Source of the DNA: Curtobacterium sp. MCPF17_052
GTDB lineage: Bacteria; Actinomycetota; Actinomycetes; Actinomycetales; Microbacteriaceae
NCBI RefSeq assembly: GCF_003234085.1
Contig: NZ_QKSD01000005.1
Span: 184,650-248,649 of the forward strand
Length of the DNA stretch: 64,000 nt
Direction of reading: 5' to 3'
A model generated the notes under the pieces. It was not told the origin of the DNA and did no database searches. It saw only the letters and a list, made by a program, of their open reading frames with translations. Both the position numbers and the translations under genes were made by a program. Of this stretch, positions 1 to 64,000 are shown piece after piece (position 1 is the stretch's first letter; every line of letters starts with the position of its first letter).

Positions 1-1
1 C

Positions 2-694
2 CACCTGCTCGACGTGATGGGGTCCGTCCTCGACCCGGCGCTCGACGTCCTCGACGCGATGACGCGGGTGGTCGATGCGTGCGTGCAGTGGACCGCGGCG
101 ACCGAAGCCGGCATCGTCCTCGCGGACCAGTCCGGCACCCTGCACGTCATCGCCTCCACGAGCGAGCGCAGCATCGACGCCGAGGAAGCGCAGCTCGGGA
201 CGAACGAAGGCTCGTGTCTGGACTGCTTCCGGACCGGCGGGACGATCGACGTCCCGGACGTCAGCACGAAGGCGGCCGAGTGGCCGACCTTCTCGCAGGT
301 CATGCACGAGCGCGGGTTCGTCGGCACGTTCGCCGAACCGGTGCGGCTGCGGACCGCGACGATCGGGTCGCTGTGCGTCTTCGCCGACCACGACCGGGGA
401 CACGATGACCGCGACGTCGTGGTGATCCAGTTGCTCGCCGATGCTGCGTCCGCCGCCCTGGTCCGCCACCGGGAGGAGGGCGCGCAGCGGACGCTCGACG
501 AGCAGATCGGCGATGCCCTGGAGGCCCGGGTGCTGCTCGAGCAGGCCAAGGGCGCGCTGGCCTACCGCCGGGACGTCCGGATCGACGAGGCCTTCCGCGT
601 CCTGCGCGACGGTGCCGGGCGGACCGGTCGCGGCCTGCGTGAGCTCGCCGAGGACGTCGTCGAGCGCGGGTCCGACCTGCGCGAGATCGCCTGA
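2..694 (+). CDS. GAF and ANTAR domain regulator (5' end probably cut by the window)
   Basis: The reading frame is open from the first base, so the true start may lie outside the window; GTG at 14 and ATG at 17 are the first internal starts. About 225 residues are visible: a GAF sensor fold (roughly 1-150, including STSERS and a GTNEGSCLDCFRTG segment typical of ligand-binding GAF domains), then an ANTAR RNA-binding domain (about 165-220) with the diagnostic EQAKG and DEAFRVLR motifs. ANTAR proteins bind paired hairpins in nascent RNA and prevent transcription termination; the GAF part presumably senses a small molecule or redox state. It converges on the next gene with about 20 nt between stops and is a paralogue of the next two genes. 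Family assignment is firm; ligand and RNA targets are unknown. Confidence 0.85.
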   Translation, partial: HLLDVMGSVLDPALDVLDAMTRVVDACVQWTAATEAGIVLADQSGTLHVIASTSERSIDAEEAQLGTNEGSCLDCFRTGGTIDVPDVSTKAAEWPTFSQVMHERGFVGTFAEPVRLRTATIGSLCVFADHDRGHDDRDVVVIQLLADAASAALVRHREEGAQRTLDEQIGDALEARVLLEQAKGALAYRRDVRIDEAFRVLRDGAGRTGRGLRELAEDVVERGSDLREIA

Positions 695-713
695 CGGCCC
701 ACCCCGACACTCC

Positions 714-1424
714 TCAGATCGAGAGGGTCCGCTCGACCACCTGCCGTGCGGTATCGGCGAGTGGCGTCTGGTGGGACCGTGCGTATGACCGGAGCAGCGC
801 GAACGCCTGGTCCATGTCGACCTCGTGCGTCTGCGCGAGGAACCCCTTCGCCTGCTCGATGACCACTCGGCTGTCGAGCGCCCGCTGGAGCTGGGTGCGC
901 GCGATCGTGGCCTGCTCCAGCCCACGCTGCTGCAGGATGCTGATCGTTGCCACGTCCGTCAACGCCTGCGCGGCGACGATGTCGTCCTCGCCCAGCGCAC
1001 CGGGCTGCTCGCGGTAGAGGTTCATCGAGCCGAGCGTCTCGTTCCGGAGACGGAGCGGGATGGCGTGCACCGACGCGTAGCCGAACAACTGCGACGCTGC
1101 CGCGAAGGCCGGCCACCGGTCCGCCAACTCGGCGGTGCTGCCCACGGTCACGACCTTGCCGGTGCGGTAGGCCTCGATGCAGGGGCCTTCGCCGGCGTCG
1201 AGCTGCATGATGCCGACGAGGTTGCTCCGCTCGCTGGTGGAGGCGACCAACTCGAGTTCGTCCGTCCGGGTCGCGAGCATGATCCCTGCAGCGTTGACGT
1301 CGAAGAGGTCCGCTGCCTTCCCGACGAGCAGCTGGAGCAGCTCGATGACGTCGTAGTCGTCGACGAGGGTGTCGGCGAGCGTGACGAACGTGTCGACGAG
1401 GCGTTGCTCTCTGCTCTGCGTCAT
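714..1424 (-). CDS. GAF and ANTAR domain-containing regulator
   Basis: This 236-residue protein has the standard two-domain architecture. A helix (DTFVTLADTLVDDYDVIELL) leads into a GAF domain that contains STSERS and GEGPCIEAYRTG. The C-terminal ANTAR domain starts near residue 175 and carries VIEQAKGFLAQ and MDQAFALLRSYAR. It should act as a cytoplasmic antiterminator that binds two-hairpin RNA motifs. Its ATG overlaps the stop of the upstream GAF-ANTAR gene (TGATG, 1 nt), so the two are translationally coupled and probably heteromeric or co-regulated. The length is normal for the family. No signal peptide or membrane segment is seen. Confidence 0.88.
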   Translation of the reverse strand: MTQSREQRLVDTFVTLADTLVDDYDVIELLQLLVGKAADLFDVNAAGIMLATRTDELELVASTSERSNLVGIMQLDAGEGPCIEAYRTGKVVTVGSTAELADRWPAFAAASQLFGYASVHAIPLRLRNETLGSMNLYREQPGALGEDDIVAAQALTDVATISILQQRGLEQATIARTQLQRALDSRVVIEQAKGFLAQTHEVDMDQAFALLRSYARSHQTPLADTARQVVERTLSI

Positions 1425-2140
1425 CAGCGGTCTTCTTTCCGTGCGGAGTCGGTCGTGCGTGGGTCTCGGAAGTCGATGCGCCGCTCGATGACGCCCTGGG
1501 CGACGGCGTGGAGTGGCAGCCCGTCGGCGAACGCCCGGGCGCGGAGGACCAGGAGTGCGTCCTCGGCGGTCAGGTCGAGCTGGGCCACCACCATCCCCGT
1601 CGCCTGGTGCACGTGGCGGCCGGACGGCTGCGCGACCGAGACGGACGTCGGTGTGCGGCCGGCTTCGACGTCCCGGATCGCCGAGGACAGCATCCGCAGC
1701 GCGGCCAGGTGGGTGAGGAGCTTCGCCCCGTCGAGTTCGGCCGGTGCCAGCGGGCCGGTGTCCGCCCGGTAGAGCGTCACGGCCCCGAGGTCGAACGTCC
1801 CGACGGACAGGGGGAACGACAGCAGTCCCGCCCAGCCGGTCTGCCGCAGGGCTGCTCGGGTCGACGGCCAGTCGTCCCCGGTGGCGCCGTCGAGGTCGTA
1901 CACGAGGACGGGCTCTCGGTGCCGGAGGGCGGACCAGCCGGGGCCTTCGCCGAGGAGCACCTGCTGCTCGTCCGATGCTGCGGCACGGGGGTCTGACGCG
2001 GAGAAGACCGCGCTGCCGAACGGCGGTCCGAGCGTCGACAGCGCGGCGCCCTCGATGGGCAGGACGTCGACGAACGCGGTGGCGATGGCGCCGTCCTCAC
2101 CGTCCTGCAACCGCCGCGCGGCGTCGGCGAAGGAGATCAT
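1424..2140 (-). CDS. GAF and ANTAR domain-containing regulator, coupled to a short upstream ORF
   Basis: About 238 residues: a more divergent GAF domain (MISFADAARRLQ through PLSVGTFDLGAVTLYRAD) and a C-terminal ANTAR domain with QATGMVVAQLDLTAEDALLVLRARA. The usual EQAKG is replaced by HQATG, so the key Lys of the canonical motif is missing. RNA binding could be weakened or altered. I chose the ATG at 2140 because the stop of a 23-codon upstream ORF overlaps it as ATGA; a GTG at 2149 is an alternative, and neither has its own good ribosome binding site. A frameshift joining the upstream ORF to this gene is possible. It lies first in a two-gene operon with the preceding minus-strand paralogue. 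Confidence 0.75.
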   Translation of the reverse strand: MISFADAARRLQDGEDGAIATAFVDVLPIEGAALSTLGPPFGSAVFSASDPRAAASDEQQVLLGEGPGWSALRHREPVLVYDLDGATGDDWPSTRAALRQTGWAGLLSFPLSVGTFDLGAVTLYRADTGPLAPAELDGAKLLTHLAALRMLSSAIRDVEAGRTPTSVSVAQPSGRHVHQATGMVVAQLDLTAEDALLVLRARAFADGLPLHAVAQGVIERRIDFRDPRTTDSARKEDR

Positions 2141-2208
2141 CGCCTGCACCGCATCGGGCAGTTCGTGCCGGACGTGGTCGTCGGGACGGAGGTCGTCGTC
2201 GTGGTCAT
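2137..2208 (-). CDS. Thr-rich upstream ORF (candidate leader peptide)
   Basis: ATG at 2208 is preceded by a strong AGGAG five bases upstream. It opens a 23-codon frame in which 9 residues are threonine, including five in a row right after the start. The stop overlaps the ATG of the GAF-ANTAR gene as ATGA, the coupling arrangement used by many genuine operons in this window. It could be a leader peptide that couples translation or senses threonine supply. It could equally be the true N-terminus of the GAF-ANTAR gene separated by a frameshift or a sequencing error. Coding status is unproven. Confidence 0.35.
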   Translation of the reverse strand: MTTTTTSVPTTTSGTNCPMRCRR

Positions 2209-2384
2209 CTGCGCTCCTGCTGAGGGGTGGCTGCAGCGCGGGGGCTGGGTGCTGAAGCGGACGGGTTCAGCCTAGTCGCGCGGACTCCACCCACTCCGAG
2301 GTGCGCTCGACTACCGTGCAACGCGGTAGCCCCAGACCCCGGCCGCTCGTTCATTCGCAGCACTGCGAACAGCTGGAGTCTCCC

Positions 2385-2684
2385 GTGCGCACACCGTTTC
2401 CCTCCCCGCCCGCCGTCCGGCCCGTCGCCCGACGCGTCAGCCTCCGCCGGACCAGCCGCGCTCGTCTGCGCCGCGTCGCCGCCCGCCTGATCGGCGCGGT
2501 CGTCGGCCGACCTGGTGCCGGCCCGGACCAGGACCGCTGCCCACGGATGTTGCACGGGCACCGCTGTCAGCTCCGGACGGGCCACCCGGACTCCCACCTG
2601 GTCGACGACGGCGCGATCCGGATGCGCTGGCAGGACCGCACCCTGCCGACCGACGACTGGGTCCTGGACGTGTTCGACTCCTGA
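2385..2684 (+). CDS. small Cys/His-containing hypothetical protein
   Basis: The GTG at 2385 has GGAG seven bases upstream and gives a 99-residue protein. The first half is strongly basic (RRVSLRRTSRARLRRVAARL). The second half holds a compact CPRMLHGHRCQLRTGHPDSH pattern followed by WQDR and an acidic C-terminus. The spaced Cys and His residues resemble short actinobacterial proteins with a C-x(8)-C...GH..H signature and could bind a metal; this is inference. It lies 31 nt upstream of dcd in the same direction and may share its transcript. I do not recognise a named family. Confidence 0.5.
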   Translation: MRTPFPSPPAVRPVARRVSLRRTSRARLRRVAARLIGAVVGRPGAGPDQDRCPRMLHGHRCQLRTGHPDSHLVDDGAIRMRWQDRTLPTDDWVLDVFDS

Positions 2685-2715
2685 CGGTGCGCGGGCCGGC
2701 GACTAGGCTTCCAGC

Positions 2716-3303
2716 GTGCTGCTCTCCGACCGCGACATCACCGCCCAGCTCGACCAGGGCCGGATCGGCCTCGACCCGTACGACCCCGCACTCGTGCAGC
2801 CGTCGAGCATCGACGTCCGGCTCGACAAGTACTTCCGCCTGTTCGACAACCACAAGTACCCGCACATCGACCCCGCGGTGGACCAGCCCGACCTGACCCG
2901 TCTGGTCGAGACCGACCCGGACGAGGCGTTCGTGCTGCACCCGGGCGAGTTCGTGCTCGGGTCGACGTTCGAGGTCGTCACGCTGCCGGACGACATCGCG
3001 GCGCGGCTCGAGGGCAAGAGCTCGCTCGGTCGACTCGGGCTGCTCACGCACTCGACCGCCGGGTTCATCGACCCGGGCTTCTCCGGGCACGTGACCCTCG
3101 AGCTGTCGAACGTCGCGACCCTGCCGATCAAGCTCTGGCCGGGGATGAAGATCGGCCAGCTCTGCTTCTTCCAGCTGTCGAGCCCGGCCGAGAAGCCCTA
3201 CGGGTCCGCCGACTACCAGTCGCGCTACCAGGGGCAGCGCGGACCGACGGCGTCGCGGTCGGCGCTGAACTTCCACCGGGCGGACGTGTCCCAGCCGCGC
3301 TGA
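2716..3303 (+). CDS. dcd: dCTP deaminase (probably bifunctional dCTP deaminase/dUTPase)
   Basis: This 195-residue protein converts dCTP to dUTP, feeding dTMP synthesis; the actinobacterial form also hydrolyses dUTP to dUMP. It carries the family hallmarks: LLSDRDI at the start, [10 protein letters not shown] (residues 30-40), [10 protein letters not shown], and the catalytic [20 protein letters not shown] block, ending with YQGQRGPT. The length is typical (about 190). The GTG start at 2716 fits the conserved N-terminus. It is monocistronic or the second gene after the small Cys/His protein. Confidence 0.97.
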
Positions 3304-3369
3304 ACGAGCCTCCGTCGGGGCGGCAGACCCCACGACCTCCGGCTGCGAACCGGAATACGGAATCCTGTG

Positions 3370-3375
3370 TATCGT
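3370..3375 (+). promoter_or_regulatory. -10 element of a leaderless transcript (TATCGT)
   Basis: TGTATCGTTGG lies 8 nt before the ATG of the XRE-MNT gene, and no Shine-Dalgarno sequence precedes that ATG. The spacing suggests a transcript that begins at or next to the start codon. The same TGTATCGTTGG string recurs at the MarR-controlled promoter near 11053-11063. Confidence 0.4.
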
Positions 3376-3382
3376 TGGCCGC

Positions 3383-3907
3383 ATGCCGCCAGGACACGCT
3401 CGCGCGTCGACGACGACGCTCTCCGCCGCAGCGATCATCCGCGAAGCCCGGCTCCGGGCCGACCTGACGCAGGTGCAGCTCGCCCGACGAGCCGGTGTGA
3501 CCCAGAGCGTGATCAGCACCTACGAGAACGGCCGACGCGAACCCTCGCTCGCGGCGCTCCAGCGGCTCCTGCTCGCGGCGGGGTTCCGCACCGCCATCGA
3601 CCTGCAACCCGTCGCCGAGCCACTCCCTCTGCGCGAACTCGTCGCCCGGCACCGTGACGAACTCCGTTCGATCCTCGTACGGCACGGCGCCGTCGCCGTC
3701 CGGCAGCTCGTCGGCACCTCGGGAGCGCAGGGCGCGGACGACTGGCCGGCGGACGTCGAACTCGTCGTGGACCTGGCACCGCCCACCGGCATGTTCGCGC
3801 TGATGCGCATGCAGGACGACGCGGAGGAACTGCTCGGCGTGCGCGTCGAGGTCCTGGCCGCCGATGCCCTGCCGGACGAGCTGCTCGATCGGACGGTCCC
3901 GCTGTGA
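3383..3907 (+). CDS. XRE helix-turn-helix protein fused to a degenerate minimal nucleotidyltransferase (MNT) domain
   Basis: 174 residues. An N-terminal XRE domain (about 15-70: IIREARLRADLTQVQLARRAG, VTQSVISTYENGRREPS) is followed by a region that aligns with minimal nucleotidyltransferase antitoxins (about 85-165: LRSILVRHGAVAVRQLVGTS ... ADVELVVDL). The catalytic GS is GT and the DxD pair reads D-V-E, so activity may be reduced. In HEPN/MNT toxin-antitoxin modules the MNT protein neutralises the HEPN RNase; here a DNA-binding autoregulator appears fused to it. The stop overlaps the next gene by 4 nt (GTGA), supporting a functional pair. The XRE call is firm; the MNT call rests on pattern similarity. 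Confidence 0.7.
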   Translation: MPPGHARASTTTLSAAAIIREARLRADLTQVQLARRAGVTQSVISTYENGRREPSLAALQRLLLAAGFRTAIDLQPVAEPLPLRELVARHRDELRSILVRHGAVAVRQLVGTSGAQGADDWPADVELVVDLAPPTGMFALMRMQDDAEELLGVRVEVLAADALPDELLDRTVPL

Positions 3908-4233
3908 CGACGCCCGTCGCGCAGTCCCTGGACGACGTCATCGATTCCTGTGATCGGATCCGCACCTACGTCGCCGACTCGGCCCTGCCCGAGGCGCTCG
4001 TGCACGACGCCGTCCGGATGTGCCTGGTGGACATCGCCTCGGCTGTCCAGCGGCTCCCGCCGATGATGACCGCGCACGAACCGGCCGTGCCGTGGGCGCA
4101 CGTGTCGGCACTCGCCGGCCGACTGACCCGCCGGCCCGCCGGGACACCCGCGTCGGTGCTGCTCGGCACGGCTCGGACCGACGTTCCAGTCCTCTGTGCG
4201 GCGGCACGGCGGATGCGCGCCCGCTGCGTCTGA
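3904..4233 (+). CDS. HEPN/DUF86-like small protein, partner of the XRE-MNT protein
   Basis: The 109-residue product begins with a helix resembling DUF86 HEPN proteins (LDDVIDSCDRIRTYVADSAL) and continues with HDAVRMCLVDIASAVQRLPP and a PWAHVSALAGRL segment where the family has its PW..I..LRNR..H block. The RNase motif R-x(4-6)-H is not intact: after GRL comes TRRPAGT with no histidine. It may therefore be an inactive toxin relative or a structural partner. The GTG start overlaps the stop of the XRE-MNT gene by 4 nt, so the two are co-translated. Fold assignment is inference from pattern and gene order. Confidence 0.55.
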   Translation: MTTPVAQSLDDVIDSCDRIRTYVADSALPEALVHDAVRMCLVDIASAVQRLPPMMTAHEPAVPWAHVSALAGRLTRRPAGTPASVLLGTARTDVPVLCAAARRMRARCV

Positions 4234-4274
4234 GTCCGGACGGAGGGGTCAGCGGCCGCTGCCACGACCCGGTG

Positions 4275-4610
4275 TCAGTCCCCGTGCACGATGCACACGG
4301 CGTCGAGGTCGAGTGATGCCTCCAGCGCGGCCGTCACCCCGCGCTCACCGTCGGCGTCGAAGGGCGTCACCGTGTCGACCCACCACAGCGGCACCGAGAG
4401 CGCCGGGGCGTCGGGCAGGAGCCGCGCGACCTCGCCGAGTTCGTCGACCCGACGCACGCCGAGCACCGTGATGACCGGGTGCGTGGCGTCACGGCAGACC
4501 TGCATCATCGGTCCGTCGTCGAGCGCCCGGACACCCCATGCGTCGTCGTGGAGCAGCAACGCCTCGGCGACGTCGCGGACCTGCACCTCACCGCGACAGA
4601 GGAGGGTCAC
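4275..4610 (-). CDS. hypothetical protein, coupled to the DUF6177 gene
   Basis: 111 residues from the GTG at 4610, one base after the stop of the DUF6177 gene, so the two are co-translated. The sequence is acidic and looks globular (VTLLCRGEVQVRDVAEALLL, DDGPMMQVCRDATHPVITVL, VPLWWVDTVTPFDADGERG). It has no membrane segment, signal peptide or recognisable catalytic motif. Beyond its fixed pairing with DUF6177 I cannot assign a role; a partner or immunity-like protein is one guess. Confidence 0.6.
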   Translation of the reverse strand: MTLLCRGEVQVRDVAEALLLHDDAWGVRALDDGPMMQVCRDATHPVITVLGVRRVDELGEVARLLPDAPALSVPLWWVDTVTPFDADGERGVTAALEASLDLDAVCIVHGD

Positions 4611-4611
4611 G

Positions 4612-5685
4612 TCACGCGGCACCCTGGGACCCCTGCCCACCGTGGTGCATGGCGTGCGGCCCGAGTGCGCCGTCGTCGGAGGCGGGGTCGAGGGGCGCCC
4701 CGCCGACCAACTGCAGGAACCGGTCCTCGTCGATGCGGTCGAGGAACGACTCGAGCGCGGTCCAGCCGTCCTCGAACCGGACGACCAGGCCCTCGCCGAC
4801 CTCGCCCGCGAACGTGTCAGTGGTGGTGCGGACCGGCGGCCACTCGCCGCGGCGGTCCAGGAAGCGTGTGGCCTCGGGGCCGACGATGACCGCGAGCGGT
4901 TCGGGCTCGCCGTAGGCCAACGCGCGCACCAGGTGGTCCGCGTCCCCGCGGCGCTGCATGACGACACCGAACACGGGCTCGACGCCCTCGGCGACACTGT
5001 GCACGGCGTCGAGCAGGCGCGATGCGAGCTGCGGGTCCGCTCCGCTCTCGGGGACCGTGAGGACCGCGGACATCGTCTCGACGACGACCCCGTCGGTCAG
5101 GTGCGCGGTCATCGTCGCGGCGAAGCCGTCACCGATGGCGTACGAGGTGCTGATGCCCGGCGACTCGTGCATCGCGTACTGCGTCACGACCCAGCGGTCC
5201 CACGCCGAGGTGAGCGGTTCCGACGTGCCCCACCGTGTCGGGCACGTGCCGACCGTCGCGCACAGCGCCTCGATCGCGGAGCCGATGTCGACGGTCCGCT
5301 CGTCGTGGTGCCGCAGGGTCAGGTCGATGCTGATCTGTCGGACGGAGCCGACGGCGTCGCGGTGCTCCGGCGACGGGTCACCGAGGAGCTCCGGGCCGTG
5401 CGTGACGAAGTCCTCCACGCCGGCCGCCGGAACACCGGTCCGCCCGTCCCGGAGGGCACCGTCGGGTCCGCGGACCGCCCACGCGGCGCCGTGCGCGCCC
5501 AGGGCGTGCCGCAGTGCGGGAGTGAGTGCAGCCTCCGGCCCGGTCCGCAGGACGACCGTGCGCCCGGCCGCCTCAGCGCGGCGCAGGAGCGAGTCGAGGG
5601 AGTCGGTGAGCCACACCACGGGGGCACTGGAGTCCACCACGATGGCCGGACCGACGACGTCGTCGATGAGGGGATGTCGGACCAT
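4612..5685 (-). CDS. DUF6177 family protein
   Basis: 357 residues from the ATG at 5685, preceded by GGAGGAACC. The opening MVRHPLIDDVVGPAIVVDSS, followed by APVVWLTDSL and GRTVVLRTGPEAALTP, matches what I know as the DUF6177 family. That family is restricted to actinobacteria and often lies near type VII secretion genes. No ESX component is in this window. No signal peptide or membrane helix is evident; the C-terminus is rich in acidic and aromatic residues. It is the first gene of a two-gene unit. The function is unknown and the family call is from memory. Confidence 0.6.
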   Translation of the reverse strand: MVRHPLIDDVVGPAIVVDSSAPVVWLTDSLDSLLRRAEAAGRTVVLRTGPEAALTPALRHALGAHGAAWAVRGPDGALRDGRTGVPAAGVEDFVTHGPELLGDPSPEHRDAVGSVRQISIDLTLRHHDERTVDIGSAIEALCATVGTCPTRWGTSEPLTSAWDRWVVTQYAMHESPGISTSYAIGDGFAATMTAHLTDGVVVETMSAVLTVPESGADPQLASRLLDAVHSVAEGVEPVFGVVMQRRGDADHLVRALAYGEPEPLAVIVGPEATRFLDRRGEWPPVRTTTDTFAGEVGEGLVVRFEDGWTALESFLDRIDEDRFLQLVGGAPLDPASDDGALGPHAMHHGGQGSQGAA

Positions 5686-5890
5686 TCCGGTTCCTCCTCG
5701 GGTCAGTCGTACGAGCTGGGTGGTCCACTCGGACGGTACACACGGGCTCCTGGCGGTGTCCGTCGGAGAGCGCGGCTCACAGCGGAGAGACAGGGGCGGA
5801 CAGGAGGCCCGGCGTGCGTCCGCCACGGAGGTGCGGCTGGCACCCGGCGGAAGTTCCGCTAGGCTGGTGCGGTCCCGTTCGACGGGATGC

Positions 5891-5961
5891 GCGAGTGTAG
5901 TTCAATGGTAGAACTCCAGCTTCCCAAGCTGGTAGCGCGGGTTCGATTCCCGTCACTCGCT
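5891..5961 (+). tRNA. tRNA-Gly (anticodon CCC)
   Basis: A complete cloverleaf can be drawn. The acceptor arms GCGAGTG/CACTCGC pair. The D arm is GTTC...GAAC. The anticodon stem CCAGC/GCTGG encloses the loop TTCCCAA, so the anticodon is CCC (reads GGG). The T arm is GCGGG-TTCGATT-CCCGT. The discriminator is T and CCA is not encoded. It stands alone between the DUF6177 gene and the accessory region, a common type of integration border, but no attachment-site repeat of its 3' end was found nearby. Confidence 0.96.
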
Positions 5962-6136
5962 CTCTCCGCTTCCGCACTGCTTACCGAGCCCGATTCATCG
6001 GGACAGTGATCGCCTTCGGCCCCGACGCCGCTCCGGCGACCTGGATGCCGTCCGGTCGCCGACCGGCTGACGGGCGGCCGAACATGGCTACAGGCGTACG
6101 GTCTCCAGATCGTGGAGCTGCGCCGACGTGGCAGTG

Positions 6137-6163
6137 CTGTCTGTCTGTCTGTCTGTCTGTCTG
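6137..6163. repeat. tetranucleotide microsatellite (CTGT)6.75
   Basis: An uninterrupted run of CTGT units lies in the 230-nt gap between the tRNA and the end of the DoxX-like gene, about 30 nt beyond its stop codon. Such runs are rare in high-GC actinobacteria and are prone to slippage. It is not inside a credible coding frame. A second tetranucleotide run of a different unit lies at 12270-12290. Confidence 0.9.
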
Positions 6164-6192
6164 CGACAGCCTTCTTCACACCGGCTGCAGGC

Positions 6193-6561
6193 TCACGAGA
6201 ACACGAGGATGAAGCCGAGGATCGCGGCGGCGAGGGGCAGCGCGGTCAGGACGATTGCGGCAATGGGAGATTCCTTGCGGCGGACGTGAACGGCGATCGC
6301 TCCGGCCATGATCACGGTCAGGGCGACGCCGGCGACGGGGCTGAGGGCAGGGGCGATGCGGGTCGCGATGGGGAGGACGAGTCCGATTGCTCCGACGACT
6401 TCTGCAAGGGCGATGAGCTTGACGGTGGTGTTGGAGTAGTCCTCGATCCAGCCCATGCCGGCTTCCTTGAGGGCCGGTACTGGGCGGATCAGTTTCATCA
6501 GGCCTGCGCCGAAGAAGGCGACTGCGGCGAGACCGGCAACGATCCAGAAGGTGATGGCCAT
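6193..6561 (-). CDS. DoxX-like family membrane protein
   Basis: 122 residues with four predicted membrane helices (FWIVAGLAAVAFFGAGLMKL; VKLIALAEVVGAIGLVLPIA; ALSPVAGVALTVIMAGAIAV; AAIVLTALPLAAAILGFILV) and the family-typical GLMKL...GWIEDYSN stretch between helices 1 and 2. DoxX-like proteins are integral membrane proteins linked to redox or thiol stress, without a defined enzymatic role here. It is the last of four minus-strand genes read away from the TetR regulator. The 84-nt gap to the upstream oxidoreductase gene leaves open whether it is in the same operon. Confidence 0.88.
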   Translation of the reverse strand: MAITFWIVAGLAAVAFFGAGLMKLIRPVPALKEAGMGWIEDYSNTTVKLIALAEVVGAIGLVLPIATRIAPALSPVAGVALTVIMAGAIAVHVRRKESPIAAIVLTALPLAAAILGFILVFS

Positions 6562-6645
6562 GCGTTGTATCTCCAGGTGGGGTGATGGTGTCCGACGGTG
6601 TACTCGATCGAGGAGCGTTGATGCGGCGGGGGTGAACCCCGCAGG

Positions 6646-7578
6646 TCACTCGATGGTGATGACGAGTCTTCCGCCGCCGGAGGTGGGGGCGGTTTCCAGC
6701 TCCGCGAGGGCGGGGATGGCGTCGTCCAGGGCGACGGCACGAGCGATGCGGGTGACGATCTCGCCTCGTCCGGCGGCGTCGGCGACGCGCTGAAGGTCGT
6801 CGCTGTCGGGGCGGGCCATGAACGCGCTGTAGGGGCCGGGTAGGACGCTGCGGGCGAACTTCGATGCCGCGGGGACGATGTCGATGATGCGTCCGTGGAG
6901 GGTGAGCATCTGGCGTGCGACGCCGTAGGGCAGGGTCCCTGCCGTGTCGAAGACCACGTCGAACCGGCCGGTGCGCGGAAGAGGATCTGTGTCGAACGTC
7001 ACGACGGGGTCGACGCCGAGGTGACGAGCTTCGGCTTCCGTGCCCGACCGGCAGCTCCCGGCCACGCTCGCGCCTGCCGCGAGTGCGACCTGGACGGCGA
7101 TCCGTCCGACTCCGCCGAGGCAGCCGTTGATGAAGATGCGCTGTCCAGGTCGGAGCTTGCCGGCCGCCGTGACCGCCTGGTAGGCGGTGAGGCCGGCCAC
7201 CGGCAGGGTTGCGGCATGTTCGAAGGAGAGGTCGTCGGGCTTGGAAGCGACGGATCGTTCGTCGGCGATCACGAACTCCGCGAACGCTCCCGCATGCTGC
7301 AGGCGCGCCGCGCCGAGGACCGCGTCGCCTACCCGAAAGCGGGTGACGCTCTCTCCGACATGTTCGACGACACCGGCGAAATCGTGGCCGACACCGCGTG
7401 GGAACCTCCTGCCGGTCATGACCCGCATCTCGCCGTTGCGGATCTTCCAGTCCATGGCGTTCGCCGATGCTGCACGCACGCGCACGAGGATCTGGCGCCG
7501 ACCTGGCTGCGGGATGGCCGCGTCTTCCAACACCAGGACCTCGGGACCGCCGTAGCGGTGGTACTGCAGGCGCCTCAT
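6646..7578 (-). CDS. NADP-dependent quinone oxidoreductase / zinc-free MDR-family alcohol dehydrogenase
   Basis: 310 residues from the ATG at 7578, which overlaps the stop of the DUF6640 gene (ATGA). The GroES-like N-terminus (RRLQYHRYGGPEVLVLED...MDWKIRNGEMR) lacks catalytic zinc ligands. The Rossmann nucleotide site is INGCLGGVGRIAVQVALAAG, followed by the GTEAEARHLGVDPVV segment usual for NADP-dependent quinone oxidoreductases. It likely reduces quinones or unsaturated carbonyls in the cytoplasm. As part of a TetR-controlled set with DoxX and NTF2 proteins, it fits a detoxification role; the substrate is unknown. Confidence 0.9.
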   Translation of the reverse strand: MRRLQYHRYGGPEVLVLEDAAIPQPGRRQILVRVRAASANAMDWKIRNGEMRVMTGRRFPRGVGHDFAGVVEHVGESVTRFRVGDAVLGAARLQHAGAFAEFVIADERSVASKPDDLSFEHAATLPVAGLTAYQAVTAAGKLRPGQRIFINGCLGGVGRIAVQVALAAGASVAGSCRSGTEAEARHLGVDPVVTFDTDPLPRTGRFDVVFDTAGTLPYGVARQMLTLHGRIIDIVPAASKFARSVLPGPYSAFMARPDSDDLQRVADAAGRGEIVTRIARAVALDDAIPALAELETAPTSGGGRLVITIE

Positions 7579-7988
7579 CGCTGCCGGGTCCCAGCGAGCC
7601 CGCGGCGTGCGAGGAACCAGCCGACGCCGATCACGGCCAGCATGGGGATGGTGAACTTGAGCTGCGGCCAATCGTCCTCAGCGGGCGGGTCCACGCTTGC
7701 CGTTCCCGGGTAGAAGAACGCCGAGAGCTGACTGAGCCAGTACGTGCTTGCCGCGAACGCGGCAGCGTCCACGCCCACACGGCCGGAGCCCGGCCGCCAC
7801 AAGTTCGCCAGGGTCGCCATCGACAACGCGACGCCGGAGCTCATGGTCTGCGCGTTGTGGAACTTCGCGTGCGGAGGCCAGGAGTCGTTGTAGATGTGCG
7901 TTTCGTTGAAGTCGAACACGTACGGGCCGACCATCTGCGCCACCGCAGTAGCGGAGACCAGGACTTTACCCAGCGTCGCCCCTCGCAT
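7575..7988 (-). CDS. DUF6640 family membrane protein
   Basis: 137 residues. The pattern FDFNETHIYNDSWPPHAKFHNAQTM with hydrophobic segments on either side (LVSATAVAQMVGPYVF; MSSGVALSMATLANLW; WLSQLSAFFYPG; FTIPMLAVIGVGWFLARRGL) matches DUF6640, a small family of integral membrane proteins with conserved N-E-T-H and H-K-F-H motifs. The start overlaps the stop of the upstream NTF2-like gene (TGATG), and its stop overlaps the oxidoreductase start (ATGA), so all three are translated together. The molecular role is unknown; conserved His and Glu suggest metal or cofactor binding (inference). Confidence 0.8.
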   Translation of the reverse strand: MRGATLGKVLVSATAVAQMVGPYVFDFNETHIYNDSWPPHAKFHNAQTMSSGVALSMATLANLWRPGSGRVGVDAAAFAASTYWLSQLSAFFYPGTASVDPPAEDDWPQLKFTIPMLAVIGVGWFLARRGLAGTRQR

Positions 7989-8398
7989 CAGTGCTCAACG
8001 TTGGATGTCGTACGGAGCGGCAGGATGACGCGGCTCGCGATCAGCCAGCGGCCTTCATGCAGGACGACCGTGTCGTCGTAGACGACGCCGTGCACGCCGC
8101 CGTGAGCCATGATCATCAGTCCCTTGGATCGCACCGACGCCGTCGACTCCCCCGTCTCCGAGATGACGATGTTCGTCACGAAGTGCGACAGCGGCGCATG
8201 CCCGGAGGCGAACAGCTGCCCCGCCGCGGTTCGCAGGGCCTCCAGACCCTCGAAAGCGCCCATCCCGGAACTGGTCATGTCGTACGTGGCGTCGGGAGTG
8301 AACACCTCACCGAGTTGATCCAGGGCGTTCTCGTCGACCATGAACGCCTGGCGCGCGAGAGTCTCGGAGATCTGAAGCCGGTCATCTGTCGAGAGCAT
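7988..8398 (-). CDS. SnoaL/NTF2-like protein
   Basis: 136 residues with the cone-shaped NTF2-like fold signature: an N-terminal helix (RLQISETLARQAFMVDENA), then LDQLGEVFTPDATYDM, SHFVTNIVI, and the terminal strand RWLIASRVILPLRTT. Such proteins act as small isomerases, hydratases or dehydratases, or as ligand-binding partners. As the first gene of the TetR-repressed set it probably acts with the oxidoreductase on one compound. Its promoter shares the 85-nt divergent region with the TetR gene. A second NTF2-like gene lies at 11104 under a MarR regulator. Confidence 0.85.
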   Translation of the reverse strand: MLSTDDRLQISETLARQAFMVDENALDQLGEVFTPDATYDMTSSGMGAFEGLEALRTAAGQLFASGHAPLSHFVTNIVISETGESTASVRSKGLMIMAHGGVHGVVYDDTVVLHEGRWLIASRVILPLRTTSNVEH

Positions 8399-8413
8399 TG
8401 CTCCTCCTTGTTT

Positions 8414-8426
8414 GGTACTCAGTACC
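8414..8426. promoter_or_regulatory. candidate TetR operator (GGTACTCAGTACC)
   Basis: A perfect 13-nt odd palindrome lies 16 nt upstream of the NTF2-like gene and 58 nt upstream of the divergent TetR gene. A related half-site, TTGGTACAGTG, occurs about 10 nt before the TetR start. Position and symmetry fit autoregulation plus control of the divergent operon by the adjacent TetR protein. Confidence 0.65.
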
Positions 8427-8483
8427 GTATCACACCCCGTTCACGTTGGAACCTAGTCCGGCACTTGTTGGTACAGTGAAGCC

Positions 8484-9113
8484 ATGACCGAGCCAGCCGC
8501 CGAAGCAGACACGACCCCGCTGACCTTGGTCGAACGCAAGCAGCGTGCCGCGCGGAGCCGGATCATCGACGCCGCAGATGAGTTGTTCGCCGAGCGAGGC
8601 TTCGACGCGGTCTCGGTCACGGACATCGCCGAACGGGCCGAGGTCGGCCGGACGACGTTCTTCCGACACTTCGGCGACAAGACAGAAGTCGTCTTCGCCA
8701 AAGAGCAGGCCATGTTCGACGCGATCACTACCGTTGCATCCGCGCTTTGGGATCCCGCGCCAGCCGTGCAAACCCTCGGAGACGCCCTGAGCGCGCTCGA
8801 ACCGCTTGTCCTCCAACTCTGCGCACAAGCGATCTCGGACCTTGCCACGTACGGGCGGCACACAAGGCTTCTCGACGCACACGAGGAGCTGCGGGCACGC
8901 GAAGCGGTCAAGCACCAGTACATCGCGAACGAGTTCACGAAGGCGCTCATCATGCAGAACGCCCCCGTTGACGTTGCCACCATTGCAGGGCAACTCGCGG
9001 TCGCCTGCTACTCCAGCGGTCGAATCCTGGCCAGCGACCCCGCCGACCTGGTGGAAGGGACCGCGGATGCCTTCCGGAAAACACTGGCGATGCAATCTGC
9101 AGGCTCGAACTAG
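8484..9113 (+). CDS. TetR/AcrR family transcriptional repressor
   Basis: 209 residues. The N-terminal HTH (about 20-65: KQRAARSRIIDAADELFAER, GFDAVSVTDIAERAEVGRTT, FFRHFGDKTEVVF) is canonical. The C-terminal ligand domain is helical and includes an unusual number of aromatic and Cys residues. It is divergent from the NTF2/DUF6640/oxidoreductase/DoxX genes and a palindrome sits between them, so it most likely represses that set and itself. Its last 164 nt overlap an antisense DUF1648-like reading frame, which looks like an insertion scar. Confidence 0.93.
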   Translation: MTEPAAEADTTPLTLVERKQRAARSRIIDAADELFAERGFDAVSVTDIAERAEVGRTTFFRHFGDKTEVVFAKEQAMFDAITTVASALWDPAPAVQTLGDALSALEPLVLQLCAQAISDLATYGRHTRLLDAHEELRAREAVKHQYIANEFTKALIMQNAPVDVATIAGQLAVACYSSGRILASDPADLVEGTADAFRKTLAMQSAGSN

Positions 9114-9552
9114 TCAAGCTCGCGATCGTCGACTGGGCGGTCCTCGTCTGAACGAGTAGGGAGAGGCCGAACACGAGCACTCCCAGCCCGAGCGGGGCAA
9201 GGACGACCAGGAACGGCGTCGTCGCTCCTTGAGCAGCGAGCATCATCGCGATCCAGAAGAACGCGATGATGCCTGTTCCCGCGCTCACCGCCCCGAAAGT
9301 GATCGCTGCGCCCCATCGCGAAGCGCCCGAAGACAACGGGACGACCAGCAGACTGCAGACAAGCGCTCCGACGATGCCCGGAACGATGCACGACCAGAAG
9401 GCGTCGTCCGCCGAAGCCCACTGATCTGGGCCTGCTCCCGTCCAATGCACGGGCACTGGAGAGGGAGGATCCGTCCATGCCAGGCGGAGAGCGACCACCG
9501 AAGCTGGAGCAAGCCAGGCCACCAGCGCAGCCACGACAAGCGCAGCGCTCAA
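8950..9552 (-). CDS. DUF1648-like membrane protein, 3' end probably replaced
   Basis: Up to 200 residues from a TTG at 9552. The first about 145 look genuine: a membrane helix (LVVAALVAWLAPASVVALRL), the DUF1648-like element VPVHWTGAGPDQWAS, then three more hydrophobic helices. From about 9113 leftwards the frame runs antisense through the end of the TetR gene and yields an Arg-rich, non-conserved tail. I infer that the original C-terminus was lost when the TetR region arrived. The start is uncertain; a short overlap in another frame and the divergent isochorismatase gene limit it. Confidence 0.5.
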   Translation of the reverse strand: MSAALVVAALVAWLAPASVVALRLAWTDPPSPVPVHWTGAGPDQWASADDAFWSCIVPGIVGALVCSLLVVPLSSGASRWGAAITFGAVSAGTGIIAFFWIAMMLAAQGATTPFLVVLAPLGLGVLVFGLSLLVQTRTAQSTIASLTSSSLQIASPVFSGRHPRSLPPGRRGRWPGFDRWSSRRPRVALQWWQRQRGRSA

Positions 9553-9611
9553 GCGCGAGCGCGAGTTCCATGACAGCGGAAGATCCAGGCGAGCGTCGCA
9601 ATACTCGTGAC

Positions 9612-10151
9612 ATGACCCGTGCTCTCGTCCTCGTCGACATCCAGCGTGACTACTTCCCCGGCGGCGCGTTCCCCCTCGTCGAGCCCGAGGCGGCGGCCAC
9701 CGCGGCGCGGACCGTCCTCGACCGCTTCCGCGCGTCCGGCGAGCTCGTCGTGCACATCTTCCACGTCAGCACGGACCCGGCAGCGTCGTTCTTCCGTCCC
9801 GAGACGTCTGGGGTGGAGTTCCACTCGTCCGTCACGCCCGCGGACGGTGAGGTCGTGCTCGAAAAGCACCGGCCGAACAGCTTCATCGACACGGGGCTGG
9901 CATCGGTCCTCGACGACGCCGACGTCACCGAACTGGTGATCGTCGGGATGATGAGCAGCATGTGCATCGACTCGACCACGCGGGCCGCGCACGAACTCGG
10001 CTACAGCAACACCGTCGTCTCGGACGCCTGCACGGCACCAGACCTGCAACACGGTGACACGGTCGTGCCGGGCGCAGCCGTGCACGCCGCATTCATGGCC
10101 GCGCTCGACGGCAGCTTTGCGACCGTGACCGACAGCAGCTCCCTGGTGTGA
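9612..10151 (+). CDS. cysteine hydrolase of the isochorismatase/nicotinamidase family
   Basis: 179 residues from the ATG at 9612. The catalytic triad of the family is visible: Asp in LVLVDIQRDYFPGG, Lys in VVLEKHRPNSF, and the nucleophile Cys in GMMSSMCIDSTTRAAHELGY. The fold and length match single-domain hydrolases acting on amides or vinyl ethers such as nicotinamide or isochorismate. The metal-binding DxH motif of true nicotinamidases is not obvious, so the substrate is left open. It is monocistronic and divergent from the damaged DUF1648 gene. Confidence 0.9.
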   Translation: MTRALVLVDIQRDYFPGGAFPLVEPEAAATAARTVLDRFRASGELVVHIFHVSTDPAASFFRPETSGVEFHSSVTPADGEVVLEKHRPNSFIDTGLASVLDDADVTELVIVGMMSSMCIDSTTRAAHELGYSNTVVSDACTAPDLQHGDTVVPGAAVHAAFMAALDGSFATVTDSSSLV

Positions 10152-10576
10152 TCGACCCGGTCACCGAGACGAGCAGTCATTGACCGGTAGGCCATGGCTC
10201 ATCGAACGTCGCTGTTGATGACCTCCGACATCGCCCGCAGCGAAGTGAGGCCCACGGACCCGGCCCGGCTTGAACGGGCAGCGACCCTCGCCATGCTGCG
10301 GGCAGGACGCATCCTCACCGGGTAGATGCACTTTGGGCGGGTTCCCGTGGATGCGACAGCCCCTCAGCGACCGGTCATTGCGTCGACGCACGATCGTTCA
10401 CTGCGACGGTGACGGTCCCCAGCGCTCGCTCCCTCGCCACAACTCCGCTGTGCGCTGGGTCACCGGCTCACGGAACATCACTGCAGGTTGCCGGCTGGAT
10501 CACCGCGGGGGGCAGCCACGGGAGGAGCGCCGTCGTCGCGATGACGAAAGTCACTGCCAGGTCGACGGGCCTGCAG
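10152..10576. other. gene-poor gap with possible remnants
   Basis: I find no convincing gene in these 425 bases. A 43-codon frame starts at 10194 (plus strand) with no good ribosome site. On the minus strand a short hydrophobic frame follows the MarR gene (about 10560-10475, VTFVIATTALLPWLPPAVIQ), which may be a relic of a membrane-protein gene. Codon use is poor in all frames. Confidence 0.5.
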
Positions 10577-11020
10577 CTAGTGGGCGACTTCAGTGGTGAT
10601 GAGATCGAGCAGCCGCTTCAACGTCGCCCGTTCCGCTGAGGTCAACTGCGTCAGCAGCTGGTCCTGCGCCGCCGCGAAAGCGGGGTCGAGCCGCTTGAGG
10701 AGCTCCGTCCCCGCAAGCGTGTGCTCGAGCAGGTTGCGTCGCACGTCTGCGGGGTCAGGACGCCGCGTGACCAAGCCGAGCTGCTCGAGCCGCGCAGCGT
10801 ATCCCGAGAGGTCTTTGCGGTCGATCCGGACGCGACGGCCGACTTCGGCTTGGCTGAGCGGACCAGCCGCCTCGAGCACGGCAAGGATCGGGTACGCCGC
10901 CTTCGGGACGCCGGCCTCGGTGGTGAGCTCCGACACCACTCGAGACGCTCGCGCCGCAGCCTCGACGAGCAGCCAGCTCGGAAGCGAACGCAGTCGCTCC
11001 GGAATCTCCCGCTCAGCCAT
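10577..11020 (-). CDS. MarR family transcriptional regulator
   Basis: 147 residues from the ATG at 11020 (GGAG 5 nt upstream). The winged-helix core runs from about 40 to 110: YPILAVLEAAGPLSQAEVGR, RVRIDRKDLSGYAARLEQLG, and the wing VTRRPDPADVRRNLLEHTLA. The C-terminal helix ends in ERATLKRLLDLITTEVA. It is divergent from an NTF2-like gene, with two adjacent 14-nt palindromes between them that are likely its operator. MarR repressors of this type usually release DNA on binding a phenolic or planar ligand. Confidence 0.92.
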   Translation of the reverse strand: MAEREIPERLRSLPSWLLVEAAARASRVVSELTTEAGVPKAAYPILAVLEAAGPLSQAEVGRRVRIDRKDLSGYAARLEQLGLVTRRPDPADVRRNLLEHTLAGTELLKRLDPAFAAAQDQLLTQLTSAERATLKRLLDLITTEVAH

Positions 11021-11058
11021 GTTCTCCACGGTAGGCGAAACTCCCGCTTCCGTGTATC

Positions 11059-11086
11059 GTTGGGATTCCAACGTTGGGATCCCAAC
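11059..11086. promoter_or_regulatory. tandem 14-bp palindromes, candidate MarR operator
   Basis: GTTGGGATTCCAAC (11059-11072) is followed immediately by GTTGGGATCCCAAC (11073-11086). Both are inverted repeats and the second is perfect. They overlap the expected transcription start downstream of a TATCGT -10 element at 11055-11060, ahead of the NTF2-like gene, and lie 39 nt from the MarR start. Two side-by-side dimer sites suggest cooperative repression. Confidence 0.75.
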
Positions 11087-11103
11087 AGTAAGAGAGGCTT
11101 CTC

Positions 11104-11508
11104 ATGTCAAGCACACCGTCGGACATCATCTCCCGCATCTTCGCCGCGATCGACGACCGCCGCTTCGACGATCTCCCCCAGATGTATGCGAGCGACGTGG
11201 AAGCGACGACGGTCATGGGTGTCACTGTCGGCGCCGGCTTGGTGGTCGAGCAGGTCCGCGCCGTTCACGAGCCGATCCCCGCCACGCAGCACCTCGTCTC
11301 GGGCGTCGTGGCCGACATCGCGGGGAACCAGGCGGAAGTTCGCGGCAATGTCACTGCGGTCTTCTGCGACGACGCGCATACGCCGGCATTCGAGGGATCG
11401 AACGTCTGGCGCGGCCGCCTGATCCGTCACGGCGACACCTGGCTCGTCACGTCGTTCTCCATCAACCTGGTGTGGGCGCGCGGAACGTTCCCCCAGCTGC
11501 AGGCGTGA
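11104..11508 (+). CDS. SnoaL/NTF2-like (SgcJ/EcaC-type) protein
   Basis: 134 residues. Hallmarks are SDIISRIFAAIDDRRFDDLP, the DVEATT strand, EVRGNVTAVFCDDAH and the final strands WRGRLIRHGDTWLVTSFSIN. These small proteins form barrels that bind or isomerise hydrophobic compounds. A ribosome site GAGAGG lies 7-8 nt before the ATG. It is the only gene downstream of the tandem MarR palindromes, so it is probably the main target of the MarR regulator. It is not closely similar to the NTF2 protein at 7988. Confidence 0.85.
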   Translation: MSSTPSDIISRIFAAIDDRRFDDLPQMYASDVEATTVMGVTVGAGLVVEQVRAVHEPIPATQHLVSGVVADIAGNQAEVRGNVTAVFCDDAHTPAFEGSNVWRGRLIRHGDTWLVTSFSINLVWARGTFPQLQA

Positions 11509-11600
11509 CCACCGCGGACCTCCCCGACTGTCGTGCCTCACCACTACGTCTCCAGACTTGGCGGATCCCCTCCGCGAGCGGGACTCGCGCCAGGCCGAGC

Positions 11601-11610
11601 GGGGGGGGGG
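11601..11610. repeat. homopolymer tract G10
   Basis: Ten consecutive G on the plus strand between the NTF2-like gene and the lipoprotein gene, 52 nt upstream of a longer G tract. Confidence 0.9.
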
Positions 11611-11661
11611 AGGACGGTAAGCTCCGGTCGACCGAAGCCGGGCGGACTTGCCCGGTGACGA

Positions 11662-11674
11662 GGGGGGGGGGGGG
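11662..11674. repeat. homopolymer tract G13 at the ribosome-binding position of the lipoprotein gene
   Basis: Thirteen consecutive G end 5 nt before the GTG start of the lipoprotein gene, where a Shine-Dalgarno sequence should be. Length change by slippage would alter promoter spacing or ribosome binding. The exact count may also be a sequencing or assembly uncertainty. Confidence 0.9.
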
Positions 11675-11679
11675 AACAC

Positions 11680-12228
11680 GTGGACAAGCGCAACATGCTC
11701 CGGGGAACCGGAGTCGCACTGATTCTGGGCGTCACTCTGGTGGCCAGCGCCTGCTCCGCTCCGAGCAATCAAGAAGGGCCGCGTGTCCCATCTTCATCCT
11801 CCGCGGCGAAGCAAACGACGCCTGCCAGCGCCTCCCGTCCAACCGATGCAGCATCGCCTTCCGATGCGGGCTCGAGCACTCAGGCTGGCGCGGCGGCGAC
11901 GCCACTGGGCGACGCGACGCAGGATTGGCCCGCAACCGATCTCGGTCAGCGTCAGGGTGCGATGGGGTCGGCAACCGAGGAATCGCCCGGCGTCTACCGG
12001 TATGTGGTCGCAGCCAACGACACCACCTCCAACCTGCTCGAGCGGTTCGACCTGTGCCAGATCGATATCGCGCTCTCGTATGAAGCCGACGGCGGCCATC
12101 TCGCCGCAGGTCAGGCCATCACCGTGCAGAGGCACATGGCTGACGGACGAGGCAGCGACACCACCGACGACCACCGAGGCTGGAAGTGCACCTACCCCGA
12201 GCAGCCCCGCATCTCGCGGACGGGTTAG
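11680..12228 (+). CDS. secreted lipoprotein with a LysM-like C-terminal domain
   Basis: 182 residues from the GTG at 11680 (ATG at 11695 is an in-frame alternative). The signal peptide ends in a lipobox, VTLVASAC, so the protein is anchored to the outer face of the membrane. Residues about 30-90 are a Ser/Thr/Ala/Pro-rich spacer. Residues about 105-150 (YRYVVAANDTTSNLLERFDL ... LAAGQAITVQR) follow the LysM pattern Y-x-V-x-x-x-D-T-x-S-x-L-x-x-R-F ... L-x-x-G-Q-x-I-x-V, suggesting peptidoglycan or GlcNAc-polymer binding. A pair of Cys in the domain is unusual. The G13 tract at its ribosome site suggests variable expression. Confidence 0.75.
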   Translation: MDKRNMLRGTGVALILGVTLVASACSAPSNQEGPRVPSSSSAAKQTTPASASRPTDAASPSDAGSSTQAGAAATPLGDATQDWPATDLGQRQGAMGSATEESPGVYRYVVAANDTTSNLLERFDLCQIDIALSYEADGGHLAAGQAITVQRHMADGRGSDTTDDHRGWKCTYPEQPRISRTG

Positions 12229-12269
12229 CCCGCGAGGAATCTGCGCCACCGCTCTCGCATGCTGTCGGT

Positions 12270-12290
12270 CTGACTGACTGACTGACTGAC
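12270..12290. repeat. tetranucleotide microsatellite (CTGA)5
   Basis: A run of CTGA lies about 40 nt beyond the stop of the LysM-like lipoprotein gene, in a 150-nt gap. It is the same repeat class as the CTGT run at 6137 but a different unit. No coding frame uses it. Confidence 0.85.
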
Positions 12291-12380
12291 CGCCCTAGGC
12301 AGCACGGCTGACCATCAGCACATCAGAACGCGCCCGGTAGCCGATCGACCGCCGAGACATCGGCCGAGTACAACTGAGGG

Positions 12381-12608
12381 ATGCGAACACATCGACTCTG
12401 GGTGGGCTGGATACTCGGCCCGGTCACCATTGCGTTGTTCGTCGTGACCGTCATCGCAGCGGCCACACGTTTCACGTCGTGGCCGCCCCTGCTCGCCGCT
12501 GCGGTGACCGCCGCCGTGGCTGGATCAGTTCTCTTCGTGTTGGGGCCGCGCGCTGCTCGACAGCAGCAACGTACGCAGCGGATTGAGGCAGCGGAGCGCG
12601 ACCGGTAG
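12381..12608 (+). CDS. small two-helix membrane protein
   Basis: 75 residues with two clear membrane helices (LWVGWILGPVTIALFVVTVIAA and LLAAAVTAAVAGSVLFVLG) and a basic tail (RAARQQQRTQRIEAAERDR). No family is recognised. The upstream sequence lacks a strong ribosome site. The hydrophobic pattern and stop position make it a plausible gene, but support is modest. Confidence 0.55.
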   Translation: MRTHRLWVGWILGPVTIALFVVTVIAAATRFTSWPPLLAAAVTAAVAGSVLFVLGPRAARQQQRTQRIEAAERDR

Positions 12609-12982
12609 AGGATCGGCATCCGGGACGAAGCTGCGCTCGTCGCAGTGCTCAGGCTCGACGCAGCACACTGGGCTCACTTAGACGAGCTACCGCGACAGCA
12701 AGCTGTACGCGTCGACGACCAGCGTCGTGAGGTCGCCGGAAACCGCTCCGCGATCGCAGCAGACAGGGGGATCTCCCGGCTCCCCGGGAGGCCCAGACAC
12801 CTGCACCAGCATCTCCGCCCCCCCCTCTGTCGACCGCCGTCCCGACTGAGTACCGGGCAATCCCGGAGTCTCACCTGCCGCGAGAAGCGACAGGTGGAGC
12901 CGCCGTTCCCCGCTCCGCGTCGCGCCCGCGCCACGTCCGTCGGTATCGTCACCGGCACCCAGACGACGAAGGAGTACTCGAC
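12609..12982. other. 374-nt gap without a supported gene
   Basis: Frames on both strands are Arg/Pro-rich and look like noise. The only clear element is GAAGGAG near 12968, the ribosome site of the next gene. Confidence 0.5.
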
Positions 12983-13423
12983 GTGAGCATGCAGTCCGCA
13001 CTCCGGCGCGCACGGCAGGTGGTGGCGGTCGCCATCAACCCGCACATCCCCGCGGACCGGTTCGACTGGGTCGGTGACGACGGAGCCGTCGTCACCGACC
13101 TGCTGGTGGAGGCGAAGGAGACGATCGAGCTCCTGCAGTCCGACCGGGCCGTCCTGCACACTGGGCGGATCCGCGACCTGCCGACCGATGCGCGCCGGCG
13201 TCAGGAACTCTCGAACGCGATCGTCCAGACCGTCTTCGACCGCCTGCCGGCTCGGCGCAGCGTCTCGGAAGCGGCACTGAACGCCGCCCTCGCGATGTTC
13301 GTCGAGGACGTCGCGCTCGTCCGGCGCGACGCGGTCGACGCCGGCGTGCTCACCCGGTCAGCGGACGGTTCGTCGTACCGTCTCGACACGAACCCGGCCC
13401 GGAACGGCGGGCACCTGCCGTGA
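12983..13423 (+). CDS. DUF2087-like domain protein
   Basis: 146 residues. The C-terminal half (about 75-135: IVQTVFDRLPARRSVSEAAL, LAMFVEDVALVRRDAVDAGV, LTRSADGSSYRL) matches the DUF2087 winged-helix-like pattern, in which the end of a regulatory protein carries L.R..DG..Y. The N-terminal half (RARQVVAVAINPHIPADRFD...LLVEAKETIELL) is not recognised. A GAAGGAG ribosome site supports the GTG start. It may be a stand-alone small regulator; no obvious operon partner. Confidence 0.6.
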   Translation: MSMQSALRRARQVVAVAINPHIPADRFDWVGDDGAVVTDLLVEAKETIELLQSDRAVLHTGRIRDLPTDARRRQELSNAIVQTVFDRLPARRSVSEAALNAALAMFVEDVALVRRDAVDAGVLTRSADGSSYRLDTNPARNGGHLP

Positions 13424-13462
13424 CCTCGACCTGTCGCCCTGACCGCTGGCGGGTGACCGGCG

Positions 13463-14446
13463 TCACGCGCGGCTGACCGGCTCGCCGAGCAGCCGCCGGG
13501 TCCAGTCCGCCAACGCCGCGGTCGCGCGCCGCGACACGGCGGCCTCGGGCACCATGCTCGTGAAGCCGTGGAAGGCGCCCGGCCAGACGTGCAGCTCCGC
13601 GTCGACGCCCGCGGCCCAGAGCGCGCTGGCGTAGGTGACGGTCTCGTCCCGGAAGACCTCGGCGCTGCCGCAGTCGATGTACGTGCGTGGCAGCCCGGCC
13701 AGTGACGTCGCACGCGCCGGGGCGGCGTACTCGGACACGTCGTCGGTGGCCCGGCGGTCGCCCAGGTAGGCGGTCCAGCCGGACCGGGTCATCTGCCGGT
13801 CGGCGACGCCGACGCCGTCGATCTGCCGCGTCGACACGGTCCGGTCGCGGTCGTCGAGCATCGGCGAGACCAGGATCTGCCCGAGGAGGGCAGGGCCCCT
13901 GCGGTCGCGTGCGAGCAGGGCCGTCCCCGCCGCGAGGCCGGCTCCGGCGCTCTGTCCGGCGATCACGATCCGGTCCGGGTCGATGCCGAGTTCGTCGGCG
14001 TGCTCGGCGACCCACACCAGGCCGGCGAAGCAGTCCTCGACCGGGTAGGGGTCCGGGTGTTCCGGGGCCAGGCGGTAGTCGACGCTGACGAGGACGACGT
14101 CGTGGTCGAGCAGCCAGTCGTCGTAGGAGCCCAGGTTGCCGAGGTGGTGGCCGAACATCATGCCGCCGCCGTGGATCGTGTAGACCCCGGTCGTCGGGCC
14201 GGTGCGGCCGGTGCGCTGGATGACCGCCAGCTCGATCGGGTCGCCGAGGTGGCCGGGCACCGTGATGCTCCGACGCTCCAGGCCGCGCTGGCGCAGTCGC
14301 TCGTCGTGGGTCTCCAGCGGGATGTCGAGCTGCCGCATCCGGGGCAGCATCTCCGGCGTGAGGACGAACGGTCCGCGCGCGGCGAGTGCGGCGAGGAACG
14401 GCGCGAGCTCGCGGTCGAACGGCGGGCGGGCAATCAGGTCAGACAT
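13463..14446 (-). CDS. alpha/beta hydrolase of the hormone-sensitive-lipase family
   Basis: 327 residues. The HGGG oxyanion motif (YTIHGGGMMFGHHLG, about residue 95), the nucleophile elbow GQSAGAG (about 165), the acid residue region DCGSAEVFRDE and the catalytic His in GAFHGFTSM define an HSL-type (family IV) carboxylesterase. It is cytoplasmic with no signal peptide. Its ATG lies 8 nt inside the end of the MFS exporter gene, so the two are translationally coupled; the enzyme may process the compound that the exporter moves, or its ester. Confidence 0.93.
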   Translation of the reverse strand: MSDLIARPPFDRELAPFLAALAARGPFVLTPEMLPRMRQLDIPLETHDERLRQRGLERRSITVPGHLGDPIELAVIQRTGRTGPTTGVYTIHGGGMMFGHHLGNLGSYDDWLLDHDVVLVSVDYRLAPEHPDPYPVEDCFAGLVWVAEHADELGIDPDRIVIAGQSAGAGLAAGTALLARDRRGPALLGQILVSPMLDDRDRTVSTRQIDGVGVADRQMTRSGWTAYLGDRRATDDVSEYAAPARATSLAGLPRTYIDCGSAEVFRDETVTYASALWAAGVDAELHVWPGAFHGFTSMVPEAAVSRRATAALADWTRRLLGEPVSRA

Positions 14447-15929
14447 CGGTGTTCTCCTGGCTGGTGGTGGGAGCAGTTGCGGTGGAAGGGGTTGCGGCGG
14501 TGCGGGCGCGGAGCATGCCGACGACGACCAGGACGGCCGCGACGGCGGTGACCACCGCGCCCGCGATCGAGACGGCGCCCTCGAACGCGGCGGTCCGACC
14601 CGGCGCCCAGGGGGTCGTGCCGAGGTCGCCCGGCACGAGTGCGGCGAGGATCGTGCCCGTGGCGGCGATCCCGACCGCGGTGGCGATCTCACTCGCCGTG
14701 TCGACGAGCGCCGCCCCGATCGACGTCCGGTCGGCGGGCAGCCCGTGCAGGACGTTGTTGCCGGCCACGGCACCGACGACGCGCATGCCGGCGGCGACGA
14801 GCACGAGGGCGACCAGGACACCGGGGTACCCCAGCCGTGCGGTCAGGGCGAACACGGCGAGGCCGGCGACGACCGCGGCGGCGCTGATGCGTGCCGCCCG
14901 GTCGAGTCCGACGCGCTGGACGAACGGGCCGACGAGGCGTCCGCTGGCGAGGAGCACGACCACCTGCGGCAGCGTCCCGACTGCGGCGAGCGCCGGGGGC
15001 CATCCCCAGGCGAACTGCAGCTGCAGGGTGACGAGGTACGACAGCGCGGCCATGGCGAGACCCGCCGCGGCCTTGTACGCCAGGCCACTCGCGACGAGCG
15101 GCCGAGCGATCAGGTGCAGGTCGAGCAGCGGGTGGTGTGCGGTGCGCTCCCGGACGACGAAGCCGACGGCCACGAGGGCGGTGACCGCGCCGGCGCCCCA
15201 CCCGGCCCATCCGGCAGCGCCACCGACGACGAGCGTCGGGGTGACGAGGACGCCGACGATGCTCGCGGTACCGAGGACCGCCCCGGCGACGTCGATCGGG
15301 TCGCGGTGCAGGTCGTCCGGGCGGTCCGCGGCGATCCCTGCCCGGATGCCGGCGAAGGCGACGACCGCGATCGGCACGTCCGCGACGAGCAGCACCTGCC
15401 ACGGCGCCACGGCCAGGACGAACCCGCCGACGGTCGGCCCGACGGCGAGGCCGACCAGCCCGGCGGTGGAGATGACGGTGAGCGCCCGGACCCGCAGGTC
15501 CTGGCGGGCGAAGAGGCGGAACGCCAGTGCCATCGAACCGGGGGTCGTCATCGCGGCGGCGACGCCCATCAGGGCCCGGACGACGATGAGCTCCTGGACC
15601 GAGGTGACGAACACGGTCAGGAGGCTCGCCACCGCCAGCAGCACCAGGCCGACGAGCATCGTGCGACGCCGGCCGACGCGGTCGGCGACCGCACCGAACA
15701 GCAGCATCAGGCCGCCGAAGGCCACCGAGTAGGCACCCGACACCCACTGCAGCGCGGTCGTCGAGGCCCGGAGGTCACGGGCGATGGTCGGCAGCGCGAC
15801 GTTCAGGACCGAGTTGTCGAGCATCTCGAACAGGAAGACCGCGGACAGGCCGGCCAACGGCAGCCAGGCGTCGCGGAGACCAGCGGGTGGCGAGACGGGT
15901 GTGGTCGGCGGGGAGGTTCGTACTGACAC
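14439..15929 (-). CDS. MFS drug exporter (DHA2, 14-helix type)
   Basis: 496 residues from the GTG at 15929, which has AAGGAG upstream. Motifs include LDNSVLNVALPTIARDL (motif D1 region), GAVADRVGRRRTMLVGL (motif A), VRALMGVAAAMTTPGSMAL (motif B) and GPTVGGFVLAVAPWQ (motif C, antiporter). The about 14 hydrophobic segments place it with the QacA/EmrB proton-driven exporters. It is first in an operon with the downstream esterase. No divergent regulator is present; the next gene to the right is a flavin amine oxidase on the other strand. Confidence 0.93.
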   Translation of the reverse strand: MSVRTSPPTTPVSPPAGLRDAWLPLAGLSAVFLFEMLDNSVLNVALPTIARDLRASTTALQWVSGAYSVAFGGLMLLFGAVADRVGRRRTMLVGLVLLAVASLLTVFVTSVQELIVVRALMGVAAAMTTPGSMALAFRLFARQDLRVRALTVISTAGLVGLAVGPTVGGFVLAVAPWQVLLVADVPIAVVAFAGIRAGIAADRPDDLHRDPIDVAGAVLGTASIVGVLVTPTLVVGGAAGWAGWGAGAVTALVAVGFVVRERTAHHPLLDLHLIARPLVASGLAYKAAAGLAMAALSYLVTLQLQFAWGWPPALAAVGTLPQVVVLLASGRLVGPFVQRVGLDRAARISAAAVVAGLAVFALTARLGYPGVLVALVLVAAGMRVVGAVAGNNVLHGLPADRTSIGAALVDTASEIATAVGIAATGTILAALVPGDLGTTPWAPGRTAAFEGAVSIAGAVVTAVAAVLVVVGMLRARTAATPSTATAPTTSQENTDV

Positions 15930-16090
15930 GGGCGCACTCCTTCGATGAAGAAGTGGCGGCTCCCGTGAGACGCGTACGCGGTTCCGTCTGCCGGAGCAGA
16001 ACGGGTTTTTTTCCCTCTGCGTCGAACTGTAACGCATCCGGACCCCCCGCGCAGGGCCCGGCGGGACACCGCGTTCACTACGGTGTCGTC

Positions 16091-17215
16091 ATGCCCCCTG
16101 CGACGTCGACCGACGGACCGACCACGCACACCTCCGACCACGTCGTCATCGGCGGTGGCGTCCTGGGCGCCGCGACCGCCCGAGCCCTGGCCGCCCGCGG
16201 CGAGCGCGTCCTGCTGCTCGAGCAGCACGACCGGGGACACGTGCACGGTTCCTCGCACGGGGGCAGCCGGATCTTCCGGATGGGGTACCCCGACGCGGAC
16301 TACGTCGACCTGACGCTGCGGGCCTGGGACGCCTGGGCCGCGCTCGAGTCCGCGTCCGGTCGGACCCTGCTCGACCACACGGGCGCCGTGGACCACGGTC
16401 GTCCCGAGGTCGTCGACGCCATCGCCGCCGCGCTCGACGCCGCGGGCATCGCAGTCGAACGCCTGACCCCGGACGAGGCCGCAGCACGGTGGCCCGGGAT
16501 CGCGTTCGAGGGGCACGTCCTGGCGCACGCCACCGCCGGCCGGATCCGCGCCGCCGACGCCCTGGAGGCGCTGCTCGACCTGGCAGCGGCGGACGGCGCC
16601 GACCTCCGCTTCGGTGTCCGTGTCACCGACGTGCAGGACGCCGGCGACACGGTGACCCTGACCCTCGCGGACGGCAGCACGGTCCGCACCCGCAGCGTCG
16701 TCGCGGCCGTCGGTGCCTGGGCGCCCACCCTGGTGGGTGCGTTGCTCGCCGGGCGTGGGGCGAGCCTCCCGGCCATCCGCGTCACCCAGGAGCAGCCCGC
16801 GCACTTCCCCAGCCACCTGCCGGACGAGGCGTGGCCGTCGTTCGTCCACCACCCGGCGGACGGCGGTGGCGTCTACGGGCTGCTGACCCCGGGCGAGGGC
16901 GTCAAGGTCGGCTTCCACGGCACGGGGCCGGTCGTCGACCCGGACGACCGTGACCGGACGCCGGACGCCGCCGAGGTGACGCGGCTGCAGGCGTACGTCG
17001 AGCGGTTCGTGCCGGGGGTGGACGCGTCGCAGCCGACGCTGATCAGCTGCCTGTACGACAACTCCCCCGACGAGGACTTCGTGCTGGACCGGCGCGGGCC
17101 GGTGACGGTCGCGACGGGATCGTCGGGGCACGGGTTCAAGTTCGCGCCGGTCGTCGGGGAGATGCTCGCGGACCTCGCTACCGGCGGCGAACCGCACCCG
17201 CGCTTCGCGCTCTGA
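16091..17215 (+). CDS. monomeric sarcosine oxidase / N-methyl-tryptophan oxidase family flavoprotein
   Basis: 374 residues. The FAD-binding Rossmann motif VVIGGGVLGAATARALAARG begins near residue 18, followed by SSHGGSRIFRMGYPD, characteristic of the MSOX group. The Cys that covalently binds FAD in MSOX corresponds to ISCLYDNSPDEDFVLD, and SSGHGFKFAPVVGEMLADL closes the FAD site. It should oxidise an N-methyl amino acid to the amino acid plus formaldehyde and hydrogen peroxide. It is monocistronic and divergent from the MFS gene. Confidence 0.92.
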   Translation: MPPATSTDGPTTHTSDHVVIGGGVLGAATARALAARGERVLLLEQHDRGHVHGSSHGGSRIFRMGYPDADYVDLTLRAWDAWAALESASGRTLLDHTGAVDHGRPEVVDAIAAALDAAGIAVERLTPDEAAARWPGIAFEGHVLAHATAGRIRAADALEALLDLAAADGADLRFGVRVTDVQDAGDTVTLTLADGSTVRTRSVVAAVGAWAPTLVGALLAGRGASLPAIRVTQEQPAHFPSHLPDEAWPSFVHHPADGGGVYGLLTPGEGVKVGFHGTGPVVDPDDRDRTPDAAEVTRLQAYVERFVPGVDASQPTLISCLYDNSPDEDFVLDRRGPVTVATGSSGHGFKFAPVVGEMLADLATGGEPHPRFAL

Positions 17216-17243
17216 CCGTGCCGCGTGCTGACCGTGCCGGGCG

Positions 17244-18101
17244 TCAGTCCCGTTCGGCGTCGGTCTGTTCGGCGTCGGCGCGCTCGGGGTCCTGCTGCGA
17301 GTCCTGCCGACGGTCCTGCATCAGCTCCTTCGTGCGGAGCAACCGGAGCGCCGTCACCAGGACCAGGCCGCCCAGGACGTTGAACAGCAGCGTGTAGCCG
17401 AACCACCCGAGCCACTGCCCGTACGTGATGTCCGCACCGGACTGGATCGCGCCGAAGACCAGCAGTGAGTCGAGGATCGAGTGGAACAGCTGGAGGCCCG
17501 CGAGCAGGAACCCGCCCGCCACGGCCGCGACGAGCTTCGCCGGGTCCGAGTCCGTCCCCTGCTGCATGCGCGTCATCAGCGTGATGGTGCTGCCGCCGAG
17601 GACGGCCAGGACGACGCTCTGCAGGCCGAACGGCGCGTCGATGTAGTGCGCCGCCGACTCGGTGAGGGTGGCGTGCCACTGCGGGAACGCGTGCACCACC
17701 AGCCACATGAAGACCCAGCCCCCGGCGAGGTTCGCGACCAGGGTGCCGCCCCAGAGCTTCATCAACTGCAGGACCGTCCCCTCGCGGGCGACGACCGCGG
17801 CGACCGGCATGAGGAAGTTCTCGGTGAACAGCTCGCTGTGCGCCAGGTGCAGGGCGATGAAGCCGATGCCGAACGCGAGGCCGGCGAGCAGGTGGCTGTC
17901 CGTCTCGGTGAGCACGGCGAGGTACGCCATCACGCCGAGGCCCACCTCGAGGCCGCCGAAGAAGCCCGTGATGAGGACGGCGCGGGTCGTCCGCTGCAGC
18001 CGTTCGGCGCCCTCCTCGATGGTGGCGTCGAAGGACTCGGCGAGCTCGTCCTCCACAGGTGCGTCGGTGGAGCCCAGCTCGCGGCGGCGGTCGTCGGTCA
18101 T
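17244..18101 (-). CDS. formate/nitrite transporter (FNT) family protein
   Basis: 285 residues. An acidic cytoplasmic N-terminus of about 35 residues is followed by six membrane helices. FNT hallmarks include LAFGIGFIALHLAHSELFTENFLMP (the SELFT region of helix 2-3) and the NLAGGW motif. It belongs to the larger YfdC-like group, so formate or nitrite transport is not certain. The C-terminus is hydrophilic and rich in Asp/Arg/Glu. It converges on the sarcosine-oxidase gene and is divergent from glycerate kinase. Confidence 0.88.
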   Translation of the reverse strand: MTDDRRRELGSTDAPVEDELAESFDATIEEGAERLQRTTRAVLITGFFGGLEVGLGVMAYLAVLTETDSHLLAGLAFGIGFIALHLAHSELFTENFLMPVAAVVAREGTVLQLMKLWGGTLVANLAGGWVFMWLVVHAFPQWHATLTESAAHYIDAPFGLQSVVLAVLGGSTITLMTRMQQGTDSDPAKLVAAVAGGFLLAGLQLFHSILDSLLVFGAIQSGADITYGQWLGWFGYTLLFNVLGGLVLVTALRLLRTKELMQDRRQDSQQDPERADAEQTDAERD

Positions 18102-18141
18102 CGTCCGGACGGTACTCAGCCGGACCCGGGCCAGCTGGTCG

Positions 18142-18154
18142 GTTGCGCCGCAAC
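18142..18154. promoter_or_regulatory. 13-nt palindrome GTTGCGCCGCAAC in a divergent promoter region
   Basis: A perfect odd palindrome lies 41 nt upstream of the FNT gene. Further GTTGC/GCAAC copies follow within 100 nt (near 18157, 18188, 18208 and 18233), up to the glycerate kinase start. This clustering suggests a regulator binding site, but no local regulator gene is adjacent. Confidence 0.4.
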
Positions 18155-18251
18155 ACGCAACGCGGGCGGCGGCACGCAGCGGTACTCCGTTGCGCGGTGC
18201 CGCCGGGGTTGCGTTCTGCGGGCGCGCTCGCGGGGTTGCTAGCGTGACGGG

Positions 18252-19349
18252 ATGCGCGTCGTCATCGCACCGGACTCGTTCAAGGGGACCGCGTCGGCGG
18301 CCGACGTCGCCCGGGCCGTCGCCGACGGTTGGCGGAGTGAGCGGCCGGACGACGACCTGGTCATCCTGCCGATGGCCGACGGCGGCGAGGGCACCATCGA
18401 CGCCGTGGCCACCGCGGTACCGGGCAGCGAACGGGTACCGGTGACCGTGACGGGACCGGACGACCGGCCCGTCGAGACGGCATGGCTCCGTCTGCCGGAC
18501 GGCCGTGCCCTGGTGGAACTGGCGGCGACCAGTGGCCTGACACTCCTCGACCACCCCCGGCCCGACACCGCGCACACGACCGGGTTCGGGCAGGCGATCG
18601 CCGCGGCCCTCGACGCCGGCGCGACCGGGCTGCTCCTCGGCATCGGCGGCAGCGCCTCGACCGACGGCGGCATCGGCGCACTGCGGGCGCTGGGACTGGC
18701 GGTCGGGACGAGCGTGCCGGCGGACGCGACCGGCGGCACGGTGCTCGACCACGTGCCTCCCGTCGACACCACCGCGCTCCGGACCCTGCCGAAGCTCGGC
18801 GCCGTGGTGCTCAGCGACGTGACCTCCCCGCTCCTCGGCGAGCACGGGGCCGCCGCTGTGTTCGGACCACAGAAGGGCGTGGCGCCCGACCGGGTGGCCG
18901 TGCACGAGGACCGGCTCCGCCGCTGGTCCGAGTGCTTCCCCCACGTCGACGCGGCCACGCCGGGCGCGGGAGCGGCAGGCGGGACGGGGTTCGGGCTGCT
19001 CGCCTGGGGCGCCGTCCTCGCGAGCGGTGCCACGACGATCGCCGACGCGATCGGACTGTCGGACGCCGTGGCCCGAGCCGACCTCGTGATCACCGGCGAG
19101 GGCTGCTTCGACGCCCAGAGCGCCGCGGGCAAGGCCCCTGCCGTGGTCCGGGCGCTCGCCGAGGACCTGGGGACGCCGACTGCGCTGGTCGCCGGAGCAA
19201 TCGCGGCACCGGTCGACGGGTTCGCGCTGGCGGCGTCGCTCACCGTCATCGCGACGCAGACCACCGGCGAGCCCGACGACGCGCTGCGGGACCCGCTGCG
19301 CTTCGCCCGGATCGCGGGGGCGCGGATCGCGCGGGCGCAGGACGCCTGA
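18252..19349 (+). CDS. glycerate kinase
   Basis: 365 residues of the GarK/GlxK type. The N-terminus RVVIAPDSFKGTASAADVA and ADGGEGTIDAVA are signatures. LLLGIGGSASTDGGIGALRALG and FGPQKG, then VITGEGCFDAQSAAGKAPAVV complete the family set. It phosphorylates D-glycerate to 2-phosphoglycerate (or 3-phosphoglycerate), channelling glyoxylate, glycolate or tartronate carbon into glycolysis. No other glyoxylate-pathway genes are adjacent, so it is probably an independent unit. Confidence 0.95.
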   Translation: MRVVIAPDSFKGTASAADVARAVADGWRSERPDDDLVILPMADGGEGTIDAVATAVPGSERVPVTVTGPDDRPVETAWLRLPDGRALVELAATSGLTLLDHPRPDTAHTTGFGQAIAAALDAGATGLLLGIGGSASTDGGIGALRALGLAVGTSVPADATGGTVLDHVPPVDTTALRTLPKLGAVVLSDVTSPLLGEHGAAAVFGPQKGVAPDRVAVHEDRLRRWSECFPHVDAATPGAGAAGGTGFGLLAWGAVLASGATTIADAIGLSDAVARADLVITGEGCFDAQSAAGKAPAVVRALAEDLGTPTALVAGAIAAPVDGFALAASLTVIATQTTGEPDDALRDPLRFARIAGARIARAQDA

Positions 19350-19493
19350 CCGGCAGCGCCGTCCCGGTCCGGCTCAGCGCACTGACGGGAGGCGCGGCAC
19401 GCACGGCAGGCGCGGCACGCTGACGGGAGGCCCACCCCGCGTGTGTCGGACAGGTCCGGAACGCCTCCCCCGGCGTCGCGGTAACCAGGGGCC

Positions 19494-19940
19494 GTGCACC
19501 AGCGACCGACCCGTACCCCGGTCAGGACCCCGGCCGGCGTCCTGACCGGATCGGCCCTGCTCGCGGCCCTGCTCATGGCCTCGGTCACCGGGTGCAGTGC
19601 GGGCGGCGACACCCGGGCGGCGGCCGTCGACGCGGCTTCCGACTTCGTCACGGCGCTCGACGACCAGCGCGGTGCCGACGCCTGCGCCCTCCTCGTGCCG
19701 GACGCACGCCAGGCAGTGACCGACCAGACCCACCGGGACTGCGCCGACGGTGTGCTCGAGCTCGACCTGCCGAGGGTCGTCCGCACCGCGTCGACCGAGG
19801 TGCACGGACGCGCCGCACTCGTGCACGGCGAGGGCGACGCCGTGTTCCTGGCGCGGTCCGGCTCGTCGTGGCTGGTCCGCGCCGCCGGGTGCACGCCGGT
19901 CGCCGACGCCCCGTTCGAGTGCGTCCTGGACGGGAGCTGA
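19494..19940 (+). CDS. lipoprotein, function unknown
   Basis: 148 residues with an N-terminal signal (VLTGSALLAALLMASVTGCS) and lipobox SVTGC. The mature part begins AGGDTRAAAVDAASDFVTAL and resembles small secreted proteins with an NTF2-like alpha/beta fold (DACALLVPDARQAVTDQTHR, FLARSGSSWLVRAAGCTP). Two Cys near the C-terminus plus one near the centre may form disulfides. It is one base from the next small gene, so the three genes here form an operon. Confidence 0.75.
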   Translation: MHQRPTRTPVRTPAGVLTGSALLAALLMASVTGCSAGGDTRAAAVDAASDFVTALDDQRGADACALLVPDARQAVTDQTHRDCADGVLELDLPRVVRTASTEVHGRAALVHGEGDAVFLARSGSSWLVRAAGCTPVADAPFECVLDGS

Positions 19941-19941
19941 C

Positions 19942-20025
19942 GTGCGGAAGCTGTTCACCGCGTACCTGGTGTTCATCGTCGCGGGCCTGGCGTACTGCTT
20001 CGCCATCGCCGCACTCGGGCGGTGA
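19942..20025 (+). CDS. 27-residue single-helix membrane micropeptide
   Basis: GTG at 19942 opens a 27-codon frame with a single hydrophobic helix (TAYLVFIVAGLAYCFAIAAL) flanked by basic residues (VRKLF and GR). GGGAG lies 6 nt upstream, at the end of the lipoprotein gene. The stop overlaps the DUF6766 start as GTGA. Tight spacing on both sides, a good ribosome site and clean amphipathic ends argue for a real small subunit or regulator of the DUF6766 membrane protein. Confidence 0.6.
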   Translation: MRKLFTAYLVFIVAGLAYCFAIAALGR

Positions 20026-20705
20026 GCGCGGTGCGCAAGGCCGTCCGGCAGAACGCACTCGGGCTGTTCTTCGGCGGGATCCTGGTGGCCGCGCTCGTCG
20101 GGCAGTCGTTCGCCGGCTGGGCGGTGTTCAACGACACCCAGACCGCGGAGGGCCTCGACCCGATCGGCTGGCTGGAGTACGTGTCCTCGTCGAGCTTCAC
20201 CGCCGACGTCGCGGAGAACTGGCAGTCCGAGTACCTGCAGTTCCTGCTCTACATCTGGACGACGGTGTGGTTCGTGCAGCGCGGTTCCCCGGAGTCGAAG
20301 GAGCAGGACCAGACCGGGCTCGAGTCGGACGCGGACCAGGAGGTCGGCCCGCACGCCGGTCCCCGCTCACCGCGCTGGGCCGCGGTCGGCGGTCTGCGGC
20401 AGGCACTGTTCTCGCACTCGCTGCTGCTCGTGATGGGCGGCGTCTTCCTGGCGAGCTGGGCCGCGCAGTCGGCCGCCGGGGTGGTGGCGTACGACGAGCA
20501 GCAGCTGCTCGACCTCGAGGCGCCGGTCACCTGGGCGCAGTACGTCGTCAGCGCGGACTTCTGGAACCGCACCCTGCAGAACTGGCAGTCCGAGTTCCTG
20601 GCCGTCGGGAGCATGGCGGTGCTGTCGGTGTTCCTGCGCGAGCGGGGGTCGCCGGAGTCGAAGCCGGTCGGGGCCGCGCACGACGACACCGGTGCCGAGG
20701 GCTGA
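20022..20705 (+). CDS. DUF6766 family membrane protein
   Basis: 227 residues with an internal duplication. Each half begins with a helix (NALGLFFGGILVAALVGQSFAGW; HSLLLVMGGVFLASWAAQSAAG), continues with a Y.SS.F.ADV.ENWQSE-like loop (NWQSEYLQF and NWQSEFLAV), and ends with a helix followed by RGSPESK. This repeated NWQSE...RGSPESK signature is what I know as DUF6766. The role is unknown; four helices are predicted. The start overlaps the upstream micropeptide by 4 nt. Confidence 0.82.
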   Translation: MSAVRKAVRQNALGLFFGGILVAALVGQSFAGWAVFNDTQTAEGLDPIGWLEYVSSSSFTADVAENWQSEYLQFLLYIWTTVWFVQRGSPESKEQDQTGLESDADQEVGPHAGPRSPRWAAVGGLRQALFSHSLLLVMGGVFLASWAAQSAAGVVAYDEQQLLDLEAPVTWAQYVVSADFWNRTLQNWQSEFLAVGSMAVLSVFLRERGSPESKPVGAAHDDTGAEG

Positions 20706-20718
20706 GCGCCAGGACGGC

Positions 20719-20760
20719 GGACGGGAGGTGCGATGCCGACCGGCACCGCACCTCCCGTCC
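20719..20760. terminator. bidirectional hairpin, GACGGGAGG family
   Basis: A 20-bp stem with one mismatch and a 2-nt loop. The left arm begins GGACGGGAGGTGCG and the right arm ends CGCACCTCCCGTCC. It lies between the convergent DUF6766 and GH92 genes and is likely the terminator for both. The same arm sequence recurs at 29179 and 49284. Confidence 0.8.
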
Positions 20761-20787
20761 GTCACGTGTCCGTGCTCCGACCGGTCC

Positions 20788-26775
<5,988 letters not shown>

Positions 26776-26812
26776 CTTTCGGGGTTGGGGAGAGGTGACG
26801 CCGCGTCGACCA

Positions 26813-26826
26813 TGACAGCGTTGTCA
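26813..26826. promoter_or_regulatory. candidate LacI-family operator TGACAGCGTTGTCA
   Basis: Half-sites TGACA and TGTCA flank a central CG, typical of LacI/GalR operators. It lies 37 nt upstream of the GH92 gene and 77 nt upstream of the divergent LacI-type gene. The position fits repression of GH92 and autoregulation. Confidence 0.65.
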
Positions 26827-26903
26827 CACTGGGCGTTTCTATCCGTTCGGTGTGAGTCGTGTCAAGGTCCACTCATGAAAGCGGACAACCGTACGATGAC
26901 CCG

Positions 26904-27902
26904 GTGAGCACCGAGCGACCGACGCTGCGCGCCGTGGCCGAGCGGTCCGGCGTCAGCATGAAGACGGTCTCGCGGGTGGTGAACGGCGAGCGCTACGTCG
27001 CCGCGGACACCGCGGAGCGGGTGCTCGCGGCCGCCGCCGAACTGGGCTTCCGCCCGAACACCCTGGCGCGCGAGCTGCGTGCGGGCGGGCGCTCGGCGAC
27101 GGTCGGACTCGTCACCGGCGACGTGGCGAACCCGTTCTACTCGAGGATCGCCCGCGGAGCCGAGCACGCACTCCGGGCGCCCGGACTCAGCCTGCTGTCC
27201 GCGTCGACCGACGAGGACGCCGACCGGGAACGGACGCTGGTGGCGCAGCTCGTCGAACGGCGGGTCGGGGGCCTGCTCGTGGTCTCCGCGGACGACGACC
27301 ACTCCCTGCTCGCGCGGGAACGCGCGCTCGGGACACCGGTCGTGTTCCTCGACCGGTCCCCCACAGACGTCGACGTCGACTCGGTGGTCCTCGACAACGC
27401 CGGCGGCATGCGGTCCGCCGTCGAACACCTGCTCGAACGCGGCCACCGGCGGATCGGCCTGATCGGTGACCTCAGCCGGCTCTCGACCCACCGCGCCCGG
27501 GTCGAGGCGTTCGGCGAGGCGATGCGCGACGCCGGGGTCGAGGACTGGGAACGCTGGGTCCGCAGCGACTCCCACGACCTCGACGAGGCGTCCCGGTCCG
27601 CGGTGAGCCTCGTCGAGAGCCCCGAACCACCGACCGCCGTCGTGACGACGAACAACCGCATCACGACCGGAGCCCTGCGGGCGTACGCCGACCGCCCGGA
27701 CCGGCCGGCCCTGGTCGGGTTCGACGACTTCGAGCTCGCCGACGTGCTCGGCATCAGTGTCATCGCGCACGAACCGGAGGCGATGGGTCGCGTCGGGGCC
27801 GGAGAGCTCCTCGCCCGCATCGCCGGGGACGACGGTCCCCCACGGCACCACGTCCTCCCGGTCCGGCTCGTCGTCCGGGCGTCGAGCAGCACGCCACGCT
27901 GA
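26904..27902 (+). CDS. LacI family transcriptional regulator
   Basis: 332 residues from the GTG at 26904. The N-terminal HTH reads [20 protein letters not shown] and the hinge helix [15 protein letters not shown], both canonical for LacI. The periplasmic-binding-like effector domain follows ([69 protein letters not shown]). It is divergent from the GH92 mannosidase and should respond to a mannose-containing saccharide. Alternative upstream starts exist in frame at 26859 but would add a non-conserved tail. Confidence 0.93.
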
Positions 27903-27909
27903 CCACACT

Positions 27910-27957
27910 CCGTGCGAGCACCGGCGCGGACCGCACCCCGTGCGAGCACCGGCGCGG
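27910..27957. repeat. 20-bp direct repeat, two copies
   Basis: CCGTGCGAGCACCGGCGCGG occurs at 27910-27929 and 27938-27957 (period 28 nt), just after the LacI stop. It does not form a strong hairpin. Purpose unknown. Confidence 0.8.
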
Positions 27958-28084
27958 CAGCACGCCACGCCTGCCCGGGCAACCCGAAGGGTGTTCCACC
28001 CGTACCTGTCACCTGTCGCACAACCGGAGCAGGATCGAGGGTGGGCCGCACCCGGCCCGACATCCCCACCCCACGAGGAGACCC

Positions 28085-29131
28085 TTGCGCACCGTCAACG
28101 CGTACGCGGCACCGTCCGCGACCGAACCGCTCGTCAAGACCACCATCGAGCGCCGCGACCTCCTGCCGGGCGACGTCATGATCGACATCGCCTACGCCGG
28201 CATCTGCCACTCCGACATCCACACCGTCCGCGGCGAGTGGGGCCCCATCCAGTACCCGCAGGTCGTCGGCCACGAGATCGTCGGCCACGTCTCCGAGGTC
28301 GGATCGGACGTCACGAAGTACGCCGTCGGTGATCTGGTCGGCGTCGGCTGCATGGTCAACTCCTGCGGCGAGTGCGAGCAGTGCCTCGCCGGCCAGGAGC
28401 AGTACTGCCTGCAGGGCAACACCGGGACCTACGCATCCGTCGACCGCGCCGACGGCACCATCACCCAGGGCGGCTACTCCCAGGCCGTCGTCGTCGACCA
28501 GGACTTCGTCCTCCGCGTCCCGGAGTCGCTCGACATCGAGAAGGTCGCACCGCTGCTCTGCGCCGGCATCACGCTGTACTCGCCGCTGCACCACTGGAAG
28601 GCCGGCCCCGGCATGCAGGTCGCGATCGTCGGCCTCGGCGGCCTCGGTCACATGGGCGTCAAGATCGCCGCGGCGCTCGGCGCCGAGGTCACGGTCCTGT
28701 CGCAGACCACCTCGAAGCAGGCGGACTCGCTCAAGTTCGGCGCGAAGGCCCACTACGCGACGAAGGACCCGGAGACGTTCGAGAAGCTCAAGGGCTCGTT
28801 CGACCTCATCATCAACACCGTCTCGGCGACGATCGACATGGGTGCGCACCTCAGCCTGCTCAAGGTCGACGGCACGATGGTCAACGTCGGCGCCCCGTCC
28901 GAGCCGCTCCAGGTCCCCGCGTTCGCGCTCCTGCCGGGCCGTCGCAGCTGGGCGGGTTCGTCGATCGGTGGCATCCGTGAAACCCAGGAGATGCTCGACT
29001 TCTGCGCCGAGCACGGCATCCTGCCGGAAACCGAGCTGATCAGCGCCGACCAGGTCAACGAGGCCTACGAGCGCGTCCTCTCCTCGGACGTCCGCTACCG
29101 CTTCGTCATCGACGCCGCGACGCTCGCGTAA
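28085..29131 (+). CDS. zinc-dependent NAD(P)-alcohol dehydrogenase (cinnamyl-alcohol/YahK type)
   Basis: 348 residues from a TTG start supported by GAGGAG 4 nt upstream. Catalytic zinc ligands are in AGICHSD and [12 protein letters not shown]; structural zinc is bound by [15 protein letters not shown]. The nucleotide site is [31 protein letters not shown] and the [13 protein letters not shown] segment are typical of the broad-range aldehyde reductases of the CAD family. It probably reduces aldehydes with NADPH in the cytoplasm. It is monocistronic, ending in a strong hairpin at 29179. Confidence 0.95.
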
Positions 29132-29178
29132 CGACCCGCGCCGTCGTCGTCCCGCACGTCGACAGCCGGTCCACACCG

Positions 29179-29220
29179 GAACGGGAGGCCCGTCACCAGC
29201 TGGTGACGGGCCTCCCGTTC
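29179..29220. terminator. perfect 42-nt palindrome, GACGGGAGG-like family
   Basis: A 21-bp stem with no loop-out. Arms begin GAACGGGAGGCCCGTCACC and end in GGCCTCCCGTTC. It lies 48 nt after the alcohol dehydrogenase stop. Likely its terminator; also a member of the recurrent hairpin family of this window. Confidence 0.85.
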
Positions 29221-29376
29221 CGTCGTCCACCCGGCTCCACCTCGCCGTCCCCCGATCCGACCGCGAACCTGACCGCGACCTCGACATCCGCGTGCCATGA
29301 TCCGCGGAGCGCCGTCCCGCGACCACAGCTCGCCCGACGGCTCGCGCGCGACCGCCGTCCGGAGGATGGTGGGGAC

Positions 29377-30339
29377 ATGACCAATCCGGAGACCTCGGCG
29401 CCCACCGGTGCCATCGTCGCCGTGTCGGGCAACGACACCGGTGGCGCCATCCAGGACCTCGCCGGCATGTACGCCGGCCGGACCTGGTACTCCTCCCCCG
29501 TCGACCGCGACTACTGGTACAAGTACGTCGGCGTCGGTGACGACCGGATGAGCATCCGCCGATCGCAGATGCACGGGTACCTGCGCGGCGACGTCGCCGT
29601 CGAGGGTGAGGTCGTCGTCCAGTGGATCGACGCCGGCCGGGCGCGTGTGGACGTGGGGCGTGACGAGGTCCGGATGGAGCCCGGCGTCCCGGCGCTGTTC
29701 CCGATCGAGCGCCGGTTCGAGATGGAGTACGAGGACTGGGACCAGCGACTGGTCCACCTCGACCGCGACCTGGTCCTCGACGTGGCCGCCGAGCGGTACC
29801 TGGTCGACGGCACCCTCGGCTTCGACCGCTCCGTCACCCCGACCGATGCCGCCGTGCAGGCGTGGCGCAGTTCCGTCGCAGGCGCGGTCCGGGCCCTCCG
29901 CACCGAGGGGTCCGCGTCCCTCGCGTGGAACGAGGCGCAGCGTGACGTCGTCCGTTCGCTGTTCGGGCTGTACCGGTTCCAGGGCGAGGCCCAGCCGGAC
30001 GGCTACGGCGAGCGTCGCAACACCCGCCTGCGCAAGGCCGTCGAGTTCCTGCACGAGCACGCCGGCGAGCCGTTGACCGTGTCGGACATCGCCCGGGCGG
30101 CGGACCTCAGCGTCCGTGCGCTGCAGGAGTCGTTCCAGCGGACGCTCGACCGCACGCCGATGAACTACCTGCGCGAGGTCCGACTGCGCCAGGTCCACGA
30201 CGACCTGGTGGCTGCCGAGCCGGGAACCGCGTCCGTGGCGGACATCGCCTCACGCTGGGGGTTCACGCACATGGGCCGGTTCTCGGGCGAGTACCTGCGG
30301 CGCTTCGGCGAGTACCCGCGGCAGACGCTGCGGAAGTAG
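29377..30339 (+). CDS. AraC family transcriptional regulator
   Basis: 320 residues from the ATG at 29377 with a G-rich ribosome site. The N-terminal about 200 residues resemble AraC-ligand-binding sensors (LAGMYAGRTWYSSPVDRDYW, MHGYLRGDVAVEGEVVVQWI, VPALFPIERRFEMEYEDWD). The C-terminal double HTH starts near 220: KAVEFLHEHAGEPLTVSDIA, AADLSVRALQESFQRTLDRT, PMNYLREVRLRQVH, ASRWGFTHMGRFSGEYLRRF, GEYPRQTLRK. It likely activates an aromatic- or stress-related target; no adjacent enzyme besides the ADH just upstream, which may be controlled by it. Confidence 0.92.
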   Translation: MTNPETSAPTGAIVAVSGNDTGGAIQDLAGMYAGRTWYSSPVDRDYWYKYVGVGDDRMSIRRSQMHGYLRGDVAVEGEVVVQWIDAGRARVDVGRDEVRMEPGVPALFPIERRFEMEYEDWDQRLVHLDRDLVLDVAAERYLVDGTLGFDRSVTPTDAAVQAWRSSVAGAVRALRTEGSASLAWNEAQRDVVRSLFGLYRFQGEAQPDGYGERRNTRLRKAVEFLHEHAGEPLTVSDIARAADLSVRALQESFQRTLDRTPMNYLREVRLRQVHDDLVAAEPGTASVADIASRWGFTHMGRFSGEYLRRFGEYPRQTLRK

Positions 30340-30374
30340 CGGCGGTCGCACGTCCGGATCCACGTCCGGTTGTC

Positions 30375-30423
30375 GGTCCGTTCCCGGGTCCGGTTGGTCC
30401 GGTTGGTCCGTTCCCGGGTCCGG
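30375..30423. repeat. 19-bp direct repeat, two copies
   Basis: GGTCCGTTCCCGGGTCCGG occurs at 30375-30393 and 30405-30423, between the convergent AraC and beta-propeller genes, in a run of related GGTCCGG units. No clear stem is formed. It may be a decayed terminator pair. Confidence 0.75.
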
Positions 30424-30426
30424 CTT

Positions 30427-31851
30427 TCAGCCGACCTCGTCGCCCGTCGGCAGCGCGGTGCACCAGTCGATCGCGGTGCCTGCCAGGGAAGCCTGGAGTG
30501 CACCCGACGTGGTGTCCACGACGCTGACCAGCGCGCCGTCGGCGGAACGTGTCGCCACCGCGGCGAACTGGCCGTTCGGTGACGGGCAGACCGCGGTGAC
30601 GCTCGCGTCGTCGGGGATGGTCACCGCCAGCCGGGAGGCCCGTGCCCCGTCCACCCGCACGATGCGGGCCGCCAGGGTGCCGTCGTCGCGGGTCGAACCG
30701 ACGAGCCGCAGGTACCGACCCTCGGCGAGCGGGGCGATGCGTCCGAGGTAGGGCTGATCGGTGCTCGCCGCCGGGGTGGGCAGCGGGGTCCGGTCGCCGT
30801 CCGTGAGGTCGAGCTGCACGATGCCGGTGCCGGTCTCGACGACGGCGGTCGTGCCGGAGCCGACGAAGCCGTGCAGGTACGTCGCGGAGCCCAGTCGGAC
30901 GGGTTCGTTGCGGCCGCCCATGTCGACGAGCACCAGGTCGTCGGCGCCCGTCCGGACGAGGGCGCTCTCGGTGCGCGGCACGTAGGCCCACTGGGCGACC
31001 GAGAGCGGTGTCGCCCCGACCGTCGGTCGGCCGTCCGGCCCGACCGGCTCCGGTTGGTGCGTGCCCGTCAGGTCGACGTCGTACAGGCCGACGTCCTCGG
31101 ACCGACCGGAGGACGTGTCCGCGTAGACGAACCCGAACGATGCGCCGTCGTCGGCGGCGTGCAGGGCCTTCGCCGTCCCGACCGGGCTCGGCATCGACAG
31201 CCGTTCGACGGGGACCGCGGGGTCCTGGACGCCACCGGCGAGCGGCACGATGTCGATCGCCGAGTGGCCCGACGTGTCGTTCCGGAGCACGACCAGGGAG
31301 CGGGCGAGGACCGCGTACTCCGCGATCCCCGACGCGCGGTACACGGTGCGGGTGCCGGCGGCGCCGAGGTCCCGGCGGATGATCCGGTCCGGGTCGCCGT
31401 CCCCGCCGGGCAGCACGGCGAGGACGTCGGTGCTGCCGGTGCGGATCGTGGTGCGGAGCTCGGAGGCTGCCGCCTGCCCCGGGGCGCGGACGCCGCGGAC
31501 CGTCAGCGTGTAGTCGCGGTCGTACCCGAGCGGGCCGGCGAACTCCACGGCGACGGTGTTGCCGCTCGAGGTCACCGAGAACGCTGCCGCGGGACTCACG
31601 CGGACCGCCGACGCCGGGACGCGCTGCACCGCCTGGTTCGCGGTGAGGATCACGCGCTGGGCGGGCCGGGTGACCAGGTCGCCGGCGTCGTACGACACCG
31701 ACCGCAACCGGGGGCCCTGCTGCGAACCGACCACGGCGGCGAGCGCGGCGACGACGGCCAGGACGACCACCACGGCCAGGAACCGACGGCGGAAGCGGTG
31801 GGTGACCGGACGTCGCGGGCGGACGGCACCCGGCTCGGCGTCAGTACTCAT
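30427..31851 (-). CDS. membrane-anchored Ig-like / beta-propeller protein
   Basis: 474 residues from the ATG at 31851, which lies 11 nt inside the upstream TIGR03943 gene. A basic stretch then one membrane helix (FLAVVVVLAVVAALAAVVGS, about residues 25-45) anchors an extracytoplasmic part. An Ig-like domain (about 55-130, VEFAGPLGYDRDYTLTVRGV) is followed by a WD40/YncE-like propeller (about 140-470, repeated LVVLRNDTSG, SFGFVYADTSSG, NGQFAAVATRSADGALVSV blades). It shares the operon with a permease; a sensor or binding role at the cell surface is inference. Confidence 0.75.
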   Translation of the reverse strand: MSTDAEPGAVRPRRPVTHRFRRRFLAVVVVLAVVAALAAVVGSQQGPRLRSVSYDAGDLVTRPAQRVILTANQAVQRVPASAVRVSPAAAFSVTSSGNTVAVEFAGPLGYDRDYTLTVRGVRAPGQAAASELRTTIRTGSTDVLAVLPGGDGDPDRIIRRDLGAAGTRTVYRASGIAEYAVLARSLVVLRNDTSGHSAIDIVPLAGGVQDPAVPVERLSMPSPVGTAKALHAADDGASFGFVYADTSSGRSEDVGLYDVDLTGTHQPEPVGPDGRPTVGATPLSVAQWAYVPRTESALVRTGADDLVLVDMGGRNEPVRLGSATYLHGFVGSGTTAVVETGTGIVQLDLTDGDRTPLPTPAASTDQPYLGRIAPLAEGRYLRLVGSTRDDGTLAARIVRVDGARASRLAVTIPDDASVTAVCPSPNGQFAAVATRSADGALVSVVDTTSGALQASLAGTAIDWCTALPTGDEVG

Positions 31852-32674
31852 ACGGGTCCGAGGGCTGGCCGACACGGGTCACCGTCGCGGCGCGGATCAC
31901 GAGCCTGGCGTCCGAGGACGTGTCCGGGTTCGCCGCGAGGGCGCCCTCGACCCGGACCCACTGGTTCTCCGGCGGCGGCGTGCCGTCCGTCGTGACACCG
32001 ATGCCGACGGGCTGGGCGTCGACCGCGCAGCAGCTGACGACGAACCGGGTCAGCGTGAAGGTGTCGTCAGAGCCGGGCACGACGAAGCCGGTGAGGGTGA
32101 GCTCGCGGCCGACGAGCGCCGTCGTGTCGGTGCTCTGCCGGATGAGCGCTGCCCAGTCCTTCACGCCGTAGCCCGAGGTGTCGACCGACTCGCTGCCGAG
32201 GAGCGACACCGGCGCCCCGGCACCCGTGGCGTCGGACAGCGAGGCCGACCCCACGCTCCGCTGCTGCGCGGTCCGCGCGGAGAGGGTCGTCGGGGGCAGG
32301 ACGAGCATCGCGACGACGGTGCCGATCGTGACGAGCGCCGCGACCGAGCCGAGGACGACGTGCAGGAGGCGACCACCGCCTCCCGGCCGGGGTTCCGGGT
32401 CCGCGTCGTGGGCGTGACTGCCATGACGGGCGACCACGACGAGGCCGGCGACCGATGCGGGCACCGCGACGGCCGCGAGCACCAGCGTGAAGACGGCGTA
32501 CCGGGGGTTGATGTAGAGGTCGAGGTGGTCGGCGAGCCCGAGCCAGAGCGTGCCGAGGGCGACGGCCAGGACGGACCCGAGGCCGAGCAGTGCCCGACGC
32601 GTCGCGGTGCGGTCCGCGTGACTGGCGGCGGCACCGTGCTCGTGCCCGGCCGGGCTGCGGTCAGACGAGGACAT
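31841..32674 (-). CDS. TIGR03943 family protein (YcgQ-like), permease partner
   Basis: 277 residues. Two to four N-terminal membrane helices (RALLGLGSVLAVALGTLWLG; YAVFTLVLAAVAVPASVAGL; LLHVVLGSVAALVTIGTVVA) are followed by an external domain with LTGFVVPGSDDTFTLTRFVV, SCCAVDAQPVGIGV and WVRVEGAL. This C-terminal pattern, including the C-C pair, defines TIGR03943, which nearly always accompanies a YraQ/DUF318 permease. The start overlaps the permease stop by 14 nt. Metal-ion or thiol-related transport is suspected but unproven. Confidence 0.88.
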   Translation of the reverse strand: MSSSDRSPAGHEHGAAASHADRTATRRALLGLGSVLAVALGTLWLGLADHLDLYINPRYAVFTLVLAAVAVPASVAGLVVVARHGSHAHDADPEPRPGGGGRLLHVVLGSVAALVTIGTVVAMLVLPPTTLSARTAQQRSVGSASLSDATGAGAPVSLLGSESVDTSGYGVKDWAALIRQSTDTTALVGRELTLTGFVVPGSDDTFTLTRFVVSCCAVDAQPVGIGVTTDGTPPPENQWVRVEGALAANPDTSSDARLVIRAATVTRVGQPSDPYEY

Positions 32675-33680
32675 TCATCACCAACCCGACGGTCGCGGCG
32701 AACAGGACGCAGACGACGGCGAGCAGCACCAGGAAGCGCGCGCGGAACGTCGTGCGGAGCAGGGCGATCATCTTCACGTCGATGATCGGCCCGATGATCA
32801 GGAAGGCGGTGATCGACCCGGGCAGGAACGTCGACGCGAAGGACAGCGCGAAGAAGGCGTCGACGTTCGAGCAGAGCGACACCGTCATCGCCAGGAGCAT
32901 CATCGCGAGCACCGACAGCACCGGGTTCGACCCGACTGCGACCAGGGCGCTCCGCGGCACCGCGACCTGGATCGCCGCCGCCAGCCCGGCACCGACGAAC
33001 AGGGCCGGCATCATCGTCGCGGTCTCGCCACCGAAGTGCGATGCGCTCTCCCGCCACCGGTCGCGGACCGGCGGGGCGCCGACGGCCGCGCGGCAGCGGG
33101 CCTCGAAGGCGGGCAGGAGCAGGTCCGCCGGGCGGCGGTGCGCGGCGACGATCCACCCGACCAGGTTCGCGACGACGAACCCGCCGACGATCCGCGAGGG
33201 CAGGATCCACCCCGACCAGCCGAAGGCCTGCGCGGTGCTGATGATGACGAGCGGGTTGAGGATCGGTGCGGCGACGAGGAACGTGACCGCCTCGGCCGGG
33301 GTGAACCCGCGGAGCATGAGCCCGCGGGCCAGCGGGACGTTGCCGCACTCGCAGACCGGGAACAGCATGCCGATCAGCGAGATGACCGCACGCCGGGGCA
33401 TCGGCCGCGTCGGCAGGATCCGTTCGAGGACCCCGTGCGGGACCCAGACCTCGACGACGATCGACAGCACGATGCCCAGGACCACGAACGGCAGCGACTC
33501 GACGACGACGCTGATGGCGAGCGTCAGGAAGTCCTGCACGACGTCCGGCAGGCCCGCGGTCCCGACGGCCGGCGAGAGCACGCGGACGGCGAGGAGCGCC
33601 ACGACGGCGGCGAGGACCAGACCGGGGCCGGTCAGGCTGCGCGGGCGCGTCGTGACGGGGCGGGCGGGGGTGCTCGTCAC
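32661..33680 (-). CDS. permease of the YraQ/DUF318 (UPF0718) family
   Basis: 339 residues, about eight membrane helices in two homologous halves. The signature ISLIGMLFPVCECGNVPLAR appears after helix 2-3, and AAPILNPLVIISTAQAFGWS and MTVSLCSNVDAFFALSFAST are family-typical. Homologues pair with TIGR03943 proteins. The substrate is not established; the Cys pair in CECGN suggests metal or thiol handling. It is the first gene of a three-gene operon with overlapping starts. Confidence 0.9.
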   Translation of the reverse strand: MTSTPARPVTTRPRSLTGPGLVLAAVVALLAVRVLSPAVGTAGLPDVVQDFLTLAISVVVESLPFVVLGIVLSIVVEVWVPHGVLERILPTRPMPRRAVISLIGMLFPVCECGNVPLARGLMLRGFTPAEAVTFLVAAPILNPLVIISTAQAFGWSGWILPSRIVGGFVVANLVGWIVAAHRRPADLLLPAFEARCRAAVGAPPVRDRWRESASHFGGETATMMPALFVGAGLAAAIQVAVPRSALVAVGSNPVLSVLAMMLLAMTVSLCSNVDAFFALSFASTFLPGSITAFLIIGPIIDVKMIALLRTTFRARFLVLLAVVCVLFAATVGLVMNVLV

Positions 33681-33742
33681 CCGGACAGGATAGGGGGCGT
33701 CGGCGTCGCCGGCCTGGAGGCCCGTCCTGCCCCGGCGGATCG

Positions 33743-33880
33743 GCGCCGGTCCGGCAGGGCGGGGCCGGGCCGGTCCGGGGCTGCGCCGGTCCGGCAGGGC
33801 GTGGCAGGTCCGGGGCTCCGCCGGTCAGGCCTCCCGGTCCGGCTCCCCCGGCCGGGGCTGCGCCGGTCAGGCCTCCCTCG
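33743..33880. repeat. GC-rich degenerate direct repeats
   Basis: GCGCCGGTCCGGCAGGGCG occurs at 33743-33761 and 33783-33801. GGGGCTGCGCCGGTC and CCGGTCAGGCCTCCC are also duplicated within this 140-nt gap between the permease gene start and the TetR gene end. Looks like local slippage duplications rather than a mobile element. Confidence 0.7.
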
Positions 33881-33881
33881 G

Positions 33882-34460
33882 TCAGATCCGGGCGACTCCG
33901 TCGACGTGTCGGTCGAGGACGTCGATCGCCCAGTCACCCGATTCGCCCGGTGCGAGCCGGGCGACGTGCATCGCGAGGCCGTCGAGCAGCGCGTGCAGTC
34001 GGCAGGCCTCGTACTCGCGGTCGGCTTCGGGCACCCCGATCACGCCGAGGACGCGTTCGCACCACTCGCGCATCTCGACGACGACGCGGTCGAGCGTCGG
34101 CCGGAGCTCGACGTCCGTCAGTGCCGCGTTCCCGAGGGCCAGGTACACGTCGAGCTCGATCACGCGCTCGTCGTCGAGGGGCAGCAGCTCGACGAGGACG
34201 GCCCGCACCCACTCGCGGGGCGGCAGGTCCGCGGGGATCGCCTCGATGCGCTCCCTGGTCCGGTCGAAGACCGAGGCGATCGCGTGCTCCCGGACGCTCG
34301 CCTGGGTCGGGAACGCGTAGCGGACGGTGCTCGGGGGCAGTCCGGCCTCGGCGGCGACGTTCCGGACGGACAGGCCACCCAGGCCGTCCCGGGCGAGGAC
34401 CCGACAGGCCGCCGCGGACACGGTGCGACGGCGTTCCTCGAGGTCGATGCTGCGCGACAT
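33882..34460 (-). CDS. TetR family repressor of the SMR pump genes
   Basis: 192 residues. HTH at about 10-55 (EERRRTVSAAACRVLARDGL, GGLSVRNVAAEAGLPPSTVR, YAFPTQASVREHAI). The C-terminal domain (LVELLPLDDERVIELDVYLA, RLHALLDGLAMHVAR) resembles the TetR_C_6 group. It is divergent from two overlapping SMR exporter genes; the gap contains a perfect 12-nt palindrome and a half copy. It most likely represses the pumps and itself, with a cationic compound as inducer. Confidence 0.9.
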   Translation of the reverse strand: MSRSIDLEERRRTVSAAACRVLARDGLGGLSVRNVAAEAGLPPSTVRYAFPTQASVREHAIASVFDRTRERIEAIPADLPPREWVRAVLVELLPLDDERVIELDVYLALGNAALTDVELRPTLDRVVVEMREWCERVLGVIGVPEADREYEACRLHALLDGLAMHVARLAPGESGDWAIDVLDRHVDGVARI

Positions 34461-34476
34461 GCACTCATGGTCGCAC

Positions 34477-34532
34477 GCTCGTACGACTTCGTGCTAGAAC
34501 TGGACGGCAGCAAGTCGCACAGTCGTACGACT
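34477..34532. promoter_or_regulatory. candidate TetR operator region (AGTCGTACGACT plus partial copy)
   Basis: AGTCGTACGACT (34521-34532) is a perfect palindrome 18 nt before the SMR start. GCTCGTACGACTTCG (34477-34491), close to the TetR start, is a second imperfect copy. Both carry CGTACGACTTCG in the same orientation, 43 nt apart, bracketing the divergent promoters. Confidence 0.7.
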
Positions 34533-34550
34533 TCGGATCGGAGGAACACC

Positions 34551-34865
34551 ATGGCATGGGTCATCCTGGTGCTGTCGGGCGTGCTCGAGGCCGTCTGGGC
34601 CACCGCGCTCGGGGCGTCGAACGGGTTCAAGCGGGTGGTGCCGACGATCGTCTTCGTCGCCGGCATGGGCCTGAGCATGGTCGGGCTCGCGTTCGCCATG
34701 AAAGAGATCCCGGTCGGCACCGCCTACGCGGTGTGGGTCGGGATCGGCGCCTCGCTGACGGTCGTCGTCGCGGTCCTACGGCGGCAGGAGGCCGCGTCGC
34801 TCGCCCGCATCGCACTGGTCCTCGGTCTGGTCGCGTGCGTCGTCGGTCTCAAGGTGGTGAGCTGA
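34551..34865 (+). CDS. SMR family multidrug/guanidinium exporter subunit
   Basis: 104 residues and four helices. The conserved Glu14 is in VLSGVLEAVWATALGASNGF, and GTAYAVWVGIGASLTVV is the W63/G67 region. The LEAVWATALG form with GFKRVVPTI is closer to SugE/Gdx guanidinium exporters than to EmrE. The stop overlaps the next SMR gene (TGATG); paired SMR proteins usually form heterodimers with opposite membrane topology. GGAGG lies 8 nt upstream. Confidence 0.93.
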   Translation: MAWVILVLSGVLEAVWATALGASNGFKRVVPTIVFVAGMGLSMVGLAFAMKEIPVGTAYAVWVGIGASLTVVVAVLRRQEAASLARIALVLGLVACVVGLKVVS

Positions 34866-35230
34866 TGCCCTGGGTCGTGCTGTTCGTCAGCGCCGCGTTC
34901 GAGACCGTCTGGGCCACCGCGCTCGGGGCCAGCGACGGCTTCACCCGCCCGGGGCCGACGCTGGTCTTCGCGGTCACCATCGTGCTGAGCCTCGGAGCGT
35001 TCGGGTACGTCCTCAAGCAGATCCCGATCAGCACCGCGTACGCCGTCTGGACCGGCACCGGAGCGGCACTCACGGTGCTCTGGGGCATGGCGACCGGCGC
35101 GGAGCCGGTCACGCTCCTCCGCCTGCTGTTCATCGCGGGCATCGTCGGCTGCGTCGTCGGCCTCAAGCTCGTGCCCGCACGCCCCGCGCGCCCCGCGCGC
35201 CCCGCCGACCCTCGGGACGTCCGGCGCTGA
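34865..35230 (+). CDS. SMR family exporter, second subunit
   Basis: 121 residues; four helices with the essential Glu in VSAAFETVWATALGASDGFT and STAYAVWTGTGAALTVLWGM. The C-terminus carries an extra Arg/Pro/Ala tail made of PAR repeats (about 15 residues), absent from the first subunit. A difference in loop charge is consistent with opposite orientation in a heterodimer. It is coupled by TGATG to the first SMR gene and ends at the hairpin at 35254. Confidence 0.92.
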   Translation: MPWVVLFVSAAFETVWATALGASDGFTRPGPTLVFAVTIVLSLGAFGYVLKQIPISTAYAVWTGTGAALTVLWGMATGAEPVTLLRLLFIAGIVGCVVGLKLVPARPARPARPADPRDVRR

Positions 35231-35253
35231 CCCGCGCGGCTTCCGGGACGCGA

Positions 35254-35296
35254 AAGCGACAGATCGCCGCGAATGCTTCGCGGCGATCTGTCGCTT
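35254..35296. terminator. strong hairpin after the SMR genes
   Basis: A 20-bp perfect stem with a 3-nt loop TGC; the left arm begins AAGCGACAGATCGCC. It lies 24 nt after the second SMR stop. The arm sequence differs from the GACGGGAGG family. A weaker GACGGG/CCCGTC hairpin follows at about 35373-35396, near the end of the convergent monooxygenase gene. Confidence 0.85.
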
Positions 35297-35416
35297 CGGC
35301 GGAGGCAACGAGCACCCGGGTTGCGACGCGCACCGGGGTCGAGACGCGCACCGAGGCCGAGTCGCGCGCCGGGACGGGTGGCGAGCCTCCCGTCCGTCAG
35401 CTGGTCACCGGCCCGT

Positions 35417-36556
35417 TCAGACGGACGCGCCGGTCCACTCGTCGACGGCGGCCACGTGGTCAGCACCGGCCGTGCCGGACGCGCGGGCGGCGACGACGCG
35501 CTCCAGGTGCGTCGGCGGGTTCGACGGCACGTGCTCGGGCCGGTCGGACTCGTTGATGCGGCGCAGCTCCGGGACGATGTCCTCGGCCAGGATGTCGATC
35601 TGCTCGAGCACCGTCTTCAGCGGCAGGCCGGCGTGGTCGATGAGGAACAGCTGGCGCTGGTAGTGCCCGACGTGGTCCTTCATCGTGGCGTACCGGTCGA
35701 TGACCTGCTGCGGCGAACCGACGGTGAGCGGGGTCTGGGTGGTGAAGTCCTCCATCGACGGGCCGTGTCCGTAGACCGGGGCGTTGTCGAAGTAGGGACG
35801 GAACTCGTCGACTGCGTCCTGCGAGTTCTTCCGCGCGAAGAACTGCCCACCGAGGCCCACGATCGCCTGGTCAGCACGCCCGTGTCCGTGGTGCTCGTAG
35901 CGCTGCCGGTACAGCCCGACCATCTGCTCGGTGTGCTGGATCGGCCAGAAGATGTTGTTGTGGAAGAACCCGTCGCCGTAGTAGGCGGCCTGTTCCGCGA
36001 TCTCGGGCGTGCGGATCGACCCGTGCCAGACGAAGGGGGCGACGCCGTCGAGCGGGCGCGGGGTCGAGGTGAAGCCCTGCAGCGGCGTGCGGAACTGCCC
36101 CTGCCAGTTGACGACCTCGTTCTCCCAGAGCTGGCGGATCAGTGCGTAGTTCTCGACCGCCAGGTTCAGGCCCTGCCGGATGTCCTTGCCGAACCACGGG
36201 TAGACCGGGCCGGTGTTGCCGCGGCCCATCATCAGGTCCATGCGGCCGCCGGAGATGACCTGGAGCATCGCGTACTCCTCGGCGATGCGCACCGGGTCGT
36301 TCGTGGTGACGAGGGTCGTCGACGTCGAGAGGGTGATGTCCTTCGTCACGCCGGCCAGGTAGCCGAGCATGGTCGTGGGGCTCGAGGCGACGAACGGCGG
36401 GTTGTGGTGCTCGCCGGTGGCGAAGACGTCGAGGCCGGCCTGGTCCGCGTGCTGCGCGATCGTCAGGATGTCCCGGACGCGCTGGGTGTCGTCCGGCGTG
36501 GTCCCGGTGGTGGGGTCGGTGGTGACGTCGCTGACTGTGAAGATCCCGAACTGCAT
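35417..36556 (-). CDS. luciferase-like (LLM) flavin-dependent monooxygenase
   Basis: 379 residues. The start MQFGIFTVSDV and the barrel motifs GLDVFATGEHHNPPF, ITLSTSTTLVTTNDPVRIAE, EYAMLQVISGGRMDLMMGRG, GDGFFHNNIFWP are typical of class C flavin-dependent monooxygenases that use F420 or FMNH2. SPQQVIDRYATM near the C-terminus is also conserved. It is monocistronic. An ATGCGTTTGCAT palindrome at 36596-36607, 40 nt upstream, may be an operator. Confidence 0.92.
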   Translation of the reverse strand: MQFGIFTVSDVTTDPTTGTTPDDTQRVRDILTIAQHADQAGLDVFATGEHHNPPFVASSPTTMLGYLAGVTKDITLSTSTTLVTTNDPVRIAEEYAMLQVISGGRMDLMMGRGNTGPVYPWFGKDIRQGLNLAVENYALIRQLWENEVVNWQGQFRTPLQGFTSTPRPLDGVAPFVWHGSIRTPEIAEQAAYYGDGFFHNNIFWPIQHTEQMVGLYRQRYEHHGHGRADQAIVGLGGQFFARKNSQDAVDEFRPYFDNAPVYGHGPSMEDFTTQTPLTVGSPQQVIDRYATMKDHVGHYQRQLFLIDHAGLPLKTVLEQIDILAEDIVPELRRINESDRPEHVPSNPPTHLERVVAARASGTAGADHVAAVDEWTGASV

Positions 36557-36668
36557 GATGTGCCGCCTCGTCTGTCGCTGACTCGTCGCTGTTCTATGCG
36601 TTTGCATCGAACTGACGGTTACAACGTAGCGCAGGCGGGAGCATTCCCGCCACTGCCACCGCCCCCGT

Positions 36669-37574
36669 TCAGATGCGGACGGGAGGCGCGTCCGCGCTGG
36701 TCGTCGGCGGCACGTGGTGCATGCCATCGGCCAACCACACCGCCGTGATCACCGCCAGGACGCTGGCGGACGAGGCCAGCCGACCCGCCAGCAGCATCGC
36801 GCCGTGCTCTCCGTCACCGAGGGTCCCGACCAGCAGCGCGACCACACCGACCGCCAACGCGGCGGCCACGGCGACGAGCAGCACGACCGTCACCGCGCGT
36901 CGCGGTCCCCGGCGTCCGTCACGGTCGCCCCGGGCGCCGCGGTCCACCTGCGGTCCGACCGCCCGGACGAGCCCGAGCCAGAACAGCGCGACCGCGCAGG
37001 CGCCGATGATGTCGCTCACCCGGTGCCACCCGTAGACGACGGTCTGGTTCGCGACGAACACCGCGTAGACGGCGCCGACGAGCAGCACCAGCGGCCGGAA
37101 CCGCCGCGGCGTGACCATCAACACGGCGAACAACGCCGCGAGGGCGATGGTCGCGTGCCCCGACGGGAACGAGTTCGGCGTCGTCGACTGAGCGATCTCC
37201 GGGCGCTCGGCGATACGCTTGAGCAACGTCGAGGTGGCCGCGGACGCGAGCACCACGAAGCCCGCTCCGAGCCCCACGGCGAGCCGCCTGCGTGCGAACG
37301 CGACGGCGGCGATCACGACGACCAACAGCAGGATCACCGGCACCGAGATGACGTTGAGTGCGGTGTCCGACCCGAACAGGTCGGACTCGCGGACACCGCC
37401 GAGCGCGGCGTCCTCCACCCGCTGCCCCAGCGGCGTCAACACGGCGACCGCGTAGACGGAAGGCACGATCACGAACCCCAGAGCCGCGAGCAGAGCCCAC
37501 CGGAGCCTCCGGGAGACGCTCGGTCCACGCCCCTCGTCGACGGACTCGGGGGCGGTGCGCTCAGGCGTCCGCAT
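36669..37574 (-). CDS. PAP2-family phosphatase (membrane)
   Basis: About 301 residues from the ATG at 37574; GTG at 37577 or ATG at 37583 are also possible after AGGAGG. Five to eight helices are predicted. Motif 1 is LLKRIAERP, motif 2 SFPSGHAT, motif 3 GWHRVSDIIGA. The Arg that normally precedes motif 3 (SR) is replaced by NQ, so substrate handling may differ. Such enzymes dephosphorylate lipid phosphates such as undecaprenyl diphosphate or phosphatidate. It is divergent from the DUF4383 gene. Confidence 0.85.
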   Translation of the reverse strand: MRTPERTAPESVDEGRGPSVSRRLRWALLAALGFVIVPSVYAVAVLTPLGQRVEDAALGGVRESDLFGSDTALNVISVPVILLLVVVIAAVAFARRRLAVGLGAGFVVLASAATSTLLKRIAERPEIAQSTTPNSFPSGHATIALAALFAVLMVTPRRFRPLVLLVGAVYAVFVANQTVVYGWHRVSDIIGACAVALFWLGLVRAVGPQVDRGARGDRDGRRGPRRAVTVVLLVAVAAALAVGVVALLVGTLGDGEHGAMLLAGRLASSASVLAVITAVWLADGMHHVPPTTSADAPPVRI

Positions 37575-37860
37575 CACGGGCATCGTCCTCCTGGGGGTCA
37601 TGGTGGTCGGCCTCGTCGTCGGTCTGCTGCGCGGGAAGCGATTCGGTCGCTCGGGGTCCGACACGATACCGTTGGGGCACCCGTCCGAAGCTGGGAACGC
37701 CGGCCTTCGCAGCAAGGCCACGGCCGTCCTGCAGCAGGTCTCCGGACAGCGTGACACAGGTCGGTCCGGCACCGGAGCGCGTGCCGCTGACAGTGTGCGT
37801 GACCAGCGCGACGGCGGGCAGTCGTACAGCGCGATCGTCGCGCAGGAAGAGGAGACCGAA

Positions 37861-38313
37861 GTGGCCGTCAAGGAACCGAGCATCATCGCCTCGCCGAACC
37901 GCGCGTTGGCGATGACCGCCGGCACGCTCTTCGCGATCTGGGGCATCCTGGGCTTCTTCTTCGCCCAGGACGGTGGCGGAGCGTTCTTCAGCCGCTCCGG
38001 TGGGTTCCTCTGGAACGCGTTCGGGCTCAACCCGGCCCTCTGCGGGCTGTGGACGATCCTGGCCGCCGCGTTCTTCATCGTGGGCCTCGGCAACACGATC
38101 GGGTCCCGCACGGTGAACCGGGTCATCGGTGTCGTGCTGCTCGTGCTCGCCGTCTACGGGTTCGTGTTCTCGAACACCTCGGCGAACGTCCTCGCGCTGA
38201 ACACGACCGACAACGTCTTCCACGCCATCGTCGGCGTCGTCCTGCTGCTCACCGCGCTGGGTGCCGACAAGGAGAACATCCGCGCACTGCGGGCAGCGGG
38301 CGCCCGCGCCTGA
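37861..38313 (+). CDS. DUF4383 family membrane protein
   Basis: 150 residues from the GTG at 37861, preceded by GAGGAG. Four helices: LAMTAGTLFAIWGILGFFFA; LCGLWTILAAAFFIVGLGNT; VIGVVLLVLAVYGFVFSN; HAIVGVVLLLTALGA, with the family motif NTTDNVFHAIVG. DUF4383 proteins are small actinobacterial and cyanobacterial membrane proteins of unknown role. An in-frame upstream extension to 37555 exists but has atypical codons and overlaps the divergent PAP2 start, so I do not use it. Confidence 0.85.
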   Translation: MAVKEPSIIASPNRALAMTAGTLFAIWGILGFFFAQDGGGAFFSRSGGFLWNAFGLNPALCGLWTILAAAFFIVGLGNTIGSRTVNRVIGVVLLVLAVYGFVFSNTSANVLALNTTDNVFHAIVGVVLLLTALGADKENIRALRAAGARA

Positions 38314-38760
38314 CCTGCTCACCTCCGACGCCCGTCTGCCGCTCCGGCAGGCGGGCGTCGTCGTTCGTGGGGTGCGTGCGGCGCGGCCAGGTCGCGCGAC
38401 GCGCCGCCGGCCCCTCGCCGAGGTCGCACGACCTCCCGCCGGCCGCCCGTCCAGCAGGCACATCGTGCGACCTCGACGGACGCGAGCGGCACGTCGAGCG
38501 ACCAGGCGACGCGAGCGGCAGCTCACCCGCCCACCTACCGACGTCGCACGAACCGCCGCCGGGCAGCCGTCGACGTCGCACGAACGGCCGCCGGCCGGCC
38601 GCCCAGCAGGCACATCGTGCGACCTCGACGGACGCGAGCGGCACGTCGTGCGACCTCGACGGACGCGAGCGGCACGTCGTGCGACCTCGGCACCGGCCCG
38701 TCGAGGCCGCAGGGAGCGCGGGGGCGCACCACGGACGGAGCGGGCCGGCTCGCGTCGGCG
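38314..38760. repeat. gene-free array of inverted and tandem TCGTGCGAC repeats between convergent genes
   Basis: 447 bases between the convergent DUF4383 and helicase genes hold no credible coding frame. The 9-mer TCGTGCGAC or its reverse complement occurs seven times within 263 nt (38423, 38463, 38543, 38575, 38615, 38646, 38677): three in one orientation and four in the other. A 31-bp unit is repeated in tandem at 38616-38677, and the same unit plus flank is duplicated from 38452-38496. Inverted copies could form long stems, giving a terminator-like or protein-binding array. Function unknown. Confidence 0.85.
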
Positions 38761-40086
38761 TCAGGCCTCGGGTGCGTCCGAGGGCTCGGCGGCGGGCTTC
38801 GGCGGCTCGAGCTGCGTCGCGACGACGCGCGGCGACTCGGACATGAACCGCCGCACGTCGAGGTCCACGATGATGTCCGCCGGTCGGAGCGGCCGCGTCA
38901 GGTACAGCCCGTCCAGGGACGTCAAGCGCGACAACGCCACGTACGTCTGCCCGGCGCTGAACACCCGGTTGCCGAGGTCCACCACCGCCCGGTCGTAGGT
39001 GCTGCCCTGGGACTTGTGGATCGTCACGGCCCAGGCCAGGCGCAGGGGGAACTGCTGGAACTCCCCCACCGTGTCCTTCTTGAGTTCCTTCTTCTCCGGG
39101 TCGTACGAGTACTTGAACTTCTCCCACACCGACGGCTGGACCTCGAAGTCCTCACCGTCGACGCTGACCCACACCGTGTCGCGGATGCTCCGCACGATGC
39201 CGAGCGTGCCGTTCACCCAGCGCTGGTCCGGGTCGTTGCGGAGGAACATCACGTGGGCGCCGGGCTTCAGCTCGAGGGCTTCGTCCGCCGGGAAGTTCCG
39301 ACCGCCGAAGTCGCCGTTGACGTCGGCCTTGGCGGTCTTCAGCTTGCCGGGCAGCCGTTCGAGGGCGGCTTTGTTGATCCGGGCGACGGTGTCGTTCCGG
39401 GTGGCGAGGGTGATCGCGTCGTCGGGGGCAGGACGGGCGCCCGCTTCGTTGAGCCGCTGCGCGACGTCGGCGGTGACCCGGCCGTGGCGGACGGCGGTGA
39501 GCATCGCGGCGAAGGCATCGTCCCGCTGCCGGTGCACGGTCGCGAGTTCGATGATGTGGAGCTGGGCCTCGAGCCACACCTTGGCGTCGAAGAACCACAT
39601 GGACCGGTAGTGGTCGGTGAAGTAGGCGCGCTCGTCACCGTCACCCGGTACCGGGGGCAGCTGGTACGGGTCGCCGAACATGACCACCTGGACGCCGCCG
39701 AACGGCTCGAACTGCCGTCCGCGGGCCTTCCGCAACGAGCGGTCCATGGCGTCGAGCAGATCGGCGTTGACCATGGAGACCTCGTCGATGACCAGGGTGT
39801 CGATGGTGTTGAGGAGTTTCCGGGTGTCCGGGCCCTGCCGCAGTTCGGCGTCCGCGATGAGGCCGATCGGCAGGCGGAACAGCGAGTGGATCGTCTGTCC
39901 GCCGACGTTCAGCGCCGCGACACCCGTCGGGGCGCAGATGACGACCTGCTTCTCGGTGTTCCAGGACAGGTGGTTGAGCAGCGTGGACTTGCCGGTGCCG
40001 GCTCGTCCGGTGATGAAGACGTGGTCGCGCGTCGACTCGATGTACTCGAAGACCGCCCGCTGTTCGGCGGAGAGCTCGACGCTCAT
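38761..40086 (-). CDS. PIF1/RecD-like ATP-dependent DNA helicase
   Basis: 441 residues. Walker A is ITGRAGTGKSTLLNHLSW, motif Ia region APTGVAALNVGGQTIHSLFR, Walker B LVIDEVSMVNADLLDAMDR, motif III FGDPYQLPPV and the C-terminal motif VTIHKSQGSTYDRAVVDLG with YVALSRLTSLDGLYL. Layout and size match SF1B helicases of the PIF1 group, which unwind 5' to 3' and may resolve G-quadruplexes or R-loops. The ATG overlaps the stop of the CopD-CtaG gene (ATGA), an unexpected partner. Confidence 0.93.
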   Translation of the reverse strand: MSVELSAEQRAVFEYIESTRDHVFITGRAGTGKSTLLNHLSWNTEKQVVICAPTGVAALNVGGQTIHSLFRLPIGLIADAELRQGPDTRKLLNTIDTLVIDEVSMVNADLLDAMDRSLRKARGRQFEPFGGVQVVMFGDPYQLPPVPGDGDERAYFTDHYRSMWFFDAKVWLEAQLHIIELATVHRQRDDAFAAMLTAVRHGRVTADVAQRLNEAGARPAPDDAITLATRNDTVARINKAALERLPGKLKTAKADVNGDFGGRNFPADEALELKPGAHVMFLRNDPDQRWVNGTLGIVRSIRDTVWVSVDGEDFEVQPSVWEKFKYSYDPEKKELKKDTVGEFQQFPLRLAWAVTIHKSQGSTYDRAVVDLGNRVFSAGQTYVALSRLTSLDGLYLTRPLRPADIIVDLDVRRFMSESPRVVATQLEPPKPAAEPSDAPEA

Positions 40087-42125
40087 CGCGCGCTCGATCC
40101 GCTCGCGACGCCGCTGTCGCCGACCGCTGTCGCGGTGTCGGCGTCCGGGAGGCTCGTGGGCACGTCCGCCGGGGACGCGGCCGCCGGTGCGATGGGCTGG
40201 TCCTCGGCCCCGCCGACACCGCCGCCGACACCGACCCCGGCACCCGGACGGGTCCACAGGCGCACCGCGCCGACGACGACCACCGCGACGACGACGAGCA
40301 CACCCGCGACGATCAGCAGCGCGCCTGCCCGGGCCTGGTCGACGAGCGGGTCCGGGCCCCAGGTGCGCCCCATCGCCCCGAACCAGGACGCCTGCAGCAG
40401 CCCGAGCGGCCCCTGCATCGCGATGCCGAGCGAGATGGTGGCCGCCGCGACGACGACCGCTCCGACGGCACGCACGAGGAACGCCGCTGCCGACGGCCGC
40501 CGGGCGCCGAGGGCGATCGGCGTGAGGAGGGTCGGCAGCGCCAGGAGCCCCACGAGCAGGAAGACCAGGTCCACCACGGTCCGGCCCATGGCGTCGCTGA
40601 CGGACCAGCGCAGCACGTCGGTCGCGTACAGCCCCCACCAGATGCCGGCGAGCAGCAGGAACGCCGGGAACGGCTGGACCAGGTACCGCACGACGGCGTT
40701 GTCGACGAAGACCGTGGTCCACTCGGCCACGCCGGCGCTGTCGTCCGTTCGCGGGTGGACGGCTGCCCGGATGAGCTGCACGGGCGCCGCGGCCCAGACG
40801 AGGGCGGGGACGACCAGCCCGAGCAGCACGTGCGCTCCGACGTTCGCCGACACCAGGAAGCGGTCGTAGGTGTGCAGCGAGCCCGAGGTCGCGACGACGA
40901 GCGCCACCACCGCGATGCCGGCGGACACCGAGCGGCGGAGGGGCCAGGAACGCCCCTGTCGACGCAGACGGACGACCCCGGCGACGTAGGCGGCCACGAG
41001 CAGCACGGCGGCCATCAGCCAGAACAGGTCGACGTTCCAGTTCGTCAGCCAGCCCCAGGACCCCGGCGCCGCGGGGAGCGGGTCGTCGGTCAGGACCTCG
41101 GCCGGGCTCGGGTCGCTGGTCTTGCTCAGCGCCAGCTGCCCCGCGGGGGTGGCGGTGCGGCCGAGCGCGGCGGCGAAGCCCGACGCGACGCCCATCACGG
41201 CGAGCTCGACCACGACGAGCGTCCAGAAGGGCCGGACGCGCGCGGGTGCGGCGGTCAGGGCGGAGATCACCCGGCGGCGGTGCATCGCTCCGATGACGCC
41301 CATCGCGACGATCGCGGCCACCTTGACGAGCACGAGCACGCCGTACGGGCTGCCGAGCTCAGCCCAGGCCCCGATCCGGATCTGGGCGGACACCACGCCG
41401 GAGACGCTCACGAGGACGAAGCAACCCAGCGCGACGCTGGAGTACCGGCCGACGACGGCTGCGAGACGCTCGCCGGGGACGACGTCACGGACGAGGACGA
41501 GCATGACGAGCCCGCCGACCCAGAGCGCGGCACCCACCAGGTGCAGTCCGAGTGCGGTGACCGCGGCGTCGTGGCTGGCGGTGCCGGCCGCATGGCCCTG
41601 CTGTGTCAGCGGGACGAGGCCGATCAGGGCGACACCGGCCGTCAGCGCGACCATGCCCCGGGATCGCACGGCGAAGCAGAGCACGGTGACCGCTGCCGCG
41701 ACGAGCACGGTGGTGAGCCAGGCGAGACCGAGGTCGGTCCCGGTGAGGAAGACGCCCATCGACTGGCCGAACTTCGCGTCGAGACTGACCGCCCCGCCGG
41801 CGACGCTGAGGTAGGTGAAGAAGGTCGTGACCGCCGAGGTCACCGTCCAGACACCGGCTGCCGCGGCGGCCACGTCGATCGCGCGGTCCCACTCCGGTGC
41901 CGTGCGGGAGAGTCCGATCGTCGCGAGGGCGAGCCCGCCGATGGCGGCTGCGGCGGACAGGTCGACGAGCATCCGCGCGATCGGGAGCCCGAAGCGGACG
42001 ACCGCACCGGGGTCGGCGATGAGGGCGGCGTCGGCACCACCGCCGACGACGAGCGCCACGAGCAGGGACACGAACGCCGCGAGCAGCAGGACGCCGGGGC
42101 CGGCGATGCGCGCGATGCGGTTCAC
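40083..42125 (-). CDS. CopD - CtaG fusion (copper resistance / cytochrome oxidase assembly)
   Basis: 680 residues, about 15 helices. The N-terminal half (about 1-330) resembles CopD, with LGLHLVGAALWVGGLVMLVL and the SVSGVVSAQIRIG loop. The C-terminal half (about 355-640) matches caa3_CtaG (SLHTYDRFLVSANVGAHVLL, QPFPAFLLLAGIWWGLYATD, GIAMQGPLGLLQASW). The fusion is common in actinobacteria and is linked to copper import and delivery to cytochrome c oxidase. The His residues in VSANVGAHVLLG and GLHLVG are candidate copper ligands. GTG start at 42125; the acidic C-terminus is low complexity. Confidence 0.92.
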   Translation of the reverse strand: MNRIARIAGPGVLLLAAFVSLLVALVVGGGADAALIADPGAVVRFGLPIARMLVDLSAAAAIGGLALATIGLSRTAPEWDRAIDVAAAAAGVWTVTSAVTTFFTYLSVAGGAVSLDAKFGQSMGVFLTGTDLGLAWLTTVLVAAAVTVLCFAVRSRGMVALTAGVALIGLVPLTQQGHAAGTASHDAAVTALGLHLVGAALWVGGLVMLVLVRDVVPGERLAAVVGRYSSVALGCFVLVSVSGVVSAQIRIGAWAELGSPYGVLVLVKVAAIVAMGVIGAMHRRRVISALTAAPARVRPFWTLVVVELAVMGVASGFAAALGRTATPAGQLALSKTSDPSPAEVLTDDPLPAAPGSWGWLTNWNVDLFWLMAAVLLVAAYVAGVVRLRRQGRSWPLRRSVSAGIAVVALVVATSGSLHTYDRFLVSANVGAHVLLGLVVPALVWAAAPVQLIRAAVHPRTDDSAGVAEWTTVFVDNAVVRYLVQPFPAFLLLAGIWWGLYATDVLRWSVSDAMGRTVVDLVFLLVGLLALPTLLTPIALGARRPSAAAFLVRAVGAVVVAAATISLGIAMQGPLGLLQASWFGAMGRTWGPDPLVDQARAGALLIVAGVLVVVAVVVVGAVRLWTRPGAGVGVGGGVGGAEDQPIAPAAASPADVPTSLPDADTATAVGDSGVASGSSAR

Positions 42126-42207
42126 CCGTCAAGCCTAGGCGCTGCCCAGCGCGCCACCGAAACAACGCGGGCCGACCTGTGGACGGTGGACGGGCCTCCC
42201 GGGAACG

Positions 42208-42241
42208 ACGGAAGGGACGGCGCGAACGCCGTCCCTTCCGT
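42208..42241. terminator. intrinsic terminator of the HU gene
   Basis: A 15-bp stem with a CGAA loop; the left arm begins ACGGAAGGGACGG. It lies just beyond the HU stop codon and is placed to terminate the minus-strand HU transcript. Confidence 0.85.
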
Positions 42242-42255
42242 GGAGCTGAGTGGTC

Positions 42256-42543
42256 TTACTTGACCGACGCCTTGAGCTTGCTGCCGGCGCTGACCTTGAC
42301 CGAGTCGCTCGCGGCGATCTCGATGGCCTCACCCGTCTGCGGGTTGCGGCCGGTGCGGGCGGCGCGGTGGGTCTTCTCGAAGGCGATCCAGCCCGGGATC
42401 GTGACCTTGGTGTCGTCCGCGACGGACTTGCCGACGACGGCGAAGAGCGCGTCGACGACGCCGTTGACGGTGGCCTGGCTCTGGCCGGACTCGGCGGCGA
42501 CGGCAGCGACGAGCTCGGTGCGGTTCAGTGACTTGTCAGCCAT
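42256..42543 (-). CDS. hup: HU family DNA-binding protein
   Basis: 95 residues: SLNRTELVAAVAAESGQSQA at the dimerisation end, the beta-arm block IPGWIAFEKTHRAARTGRNPQTGEAIEI and the C-terminus SVKVSAGSKLKASVK. The NPQTGE tip is diagnostic. There is no Lys/Ala-rich tail as in mycobacterial HupB, so this is the short form. The gene is monocistronic with a strong GGAGG ribosome site and its own terminator. Confidence 0.97.
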   Translation of the reverse strand: MADKSLNRTELVAAVAAESGQSQATVNGVVDALFAVVGKSVADDTKVTIPGWIAFEKTHRAARTGRNPQTGEAIEIAASDSVKVSAGSKLKASVK

Positions 42544-42849
42544 TGGATGTCCTCCTCGGACTTCTTGCGTATGGGTCGGACGCGGAACGTCCGGATGCTG
42601 CGGGACGGTTGCCCCGAGCGGTGGGCCCGGTCGGGCCGAGGGCCCGGGGAACCGCTGATGAACCTACCAGCCGGTTCCGGGGTTTCCGGTCGACCCGCCC
42701 GGTTTTCCGGGCCTCTCCGGTGACAGGAGGGGCTGGAGTGACCGATGTGACGACCGTGGTGCTGCCCGGGTCGGCGGATGACGTCCCGCGGACGACGACG
42801 ACGCCCCCGCGACCTCGAGAGGTCGCGGGGGCGCCGGGAGAACTGGTGC
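42544..42849. other. upstream region of HU and end of the ribosomal operon
   Basis: 306 bases with no gene. It holds the HU ribosome site (GAGGAGG near 42549-42555), about 230 nt of untranslated or promoter sequence, and the terminator at 42802. Confidence 0.6.
42802..42833. terminator. intrinsic terminator of the rpmB-rpmG-rpsN operon
   Basis: A 15-bp perfect stem (arm CGCCCCCGCGACCTC) with the two-base loop GA, 16 nt beyond the rpsN stop. Confidence 0.88.
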
Positions 42850-43155
42850 TTACCAGGAGCTCTTCGTGATGCCGGGGAGCTCGCCACGGTGGGCCATGTC
42901 ACGGAAGCGGACACGGCTGATGCCGAACTCACCGAGGTGGCCGCGGGGACGGCCGTCGATGGCGTCGCGGTTGCGGTAGCGGACCGGCGACGCGTCGCGG
43001 GGCAGCTTCTGCAGGCCGACGCGGGCGGCCTCGCGGGACTCGTCGGTGCCGTTCGGGTCCACGAGGGCCTTCTTCAGCTCGAGGCGACGCTCGGCGTAGC
43101 GCTCGATGATGACGGCGCGCTGGTTGTTCTTCGCGATCTTGCTCTTCTTCGCCAT
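42850..43155 (-). CDS. rpsN: 30S ribosomal protein S14 (zinc-free long form)
   Basis: 101 residues. [40 protein letters not shown] and [20 protein letters not shown] match the long S14 lacking the CxxC-CxxC zinc ribbon. It is last in the rpmB-rpmG-rpsN operon. In mycobacteria the zinc-free paralogues are Zur-controlled; no Zur box is seen here, so these may be the only copies in this organism. Confidence 0.97.
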
Positions 43156-43158
43156 GGC

Positions 43159-43329
43159 CTAGCGCTCCTCACGGAAGTCGACGTGCTTGCGGACCACCGG
43201 GTCGTACTTCTTCAGCACGAGACGGTCGGGGTTGTTCCGGCGGTTCTTCTTGGTCACGTACGTGAACCCGGTACCCGCAGTGGAACGGAGCTTGATGATC
43301 GGACGGATGTCCTGACCGCGCTTCGCCAT
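43159..43329 (-). CDS. rpmG: 50S ribosomal protein L33 (zinc-free form)
   Basis: 56 residues, read directly on the minus strand: [20 protein letters not shown], then [20 protein letters not shown], then [15 protein letters not shown]. The CxxC pairs of zinc-binding L33 are absent (STAG and KKYD replace them). The ATG overlaps the stop of rpmB (TGATG), and the stop lies 3 nt before rpsN. Confidence 0.96.
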
Positions 43330-43565
43330 CAGATCTTCTCCCCACGGGCGAGGATGCCCGCCACGACGGACTCGATGCCACGAGCGTCGATCACCTTGAT
43401 GCCCTTGGCGCTGACGTTGAGCGTCACGTTACGACGCAGCGACGGCACGTAGTAGGTCTTCTTCTGCACGTTCGGGTCGAAGCGACGCTTCGTCCGACGG
43501 TGCGAGTGCGAGATGTTGTGTCCGAAGCCGGGAACGGCGCCGGTCACCTGGCACACTGCAGCCAT
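43329..43565 (-). CDS. rpmB: 50S ribosomal protein L28
   Basis: 78 residues: [57 protein letters not shown]. Only one Cys is present, so it is the form without a zinc ribbon. It is first in the operon, with GGAGGAAACC in front of the ATG. A 20-nt palindrome lies 22 nt upstream. Confidence 0.97.
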
Positions 43566-43873
43566 GGTTTCCTCCTGATGAATACCGTGCAGCCGATCGG
43601 CTGCACCCAAGGTCACTTGCCTGGCACGCACGCGCTGCGCCGCCTGAGTGGAAGTCCACGACGGCGACGAGCGAGGGGGTTGTGCGCACCGCCCAGACCG
43701 GCAGTCGGGCCTGGAGGCTCGATCCGGTACCGCGCGACCGCGGCGTTCGCGACGGTCGGAGGGCAGAACAACGGGCACTCCACGATGAACGCAGAGAACC
43801 AGCCACCCACGTTACGCGACGGCCAGGCACCTCGCAAGCCGGGCGCGCCGCACGCCGGGCCTCCGGTCCGCCC
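43566..43873. other. upstream region of rpmB
   Basis: 308 bases without a gene between rpmB and the end of the convergently placed lipase-maturation-like gene. It contains the rpmB promoter and leader with the palindrome at 43587. I see no Zur-type box. Confidence 0.6.
43587..43606. promoter_or_regulatory. 20-nt perfect palindrome in the rpmB leader
   Basis: GTGCAGCCGATCGGCTGCAC lies 22 nt upstream of the rpmB start. It could be a leader hairpin for autogenous control by L28 or a DNA operator. It does not resemble the Zur box seen at 49248. Confidence 0.5.
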
Positions 43874-45322
43874 TCACCGCCGGAGGCCGGACGGCGGCAG
43901 GAGGTACCCCTGTTCCTGCCGGATCCAGTACAGCCCGGTCTCCCGCCGTTCCACCCGGGTGGCGAACCGGTACCGGAACACCCGCGCCCGGACCCACCGC
44001 GGCCGCTGCCCGTCGAACGGGTCGTGCCGGAGCAACCGGAGCGTCGGCCGGTCCGCCTCGAGCAGCCGCAGCACGAACACCCGGAACCAGCCGTCGTCCG
44101 CACCGAGCGCCAGGAACCACATCAGCCAGTCGAGGCGCAGGTGGTACGGAGCGAACTGCCCCGGGCGGCGACGCGGGTCCCCCGGCTTGCCCTTGAACTC
44201 GTAGGGCAGCCAGTCCGCTTCGTCGGGGACCTCTGCCATGGTGCCCTCGACGATCACCTCGTCGCGCTCCTGCGTGACGCTGCCGAAGGCACCGTAGGCG
44301 TTGGCGAGGTGCCAGCGGTTGAACGACGCGTTCATGAGCTGTCGGCGTGACACCAGGTTCTTCGCCGACGGCCAGGACAGCACGAGCAGCAGCAGGCCGA
44401 CCGCGACCGTCAGTCCGACGAACCAGGCCGGCGTCGCGGTCGGGCCGGTGTCCGCGATCCCGTCGAGGAACGGCAGCACCGTCGCGATCGACCGGTCATC
44501 GACGGCCGCGAAGGCCAGCACCAGGGTGATCCAGTTGAGCCAGGCGAAGTTGCCCGACACCACGAGCCAGGCCTGGGTGAGCAGCACGAGCGCCGCGGCG
44601 ACCGAGGCGACGGGCTGCGGCGCGAACAGCAGGAACGGCACCCCGAGCTGGACCACGTGGCTGCCGAGCGTCTCGAGCCGGTGCACGGGTCGGGGCAGCA
44701 GGTGGGCCGTGCGCGACATCGGGTTCGGCATCGGCTGCGTCTCGTGGTGGTAGTAGAGCGCGGTCAGGTCGCGCCACGACCGGTCCCCACGCATCTTGAT
44801 CATGCCGGCACCGAACTCCAGCCGGAACACGAGCCACCGGATCGCGATGAGCACCACGATCGGTGGCGCGACCTGGTCGGAGCCGAGGAACGCCACGACG
44901 AACAGGGACTCGAGCAGCAGCGACTCCCACCCGAACGAGTAGAAGGTCTGGCCGACATCGGAGATCGACATGTACGCCAGCCAGAGCACGAGGAAGCAGA
45001 GCACCGGGACCCACGCCGGCCCCCGCTGCGGCAGGCCGACGACGATCGTCAGCGACAGCAGCGCCCCGCCTCCGGCCAGGATCCGCAGTCGTCGATCGGT
45101 GTACCGCCACCACCGCCACACGACGGGCAGGGTCTGCGCGTACCGGCGCTCCATGAACCGCGGGACGGGCAGGAGGCCCCGCTCGCCCAGCAGCGCCGGG
45201 AACTGCGCGATCGCCGACAGGAACGCCAGGCACGCGATCGCCGCGACCCCACGCTGCAGGACGAACCGGGCGACGTCGTAGTCGCCGGCGCCCGCCCAAC
45301 TCGTCCACGCCTCGAGGTCCAC
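43874..45322 (-). CDS. lipase maturation factor family membrane protein
   Basis: 482 residues, about nine helices. AGMIKMRGDRSWRDLTALYY and HHETQPMPNPMS are signatures of the LMF family, as are LMNASFNRWHLANAYGAFGS and PYEFKGKPGDPRRRPGQFAP (with YHLRLDWLMWFLAL). Animal LMF1 assists lipase folding in the ER; the bacterial role is not known and may concern envelope lipases or lipids. It is monocistronic, reading towards rpmB. Confidence 0.9.
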   Translation of the reverse strand: MDLEAWTSWAGAGDYDVARFVLQRGVAAIACLAFLSAIAQFPALLGERGLLPVPRFMERRYAQTLPVVWRWWRYTDRRLRILAGGGALLSLTIVVGLPQRGPAWVPVLCFLVLWLAYMSISDVGQTFYSFGWESLLLESLFVVAFLGSDQVAPPIVVLIAIRWLVFRLEFGAGMIKMRGDRSWRDLTALYYHHETQPMPNPMSRTAHLLPRPVHRLETLGSHVVQLGVPFLLFAPQPVASVAAALVLLTQAWLVVSGNFAWLNWITLVLAFAAVDDRSIATVLPFLDGIADTGPTATPAWFVGLTVAVGLLLLVLSWPSAKNLVSRRQLMNASFNRWHLANAYGAFGSVTQERDEVIVEGTMAEVPDEADWLPYEFKGKPGDPRRRPGQFAPYHLRLDWLMWFLALGADDGWFRVFVLRLLEADRPTLRLLRHDPFDGQRPRWVRARVFRYRFATRVERRETGLYWIRQEQGYLLPPSGLRR

Positions 45323-45391
45323 GCGCCGGACGCTACCCGCGGGCTCCCTCGACGGCTGTCCGGACCCGCGCGGTCCGGCCGGAGCGCGCCC

Positions 45392-46078
45392 TCAGACGCC
45401 GTCGGTCGGGCGCGGTGCCAGCGCCTGCACGATCAGCGCACCGAGTTCCCGTGGTGCGGTGGACATCGGCCAGTGCCCGGTGTGCAGGCCGACGATCTCG
45501 AGCTCCTCGGTCGCGACGAGCTCGGCGGCCCAGACCTGGTGGTCCGCGACCATGCCGGCCAGCTCGTCCGGGGCGATCTCGCACGTGATCACGGTCGCCG
45601 GGATCCGGTGTCGTGCGGGGTCGGCGTAGTGGAACCGGTCGGACGCGACGCGAGCCGGTTCGGGGAACGCACGGCGTTCGACGTCGGCACGGATCTCCGG
45701 GGTCATGTCCCGCAGGGTCGCGGCTTCCCAGACGTCCCACGACGGCAGGGGCACCTGCCCGTCGACGACCGGTAGTTCGTCGTTGACGCATCCACCGTCC
45801 GGCCCGGGGAAGGTGTCGACGTAGACCAGGTGCAGCACCCGGTCGGGCCGCTGGTCGGCCGCCATGTACGCGATCGGCCCCGCACCGGAGTGCCCGACCA
45901 GCACGACCGGCTCCGGGGCGTCGTCCACCCGGGCGACGAGGTCGGCGACCTGTTCGTCGAGCGTCGACCCGCGTCGGGTGACGGCGTCGACGGTGTGGCC
46001 CGCCGCGCGGAGGACCGGGACGACGTCGTCCCATGCGCTCGCATCGAGCCAGAACCCGGGAACCAGGATCACGTGCAT
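45392..46078 (-). CDS. alpha/beta hydrolase (esterase/salicylate-esterase-like)
   Basis: 228 residues from the ATG at 46078. HVILVPGFWLDASAWDDVVP gives the oxyanion loop, VVLVGHSGAGPIAYMAAD the nucleophile Ser, and GLHTGHWPMSTAPRELGAL the catalytic His. The form resembles the small hydrolases related to plant methylesterases. It lies 10 nt after the zur stop, in the same direction, and may be a passenger of the zinc operon. Confidence 0.9.
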   Translation of the reverse strand: MHVILVPGFWLDASAWDDVVPVLRAAGHTVDAVTRRGSTLDEQVADLVARVDDAPEPVVLVGHSGAGPIAYMAADQRPDRVLHLVYVDTFPGPDGGCVNDELPVVDGQVPLPSWDVWEAATLRDMTPEIRADVERRAFPEPARVASDRFHYADPARHRIPATVITCEIAPDELAGMVADHQVWAAELVATEELEIVGLHTGHWPMSTAPRELGALIVQALAPRPTDGV

Positions 46079-46088
46079 GTGGCGGAGA

Positions 46089-46511
46089 CTACGCGCCGCC
46101 CCGGACAGCGGCACGCGCGGTGCACTCGGCACACTCGCCGAACACGTCCACGACGTGGCTGGCGTTCGAGAACCCGTTCGCGGCGGCGGTCGCGCGGGCC
46201 CACTCCTCGACGGGGTCGGCCTGGATCTCGACCGTCCGGCCACAGACGCGGCAGATCAGGTGGTGGTGGTGCTTGTCGGTCGTGCACGCCCGGTACAGGG
46301 ACTCACCGTCCTGCTGCAGCGAGTCGGCGTCACCCTCGGTGGCCAGGTCGGACAGCGCCCGGTACACGGTCGCCAGCCCGATGGTGGAGCCGCCGTCCCG
46401 CAGGTGTGCGTGCAGCGACTGCGCGCTGACGAAGCCGTCGGTCTCGGACAGGGCTCCGCGCACCGCTTCGCGCTGCCAGGTGTTGCGTCGTGGCTTCTGG
46501 ACGGCGTTCAT
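46089..46511 (-). CDS. zur: zinc uptake regulator, Fur family
   Basis: 140 residues. The winged helix (NTWQREAVRGALSETDGFVS, IGLATVYRALSDLA) is followed by the dimerisation domain with DKHHHHLICRVCGRTVEI and a second CxxC in FGECAECTARA, giving the structural zinc site. The histidine run is typical of Zur/Fur. It overlaps znuB by 4 nt and is the last of the znuA-znuC-znuB-zur operon, so it represses its own operon, most simply through the box at 49248. Confidence 0.92.
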   Translation of the reverse strand: MNAVQKPRRNTWQREAVRGALSETDGFVSAQSLHAHLRDGGSTIGLATVYRALSDLATEGDADSLQQDGESLYRACTTDKHHHHLICRVCGRTVEIQADPVEEWARATAAANGFSNASHVVDVFGECAECTARAAVRGGA

Positions 46512-47428
46512 GCTGCGACTCCTTGCTCCGGTACGGCCGGGAGGCCCGTCCCACGGTCGACCTGCTGCTCCCGCGCCGTCACGCGGTCACGTCCACGGCG
46601 GTCCCTGCGGGCGCCGAGCACCCGGCAGACGACCCAGATGAGGAACGAGATGGTGGTGACGTACGGACTGATCGGCAGTCCGCCGCCGAGGGCCAGGAGG
46701 ATGCCACCGACCACCGAGGTCACGGCGAACACGACGGAGAGCACCGGCACGAGGACCGGGTTCACCGTCACCCGCAGTGCGGCGGCGGCCGGGGTGACCA
46801 GCAGCGAGAGCACCAGGAGCGCCCCGACGATCTGCACCGACACCGCGGTGGCCAGGCCGAGCGCGAGCATGAAGACCAGGCCGAGGGTGCGCACCGGGAC
46901 CCCGGCGGCCGCGGCGACGTCGGGGTCCACCGAGGCGAACATCAGCGGACGCCAGATGACCACGAGGATGAGCACCACGACCGCGGCGATGGCCACGAGC
47001 ATGCCGAGCTGCGGGTTGTCGACGGAGACGATCTGGCCGGTGAGCAGGCCGAACTTGTTCGCGGCCCGGCCCTTGTAGAGCGCCAGGCAGAGGATGCCGA
47101 GGCCCAGGCCGAACGGCATGAGCACGGCGATGATCGAGTTCCGGTCGCGGGCCCGGCTGCCGAGCACCCCGATGAGCAGCGCGGCGACCAGGGACCCGAC
47201 GACCGAGCCGCTGACGACGTTGACGCCGAGGAGCAGGGAGGCGCTCGCGCCGGCGAACGACAGCTCGCTGATGCCGTGCACCGCGAACGGCATGTTCCGG
47301 GCGACGACGAACGGCCCGATGAGCCCGCCGACGATGCCGAGCACGGCGCCCGCGATGATCGAGTTGCGCACCAGGACGAGCAGCTCGCCGTAGTCCTGGA
47401 ACGAGAAGACGGTCGACCAGACGTCCAT
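46508..47428 (-). CDS. znuB: zinc/manganese ABC transporter permease
   Basis: 306 residues, eight to nine helices. ARNMPFAVHGISELSFAGAS is the ABC-3 family signature; also ASVDPDVAAAAGVPVRTLGL and LLVLSLLVTPAAAALRVT. It forms the membrane channel for the ZnuA/ZnuC partners. The ATG at 47428 shares its first base with the last base of the znuC stop. Confidence 0.95.
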   Translation of the reverse strand: MDVWSTVFSFQDYGELLVLVRNSIIAGAVLGIVGGLIGPFVVARNMPFAVHGISELSFAGASASLLLGVNVVSGSVVGSLVAALLIGVLGSRARDRNSIIAVLMPFGLGLGILCLALYKGRAANKFGLLTGQIVSVDNPQLGMLVAIAAVVVLILVVIWRPLMFASVDPDVAAAAGVPVRTLGLVFMLALGLATAVSVQIVGALLVLSLLVTPAAAALRVTVNPVLVPVLSVVFAVTSVVGGILLALGGGLPISPYVTTISFLIWVVCRVLGARRDRRGRDRVTAREQQVDRGTGLPAVPEQGVAA

Positions 47429-48321
47429 CAGATCCGTCCTTCGTCGGGGGTGGTGGCGTGCGGCGAGGGCTCGCAGTGGTGGTGTCCGTCGCCCGCGGTG
47501 TCGTGGGCGTCGCTCGCACCGACGATGACGATGCGGCCCATCGTGCGGACGACGTCGACGGGCGTGCCGTAGAGGTCACTGAGGACGTCGGCGCGCAGGA
47601 CCTCGTCGGGGGCGCCGATCCGGAAGCGCCCGCCCGCGATGTAGAGGACCCGGTCGACGACGTCGAGGATCGGGTTCACGTCGTGGGTGACGAAGAGCAC
47701 CGCGGCGCCCTGCTGTCGGCGCTGCCGGTCGATGAGCTCGGTGACGCCGCGCTGGTGCCGGAGGTCGAGCGAGATGAGGGGTTCGTCGCAGAGCAGCAGT
47801 GCCGGGTCGGCGGCGATGGCCTGTCCGACACGGGTGCGCTGCTGCTCGCCGCCGGAGAGCTCGGCGACGGGCGCGTCGGCGAACGCGGTCGCGCCGACCT
47901 CCGCCACGATCCGGTCGATGCGTTCGCGTTCGGCACGGCGTTCGGGTCGGATGCCCCAGCGGTGCCCGGTGACACCCTGCGCGATCATGTCGCGGGCACG
48001 GAGCGGGGTCCCGGAGTCCATCAGCCGCTGCTGCGGGATGTACCCGATCCTCCGGTGACCGCGCCGGACCGGGCGTCCGAGGAACGACATCGACCCGCTC
48101 GTCAGCCGCTGCTGGCCGAGGACGGTGCGGAGCAGCGAGGTCTTGCCGGCGCCGTTCGGCCCCAGCACGGCGACGAACTCGCCGGGCTGCACGTCGAGGT
48201 CGAGGCCGTCCCAGAGCCGACGACTGCCGTAGGCGAGCCCCGCGTCACGGAGTGCGAGCACGGCGGAACCACCACTGCGCGCGGCAGTGGCGGTCCGGTC
48301 CCGGTCCTGGAGGGTCGTCAC
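47428..48321 (-). CDS. znuC: zinc/manganese ABC transporter ATP-binding protein
   Basis: 297 residues from the GTG at 48321, which overlaps the znuA stop (GTGA). Walker A VLGPNGAGKTSLLRTVLG, signature ELSGGEQQRTRVGQAIA, Walker B ALLLCDEPLISLD and the His switch FVTHDVNPIL are present. The C-terminus carries a His-rich run (DGHHHCEPSPHATTP), possibly a zinc-sensing tail. Confidence 0.95.
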   Translation of the reverse strand: MTTLQDRDRTATAARSGGSAVLALRDAGLAYGSRRLWDGLDLDVQPGEFVAVLGPNGAGKTSLLRTVLGQQRLTSGSMSFLGRPVRRGHRRIGYIPQQRLMDSGTPLRARDMIAQGVTGHRWGIRPERRAERERIDRIVAEVGATAFADAPVAELSGGEQQRTRVGQAIAADPALLLCDEPLISLDLRHQRGVTELIDRQRRQQGAAVLFVTHDVNPILDVVDRVLYIAGGRFRIGAPDEVLRADVLSDLYGTPVDVVRTMGRIVIVGASDAHDTAGDGHHHCEPSPHATTPDEGRI

Positions 48322-49226
48322 TTCTGGAGTGCCGCCGTCACCGCGTCGATGTTCGCCTGCTGCCACGAGACGTAATCCTCCCCCTTCGGGAGCGTCTCCG
48401 TGACACCGATGACGGGGACGCCCGCCTGCTTCGCGGCCTTCTGGACCTGTTCGGTCTCGGGGCTCGAGGTCTGCTCGTTGACGGCGAGCAGTCTCGCCTC
48501 TCCGCTCGTGAAGAGCTTGAGCGTGTCGTTGAGCGCGGCCGGCGGGACGTCGTCGCCCTCCTCGATCGCCTCGGAGAAGTCCGGCGGCGTCACGTTGTCG
48601 AGGCCCATCGCGTCGAAGAGGTACCCCGGCACGGGCTCGGTGTACGCCACTTTCTCGCCGTCGACGGTCTTCTCGACCGAGGCGGTCTGCGACTCGAGCT
48701 CCTGCAGCTTGCCGGTGAGGGTCTTCGCGTTGGCCTGGAAGGTGCTCGCGTCCGCGCTGTCCAGCTTCGTCAGGCGCTCGGAGACGTCGGCGACGAGCTT
48801 CACCATCGTCGGGTAGCTGTAGAAGACGTGCTCGTTGAACTCGTCCGATCCGCCGGTGTCGAGACCCGAGAGCTCCACCACGTTGATCGTGGGGGCGTCG
48901 GTGTTCGAGGACTTCGCCAGCGTGGACATGAAGTCGTCGTAGCCACCGCCGTTCTCGATCAGCAGGTCCGCCTTGGACACGGCGAGCTGCGTCTTCGCGC
49001 TCGACTCGAACGAGTGCGGGTCCTGCGACGGGTCCTCGAGGATGCTCGTGACGTCGACGTGGTCGCCACCGATGCTCTCGACGATCGACCCGTAGACGTT
49101 GGTCGAGGCGACGACGCGGACCGTGCCGTCGCCAGCGTCGGTCGATCCGGAGGAGGTCGCGCACCCGGTCAGGGCGAGCGCGGCGGCGCCGGCGACGAGC
49201 GGCAGGGCGAGGAGTCGGGTGTGCAT
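48318..49226 (-). CDS. znuA: zinc ABC transporter substrate-binding lipoprotein
   Basis: 302 residues. Lipobox LALTGC. Cluster A-I binding-protein motifs: VVASTNVYGSIVESIGGDHV, ILEDPSQDPHSFESSAKTQL and FNEHVFYSYPTMVKLVADVS supply the metal-binding His residues. The His-rich loop of some ZnuA proteins is absent. First gene of the operon; a Zur-like box lies 22 nt upstream. Confidence 0.94.
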   Translation of the reverse strand: MHTRLLALPLVAGAAALALTGCATSSGSTDAGDGTVRVVASTNVYGSIVESIGGDHVDVTSILEDPSQDPHSFESSAKTQLAVSKADLLIENGGGYDDFMSTLAKSSNTDAPTINVVELSGLDTGGSDEFNEHVFYSYPTMVKLVADVSERLTKLDSADASTFQANAKTLTGKLQELESQTASVEKTVDGEKVAYTEPVPGYLFDAMGLDNVTPPDFSEAIEEGDDVPPAALNDTLKLFTSGEARLLAVNEQTSSPETEQVQKAAKQAGVPVIGVTETLPKGEDYVSWQQANIDAVTAALQK

Positions 49227-49247
49227 GGGGACGACGCTAGCGCCACA

Positions 49248-49262
49248 TGAGAACGATTGTCA
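49248..49262. promoter_or_regulatory. Zur box (TGAGAACGATTGTCA)
   Basis: A 15-nt pseudo-palindrome matching the TGA-x-AA-xxx-TT-x-TCA layout of actinobacterial Zur sites. It lies 22 nt upstream of znuA in the promoter position. The only Zur-type gene in the window ends the same operon. Confidence 0.8.
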
Positions 49263-49283
49263 AAACCGGTATCAGCACGAACG

Positions 49284-49329
49284 ACGGACGGGAGGTGCGG
49301 TGCCAGCTGGCACCGGACCTCCCGTCCGT
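49284..49329. terminator. hairpin of the GACGGGAGG family
   Basis: A stem of about 22 bp with one mismatch. The left arm begins ACGGACGGGAGGT and the right arm ends ACCTCCCGTCCGT; the centre is CCAGCTGG. It is placed to terminate the PTS EIIC gene and shields the znuA promoter. Confidence 0.85.
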
Positions 49330-49350
49330 GACTCGGTCGGGCCAGAGGAC

Positions 49351-50619
49351 CTACGCCTTGGTGAGGTCGTCGACCGAGGCCGAGGCGATCTCGTCCTCCG
49401 GTTCGCGACCCGGCGTCCGGAGGTTCCACTTCTTGATCACGAAGCTGAAGAGGAAGTAGTACACCGCCGCGTACGCCAGACCGATCGGGATGAGCCAGAT
49501 CGCCCCCTGCGCCTTGCCGAAGTTGAGCACGTAGTCGATCGCCCCGGCGGAGAACGAGAAGCCGTCGTGGATGCCGAGCGCGTTCACCAGCGCCAGCGAG
49601 GTGCCGGTGAGCACGGCGTGGATCACGTAGAGCGGCCAGGCCACGAACATGAACGAGTACTCGAGCGGCTCGGTGATGCCGGTCACGAAGGACGTCAGCG
49701 CGGCGGAGAGCATGATGCCGCCGACGAGCTTGCGCTGCGACGGGCGGGCGTTCCGCCAGATGGCCAGCGCACCGGCGGGCAGCGCGAACATCATGATCGG
49801 GAAGAAGCCGGTCTGGAAGATGCCGGCGGTGGGGTCGCCCGCCAGGAAGCGCGGGATGTCACCGGAGACGGCGCCGTTCGGACCGGCGAAGCTGCCGAGC
49901 TGGAACCACGGGAAGAAGTTGAGCAGCTGGTGCAGACCGACCGGGATGAGCATGCGGTTGGCGAACCCGAAGATGCCGCCACCGACGACCGGCTGCGACG
50001 TGACCTGCTCGCCGACCCACGTGAGGCCGATGTCGAAGTACCGGTAGACGAAGGACATCAGCACGGCGATGACCAGACCGGCGGCCGCGGTGAGGATCGG
50101 GACGAGACGGCGACCCGAGAAGAACCCGAGGAAGTCGGGCATCTTCGTCCGGTGGAACTTCTGCCACAGGCCCGCGGCGACGAGACCCATCACGATGCCG
50201 CCGAGGACACCGAAGTTGATGGTCGCCTGGTTGCCGGCCGAGTCCTTGACGCCCGCCAGGACGATCGGCGACATCGTCTTGAAGACCTCGTACATGACCA
50301 TGTAGCCGACGACCGCGGCCAGGGCCGTCGTGCCGTCGGACTTCTTCGCCCAGCCGATCGCGATGCCGACCGCGAAGAGCAGCGGCAGCCAGGTGAAGAT
50401 CGCGTTGCCGGCGGCGCCGATGACGCTCGCACCGGTCTCGAACCCGGGGATCGCACCGAGCAGGTCGGGCTGCCCGATCCGGTTGAGGATGCCCGCGGCC
50501 GGCATGACCGCGATCGGGAGCAACAGGCTCCGGCCCAGCCGTTGGGCATTCGCGAAGAAGCGTGACTGCTTCTTCGGCGTCTTCTTCTCCGGCACGTCCG
50601 TGGTGGCAGCGGTGCTCAT
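49351..50619 (-). CDS. PTS EIIC component, N-acetylglucosamine/glucose type
   Basis: 422 residues, about ten helices. SLLLPIAVMPAAGILNRIG and GFANRMLIPVGLHQLLNFFP are the GlcNAc-type signatures, with GITEPLEYSFMFVAWPLYVI as the conserved active-loop. It transports and, with EIIB, phosphorylates the sugar (likely GlcNAc). EIIB and EIIA are encoded separately on the other strand, across a promoter carrying a dre-like operator. HPr and EI are not in the window. Confidence 0.92.
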   Translation of the reverse strand: MSTAATTDVPEKKTPKKQSRFFANAQRLGRSLLLPIAVMPAAGILNRIGQPDLLGAIPGFETGASVIGAAGNAIFTWLPLLFAVGIAIGWAKKSDGTTALAAVVGYMVMYEVFKTMSPIVLAGVKDSAGNQATINFGVLGGIVMGLVAAGLWQKFHRTKMPDFLGFFSGRRLVPILTAAAGLVIAVLMSFVYRYFDIGLTWVGEQVTSQPVVGGGIFGFANRMLIPVGLHQLLNFFPWFQLGSFAGPNGAVSGDIPRFLAGDPTAGIFQTGFFPIMMFALPAGALAIWRNARPSQRKLVGGIMLSAALTSFVTGITEPLEYSFMFVAWPLYVIHAVLTGTSLALVNALGIHDGFSFSAGAIDYVLNFGKAQGAIWLIPIGLAYAAVYYFLFSFVIKKWNLRTPGREPEDEIASASVDDLTKA

Positions 50620-50717
50620 GCGGAGTTCCTCTCGTCATCGGGTGGAGCTGTTCGGGGTGAGTTGAGTCGCGTGGACGGCGCAGGTACCCTCGGCAGTGTC
50701 GCCAGGTCCCGGTCCTG

Positions 50718-50733
50718 TCCGGTCATGACCAGT
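50718..50733. promoter_or_regulatory. DasR-type operator (dre) in the PTS divergent promoter
   Basis: TCCGGTCATGACCAGT matches the DasR consensus ACTGGTCTAGACCAGT at 11 of 16 positions, including the full GACCAGT half. It lies between the divergent EIIC and EIIB genes. A related site precedes the GntR gene at 52313. Confidence 0.72.
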
Positions 50734-50799
50734 TCGTAGTGTCGATGACCGTGGACTGCATGTCAACCTGTGAGCGAACCCGTAACGAGGAGGAAACAG

Positions 50800-51036
50800 A
50801 TGGCTGACATCAAGGCTGCCGACATCATCGCCGCACTCGGCGGAACCGACAACATCGACGAGGTCGAGGGCTGCATCACCCGCCTCCGCGTCGAGGTCGA
50901 GGACGGCGACCTCGTCGACAAGGACGCGCTGAAGGCCGCCGGCGCCCAGGCCGTCGTCGGTGGCGGCACCGGCTGGCAGGTCATCGTCGGGCCGATCGCG
51001 GACAACCTGGCGCAGGACATCCAGGACGAGCTGTGA
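50800..51036 (+). CDS. PTS EIIB component
   Basis: 78 residues from the ATG at 50800 with GAGGAGG upstream. The phosphorylated Cys is in NIDEVEGCITRLRVEVED and GAQAVVGGGTGWQVIVGPIA is the conserved C-terminal part. It matches glucose/GlcNAc family EIIB. An upstream in-frame GTG at 50770 is less likely because it precedes the ribosome site. It overlaps EIIA by 4 nt. Confidence 0.93.
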   Translation: MADIKAADIIAALGGTDNIDEVEGCITRLRVEVEDGDLVDKDALKAAGAQAVVGGGTGWQVIVGPIADNLAQDIQDEL

Positions 51037-51485
51037 CGGTCGTCCGCACGCCGTTCGCCGGCCCGGTCGTCGGACTCTCCGACGTTCCCGACCCGGTGTT
51101 CGCCGAGCAGCTCGTCGGTGCCGGTGTCGCGGTCGACCCGACCGGCGCCGAGGGTCCGGTCACCGCGGTCGCCCCGGTCGACGGCACCATCGTCAAGCTG
51201 CACCCCCACGCGTTCGCGCTGCAGGGCGCCGCGGGCACCGACGTCCTGGTGCACGTCGGCATCGACACCGTGAAGCTCAAGGGCGAGGGCTTCACGCTCC
51301 TCGCAGCGGAGGGCGACACCGTCGCCGCCGGCGACCCCGTCGTGCGCTTCACCCCCGCGGCCATCACCGCGGCCGGGTACTCCCCCGTCGTCCCCGTGGT
51401 CGTGCTCGGGTCGACGCCGGACTCCGTCCCGCAGGGCACGGTCGGCACCACCGTGGCCGAGGGCGACGCGCTCTTCGAGGTCTGA
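51033..51485 (+). CDS. PTS EIIA component (glucose type)
   Basis: 150 residues. The phosphohistidine is in GTDVLVHVGIDTVKLKGEGF and the sheet motif VTAVAPVDGTIVKLHPHAFA carries the second His. It accepts phosphate from HPr and passes it to EIIB. Start GTG overlaps the EIIB stop (GTGA). Confidence 0.94.
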   Translation: MTVVRTPFAGPVVGLSDVPDPVFAEQLVGAGVAVDPTGAEGPVTAVAPVDGTIVKLHPHAFALQGAAGTDVLVHVGIDTVKLKGEGFTLLAAEGDTVAAGDPVVRFTPAAITAAGYSPVVPVVVLGSTPDSVPQGTVGTTVAEGDALFEV

Positions 51486-51546
51486 CCGACCCCGACGACC
51501 GGACGGGCCGGGAGTGAGCACCCGCTCGCTCCCGGCCCGTCCCGCG

Positions 51547-52281
51547 TCAGACCCCTGCCCGGGAGGCCGTGACCTCCATCTGCACGCGGTAGCGGTCGGA
51601 GCGGTACCAGCTCCGTGCGTGTTCGACCGCCCGCGGCCCCGAGTACGACACCCGGTCGAACTCGAGCAGGGGCGCCCCGGTCTTCGTGCCGAGCAGGGTC
51701 GCGACGTCGTCGGTCGCCGGGTTGGCCGCCACGGTCTGTTGCGCCCGGTCGATCGGGTGCCCGTACGCCTCGGCCGCGATCGAGTACACCGAGCCGGACA
51801 GGTCGTGGTCGAGCAGACCGGGGAACACGTCCGCGGCGAGCCAGGCGTCGTCGACCGAGACCGGTGCCCCGTCGGCCATCCGCAGTCGCTTGAGGTGGTG
51901 CGCGGTCTCGCCCTCGCCGAGGTGCAGGGCCGCGACCGTCGCGGCGGGCGGGACGCGTTCCTCCCGGATCAGCACGACCGTCGTCGGCACGTGCCCCATC
52001 GCGCGCATCTCCTCGGTGAAGGAGGCCAGGTGCAGGGTCGACTGCATCGGGCGGTTCGCGACGAAGGTGCCCTTGCCGCGGACGCGCTCGAGGTGTCCCT
52101 CGTTCACCAGCTGGCCCAGGGCCTCCCGCACGGTGATGCGCGAGACGCCGTACTCGGCAATGAGCTGCCGCTCCGAGGGGATCGCGGCCCCCGGTGCCAG
52201 GCGGGTCGTGATCTGGTCGAGCAGGATCCGCCGCAGCTGCTGGTGCTTCGGTTCAGCACCCTCGGTGATGCGGCTCGGCAA
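51547..52281 (-). CDS. GntR family regulator, HutC/UTRA type (DasR/NagR-like)
   Basis: 244 residues. N-terminal wHTH (QLRRILLDQITTRLAPGAAI, PSERQLIAEYGVSRITVREA, LVNEGHLERVRGKGTFVA) and a C-terminal UTRA domain (SFTEEMRAMGHVP, HLKRLRMADGAPVSVDDAWL, EFDRVSYSGPRAVEHARSWY). Such proteins sense GlcN6P/GlcNAc6P. It lies next to the GlcNAc PTS; dre-like sites precede it and the PTS genes, so it is probably a DasR orthologue. Confidence 0.93.
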   Translation of the reverse strand: MPSRITEGAEPKHQQLRRILLDQITTRLAPGAAIPSERQLIAEYGVSRITVREALGQLVNEGHLERVRGKGTFVANRPMQSTLHLASFTEEMRAMGHVPTTVVLIREERVPPAATVAALHLGEGETAHHLKRLRMADGAPVSVDDAWLAADVFPGLLDHDLSGSVYSIAAEAYGHPIDRAQQTVAANPATDDVATLLGTKTGAPLLEFDRVSYSGPRAVEHARSWYRSDRYRVQMEVTASRAGV

Positions 52282-52312
52282 GCGGACTCCTCGTGTGGAT
52301 CAAGTGGTCCTG

Positions 52313-52328
52313 TGCGGACATGACCAGT
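52313..52328. promoter_or_regulatory. DasR-type operator upstream of the GntR gene
   Basis: TGCGGACATGACCAGT shares the ATGACCAGT half with the PTS site at 50718. It lies 31 nt upstream of the GntR start; an AGTGGTCC half 12 nt away adds a further weak site. Consistent with autoregulation. Confidence 0.6.
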
Positions 52329-52390
52329 TCACCCACAGTACCGGCCGCACCCGCGCGTGCAACCGCCGCGGAGGCTCTGCACCGGGCCGG

Positions 52391-52966
52391 TCAGGCGTTC
52401 GCGACGAGCCAGTCCAGCTGCGCCGGCGTCAGCGTCCGGTCGCTCCACACCTGGCACTCGACACCCTCGGGCGCTGCCGTCCGTGTCGGCCCCTGCCAGA
52501 CCTGGGTCAGCCCCACCCGGGCGAGCACACGAGACGAAGCCGGGTTGTTCGTGAGCACCCGGGCGGTCACCGGGACGTCCGGGCGCAGTTCGCGTGCGGC
52601 GTCCACCGCGGCGCGGGCGACCTCGGTCGCGTAGCCGTGGCCGTGGTGCTCCGGGGCCAGGCGGTACCCGAGGTTCCAGACGCCGCCGGCGGTGAGGTCC
52701 ACACCGCCGATGCCGAGGAACACACCGGAGTCGGCCGCTCGGATCGCCCACGAGCCAAGCCCGTGCCGGACGCGCCCGCCGATCTTCCGCTGCACCAGGT
52801 CCTGCGTCGCGGCGCGGGAGGTGTGCCGCCCGGCCGGGAGGTGCGTCCAGGTCCGGGCGTCCGAGAAGAGCTCGTGGACCGCGTCGATGTCCGCGGGCGT
52901 CACGGGCGTGAGCACCAGGCGACCCGTCCGGATCTCCTGCTGCGGCACGAGCAGCTGGTGGACCAT
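52391..52966 (-). CDS. GNAT family N-acetyltransferase
   Basis: 191 residues from the ATG at 52966. The RimJ/RimL-like pattern starts IRTGRLVLTPVTPADIDAVH and continues WAIRAADSGVFLGIGGVDLT, then the acetyl-CoA loop YRLAPEHHGHGYATEVARAA and NPASSRVLARVGLT. It probably acetylates an amino group of a small molecule or protein N-terminus. Monocistronic. Confidence 0.88.
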   Translation of the reverse strand: MVHQLLVPQQEIRTGRLVLTPVTPADIDAVHELFSDARTWTHLPAGRHTSRAATQDLVQRKIGGRVRHGLGSWAIRAADSGVFLGIGGVDLTAGGVWNLGYRLAPEHHGHGYATEVARAAVDAARELRPDVPVTARVLTNNPASSRVLARVGLTQVWQGPTRTAAPEGVECQVWSDRTLTPAQLDWLVANA

Positions 52967-53075
52967 GTGCTGATCATCCCCCGCTCCGCCGACATCGGCG
53001 TGAACGGCACACCAAGACCGCGCGACCCGGACCGATCCGTCGGCGTCGCCCGGCCCGGTCGGGCAGCGCTCGTCG

Positions 53076-54647
53076 TCAGTCGAGCAGGAGCGCGGGCTCC
53101 TCGATGACCGAGGCGACGTCGTGCACGAAGCGCGACGCCACGTCACCGTCGACGACACGGTGGTCGAACGAGGCACCGATCGTGGTCACCATGCGCGAGC
53201 GCACGTCCCCGTCGACGACCCACGGCTTCGGCTTGATGGTGCCCATCGCGACGATGGCGACCTGACCCGGGTTGAGGATCGGGGTGCCGGTGTCCATCCC
53301 GAAGACGCCGATGTTCGTGACGGTGATCGTTCCGTCGGCCATGTCCGCCGGCGTCGTCTTGCCGTCGCGGGCGGTCAGCGTCATCTGCTCGAGCGCCTTC
53401 GCGAGCTCGAGCAGCGACATGTCCTGCGCGTCCTTGATGTTCGGCACGATGAGCCCCCGCGGGGTCGCCGCGGCGATGCCGAGGTTCACGAAGTGGTGGA
53501 CGATGATCTCGCGGTCCGTCCAGGACGAGTTCACGGACCGGTTGCGGCGGACGGCCCAGATGACGGCGCGCGCCATGATGAGCAGCGGCGAGACCTTGAC
53601 CCCGGCGAACGTCGGCGACTCCTTGAGCCGCTTGACGAACTCCATCGTGCGGGTCGCGTCGACGTCCACGAAGAGCGAGACGTGCGGCGCCGTGAAGGCC
53701 GAGGTCGTCATGGCGGTGGCGATGGCCTTGCGGACGCCCTTGACCGGGATGGTCTCCTGGCGGACGTCGCCCCACTCCGGCGTCTCGATGTTGCGGAACA
53801 CGGTGGCCTGCGTGGCGTGCCGGATGACGTCGTCGCGCGTGACCTCGCCGGCGAGGCCGGTCGGCACGACGATCGTCAGGTCGACACCGAGGTCCTTCGC
53901 GAGCTTCCGGATCGGCGGCTTCGCCATCACCTGCAGCGCCGAGGCGCTCGGCATCGTGGGACGCGCGGGCCGGCTCCCCTGTGCCGCGACGGCGTCGGCC
54001 GTGGTCGCCTCGCCGTCGTCGGTGACGAACTCGAGTCCGACTTCCCGACTGGAGGCCCGGAACGCCTCCGCAGCGGCGGCCGCGGCCCGGCGGGCACCCG
54101 GCTTCCGGCGGGAGGGTGCGGAGGTGGCGGAGCCGTAACCGACGAGCACGGCGCCCGAGCCCTCGTCGGTGCCGACGACACCGGCGTCCACGGCGACCTG
54201 GGCCGGGGCCGGGGCCGGGGCCGCGGCGGCGTGAGCCGGAGCGGCATGGATCGGAGCGGCCGGAGCGGGGACCGGAGCCTGCGCCACGGCCGCGGGGGCC
54301 ACCGGCGCGGGCGCCAGCGGAGCGGACGCCACCGGAGCCGGCGCCGGGGCGGACGCGGCGGTGTCGGCGACGGGGGCCGAGTCCGCCGACTGCCCGGCGG
54401 CGGCCGCGTCGGACTCGACGCGGATGATCGGGCTGCCGACCTCGACCGTGTCGCCCTCGGCGACGAGCAGGCCGGTGACGGTGCCGGCGAACGGCGACGG
54501 CAGCTCGACCAGCGACTTCGCGGTCTCGATCTCGACGAGCACCTGGTCCACGGCGATCTCGTCACCGGGGGCGACGCGCCACTGGACGATCTCGGCCTCG
54601 GTCAGGCCCTCCCCCACGTCGGGCAGGGGGAATTCGGCGACGGCCAC
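53076..54647 (-). CDS. 2-oxoacid dehydrogenase E2 (dihydrolipoamide acyltransferase)
   Basis: 523 residues from the GTG at 54647 with AAGGAG upstream. One lipoyl domain (about 1-80) with the lipoylated Lys in [15 protein letters not shown], a long Ala/Pro linker (about 85-150), a peripheral-subunit-binding domain (about 230-265, [20 protein letters not shown]), then the catalytic acyltransferase with active-site [19 protein letters not shown]. Branched-chain type judged by the neighbouring E1 genes. E3 is not in the window. Third enzyme gene of the operon. Confidence 0.93.
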
Positions 54648-54691
54648 GTCGGCTCCTTCAGCAGGGTTCGTTCGTACGGGAGTGGTGCGGG

Positions 54692-55741
54692 TCAGTAGGC
54701 GAGGGCGCGGTCGACGGCCTCGAGGACGCGGTCGGCGTCGGGCAGGTGGAAGTGCTCGAGCTTCGACTGCGGGAAGGGGATGTCGAACCCGGACACCCGC
54801 AGCGGCGGGGCCTGCAGCGTGTAGAACGCCCGCTCGGCGACGGTCGCGGCGATCTCGCTGCCGACGCTGATGAAGCCCGAGTCCTCCTGCGCGATGACCA
54901 GGCGGCCGGTCTTGCGCACCGAGGCGAGCAGTGGCTCCCAGTCGATCGGTGAGATCGATCGGAGGTCGACGACCTCGCAGCTGGTGCCCTCGGCCTCCGC
55001 GATGTCGGCGGCCTGCATGAGCGTCGCGACCATCGCACCGTGGCCGACGAGGGTGACCTCGGTGCCGGTGCGGGCGACGCGGGTCGTGTGCATCGGCACG
55101 TGGCCGTCGACCAGGTCGACCTGGCCCTTCGGCCAGTAGCGCGACTTCGGCTCGAAGAAGACCACCGGGTCCTTCGACGCGATGGCTTCCTGGATCATCC
55201 AGTAGGCGTCGTTCGGGGTGCTCGGGCTGACCACGCGCAGCCCCGGGGTGTGCGCGAAGTACGTCTCCGGGCTCTCCTGGTGGTGCTCGATCGCGCCGAT
55301 GTGCCCGCCGTAGGGGATCCGGATGACGATCGGCAGCGACATGTGCGCCGGCAGTCGGTTCGCCATCTTCGCCAGCTGCGAGGTGATCTGGTTGAAGGCG
55401 GGCCAGACGAAGCCGTCGAACTGGATCTCGATGACGGGACGGTAGCCGCGCAGCGCCAGGCCGATCGCGGTGCCGACGATGCCGGACTCGGCGAGCGGGG
55501 TGTCCCGGACGCGATCGGCGCCGAAGCGGTCCTGCAGACCCTCGGTGATGCGGAAGACACCGCCGAGACGGCCGATGTCCTCGCCCATCAGCAGGACCTT
55601 GTCGTCCGCCTCCATCGCCTTCGCCAGGCCGGCGTTCAGCGCCTTTGCCATCGGGAGGGTCGGGGTCGGGTCCGCGGGGACCTCGCCCGCACCGGGGTGC
55701 GTCCGCAACGTGTAGTCGAAGAGCTGCTCGGTGGTGCTCAT
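54692..55741 (-). CDS. branched-chain 2-oxoacid dehydrogenase E1 beta subunit
   Basis: 349 residues. [76 protein letters not shown] and [20 protein letters not shown] are conserved TPP-E1-beta motifs. It pairs with E1 alpha (ATGA overlap) to decarboxylate branched-chain 2-oxoacids, which also supplies starters for branched fatty acids. It lies 45 nt before the E2 gene start. Confidence 0.95.
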
Positions 55742-56874
55742 GCGTGGGCTCCTGCGTCCTGGCCGGCCTCGTAGTCCCGGAACCATGCGCGCTGCTCGTC
55801 GATGCGCGGGTGCGGCTCACGGTAGACGTTGTCGAACATCGCCTCCATCGGCGGGTCCTGGAGGGCACTCGTACGGGTCCGGATGTCGGCGGCGATCTGC
55901 TCGCCCTCGGCGTCGAACTCGGCGAACTGGGCGTCAGTGGCGCCCTTGCTGCGCAGGTACGCCTCGGACCGGGTGATCGGGTCGCGGGCGACCCAGCCGG
56001 CGAGCTCGTCGTCGCCGCGGTACCGCGTCGGGTCGTCCGAGCTGGTGTGCGCACCGATGCGGTAGGTCTCGGCCTCGACGAACGCCGGGCCCTGACCGCT
56101 GCGGGCGTGGTCGGTCGCGACGAGACTCGCCGCGTACGAGGCCAGCACGTCGTTGCCGTCGACCTTGATGCTCGGGATGCCGAAGCCGCGCGGACGGTCG
56201 ACGAGCGGGGTCGGGGACTGCACCGAGACCGGCACCGAGATCGCCCAGTGGTTGTTCTGCAGGAAGAAGACGACCGGCGCGGTGTGCGAGGCGGCGAACA
56301 CGTACGCCTCGTTCACGTCGCCCTGGCTGGTCGCGCCGTCACCGAAGTAGACGATCGAGCACTCGTCGACGTCCGGGTCGCCGGTGCCGACGACGCCGTC
56401 GAGCGCCTGACCCATGGCGTAGCCGGTGGCGTGCAGGGTCTGCGCGCCGATGACGAGCGTGTAGATGTGCGTGTTGCCGCGGGCGTCCGGGTCCCAGTTG
56501 CCGTGGGCCTGGCCACGGAAGAGCGAGATGATCTCCATCGGCTCGACCCCGCGCTGCATCACGACGGCGTGCTCGCGGTACGAGGGGAAGAGGTGGTCCT
56601 GGGGGCGGAGCGCGAACGCGGAGCCGACCTGCGCAGCCTCTTGCCCGTGACTCGGCGCCCAGAGTCCGAGCTGACCGGTGCGCTGCAGGTTGCCGGCGGC
56701 GTGGTCGAAGCGTCGGGTGAGCACCATCTGGCGGTGCATGGCGAGCAGGGTCTCATCGGGGAGGGCCCGGGCGACGGCGGCGAGTTCGGCGTTCTCGTCG
56801 GTCTCCACGAACCGGCCCTCGGGATCGAGGAGCTGGACGGGGGTCGTCGCAGGAGCCGCGGCGCGGAACAACAT
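55738..56874 (-). CDS. branched-chain 2-oxoacid dehydrogenase E1 alpha subunit
   Basis: 378 residues. The thiamine-diphosphate motif [18 protein letters not shown] with the downstream NN ([14 protein letters not shown]) is intact, and [20 protein letters not shown] and [17 protein letters not shown] are conserved in branched-chain E1 alpha proteins. It lies 5 nt after the aminotransferase stop, so the operon runs aminotransferase - E1 alpha - E1 beta - E2. Confidence 0.95.
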
Positions 56875-56879
56875 GTCCG

Positions 56880-57986
56880 TCAGCGTACCGGCCGCTCAGG
56901 AGCCGTCGTTGTGAGACGTTCCACAACGGCACTCGCGGTTTCGAGGAGCTTTGCGACAGCCTCGTGCTCCCCGATCGAGATGCGGATGCCCTCGGGCGCG
57001 AAGGCCCGGACGATCAGCCCGGCGTGCTCGAAGGCCTCGGCGGCGAAGGCGGTGTGCTCACCCGTCGGCAGCCAGACGAAGTTGCCCTGCGCCGCCGGGA
57101 CGTCCCACCCCTGTTCGAGCAGCCCCGCGCGGATCCGGTCCCGGCGCTCGGCCAGTTCGGCGACGCGGTCCAGCAGCTCGCCCTCGCGCTCGAGACTGGC
57201 CAGCGCGGCCGCCTGGCCCTGCGCCGTCACGGACAGCGGGATGGCGCAGGCACGGACGGCGTCGAGGACGTATGCCGGTCCGAGCGCGTACCCGACCCGG
57301 AGGCCCGCGAGTCCGTACGCCTTCGAGAAGGTCCGGAGCACCACGAGGTTCGGGTACCGCTCGAGCAGTGCCGGCCCGCGGACCGCGTCGACGTCGGTGA
57401 CGAACTCGGCGTATGCCTCGTCGAGGACCACGAGCACCGAGGTCGGCACCCGCTCCATGAACGCGCCGAACTCCGCGCCGGTGACGATCGGGCCGGTCGG
57501 GTTGTTCGGCGTGCACACGATGACCATGCGGGTGCGCTCGGTCACCGCCGCCGCCATCGCGTCGAGGTCGTGGCCGCCGTCGGGACGGTTCGGGACCTGC
57601 ACGCTCGTGGCTCCGGCGACGGTGACGACACCCGGGTACGCCTCGAAGGACCGCCAGGCGTAGACGACCTCGTCGCCCGGGCCGGAGGTCGCCTTCGCCA
57701 ACTCGTGCAGGATCGCGACGCTGCCCGGGGCGACGTGCACCTCGTCCACGGTGGTGCCGAACCGGTTCGCGAGCACCGCACGGACCGCGAGCGCGGTGGC
57801 GTCGGGGTAGCGGTTGAAGGCCGTCTGCGCCTGCACCGCCTCGACCACCCCGGCCAGCGGCGGGAAGGGGTTCTCGTTGCTCGAGAGCTTCAGGGCGTCC
57901 GGCGCGGCCTGACGTCCCTGCTTGTAGGGCGGCAGCACGGCGATCTCGGGGCGGATGTGCACGGTCGGCACGGACTGGTCGGTCAC
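56880..57986 (-). CDS. histidinol-phosphate/aromatic aminotransferase (Pat/HisC2 type)
   Basis: 368 residues, PLP class [45 protein letters not shown] and the PLP Lys in [20 protein letters not shown] are all present. In actinobacteria this stand-alone form is usually the aromatic-amino-acid aminotransferase Pat. Being the first gene of the branched-chain 2-oxoacid dehydrogenase operon suggests that it supplies or balances 2-oxoacids for that complex. Confidence 0.92.
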
Positions 57987-58038
57987 CGCCCCAGCGTACC
58001 GGCGGCCTGTTCGCGGAGAAGGCGGGCATCATGGGGCC

Positions 58039-58440
58039 ATGCGGTTCCTCGTCCGGCTCATCGTCAACGCCGTCGCCCTCTGGCTCACCACGCTCCTCGT
58101 GAGCGGGGTCGCCGTCGACTCCTTCGGGGACGGTGGTCCCGTCGAGACCGTCCTGACGTACCTGCTCGTCGCGCTGGTGTTCGGCATCGTCAACGCGGTG
58201 ATCGGCACGCTGATCCGGATCGTGGCGTTCCCCCTCTACGTCCTGACGCTCGGGCTGATCTCGTTCGTCGTCAACGCGGTCCTGCTGCTCATCGTCGCGG
58301 GGATCTCGACCGGGCTGGGCTTCGGCCTGTCGGTGGAGTCGTTCGGCTGGGGCATCGTCGGGGCCTTCGTGTTGGCGGTCTTCGCCTGGCTCGTCGGCCT
58401 GGTCGCCCGTCCGGTCCTGGGCGGCCGCGGTCGGGCCTGA
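58039..58440 (+). CDS. phage holin family (DUF360-like) four-helix membrane protein
   Basis: 133 residues, four helices: RFLVRLIVNAVALWLTTLLV; TVLTYLLVALVFGIVNAVIG; VAFPLYVLTLGLISFVVNAV; GIVGAFVLAVFAWLVGLVAR. The LGLISFVVNAVLL element is typical of the family named for a resemblance to holins (PF04020). It is chromosomal and conserved across actinobacteria; there are no phage genes nearby, so lysis is not implied. Confidence 0.88.
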   Translation: MRFLVRLIVNAVALWLTTLLVSGVAVDSFGDGGPVETVLTYLLVALVFGIVNAVIGTLIRIVAFPLYVLTLGLISFVVNAVLLLIVAGISTGLGFGLSVESFGWGIVGAFVLAVFAWLVGLVARPVLGGRGRA

Positions 58441-58508
58441 GGCCGGTCGGCCATCGCGCCTGGTGGCCGGGCATCGCGTCCGGCGTCCGGCTGGGCCATG
58501 ATGTGCAC

Positions 58509-59027
58509 ATGACCATGGACGCCGGCGCCCCGTCGCCCTTCCGTGTCTCCTTCGTCTGCAGCGGCAACATCTGCCGGTCCCCGATGGCCGAGATCGTCTT
58601 CGCGCAGGTGGCCGCCGACGCCGGCCTGGCGGACCGGTTCGTGGTCGAGTCCGCAGGCACCGGGGACTGGCACGTCGGCGAACCCGCCGACGAGCGCACG
58701 ATCGCAGCGCTCGCGGCACGCGGATACGATGGCAGCAGGCATCGCGCCCGTCAGTTCGACCCGGACCGGTTCCCGGACCTCGACCTGGTGGTCGCACTCG
58801 ACCGCTCCCACGAACGCATCCTGCGCTCGTGGGCCCCCACCATGGACGACGCCGCGAAGGTGACGCTCCTGTTGCGGTACGACGACGCCTGGCCTCAGCA
58901 GGCTGACGTGCCGGACCCGTACTACGCGGACCGACACGAGTTCGACCGGGTGCTCAGCACGGTCGAACGGGCCTGCCGGGCGCTCTTCCACCAGCTCGAG
59001 CCGGCAGTCCGCCAGGGAGCCCCATGA
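58509..59027 (+). CDS. low-molecular-weight protein-tyrosine-phosphatase
   Basis: 172 residues. The P-loop VSFVCSGNICRSPMAEIVFA gives the Cys-x5-Arg catalytic motif at residues 18-24, and the general acid Asp lies in DVPDPYYADRHEF. SAGTGDWHVGEPADERTIAA is also conserved. It likely dephosphorylates tyrosine on envelope-polysaccharide regulators or host targets. It is coupled to purB by an ATGA overlap. Confidence 0.94.
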   Translation: MTMDAGAPSPFRVSFVCSGNICRSPMAEIVFAQVAADAGLADRFVVESAGTGDWHVGEPADERTIAALAARGYDGSRHRARQFDPDRFPDLDLVVALDRSHERILRSWAPTMDDAAKVTLLLRYDDAWPQQADVPDPYYADRHEFDRVLSTVERACRALFHQLEPAVRQGAP

Positions 59028-60409
59028 CCCCCCTTCCCCCGCAGCCGATCAGCCCGCTCGACGGGCGCTACTACCCGATCGTGCACACGGTGGGCGAGCA
59101 CCTGTCCGAAGCCGGCCTCAACCGTGCCCGGATCCGGGTCGAGGTCGAGTGGCTCGTGTTCCTCACCGACCACGCGATGTTCACCACCTCCCCGCTGTCC
59201 GTCGACGACAAGGCCGCGCTCCGCGCCCTGGTCGACGACTTCGGCCAGGAGCAGATCGCGGAGCTCGCCGAGATCGAGGCGACCACCCGCCACGACGTCA
59301 AGGCGGTCGAGTACTTCGTCCGTCGTCGCCTCAGCGACCTGGGCCTCGACGCCGTCGCCGAGCTGACGCACTTCGCCGCGACCAGCGAGGACGTCAACAA
59401 CCTCTCCTACGCGCTGACCGTCCGTGACGCCGTCGAGCACGTCTGGCTGCCGTCCGCACGCGCGGTCGTGGAGCGCCTGCGGGAGATGGCCACGAGCCTC
59501 CGGGCCGTGCCGATGCTCTCGCACACCCACGGCCAGCCCGCGACGCCGACCACGCTCGGCAAGGAGATCGCGGTCGTCGTCTACCGACTCGAGCGGATCC
59601 TGTCCCAGGTCGAGCGGGGCGAGTACCTCGGCAAGTTCTCCGGCGCGACCGGCACGTTCTCGGCGCACCTCGCCGCGGACCCGGAGGCCGACTGGCCCGC
59701 GCTGTCCCGCGAGTTCGTCGAGGGCCTCGGTCTGACGTGGAACCCGCTGACGACGCAGATCGAGTCGCACGACTGGCAGGCCGAGCTGTACGACCGGGTG
59801 CGGCACGCGAACCGGGTCCTGCACAACCTGGCGACCGACGTGTGGACCTACGTCTCGATGGGGTACTTCACGCAGATCCCGATCGCCGGCGCGACCGGGT
59901 CGTCGACGATGCCGCACAAGATCAACCCGATCCGGTTCGAGAACGCCGAGGCCAACCTCGAGATCTCCTCGGCGCTGTTCTCCACGCTGTCCGAGACCCT
60001 CGTCACGAGCCGTCTGCAGCGCGACCTGACCGACTCCACCACCCAGCGCAACATCGGCGTCGCGTTCGGGCACTCGCTGCTCGCGCTCGACAACCTGCGC
60101 CGTGGTCTGGGCGAGATCGCGGTGAACGAGATCCGCTTGGCCGAGGACCTCGACCACAACTGGGAGGTCCTGGCCGAGGCCATCCAGACCGTCATCCGCG
60201 CCGAGGTCACGGCCGGACAGTCGGACATCGAGGACCCCTACGCGATGCTCAAGGAGCTCACCCGGGGCAAGCGCATCGGGCGGCAGGAGCTCGTGGCGTT
60301 CGTGAACGGACTCGACGTCTCCGATGCTGCGAAGGCCCGACTGACGAACCTCACCCCGGCGACGTACACCGGCCTGGCGGACGAACTCGTCGACCACCTC
60401 GAGGTCTGA
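59024..60409 (+). CDS. purB: adenylosuccinate lyase
   Basis: 461 residues. The fumarase/lyase signature GSSTMPHKINPIRFENAEAN (about residue 290) and LSHTHGQPATPTTLGKEIAV identify it, along with ISPLDGRYYPIVHTVGEHLS at the start. It cleaves SAICAR and adenylosuccinate in purine synthesis. The E. coli-like form is about 456 residues, as here. The ATG overlaps the phosphatase stop. Confidence 0.97.
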   Translation: MTPLPPQPISPLDGRYYPIVHTVGEHLSEAGLNRARIRVEVEWLVFLTDHAMFTTSPLSVDDKAALRALVDDFGQEQIAELAEIEATTRHDVKAVEYFVRRRLSDLGLDAVAELTHFAATSEDVNNLSYALTVRDAVEHVWLPSARAVVERLREMATSLRAVPMLSHTHGQPATPTTLGKEIAVVVYRLERILSQVERGEYLGKFSGATGTFSAHLAADPEADWPALSREFVEGLGLTWNPLTTQIESHDWQAELYDRVRHANRVLHNLATDVWTYVSMGYFTQIPIAGATGSSTMPHKINPIRFENAEANLEISSALFSTLSETLVTSRLQRDLTDSTTQRNIGVAFGHSLLALDNLRRGLGEIAVNEIRLAEDLDHNWEVLAEAIQTVIRAEVTAGQSDIEDPYAMLKELTRGKRIGRQELVAFVNGLDVSDAAKARLTNLTPATYTGLADELVDHLEV

Positions 60410-60441
60410 GCCGGACCCGACCGGTCGGCCGCCTCGCCGGC

Positions 60442-60473
60442 CCGACCGGCCGGCCGGCTGACCGGCCGGTCGG
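60442..60473. terminator. bidirectional hairpin after purB
   Basis: A 12-bp perfect stem CCGACCGGCCGG with an 8-nt loop, between the convergent purB and flavoprotein genes; several nested CCGG palindromes surround it. Confidence 0.7.
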
Positions 60474-60484
60474 TGGGTCGATGC

Positions 60485-61627
60485 TCAGCCGAGCCAGCCG
60501 GTGACCTTCCGCACCCAGCGGTGCCGGAAGGCCCGGGCGAGGGTCGTCTCGCCGCGGCAGAACCGGACGAAGTAGCCGCGGCCGAACGGTGTCTTCGAGA
60601 TGAGGAAGTGGAAGCCGGCCGGGAACCGCGTGAAGACACGGAGCAGCTGTGCCCCGGCGTCGATCTCGGGGACCAGTTCCGCACGCACCTGCGACTCGTA
60701 GCGGTCGAGCGCCGCGCGGTCACCGGCGACGTGCGCGGCAGCGGCGGTCCCCGCCCACTCCCCCGACCGCAGGGCGAACGAGATCCCCTCGCGCGTCCAC
60801 GGCTCCAGGAGGCCCGCGGTCTCGCCCGCGAGCAGGACGGTGCCGCTGCGGAGCGGTGAGTCCCCCGTGCGCCACTGGGTGAGGTGGCCGCTGCTGCGGT
60901 CCTGGTCGGTCGGGTGCAGGCCGAGGCGCTCGATCCAGTCGTCCAGGTACCGACGGGTCTGGTCGGCGTGGCCCTTCTGCTCGATGACCCCGACGGTCAG
61001 GGTCTCGGCCTTCGGGAAGACCCAGGCGTACGTGCCGGGGTGCGGGCCCCAGTCCAGGAGCACACCGGTGGCGGCGTCCTCGGGGCGACGCGGGACCTCG
61101 ACCTCGAGTCCGAGGTCCGTGACGGCCATCACGGCGCCGACGTACCGTCCGACCCGACCGCCGGAGCCGTCGGCGCCGATCACGACGCGCGCGACCAGTT
61201 CGTCGCCGTCGGAGAGCGTCAGCCGGGTGCGGCCGTCCTCGTCGGCGAGCGCGCGGACGTTGGCGCCGTCGCGGAAGACGACCCCGGCCTCCTGCGCAGC
61301 GTCGACGTTCGCCTGGTCGAACCGCTCCCGGTCGACCATCGCGACGAACGGCGCCTCGGTGCGGACCCGGGTCACGCGGCCCATGCGGTGCGAGAAACCG
61401 ACCTCGGGCAGGTCCGCTTCGATGGTCGCGAGGGCGCGGTCGTTGAGTCGCCGTCGGGACTGCCCGATGATGCCGCCGCCGCAGGTCTTGTACCGGGGGA
61501 AGACCGCCTTGTCGAGGAGCAGGACGCGGGCGCCGCCGAGCGCTGCGTGCCGGGCTGCGGTGGCACCGGCAGGGCCGGCTCCGACGACCACGACGTCCCA
61601 GGGCTGATCGGGTTCCGTGTCCTGCAT
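60485..61627 (-). CDS. geranylgeranyl reductase family flavoprotein
   Basis: 380 residues. FAD-binding DVVVVGAGPAGATAARHAAL and LDKAVFPRYKTCGGGI, then VIGADGSGGRVGRYVGAVMA (GD/DG motif) and LLAGETAGLLEPWTREGISF match the GGR family. The PxxYxWxFP motif is degenerate (HPGTYAWVFPKAETLTVGVI). It probably reduces isoprenoid chains, for example of menaquinone or glycolipids, or oxidises a related substrate. Monocistronic. Confidence 0.9.
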   Translation of the reverse strand: MQDTEPDQPWDVVVVGAGPAGATAARHAALGGARVLLLDKAVFPRYKTCGGGIIGQSRRRLNDRALATIEADLPEVGFSHRMGRVTRVRTEAPFVAMVDRERFDQANVDAAQEAGVVFRDGANVRALADEDGRTRLTLSDGDELVARVVIGADGSGGRVGRYVGAVMAVTDLGLEVEVPRRPEDAATGVLLDWGPHPGTYAWVFPKAETLTVGVIEQKGHADQTRRYLDDWIERLGLHPTDQDRSSGHLTQWRTGDSPLRSGTVLLAGETAGLLEPWTREGISFALRSGEWAGTAAAAHVAGDRAALDRYESQVRAELVPEIDAGAQLLRVFTRFPAGFHFLISKTPFGRGYFVRFCRGETTLARAFRHRWVRKVTGWLG

Positions 61628-61748
61628 GGGGCCAGAGCCTACCGGCGACCGCCGGCATGACCGCCCTCGCGGCGATGCGAGCGGTTACGCTGACTGCGTC
61701 GGGCGTGCAGGCTGCCCCGCCGGGGGCCAGGAGTGGGGAGCGGGATCC

Positions 61749-62303
61749 GTGTCGAGGGACGTGAGCCGCAACACCGCCGTGCAGATCGTCGACGACCACG
61801 GGCTGCCGGGCGCGGTCCCGATGTCCGCGATCCGCCGCCTCGTGCAGGAGGTCACCGGCCGGGAGGTCACCTACCGGTTGGTCCGCGGACTCGCGCACCA
61901 GGACGTGCACGGGCTCTGGGCCGGGTACGACGACGGGACCGCGGTCGTGTCCTACCCGCCGGCGCCCTCCGGCACGCAGCTCGTCGTCATCAACCACGAG
62001 CACGGCCACATGCTCATCAGCCCGGACGGACCGGCGGAGTCGCACGGCATCGACCCGCGGTTCGCGCGGTTCGTCCAGGAGAAGGTCGACGGCATCGTGC
62101 CCGGTCGCCGGGTGGTCCGGTCCGGGGAGACCCTCGAGCAGGAGTACACACCGGACCTCCAGTTCCTCTACGGCCACACGGACTTCTCGGAGGACGAGGA
62201 ACGCCTGGCGGAGCTCGTCGGCGTGGAGCTCAGTGTCCGCGTGATGCGGCACGCCCGCGCACGGGGCCGGGACGTGCGGTTCGGGCGGGTGTTCGGCGGA
62301 TGA
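61749..62303 (+). CDS. ImmA/IrrE-like metallopeptidase (HExxH)
   Basis: 184 residues from the GTG at 61749 (61761 is an alternative). A zinc-peptidase core appears as VVINHEHGHMLISPDGPAES, HExxH with the third ligand probably in the C-terminal part. The N-terminal VQIVDDHGLPGAVPMSAIRR and AIRRLVQEVTGREVTYRLV suggest a substrate-recognition domain. ImmA-type peptidases cleave a regulator to derepress genes. Its stop overlaps the membrane-protein start (ATGA). Confidence 0.78.
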   Translation: MSRDVSRNTAVQIVDDHGLPGAVPMSAIRRLVQEVTGREVTYRLVRGLAHQDVHGLWAGYDDGTAVVSYPPAPSGTQLVVINHEHGHMLISPDGPAESHGIDPRFARFVQEKVDGIVPGRRVVRSGETLEQEYTPDLQFLYGHTDFSEDEERLAELVGVELSVRVMRHARARGRDVRFGRVFGG

Positions 62304-63433
62304 ACGTCCTGGACGGCTGGGTCTTCGTGGCGAGCGTGGTGACGGTGGTGTCCGTCGGCCTCGCAGCACTGTCGATGCTGTCCCCGAACGTGCGCCAGCC
62401 GCTGCCGGCGCACCCGGACGCCGACGACCAGACCGGGCCCCGCTCGATGCTCGTCCCCGGGGTGCTCGTCTGGGCGCTGGGGTGCACGCTGCAGGCCCCG
62501 TTCGTCTACCTCTGGGTCGACGGTCTGCTCGGCGGGCACAACGTCACCAACCTGGTGTACCGGTCCGCGGTGGTCGTCGCGCTCGGCTGCCTCGAGGTCA
62601 TGGTCATCCGCGCCGAGCACGGTGAGCGCCGACCCCTCGGGGAACGCCTGACGTGGGGACTGGTCCTGGTGGCGGTCGCCGTGCAGGTCACCCTCTTCGC
62701 GATGAGCGACTGGGCCGTCTCGGACCCGTTCCTCGGCCGGTACACGGGCGAACCGACCCGCGAGCTGTTCGCCGCGGTGCTGCCGATCTGCGTCGGACTG
62801 TACGGCGTGCAGGTCGCCGCGGTGGCGTTCCGGGGGCTGCCCCTCTACGGCGAGTGGACGACGCGGTGGGGCGTCTGGCTGATCGGCATCGCCGCGCTCG
62901 TCGACCTCGCCTGGATCACCGAGAGCCTGGCTGCCGGCGCGGTGCGGCTGTTCGTCGACCGGCACTTCGCCATGGTCGGCACCGTCGACCCGCTCTGGGA
63001 ACTGGCCGTGGTGTCGATGGCGAGCCTGACCGCGGTCGGGGTGGTGTTCGCAGCCGCCCGCCCGGTCGTGGTGCCGGTGTGGCGCCGCCTGCTGCTCCTG
63101 GTCAGCCTGCCGATCACCGATCGCGCGATGGAGGCGCACCCGGAGTTCAGCGTCTACCCGCGGAGCGTCCGTCGGGCCCACGCGTTCCGGAGCCGCGGAG
63201 AAGAGGCCGAGGTGGCGCTCTACCAGCGGTGGGCGGAACTCGAGGACAACATCCGCCTCCGCCAGTTCCGGCCCCGCTGGTACGAACGCGGGGTCATCCA
63301 CCTGATGGGCGTCGCCGCCACGACCGGCGTGACGGACTCCCTGATCGACGAACTCAGCCTGCCCGACGACGACGTCCCGGCCGACGACGAGCACACCGAA
63401 CGAGACCCGGAACGGATCGAGTCGACGCCATGA
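62300..63433 (+). CDS. MAB_1171c family putative transporter (multi-helix membrane protein)
   Basis: 377 residues. Seven hydrophobic helices span about 1-265 (WVFVASVVTVVSVGLAALSM; MLVPGVLVWALGCTLQAPFV; VYRSAVVVALGCLEVMV; TWGLVLVAVAVQVTLFAMSD; ELFAAVLPICVGLYGVQVAA; WGVWLIGIAALVDLAWITES; SMASLTAVGVVFAAARPVVV), followed by a cytoplasmic tail with IRLRQFRPRWYERGVIHLM. The arrangement matches MAB_1171c proteins. Both ends overlap neighbours by 4 nt, so the cassette is a unit. Confidence 0.8.
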   Translation: MNVLDGWVFVASVVTVVSVGLAALSMLSPNVRQPLPAHPDADDQTGPRSMLVPGVLVWALGCTLQAPFVYLWVDGLLGGHNVTNLVYRSAVVVALGCLEVMVIRAEHGERRPLGERLTWGLVLVAVAVQVTLFAMSDWAVSDPFLGRYTGEPTRELFAAVLPICVGLYGVQVAAVAFRGLPLYGEWTTRWGVWLIGIAALVDLAWITESLAAGAVRLFVDRHFAMVGTVDPLWELAVVSMASLTAVGVVFAAARPVVVPVWRRLLLLVSLPITDRAMEAHPEFSVYPRSVRRAHAFRSRGEEAEVALYQRWAELEDNIRLRQFRPRWYERGVIHLMGVAATTGVTDSLIDELSLPDDDVPADDEHTERDPERIESTP

Positions 63434-63876
63434 ACCACGACAAGCTCACCGAGGCGCAGCAGACCCAGCGCGCCGAGCTCGCCCGCAAACTGCACCTGCT
63501 CTGCAGCACCATCACCGCCCCTGACGGTGGCCCGGTGACGTACCCGAAGATCCGCGACTGGCTGGCCGACCGGGACGTGAAGCTCAGCCGGTCGCGCTGG
63601 GAGTACATGCGCCTGGGCAACCGCTACGTGGTCGAGGACGAGCGGCTGCTGCAGGCGATCGCGGAGTACTTCGAGATCGACCCGTCGTACCTGACCGGTC
63701 CGGCGAGCCAGCTCACCGAGACGATCGACGCCGCACTCCGGTTCACCCTGGCGGAGCGCACCAGCCCGGTCAGCCTCTACGCGGCCCGGACGCTGAACCA
63801 GGACGTGACGGCCGAGCACCTGGACCGCCTGACGGCGCTCCTGCACGAGATCGAGGAGGCACGCGGCCGGTCGTGA
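63430..63876 (+). CDS. helix-turn-helix regulator of the peptidase/membrane cassette
   Basis: 148 residues. HTH-like region about 15-90: ELARKLHLLCSTITAPDGGP, VTYPKIRDWLADRDVKLSRS, RWEYMRLGNRYVVEDERLLQ, AIAEYFEIDPSYLTG, which corresponds to an extended XRE-type fold of the EspR/Rv-like group with the FEIDPSYL motif. The C-terminal part (VTAEHLDRLTALLHEIEEAR) is a dimerisation helix. It is the natural target of the upstream ImmA/IrrE-like peptidase (inference). Confidence 0.75.
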   Translation: MNHDKLTEAQQTQRAELARKLHLLCSTITAPDGGPVTYPKIRDWLADRDVKLSRSRWEYMRLGNRYVVEDERLLQAIAEYFEIDPSYLTGPASQLTETIDAALRFTLAERTSPVSLYAARTLNQDVTAEHLDRLTALLHEIEEARGRS

Positions 63877-63879
63877 GAC

Positions 63880-64000
63880 GGGCCTCGGGACGGGACCGGC
63901 GGGACGGACCTGCGGAGACGCGGCCTGCCGAGACGCGGGCGGCCCGGGGTGAGGCCGAGGCGGGGCCGGGGCGAGGCGAGGCCGGGGCGAGGCCGGGGCG
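63880..64000. repeat. GC-rich tandem repeats at the window edge
   Basis: After the HTH gene the last about 60 bases repeat GAGGC and GGGGC units (GGGGCGAGGCGAGGCC), then run into the window end. No gene is visible. The repeat continues beyond the window. Confidence 0.6.

Follow-up and report, generated by a model that had tools for sequence, protein, structure and literature searches.

Helically phased arrays of a 19-bp word behind Curtobacterium genes as candidate binding sites for a sequence-specific protein

In the genome of Curtobacterium sp. MCPF17_052, the genes for a DUF4383 protein (37555-38313, + strand) and a PIF1-like helicase (38761-40086, − strand, with an ortholog in 66 of 66 Curtobacterium genomes) converge on a gap that is filled with short repeats. 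Positions refer to the window, the whole 64,000-nt stretch of DNA analyzed here. What might such repeats do at the meeting point of two genes? A sequence-only reading of the window had described seven copies of one 9-mer in both orientations, together with 31-bp tandem repeats, and had named a structured terminator, a protein-binding array, and a mobile repeat as possible explanations.

The array and its fixed spacing

The seven 9-mers lie at 38423-38685, as that reading had placed them (nine in the window as a whole), and their clustering is beyond chance (P of at least seven in 263 bp, ~4e-17; dinucleotide-shuffle mean of 3.74 per 64 kb). The tandem repeat was recovered as well (TRF, 38609-38689, period 31, 2.6 copies, 98% match), and the gap was confirmed as non-coding, between the stops of the two convergent genes. 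The 9-mer did not hold up as the repeat unit, since it is the core of a 19-bp word that occurs at nine sites. The array (38386-38691) is made of nine copies of this word, GAGGTCGCACGA-NN-TGCCG, in which NN are two free positions; the copies run in both directions, form two clusters, and in a site scan of the window carried 0 to 3 mismatches within 38388-38688.

We write > for a forward site and < for a reverse site, and give start-to-start distances in bp. Cluster 1 (38386-38505), as delimited by an element model termed R1 (described below) and the site scan, reads > > < < with spacings of 32, 36, and 31; its sites are at 38388-38406 (+, 3 mismatches to GAGGTCGCACGANNTGCCG), 38420-38438 (+, 1 mismatch), 38456-38474 (−, 1 mismatch), and 38487-38505 (−, 3 mismatches), and R1 matched it at 38386-38478 (+) and 38416-38505 (−). 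Cluster 2 (38538-38691), delimited in the same way, reads > > < < < with spacings of 32, 36, 31, and 31; its sites are at 38540-38558 and 38572-38590 (both +, 2 mismatches), 38608-38626 (−, 1 mismatch), and 38639-38657 and 38670-38688 (both − and exact), with R1 matches at 38538-38630 (+), 38569-38633 (−), and 38636-38691 (−). Cluster 2 partly duplicates cluster 1 (38391-38503 versus 38543-38655, 152-bp period, 87% identity over 113 bp). A doubtful, decayed site with 5 mismatches at 38516-38534 (−) falls outside the count of nine. Elsewhere in the window, single 9-mers at 15659-15667 and 59764-59772 gave no element-model match up to E 1 and look like chance matches, and a GCCGTT hexamer is repeated in tandem at 21265-21370 (17.7 copies, 76% match).

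Collecting such sites across genomes yielded 131 distinct cores, of which 102 could be oriented; 91 of these remained at a maximum of two per locus, and 80 entered the alignment (A1) from which R1, a sequence-only model of the ~93-bp element, was built. A profile of 76 elements of a 32-bp class and 26 of a 31-bp class, selected by their 36-bp junction, reads CC-GAGGTCGCACGACRYGCCGC, a semi-conserved spacer of 12-13 bp, GAGGTCGCRCGAACTGYCG, 17 bp of largely free sequence, and then CGGCAGTTCGTGCGACCTCGGCG. Conservation breaks off sharply at both ends of the profile and is almost absent from its interior, and the 17-bp stretch within the inverted junction is constant in length with little conservation of sequence.

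Spacing was also scanned over 392 loci, with sites of up to 3 mismatches, identical stretches counted once, and no preselection for the 36-bp junction. Facing sites (> to <) within 60 bp of each other were 36 bp apart in 158 of 160 pairs, the other two being 37 and 57 bp apart. Sites in the same direction were 31 or 32 bp apart in 238 of 258 pairs on both strands (forward parallel, >>, 119 of 126; reverse parallel, <<, 119 of 132), and back-to-back pairs (< to >, n = 14) had no single fixed distance. A step of 31-32 bp is three turns of B-DNA; parallel sites are thus spaced in whole helical turns with a free spacer, unlike facing sites, whose 36 bp does not correspond to an integral number of turns. 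Facing clusters were present in 18 of the 20 loci listed, where most clusters combined a single inverted junction with 1-6 forward sites and 1-5 reverse sites, and clusters were themselves repeated in tandem at steps mostly of 42-144 bp, some of them irregular.

Related genera vary this design. In one genome of genus g106 (G192, locus L264), parallel neighbors are 41, 42, and 41 bp apart, which is four turns, and the inverted junction is identical (34 bp when measured with 17-mers in 4 of 4 elements, which corresponds to 36 with 19-mers). G341, also of g106, showed one parallel distance of 31 bp (L416), versus the 41-42 bp of G192, and this difference of one helical turn is a natural test of phasing. 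In genus g33 the inverted junction is one base shorter (5 of 5 elements in G241).

Distribution across genomes and position behind genes

The bare 9-mer, whose even frequency across the genome the sequence-only reading had named as evidence against a special array, comes close to just that: it is unenriched in the host genome (99 copies versus 77 of a reversed control), whereas the extended word is enriched. With up to 2 mismatches, the long word occurred 43 times in the host genome versus 7 for the control and 207 times versus 3 in G019, the maximum among the 66 Curtobacterium genomes, in some species of which it was near background. The exact word was found in at least 113 genome stretches, 65 from Curtobacterium, 6 from Microbacteriaceae without a genus name, and 42 from others; the 32 of these 42 for which match counts were listed had a single match each.

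R1 matched 65 of the 66 Curtobacterium genomes at E ≤ 1e-3. G059 had no match, G068 one weak match, and G026, G071, and G072 four or five, all per-genome counts for R1 and for the second model being lower bounds, with a fixed number of candidates scored per genome. Across Microbacteriaceae, 28 of 199 genomes matched R1, and the three strong ones were all Curtobacterium. The second, core-only model, R2, was built from 24 hand-picked cores, 11 of which came from other genera (G192, G241, G091, and G174), and matched 50 of 398 genomes. Eight genomes outside Curtobacterium, from genera g25, g26, g33, and g106, had at least 11 matches, summed over both strands with 13 candidates scored in each genome; five of the eight had contributed nothing to the model (G286, G290, G341, G403, and G476). 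The remaining 34 matching non-Curtobacterium genomes included 27 with one or two weak matches. G092 and G099, members of g26 and g33, had no R2 match, and at the strict setting neither did at least two Curtobacterium genomes (G060 and G087); G059 had one R2 match at 2e-4. Diverged forms of the element occur in four further genera of the family; the dialect in the window is thus local, its design wider.

The arrays have a characteristic place in the genome. Among the 131 distinct cores, 72 lay in convergent gaps, 45 in tandem gaps, and 0 in divergent gaps, with 3 overlapping a called gene and 11 at locus edges. Divergent gaps thus held 0 of the 117 placed cores, although they made up 14.7% of intergenic bases at the same loci (gene classes came from a custom gene-calling script, and the baseline gaps include the array gaps themselves). 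In tandem gaps (23 loci), elements lay a median of 107 bp from the 3' end upstream and 375 bp from the start of the following gene, and many loci were within 100 bp of a 3' end. Element polarity showed no clear agreement with gene direction (13 of 23 tandem loci, 22 of 33 tandem elements); at convergent loci, with polarity taken by the nearer end, 14 of 37 followed gene direction.

Many loci recur between species. Among 80 array loci, 112 pairs shared an orthologous flanking gene, where a rough estimate for a random draw from roughly 1000 gene ends is ~3, and 62 loci fell into groups of two or more; of a further 29 loci, 23 shared a flank with another array locus. Genes whose 3' ends face recurrent arrays include dnaG, guaA, groEL, eno, rpsT, and holA, and leuA faces one with its 5' side. 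We scored guaA and eno, picked because they were recurrent, along with the window's helicase (stretches L210, L353, L394, and L398 were cut by contig ends). The element was present behind guaA in 45 of 66 genomes at E ≤ 1e-3 (32 of 66 at 1e-5), behind eno in 23 of 66 (16 of 66), and behind the helicase in 10 of 66 (6 of 66). Because species differ in whether a given locus is occupied, dependence of any one gene on its array cannot be genus-wide. At the helicase 3' gap of G024 (L182), a different inverted repeat, judged by eye, seemingly stands where other species carry the array.

On the scale of the chromosome, at least 138 loci from six genomes were spread over its whole length, with about 17-30 loci per chromosome among the matches listed at the thresholds used. 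The terminus-proximal fifth held 48 loci versus 27.6 expected and the origin-proximal fifth only 15 of the 138 listed, with some loci near the origin; because loci are shared, the 138 do not count as independent across species, and a p-value for this bias is not to be relied on. The origin was inferred in two of the six genomes (G029 and G019) from a weak amidotransferase match that several single-contig genomes place ~15 kb from their start, and the start of G075 reads as what we take to be dnaA. Sites confined to the terminus or to the origin do not fit this whole-chromosome spread, in which the terminus excess is mild.

Hairpin, mobile repeat, or binding sites

Were the facing arms of an element to form a stem, a substitution in one arm should come with a compensating one in the opposite arm. 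In a set reduced to a single element for each locus (67 elements), no such matching was seen at the free pairs 8.46, 14.40, 16.38, 20.34, and 21.33. Pairs 8.46, 14.40, 20.34, and 21.33 were at most one standard deviation above the shuffle, pair 16.38 was divided into 42 CG, 10 CA, 9 TG, and 3 TA, and the two N pairs had z values of 1.6 and 1.0 against the shuffle. Six conserved pairs (0.54, 3.51, 5.49, 6.48, 11.43, and 18.36) were above it, with z values of 2.3-4.5, and at each the excess came through few sequences. Pooling all 102 elements gave 1560 Watson-Crick cells versus 1510.6 in shuffles; in A1, pairing was 86.1% versus 84.4%, with a covariation of 0.126 versus 0.099 and 44 versus 31 double changes. 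G.T and A.C mismatches were roughly balanced (96 versus 83 in the 102 elements), and because both are similarly common, no strand is clearly preferred. RNAalifold returned 0 consensus pairs on 80 elements, and Rfam gave 0 matches at E up to 1 in window positions 36500-41000. Some single elements have perfectly complementary arms. We read the excess pairing as relatedness and dialects common to both arms, each arm being constrained as a DNA word of its own; alternatively, arm pairing itself may matter.

The window does hold a structure of the terminator kind, separate from the array. An inverted repeat adjoins the left gene at 38326-38360, within a stretch (38314-38372) that folds at −40.1 kcal/mol, and a similar hairpin at the helicase gap was also present in relatives that lack the array (among the 13 of 66 genomes listed). 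For the helicase gene the array precedes this shared hairpin, so the array may have a transcript-stabilizing role at the window locus. At other loci, a perfect stem of at least 9 bp followed the guaA stop within 110 nt in 32 of 66 genomes and the eno stop in 7 of 64; by this strict test, a terminator that always precedes the element is not general.

The proposal that inverted sites fold in the transcript and there stop transcription or protect the 3' end can draw on the inverted pairs near 3' ends, on the fully complementary arms of some elements, and on pair counts above shuffles, six conserved pairs included when each locus is represented once. It sits poorly with free pairs that lack compensatory change, with the empty RNAalifold consensus and Rfam search, with the lack of a clear G.U strand bias or polarity, with unequal numbers of > and < sites, and with the separate stem found after the guaA stop in about half of the genomes. 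The RNA hairpin is disfavored, because free arm positions change independently and without strand bias; the structured-terminator option of the earlier reading went unsupported, leaving a weak excess of pairing at some conserved positions, and we consider a folded transcript distinctly unlikely as the explanation. Spread by a transposase, as in non-autonomous REP/BIME-like or MITE-like repeats that are tolerated behind genes, is also unlikely, if a little less so. Dispersal in many copies, sharp ends, strongly varying copy number, tandem amplification, and presence or absence at the helicase locus are what such repeats would show, as is the preference for 3' ends described for REPs in the accessible part of their catalogue (PMC3733652). 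Yet Y1_Tnp, the REP transposase family (PF01797), was found in 0 of 66 genomes, compared with matches in 5 of 14 control genomes; target-site duplications were absent among the 102 oriented elements (at the best offset, 4 of 102 shared a 5-mer, with 0.7 expected); clusters differ in site number about a single constant junction, which is not how a unit excised at fixed ends would behave; and many orthologous loci are common to several species. The GTAG/CGTC tag was likewise absent at the element ends, the flanks were at background, and the CGTC that occurs inside the spacer of the 31-bp class is away from any stem foot. A mobile repeat, one of the options of the sequence-only reading, is thus not supported as the main explanation. 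Local amplification of copies inside an array is clear, copy number growing there by tandem duplication, and gain or loss of whole arrays does occur, because loci differ between species; at the helicase locus, divergence is too high to read an empty site.

The remaining option of that reading, a protein-binding array, gained support from the helical spacing, the free spacer, the arms that vary independently at free positions, and the shared loci. Constant spacing, a phasing that keeps sites on one helix face whether they are three or four turns apart, indifference to orientation, and retention at orthologous gene ends, taken with the free spacer and independent arms, fit cooperative protein binding better than RNA structure or transposition. 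A barrier to read-through, in the form of a roadblock or a boundary, is suggested by the location of the arrays beyond gene ends, with no core between divergent promoters. We give about an even chance to helically phased binding arrays for a putative sequence-specific protein that most likely act as a cooperative barrier behind genes. The DNA-site part of this account (the sites, their geometry, their location, their recurrence at orthologous loci, and the independence of arms at free positions) is well supported by the comparisons above; protein binding, cooperativity, and barrier function are what we infer from it. The array would then be a set of docking sites on double-stranded DNA, each of ~17-19 bp and contacted in two blocks, GGTCGC and TGYCG, that are separated by about one turn of the helix. 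Proteins bound at same-direction sites three turns apart would share one face of the helix, and the center of a cluster would be a single inverted junction of fixed length, 36 bp from start to start, with free sequence inside. Located beyond gene 3' ends, and sometimes after a terminator-like hairpin as well, the bound proteins could cooperate along the array to form a barrier between neighboring transcription units, holding back RNA polymerase that reads through and perhaps also torsional stress. Arrays would grow and shrink locally by tandem duplication, and many loci would be inherited. A more specific version, in which a DNA-binding protein of Microbacteriaceae reads GGTCGC-N6-TGYCG on phased arrays behind core genes as a boundary system that insulates transcription units, is put forward tentatively.

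The main rival to a barrier keeps the same DNA-protein arrays and gives them the job of anchoring, bridging, or marking the nucleoid, the 3' location then reflecting only where such sites do least harm. The tens of loci listed per chromosome, their chromosome-wide spread with a mild terminus excess (48 of 138 versus 27.6), the loci common to several species, and a polarity that does not clearly follow genes are all compatible with it. Marking alone, however, needs neither the many loci within 100 bp of a 3' end nor the absence of divergent cores (0 of 117), and loci near the origin, the non-independence of the 138 loci, and an origin inferred in two of six genomes also count against it; we hold this role possible but doubtful. 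Words of the DNA-uptake type are highly improbable. Such words in Neisseria (DUS) also form inverted pairs behind genes and have genus dialects, and both traits, inverted pairs at 3' ends and lineage dialects, are seen here. Against this, the copies are too few (no more than 207 of the long word in any of the 66 genomes), the bare 9-mer stays at background level, and we know of no role in DNA uptake for a rigid 31/36-bp phasing.

Known systems and word dialects

Several known families share part of this design. Chromosome-organizing systems such as matS/MatP, SBS/SlmA, and NBS/Noc use single palindromes in restricted domains; as here, they have tens of loci per chromosome and a specific word for one DNA-binding protein, but here several phased sites make up each array, and the arrays stand behind genes all along the chromosome. 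Phased operator arrays of Lrp/AsnC-type or other cooperative regulators act at promoters. They too have several sites about three helical turns apart on one DNA face, unlike the present arrays in that 0 of 117 placed cores here fall in a divergent (promoter-promoter) gap. REPs of the GTAG and CGTC superfamilies are palindromes of 20-40 bp with a GTAG or CGTC tag, the GTAG type being accompanied by RAYT transposases; the 19-bp word, in contrast, is non-palindromic, its spacing is fixed, its free arm positions lack covariation, and no Y1 transposase accompanies it in 66 genomes. In the accessible part of their catalogue, REPs and BIMEs are dispersed and extragenic, mostly behind convergent or unidirectional genes, and often in head-to-head pairs and clusters (PMC3733652), and the arrays likewise lie behind genes that are convergent or unidirectional (72 convergent, 45 tandem, and 0 divergent of 131). 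The same part of that catalogue contains no word beginning with "Actinobacteria" (PMC3733652). REPs bind gyrase, Pol I, and IHF, according to the accessible part of a further report (PMC1525189).

CRISPR arrays share direct repeats of ~31 bp with the arrays described here, which differ in having sites in both orientations, a semi-conserved repeated spacer of 12-13 bp, and no unique spacers. The complete genome of Curtobacterium sp. MR_MD2014 was reported with 13 "potential CRISPRs" (PMC4698388), and YC1, in the accessible part of its report, with 6 CRISPR regions (PMC7953303). Some of these reported CRISPRs may be phased arrays of the present kind, and CRISPR finders may be reporting them. A literature collection, searched for Curtobacterium, Microbacteriaceae, and actinobacterial repeats and for the words themselves, yielded no published description of these repeats. 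Should a single protein bind them, the arrays would provide high-GC actinobacteria with boundary sites behind genes throughout the genome, in a group where the stopping of transcription between crowded convergent genes is, to our knowledge, poorly known. With its rigid spacing, its natural three- and four-turn versions, and its lineage dialects, the system lends itself to direct tests of this idea.

The dialects themselves are best seen at eno and guaA. At the eno locus of G016 the word is changed to GTCGTGGGACC in place of GTCGTGCGACC, and the dialect of this lineage, GTCCCACGACTC, occupies the same eno locus as the standard word elsewhere. The G016 dialect with GTCCCACGACTCGCCG was found at several places in that genome, including the eno locus (L256) and two other contig places. 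Because the word is altered at all three, loci seem to change dialect together, although these places may instead reflect recent copying within that genome. Drift of the word into dialects at several loci together is as expected if the sites and a protein co-evolve. The guaA 3' ends of G013, G085, G014, and G030 (L387, L389, L386, and L395) carry variants near GATCGCACTTCGTGTCG, in which the junction is one base longer (span 52) and 16-17 of 17 arm positions are complementary.
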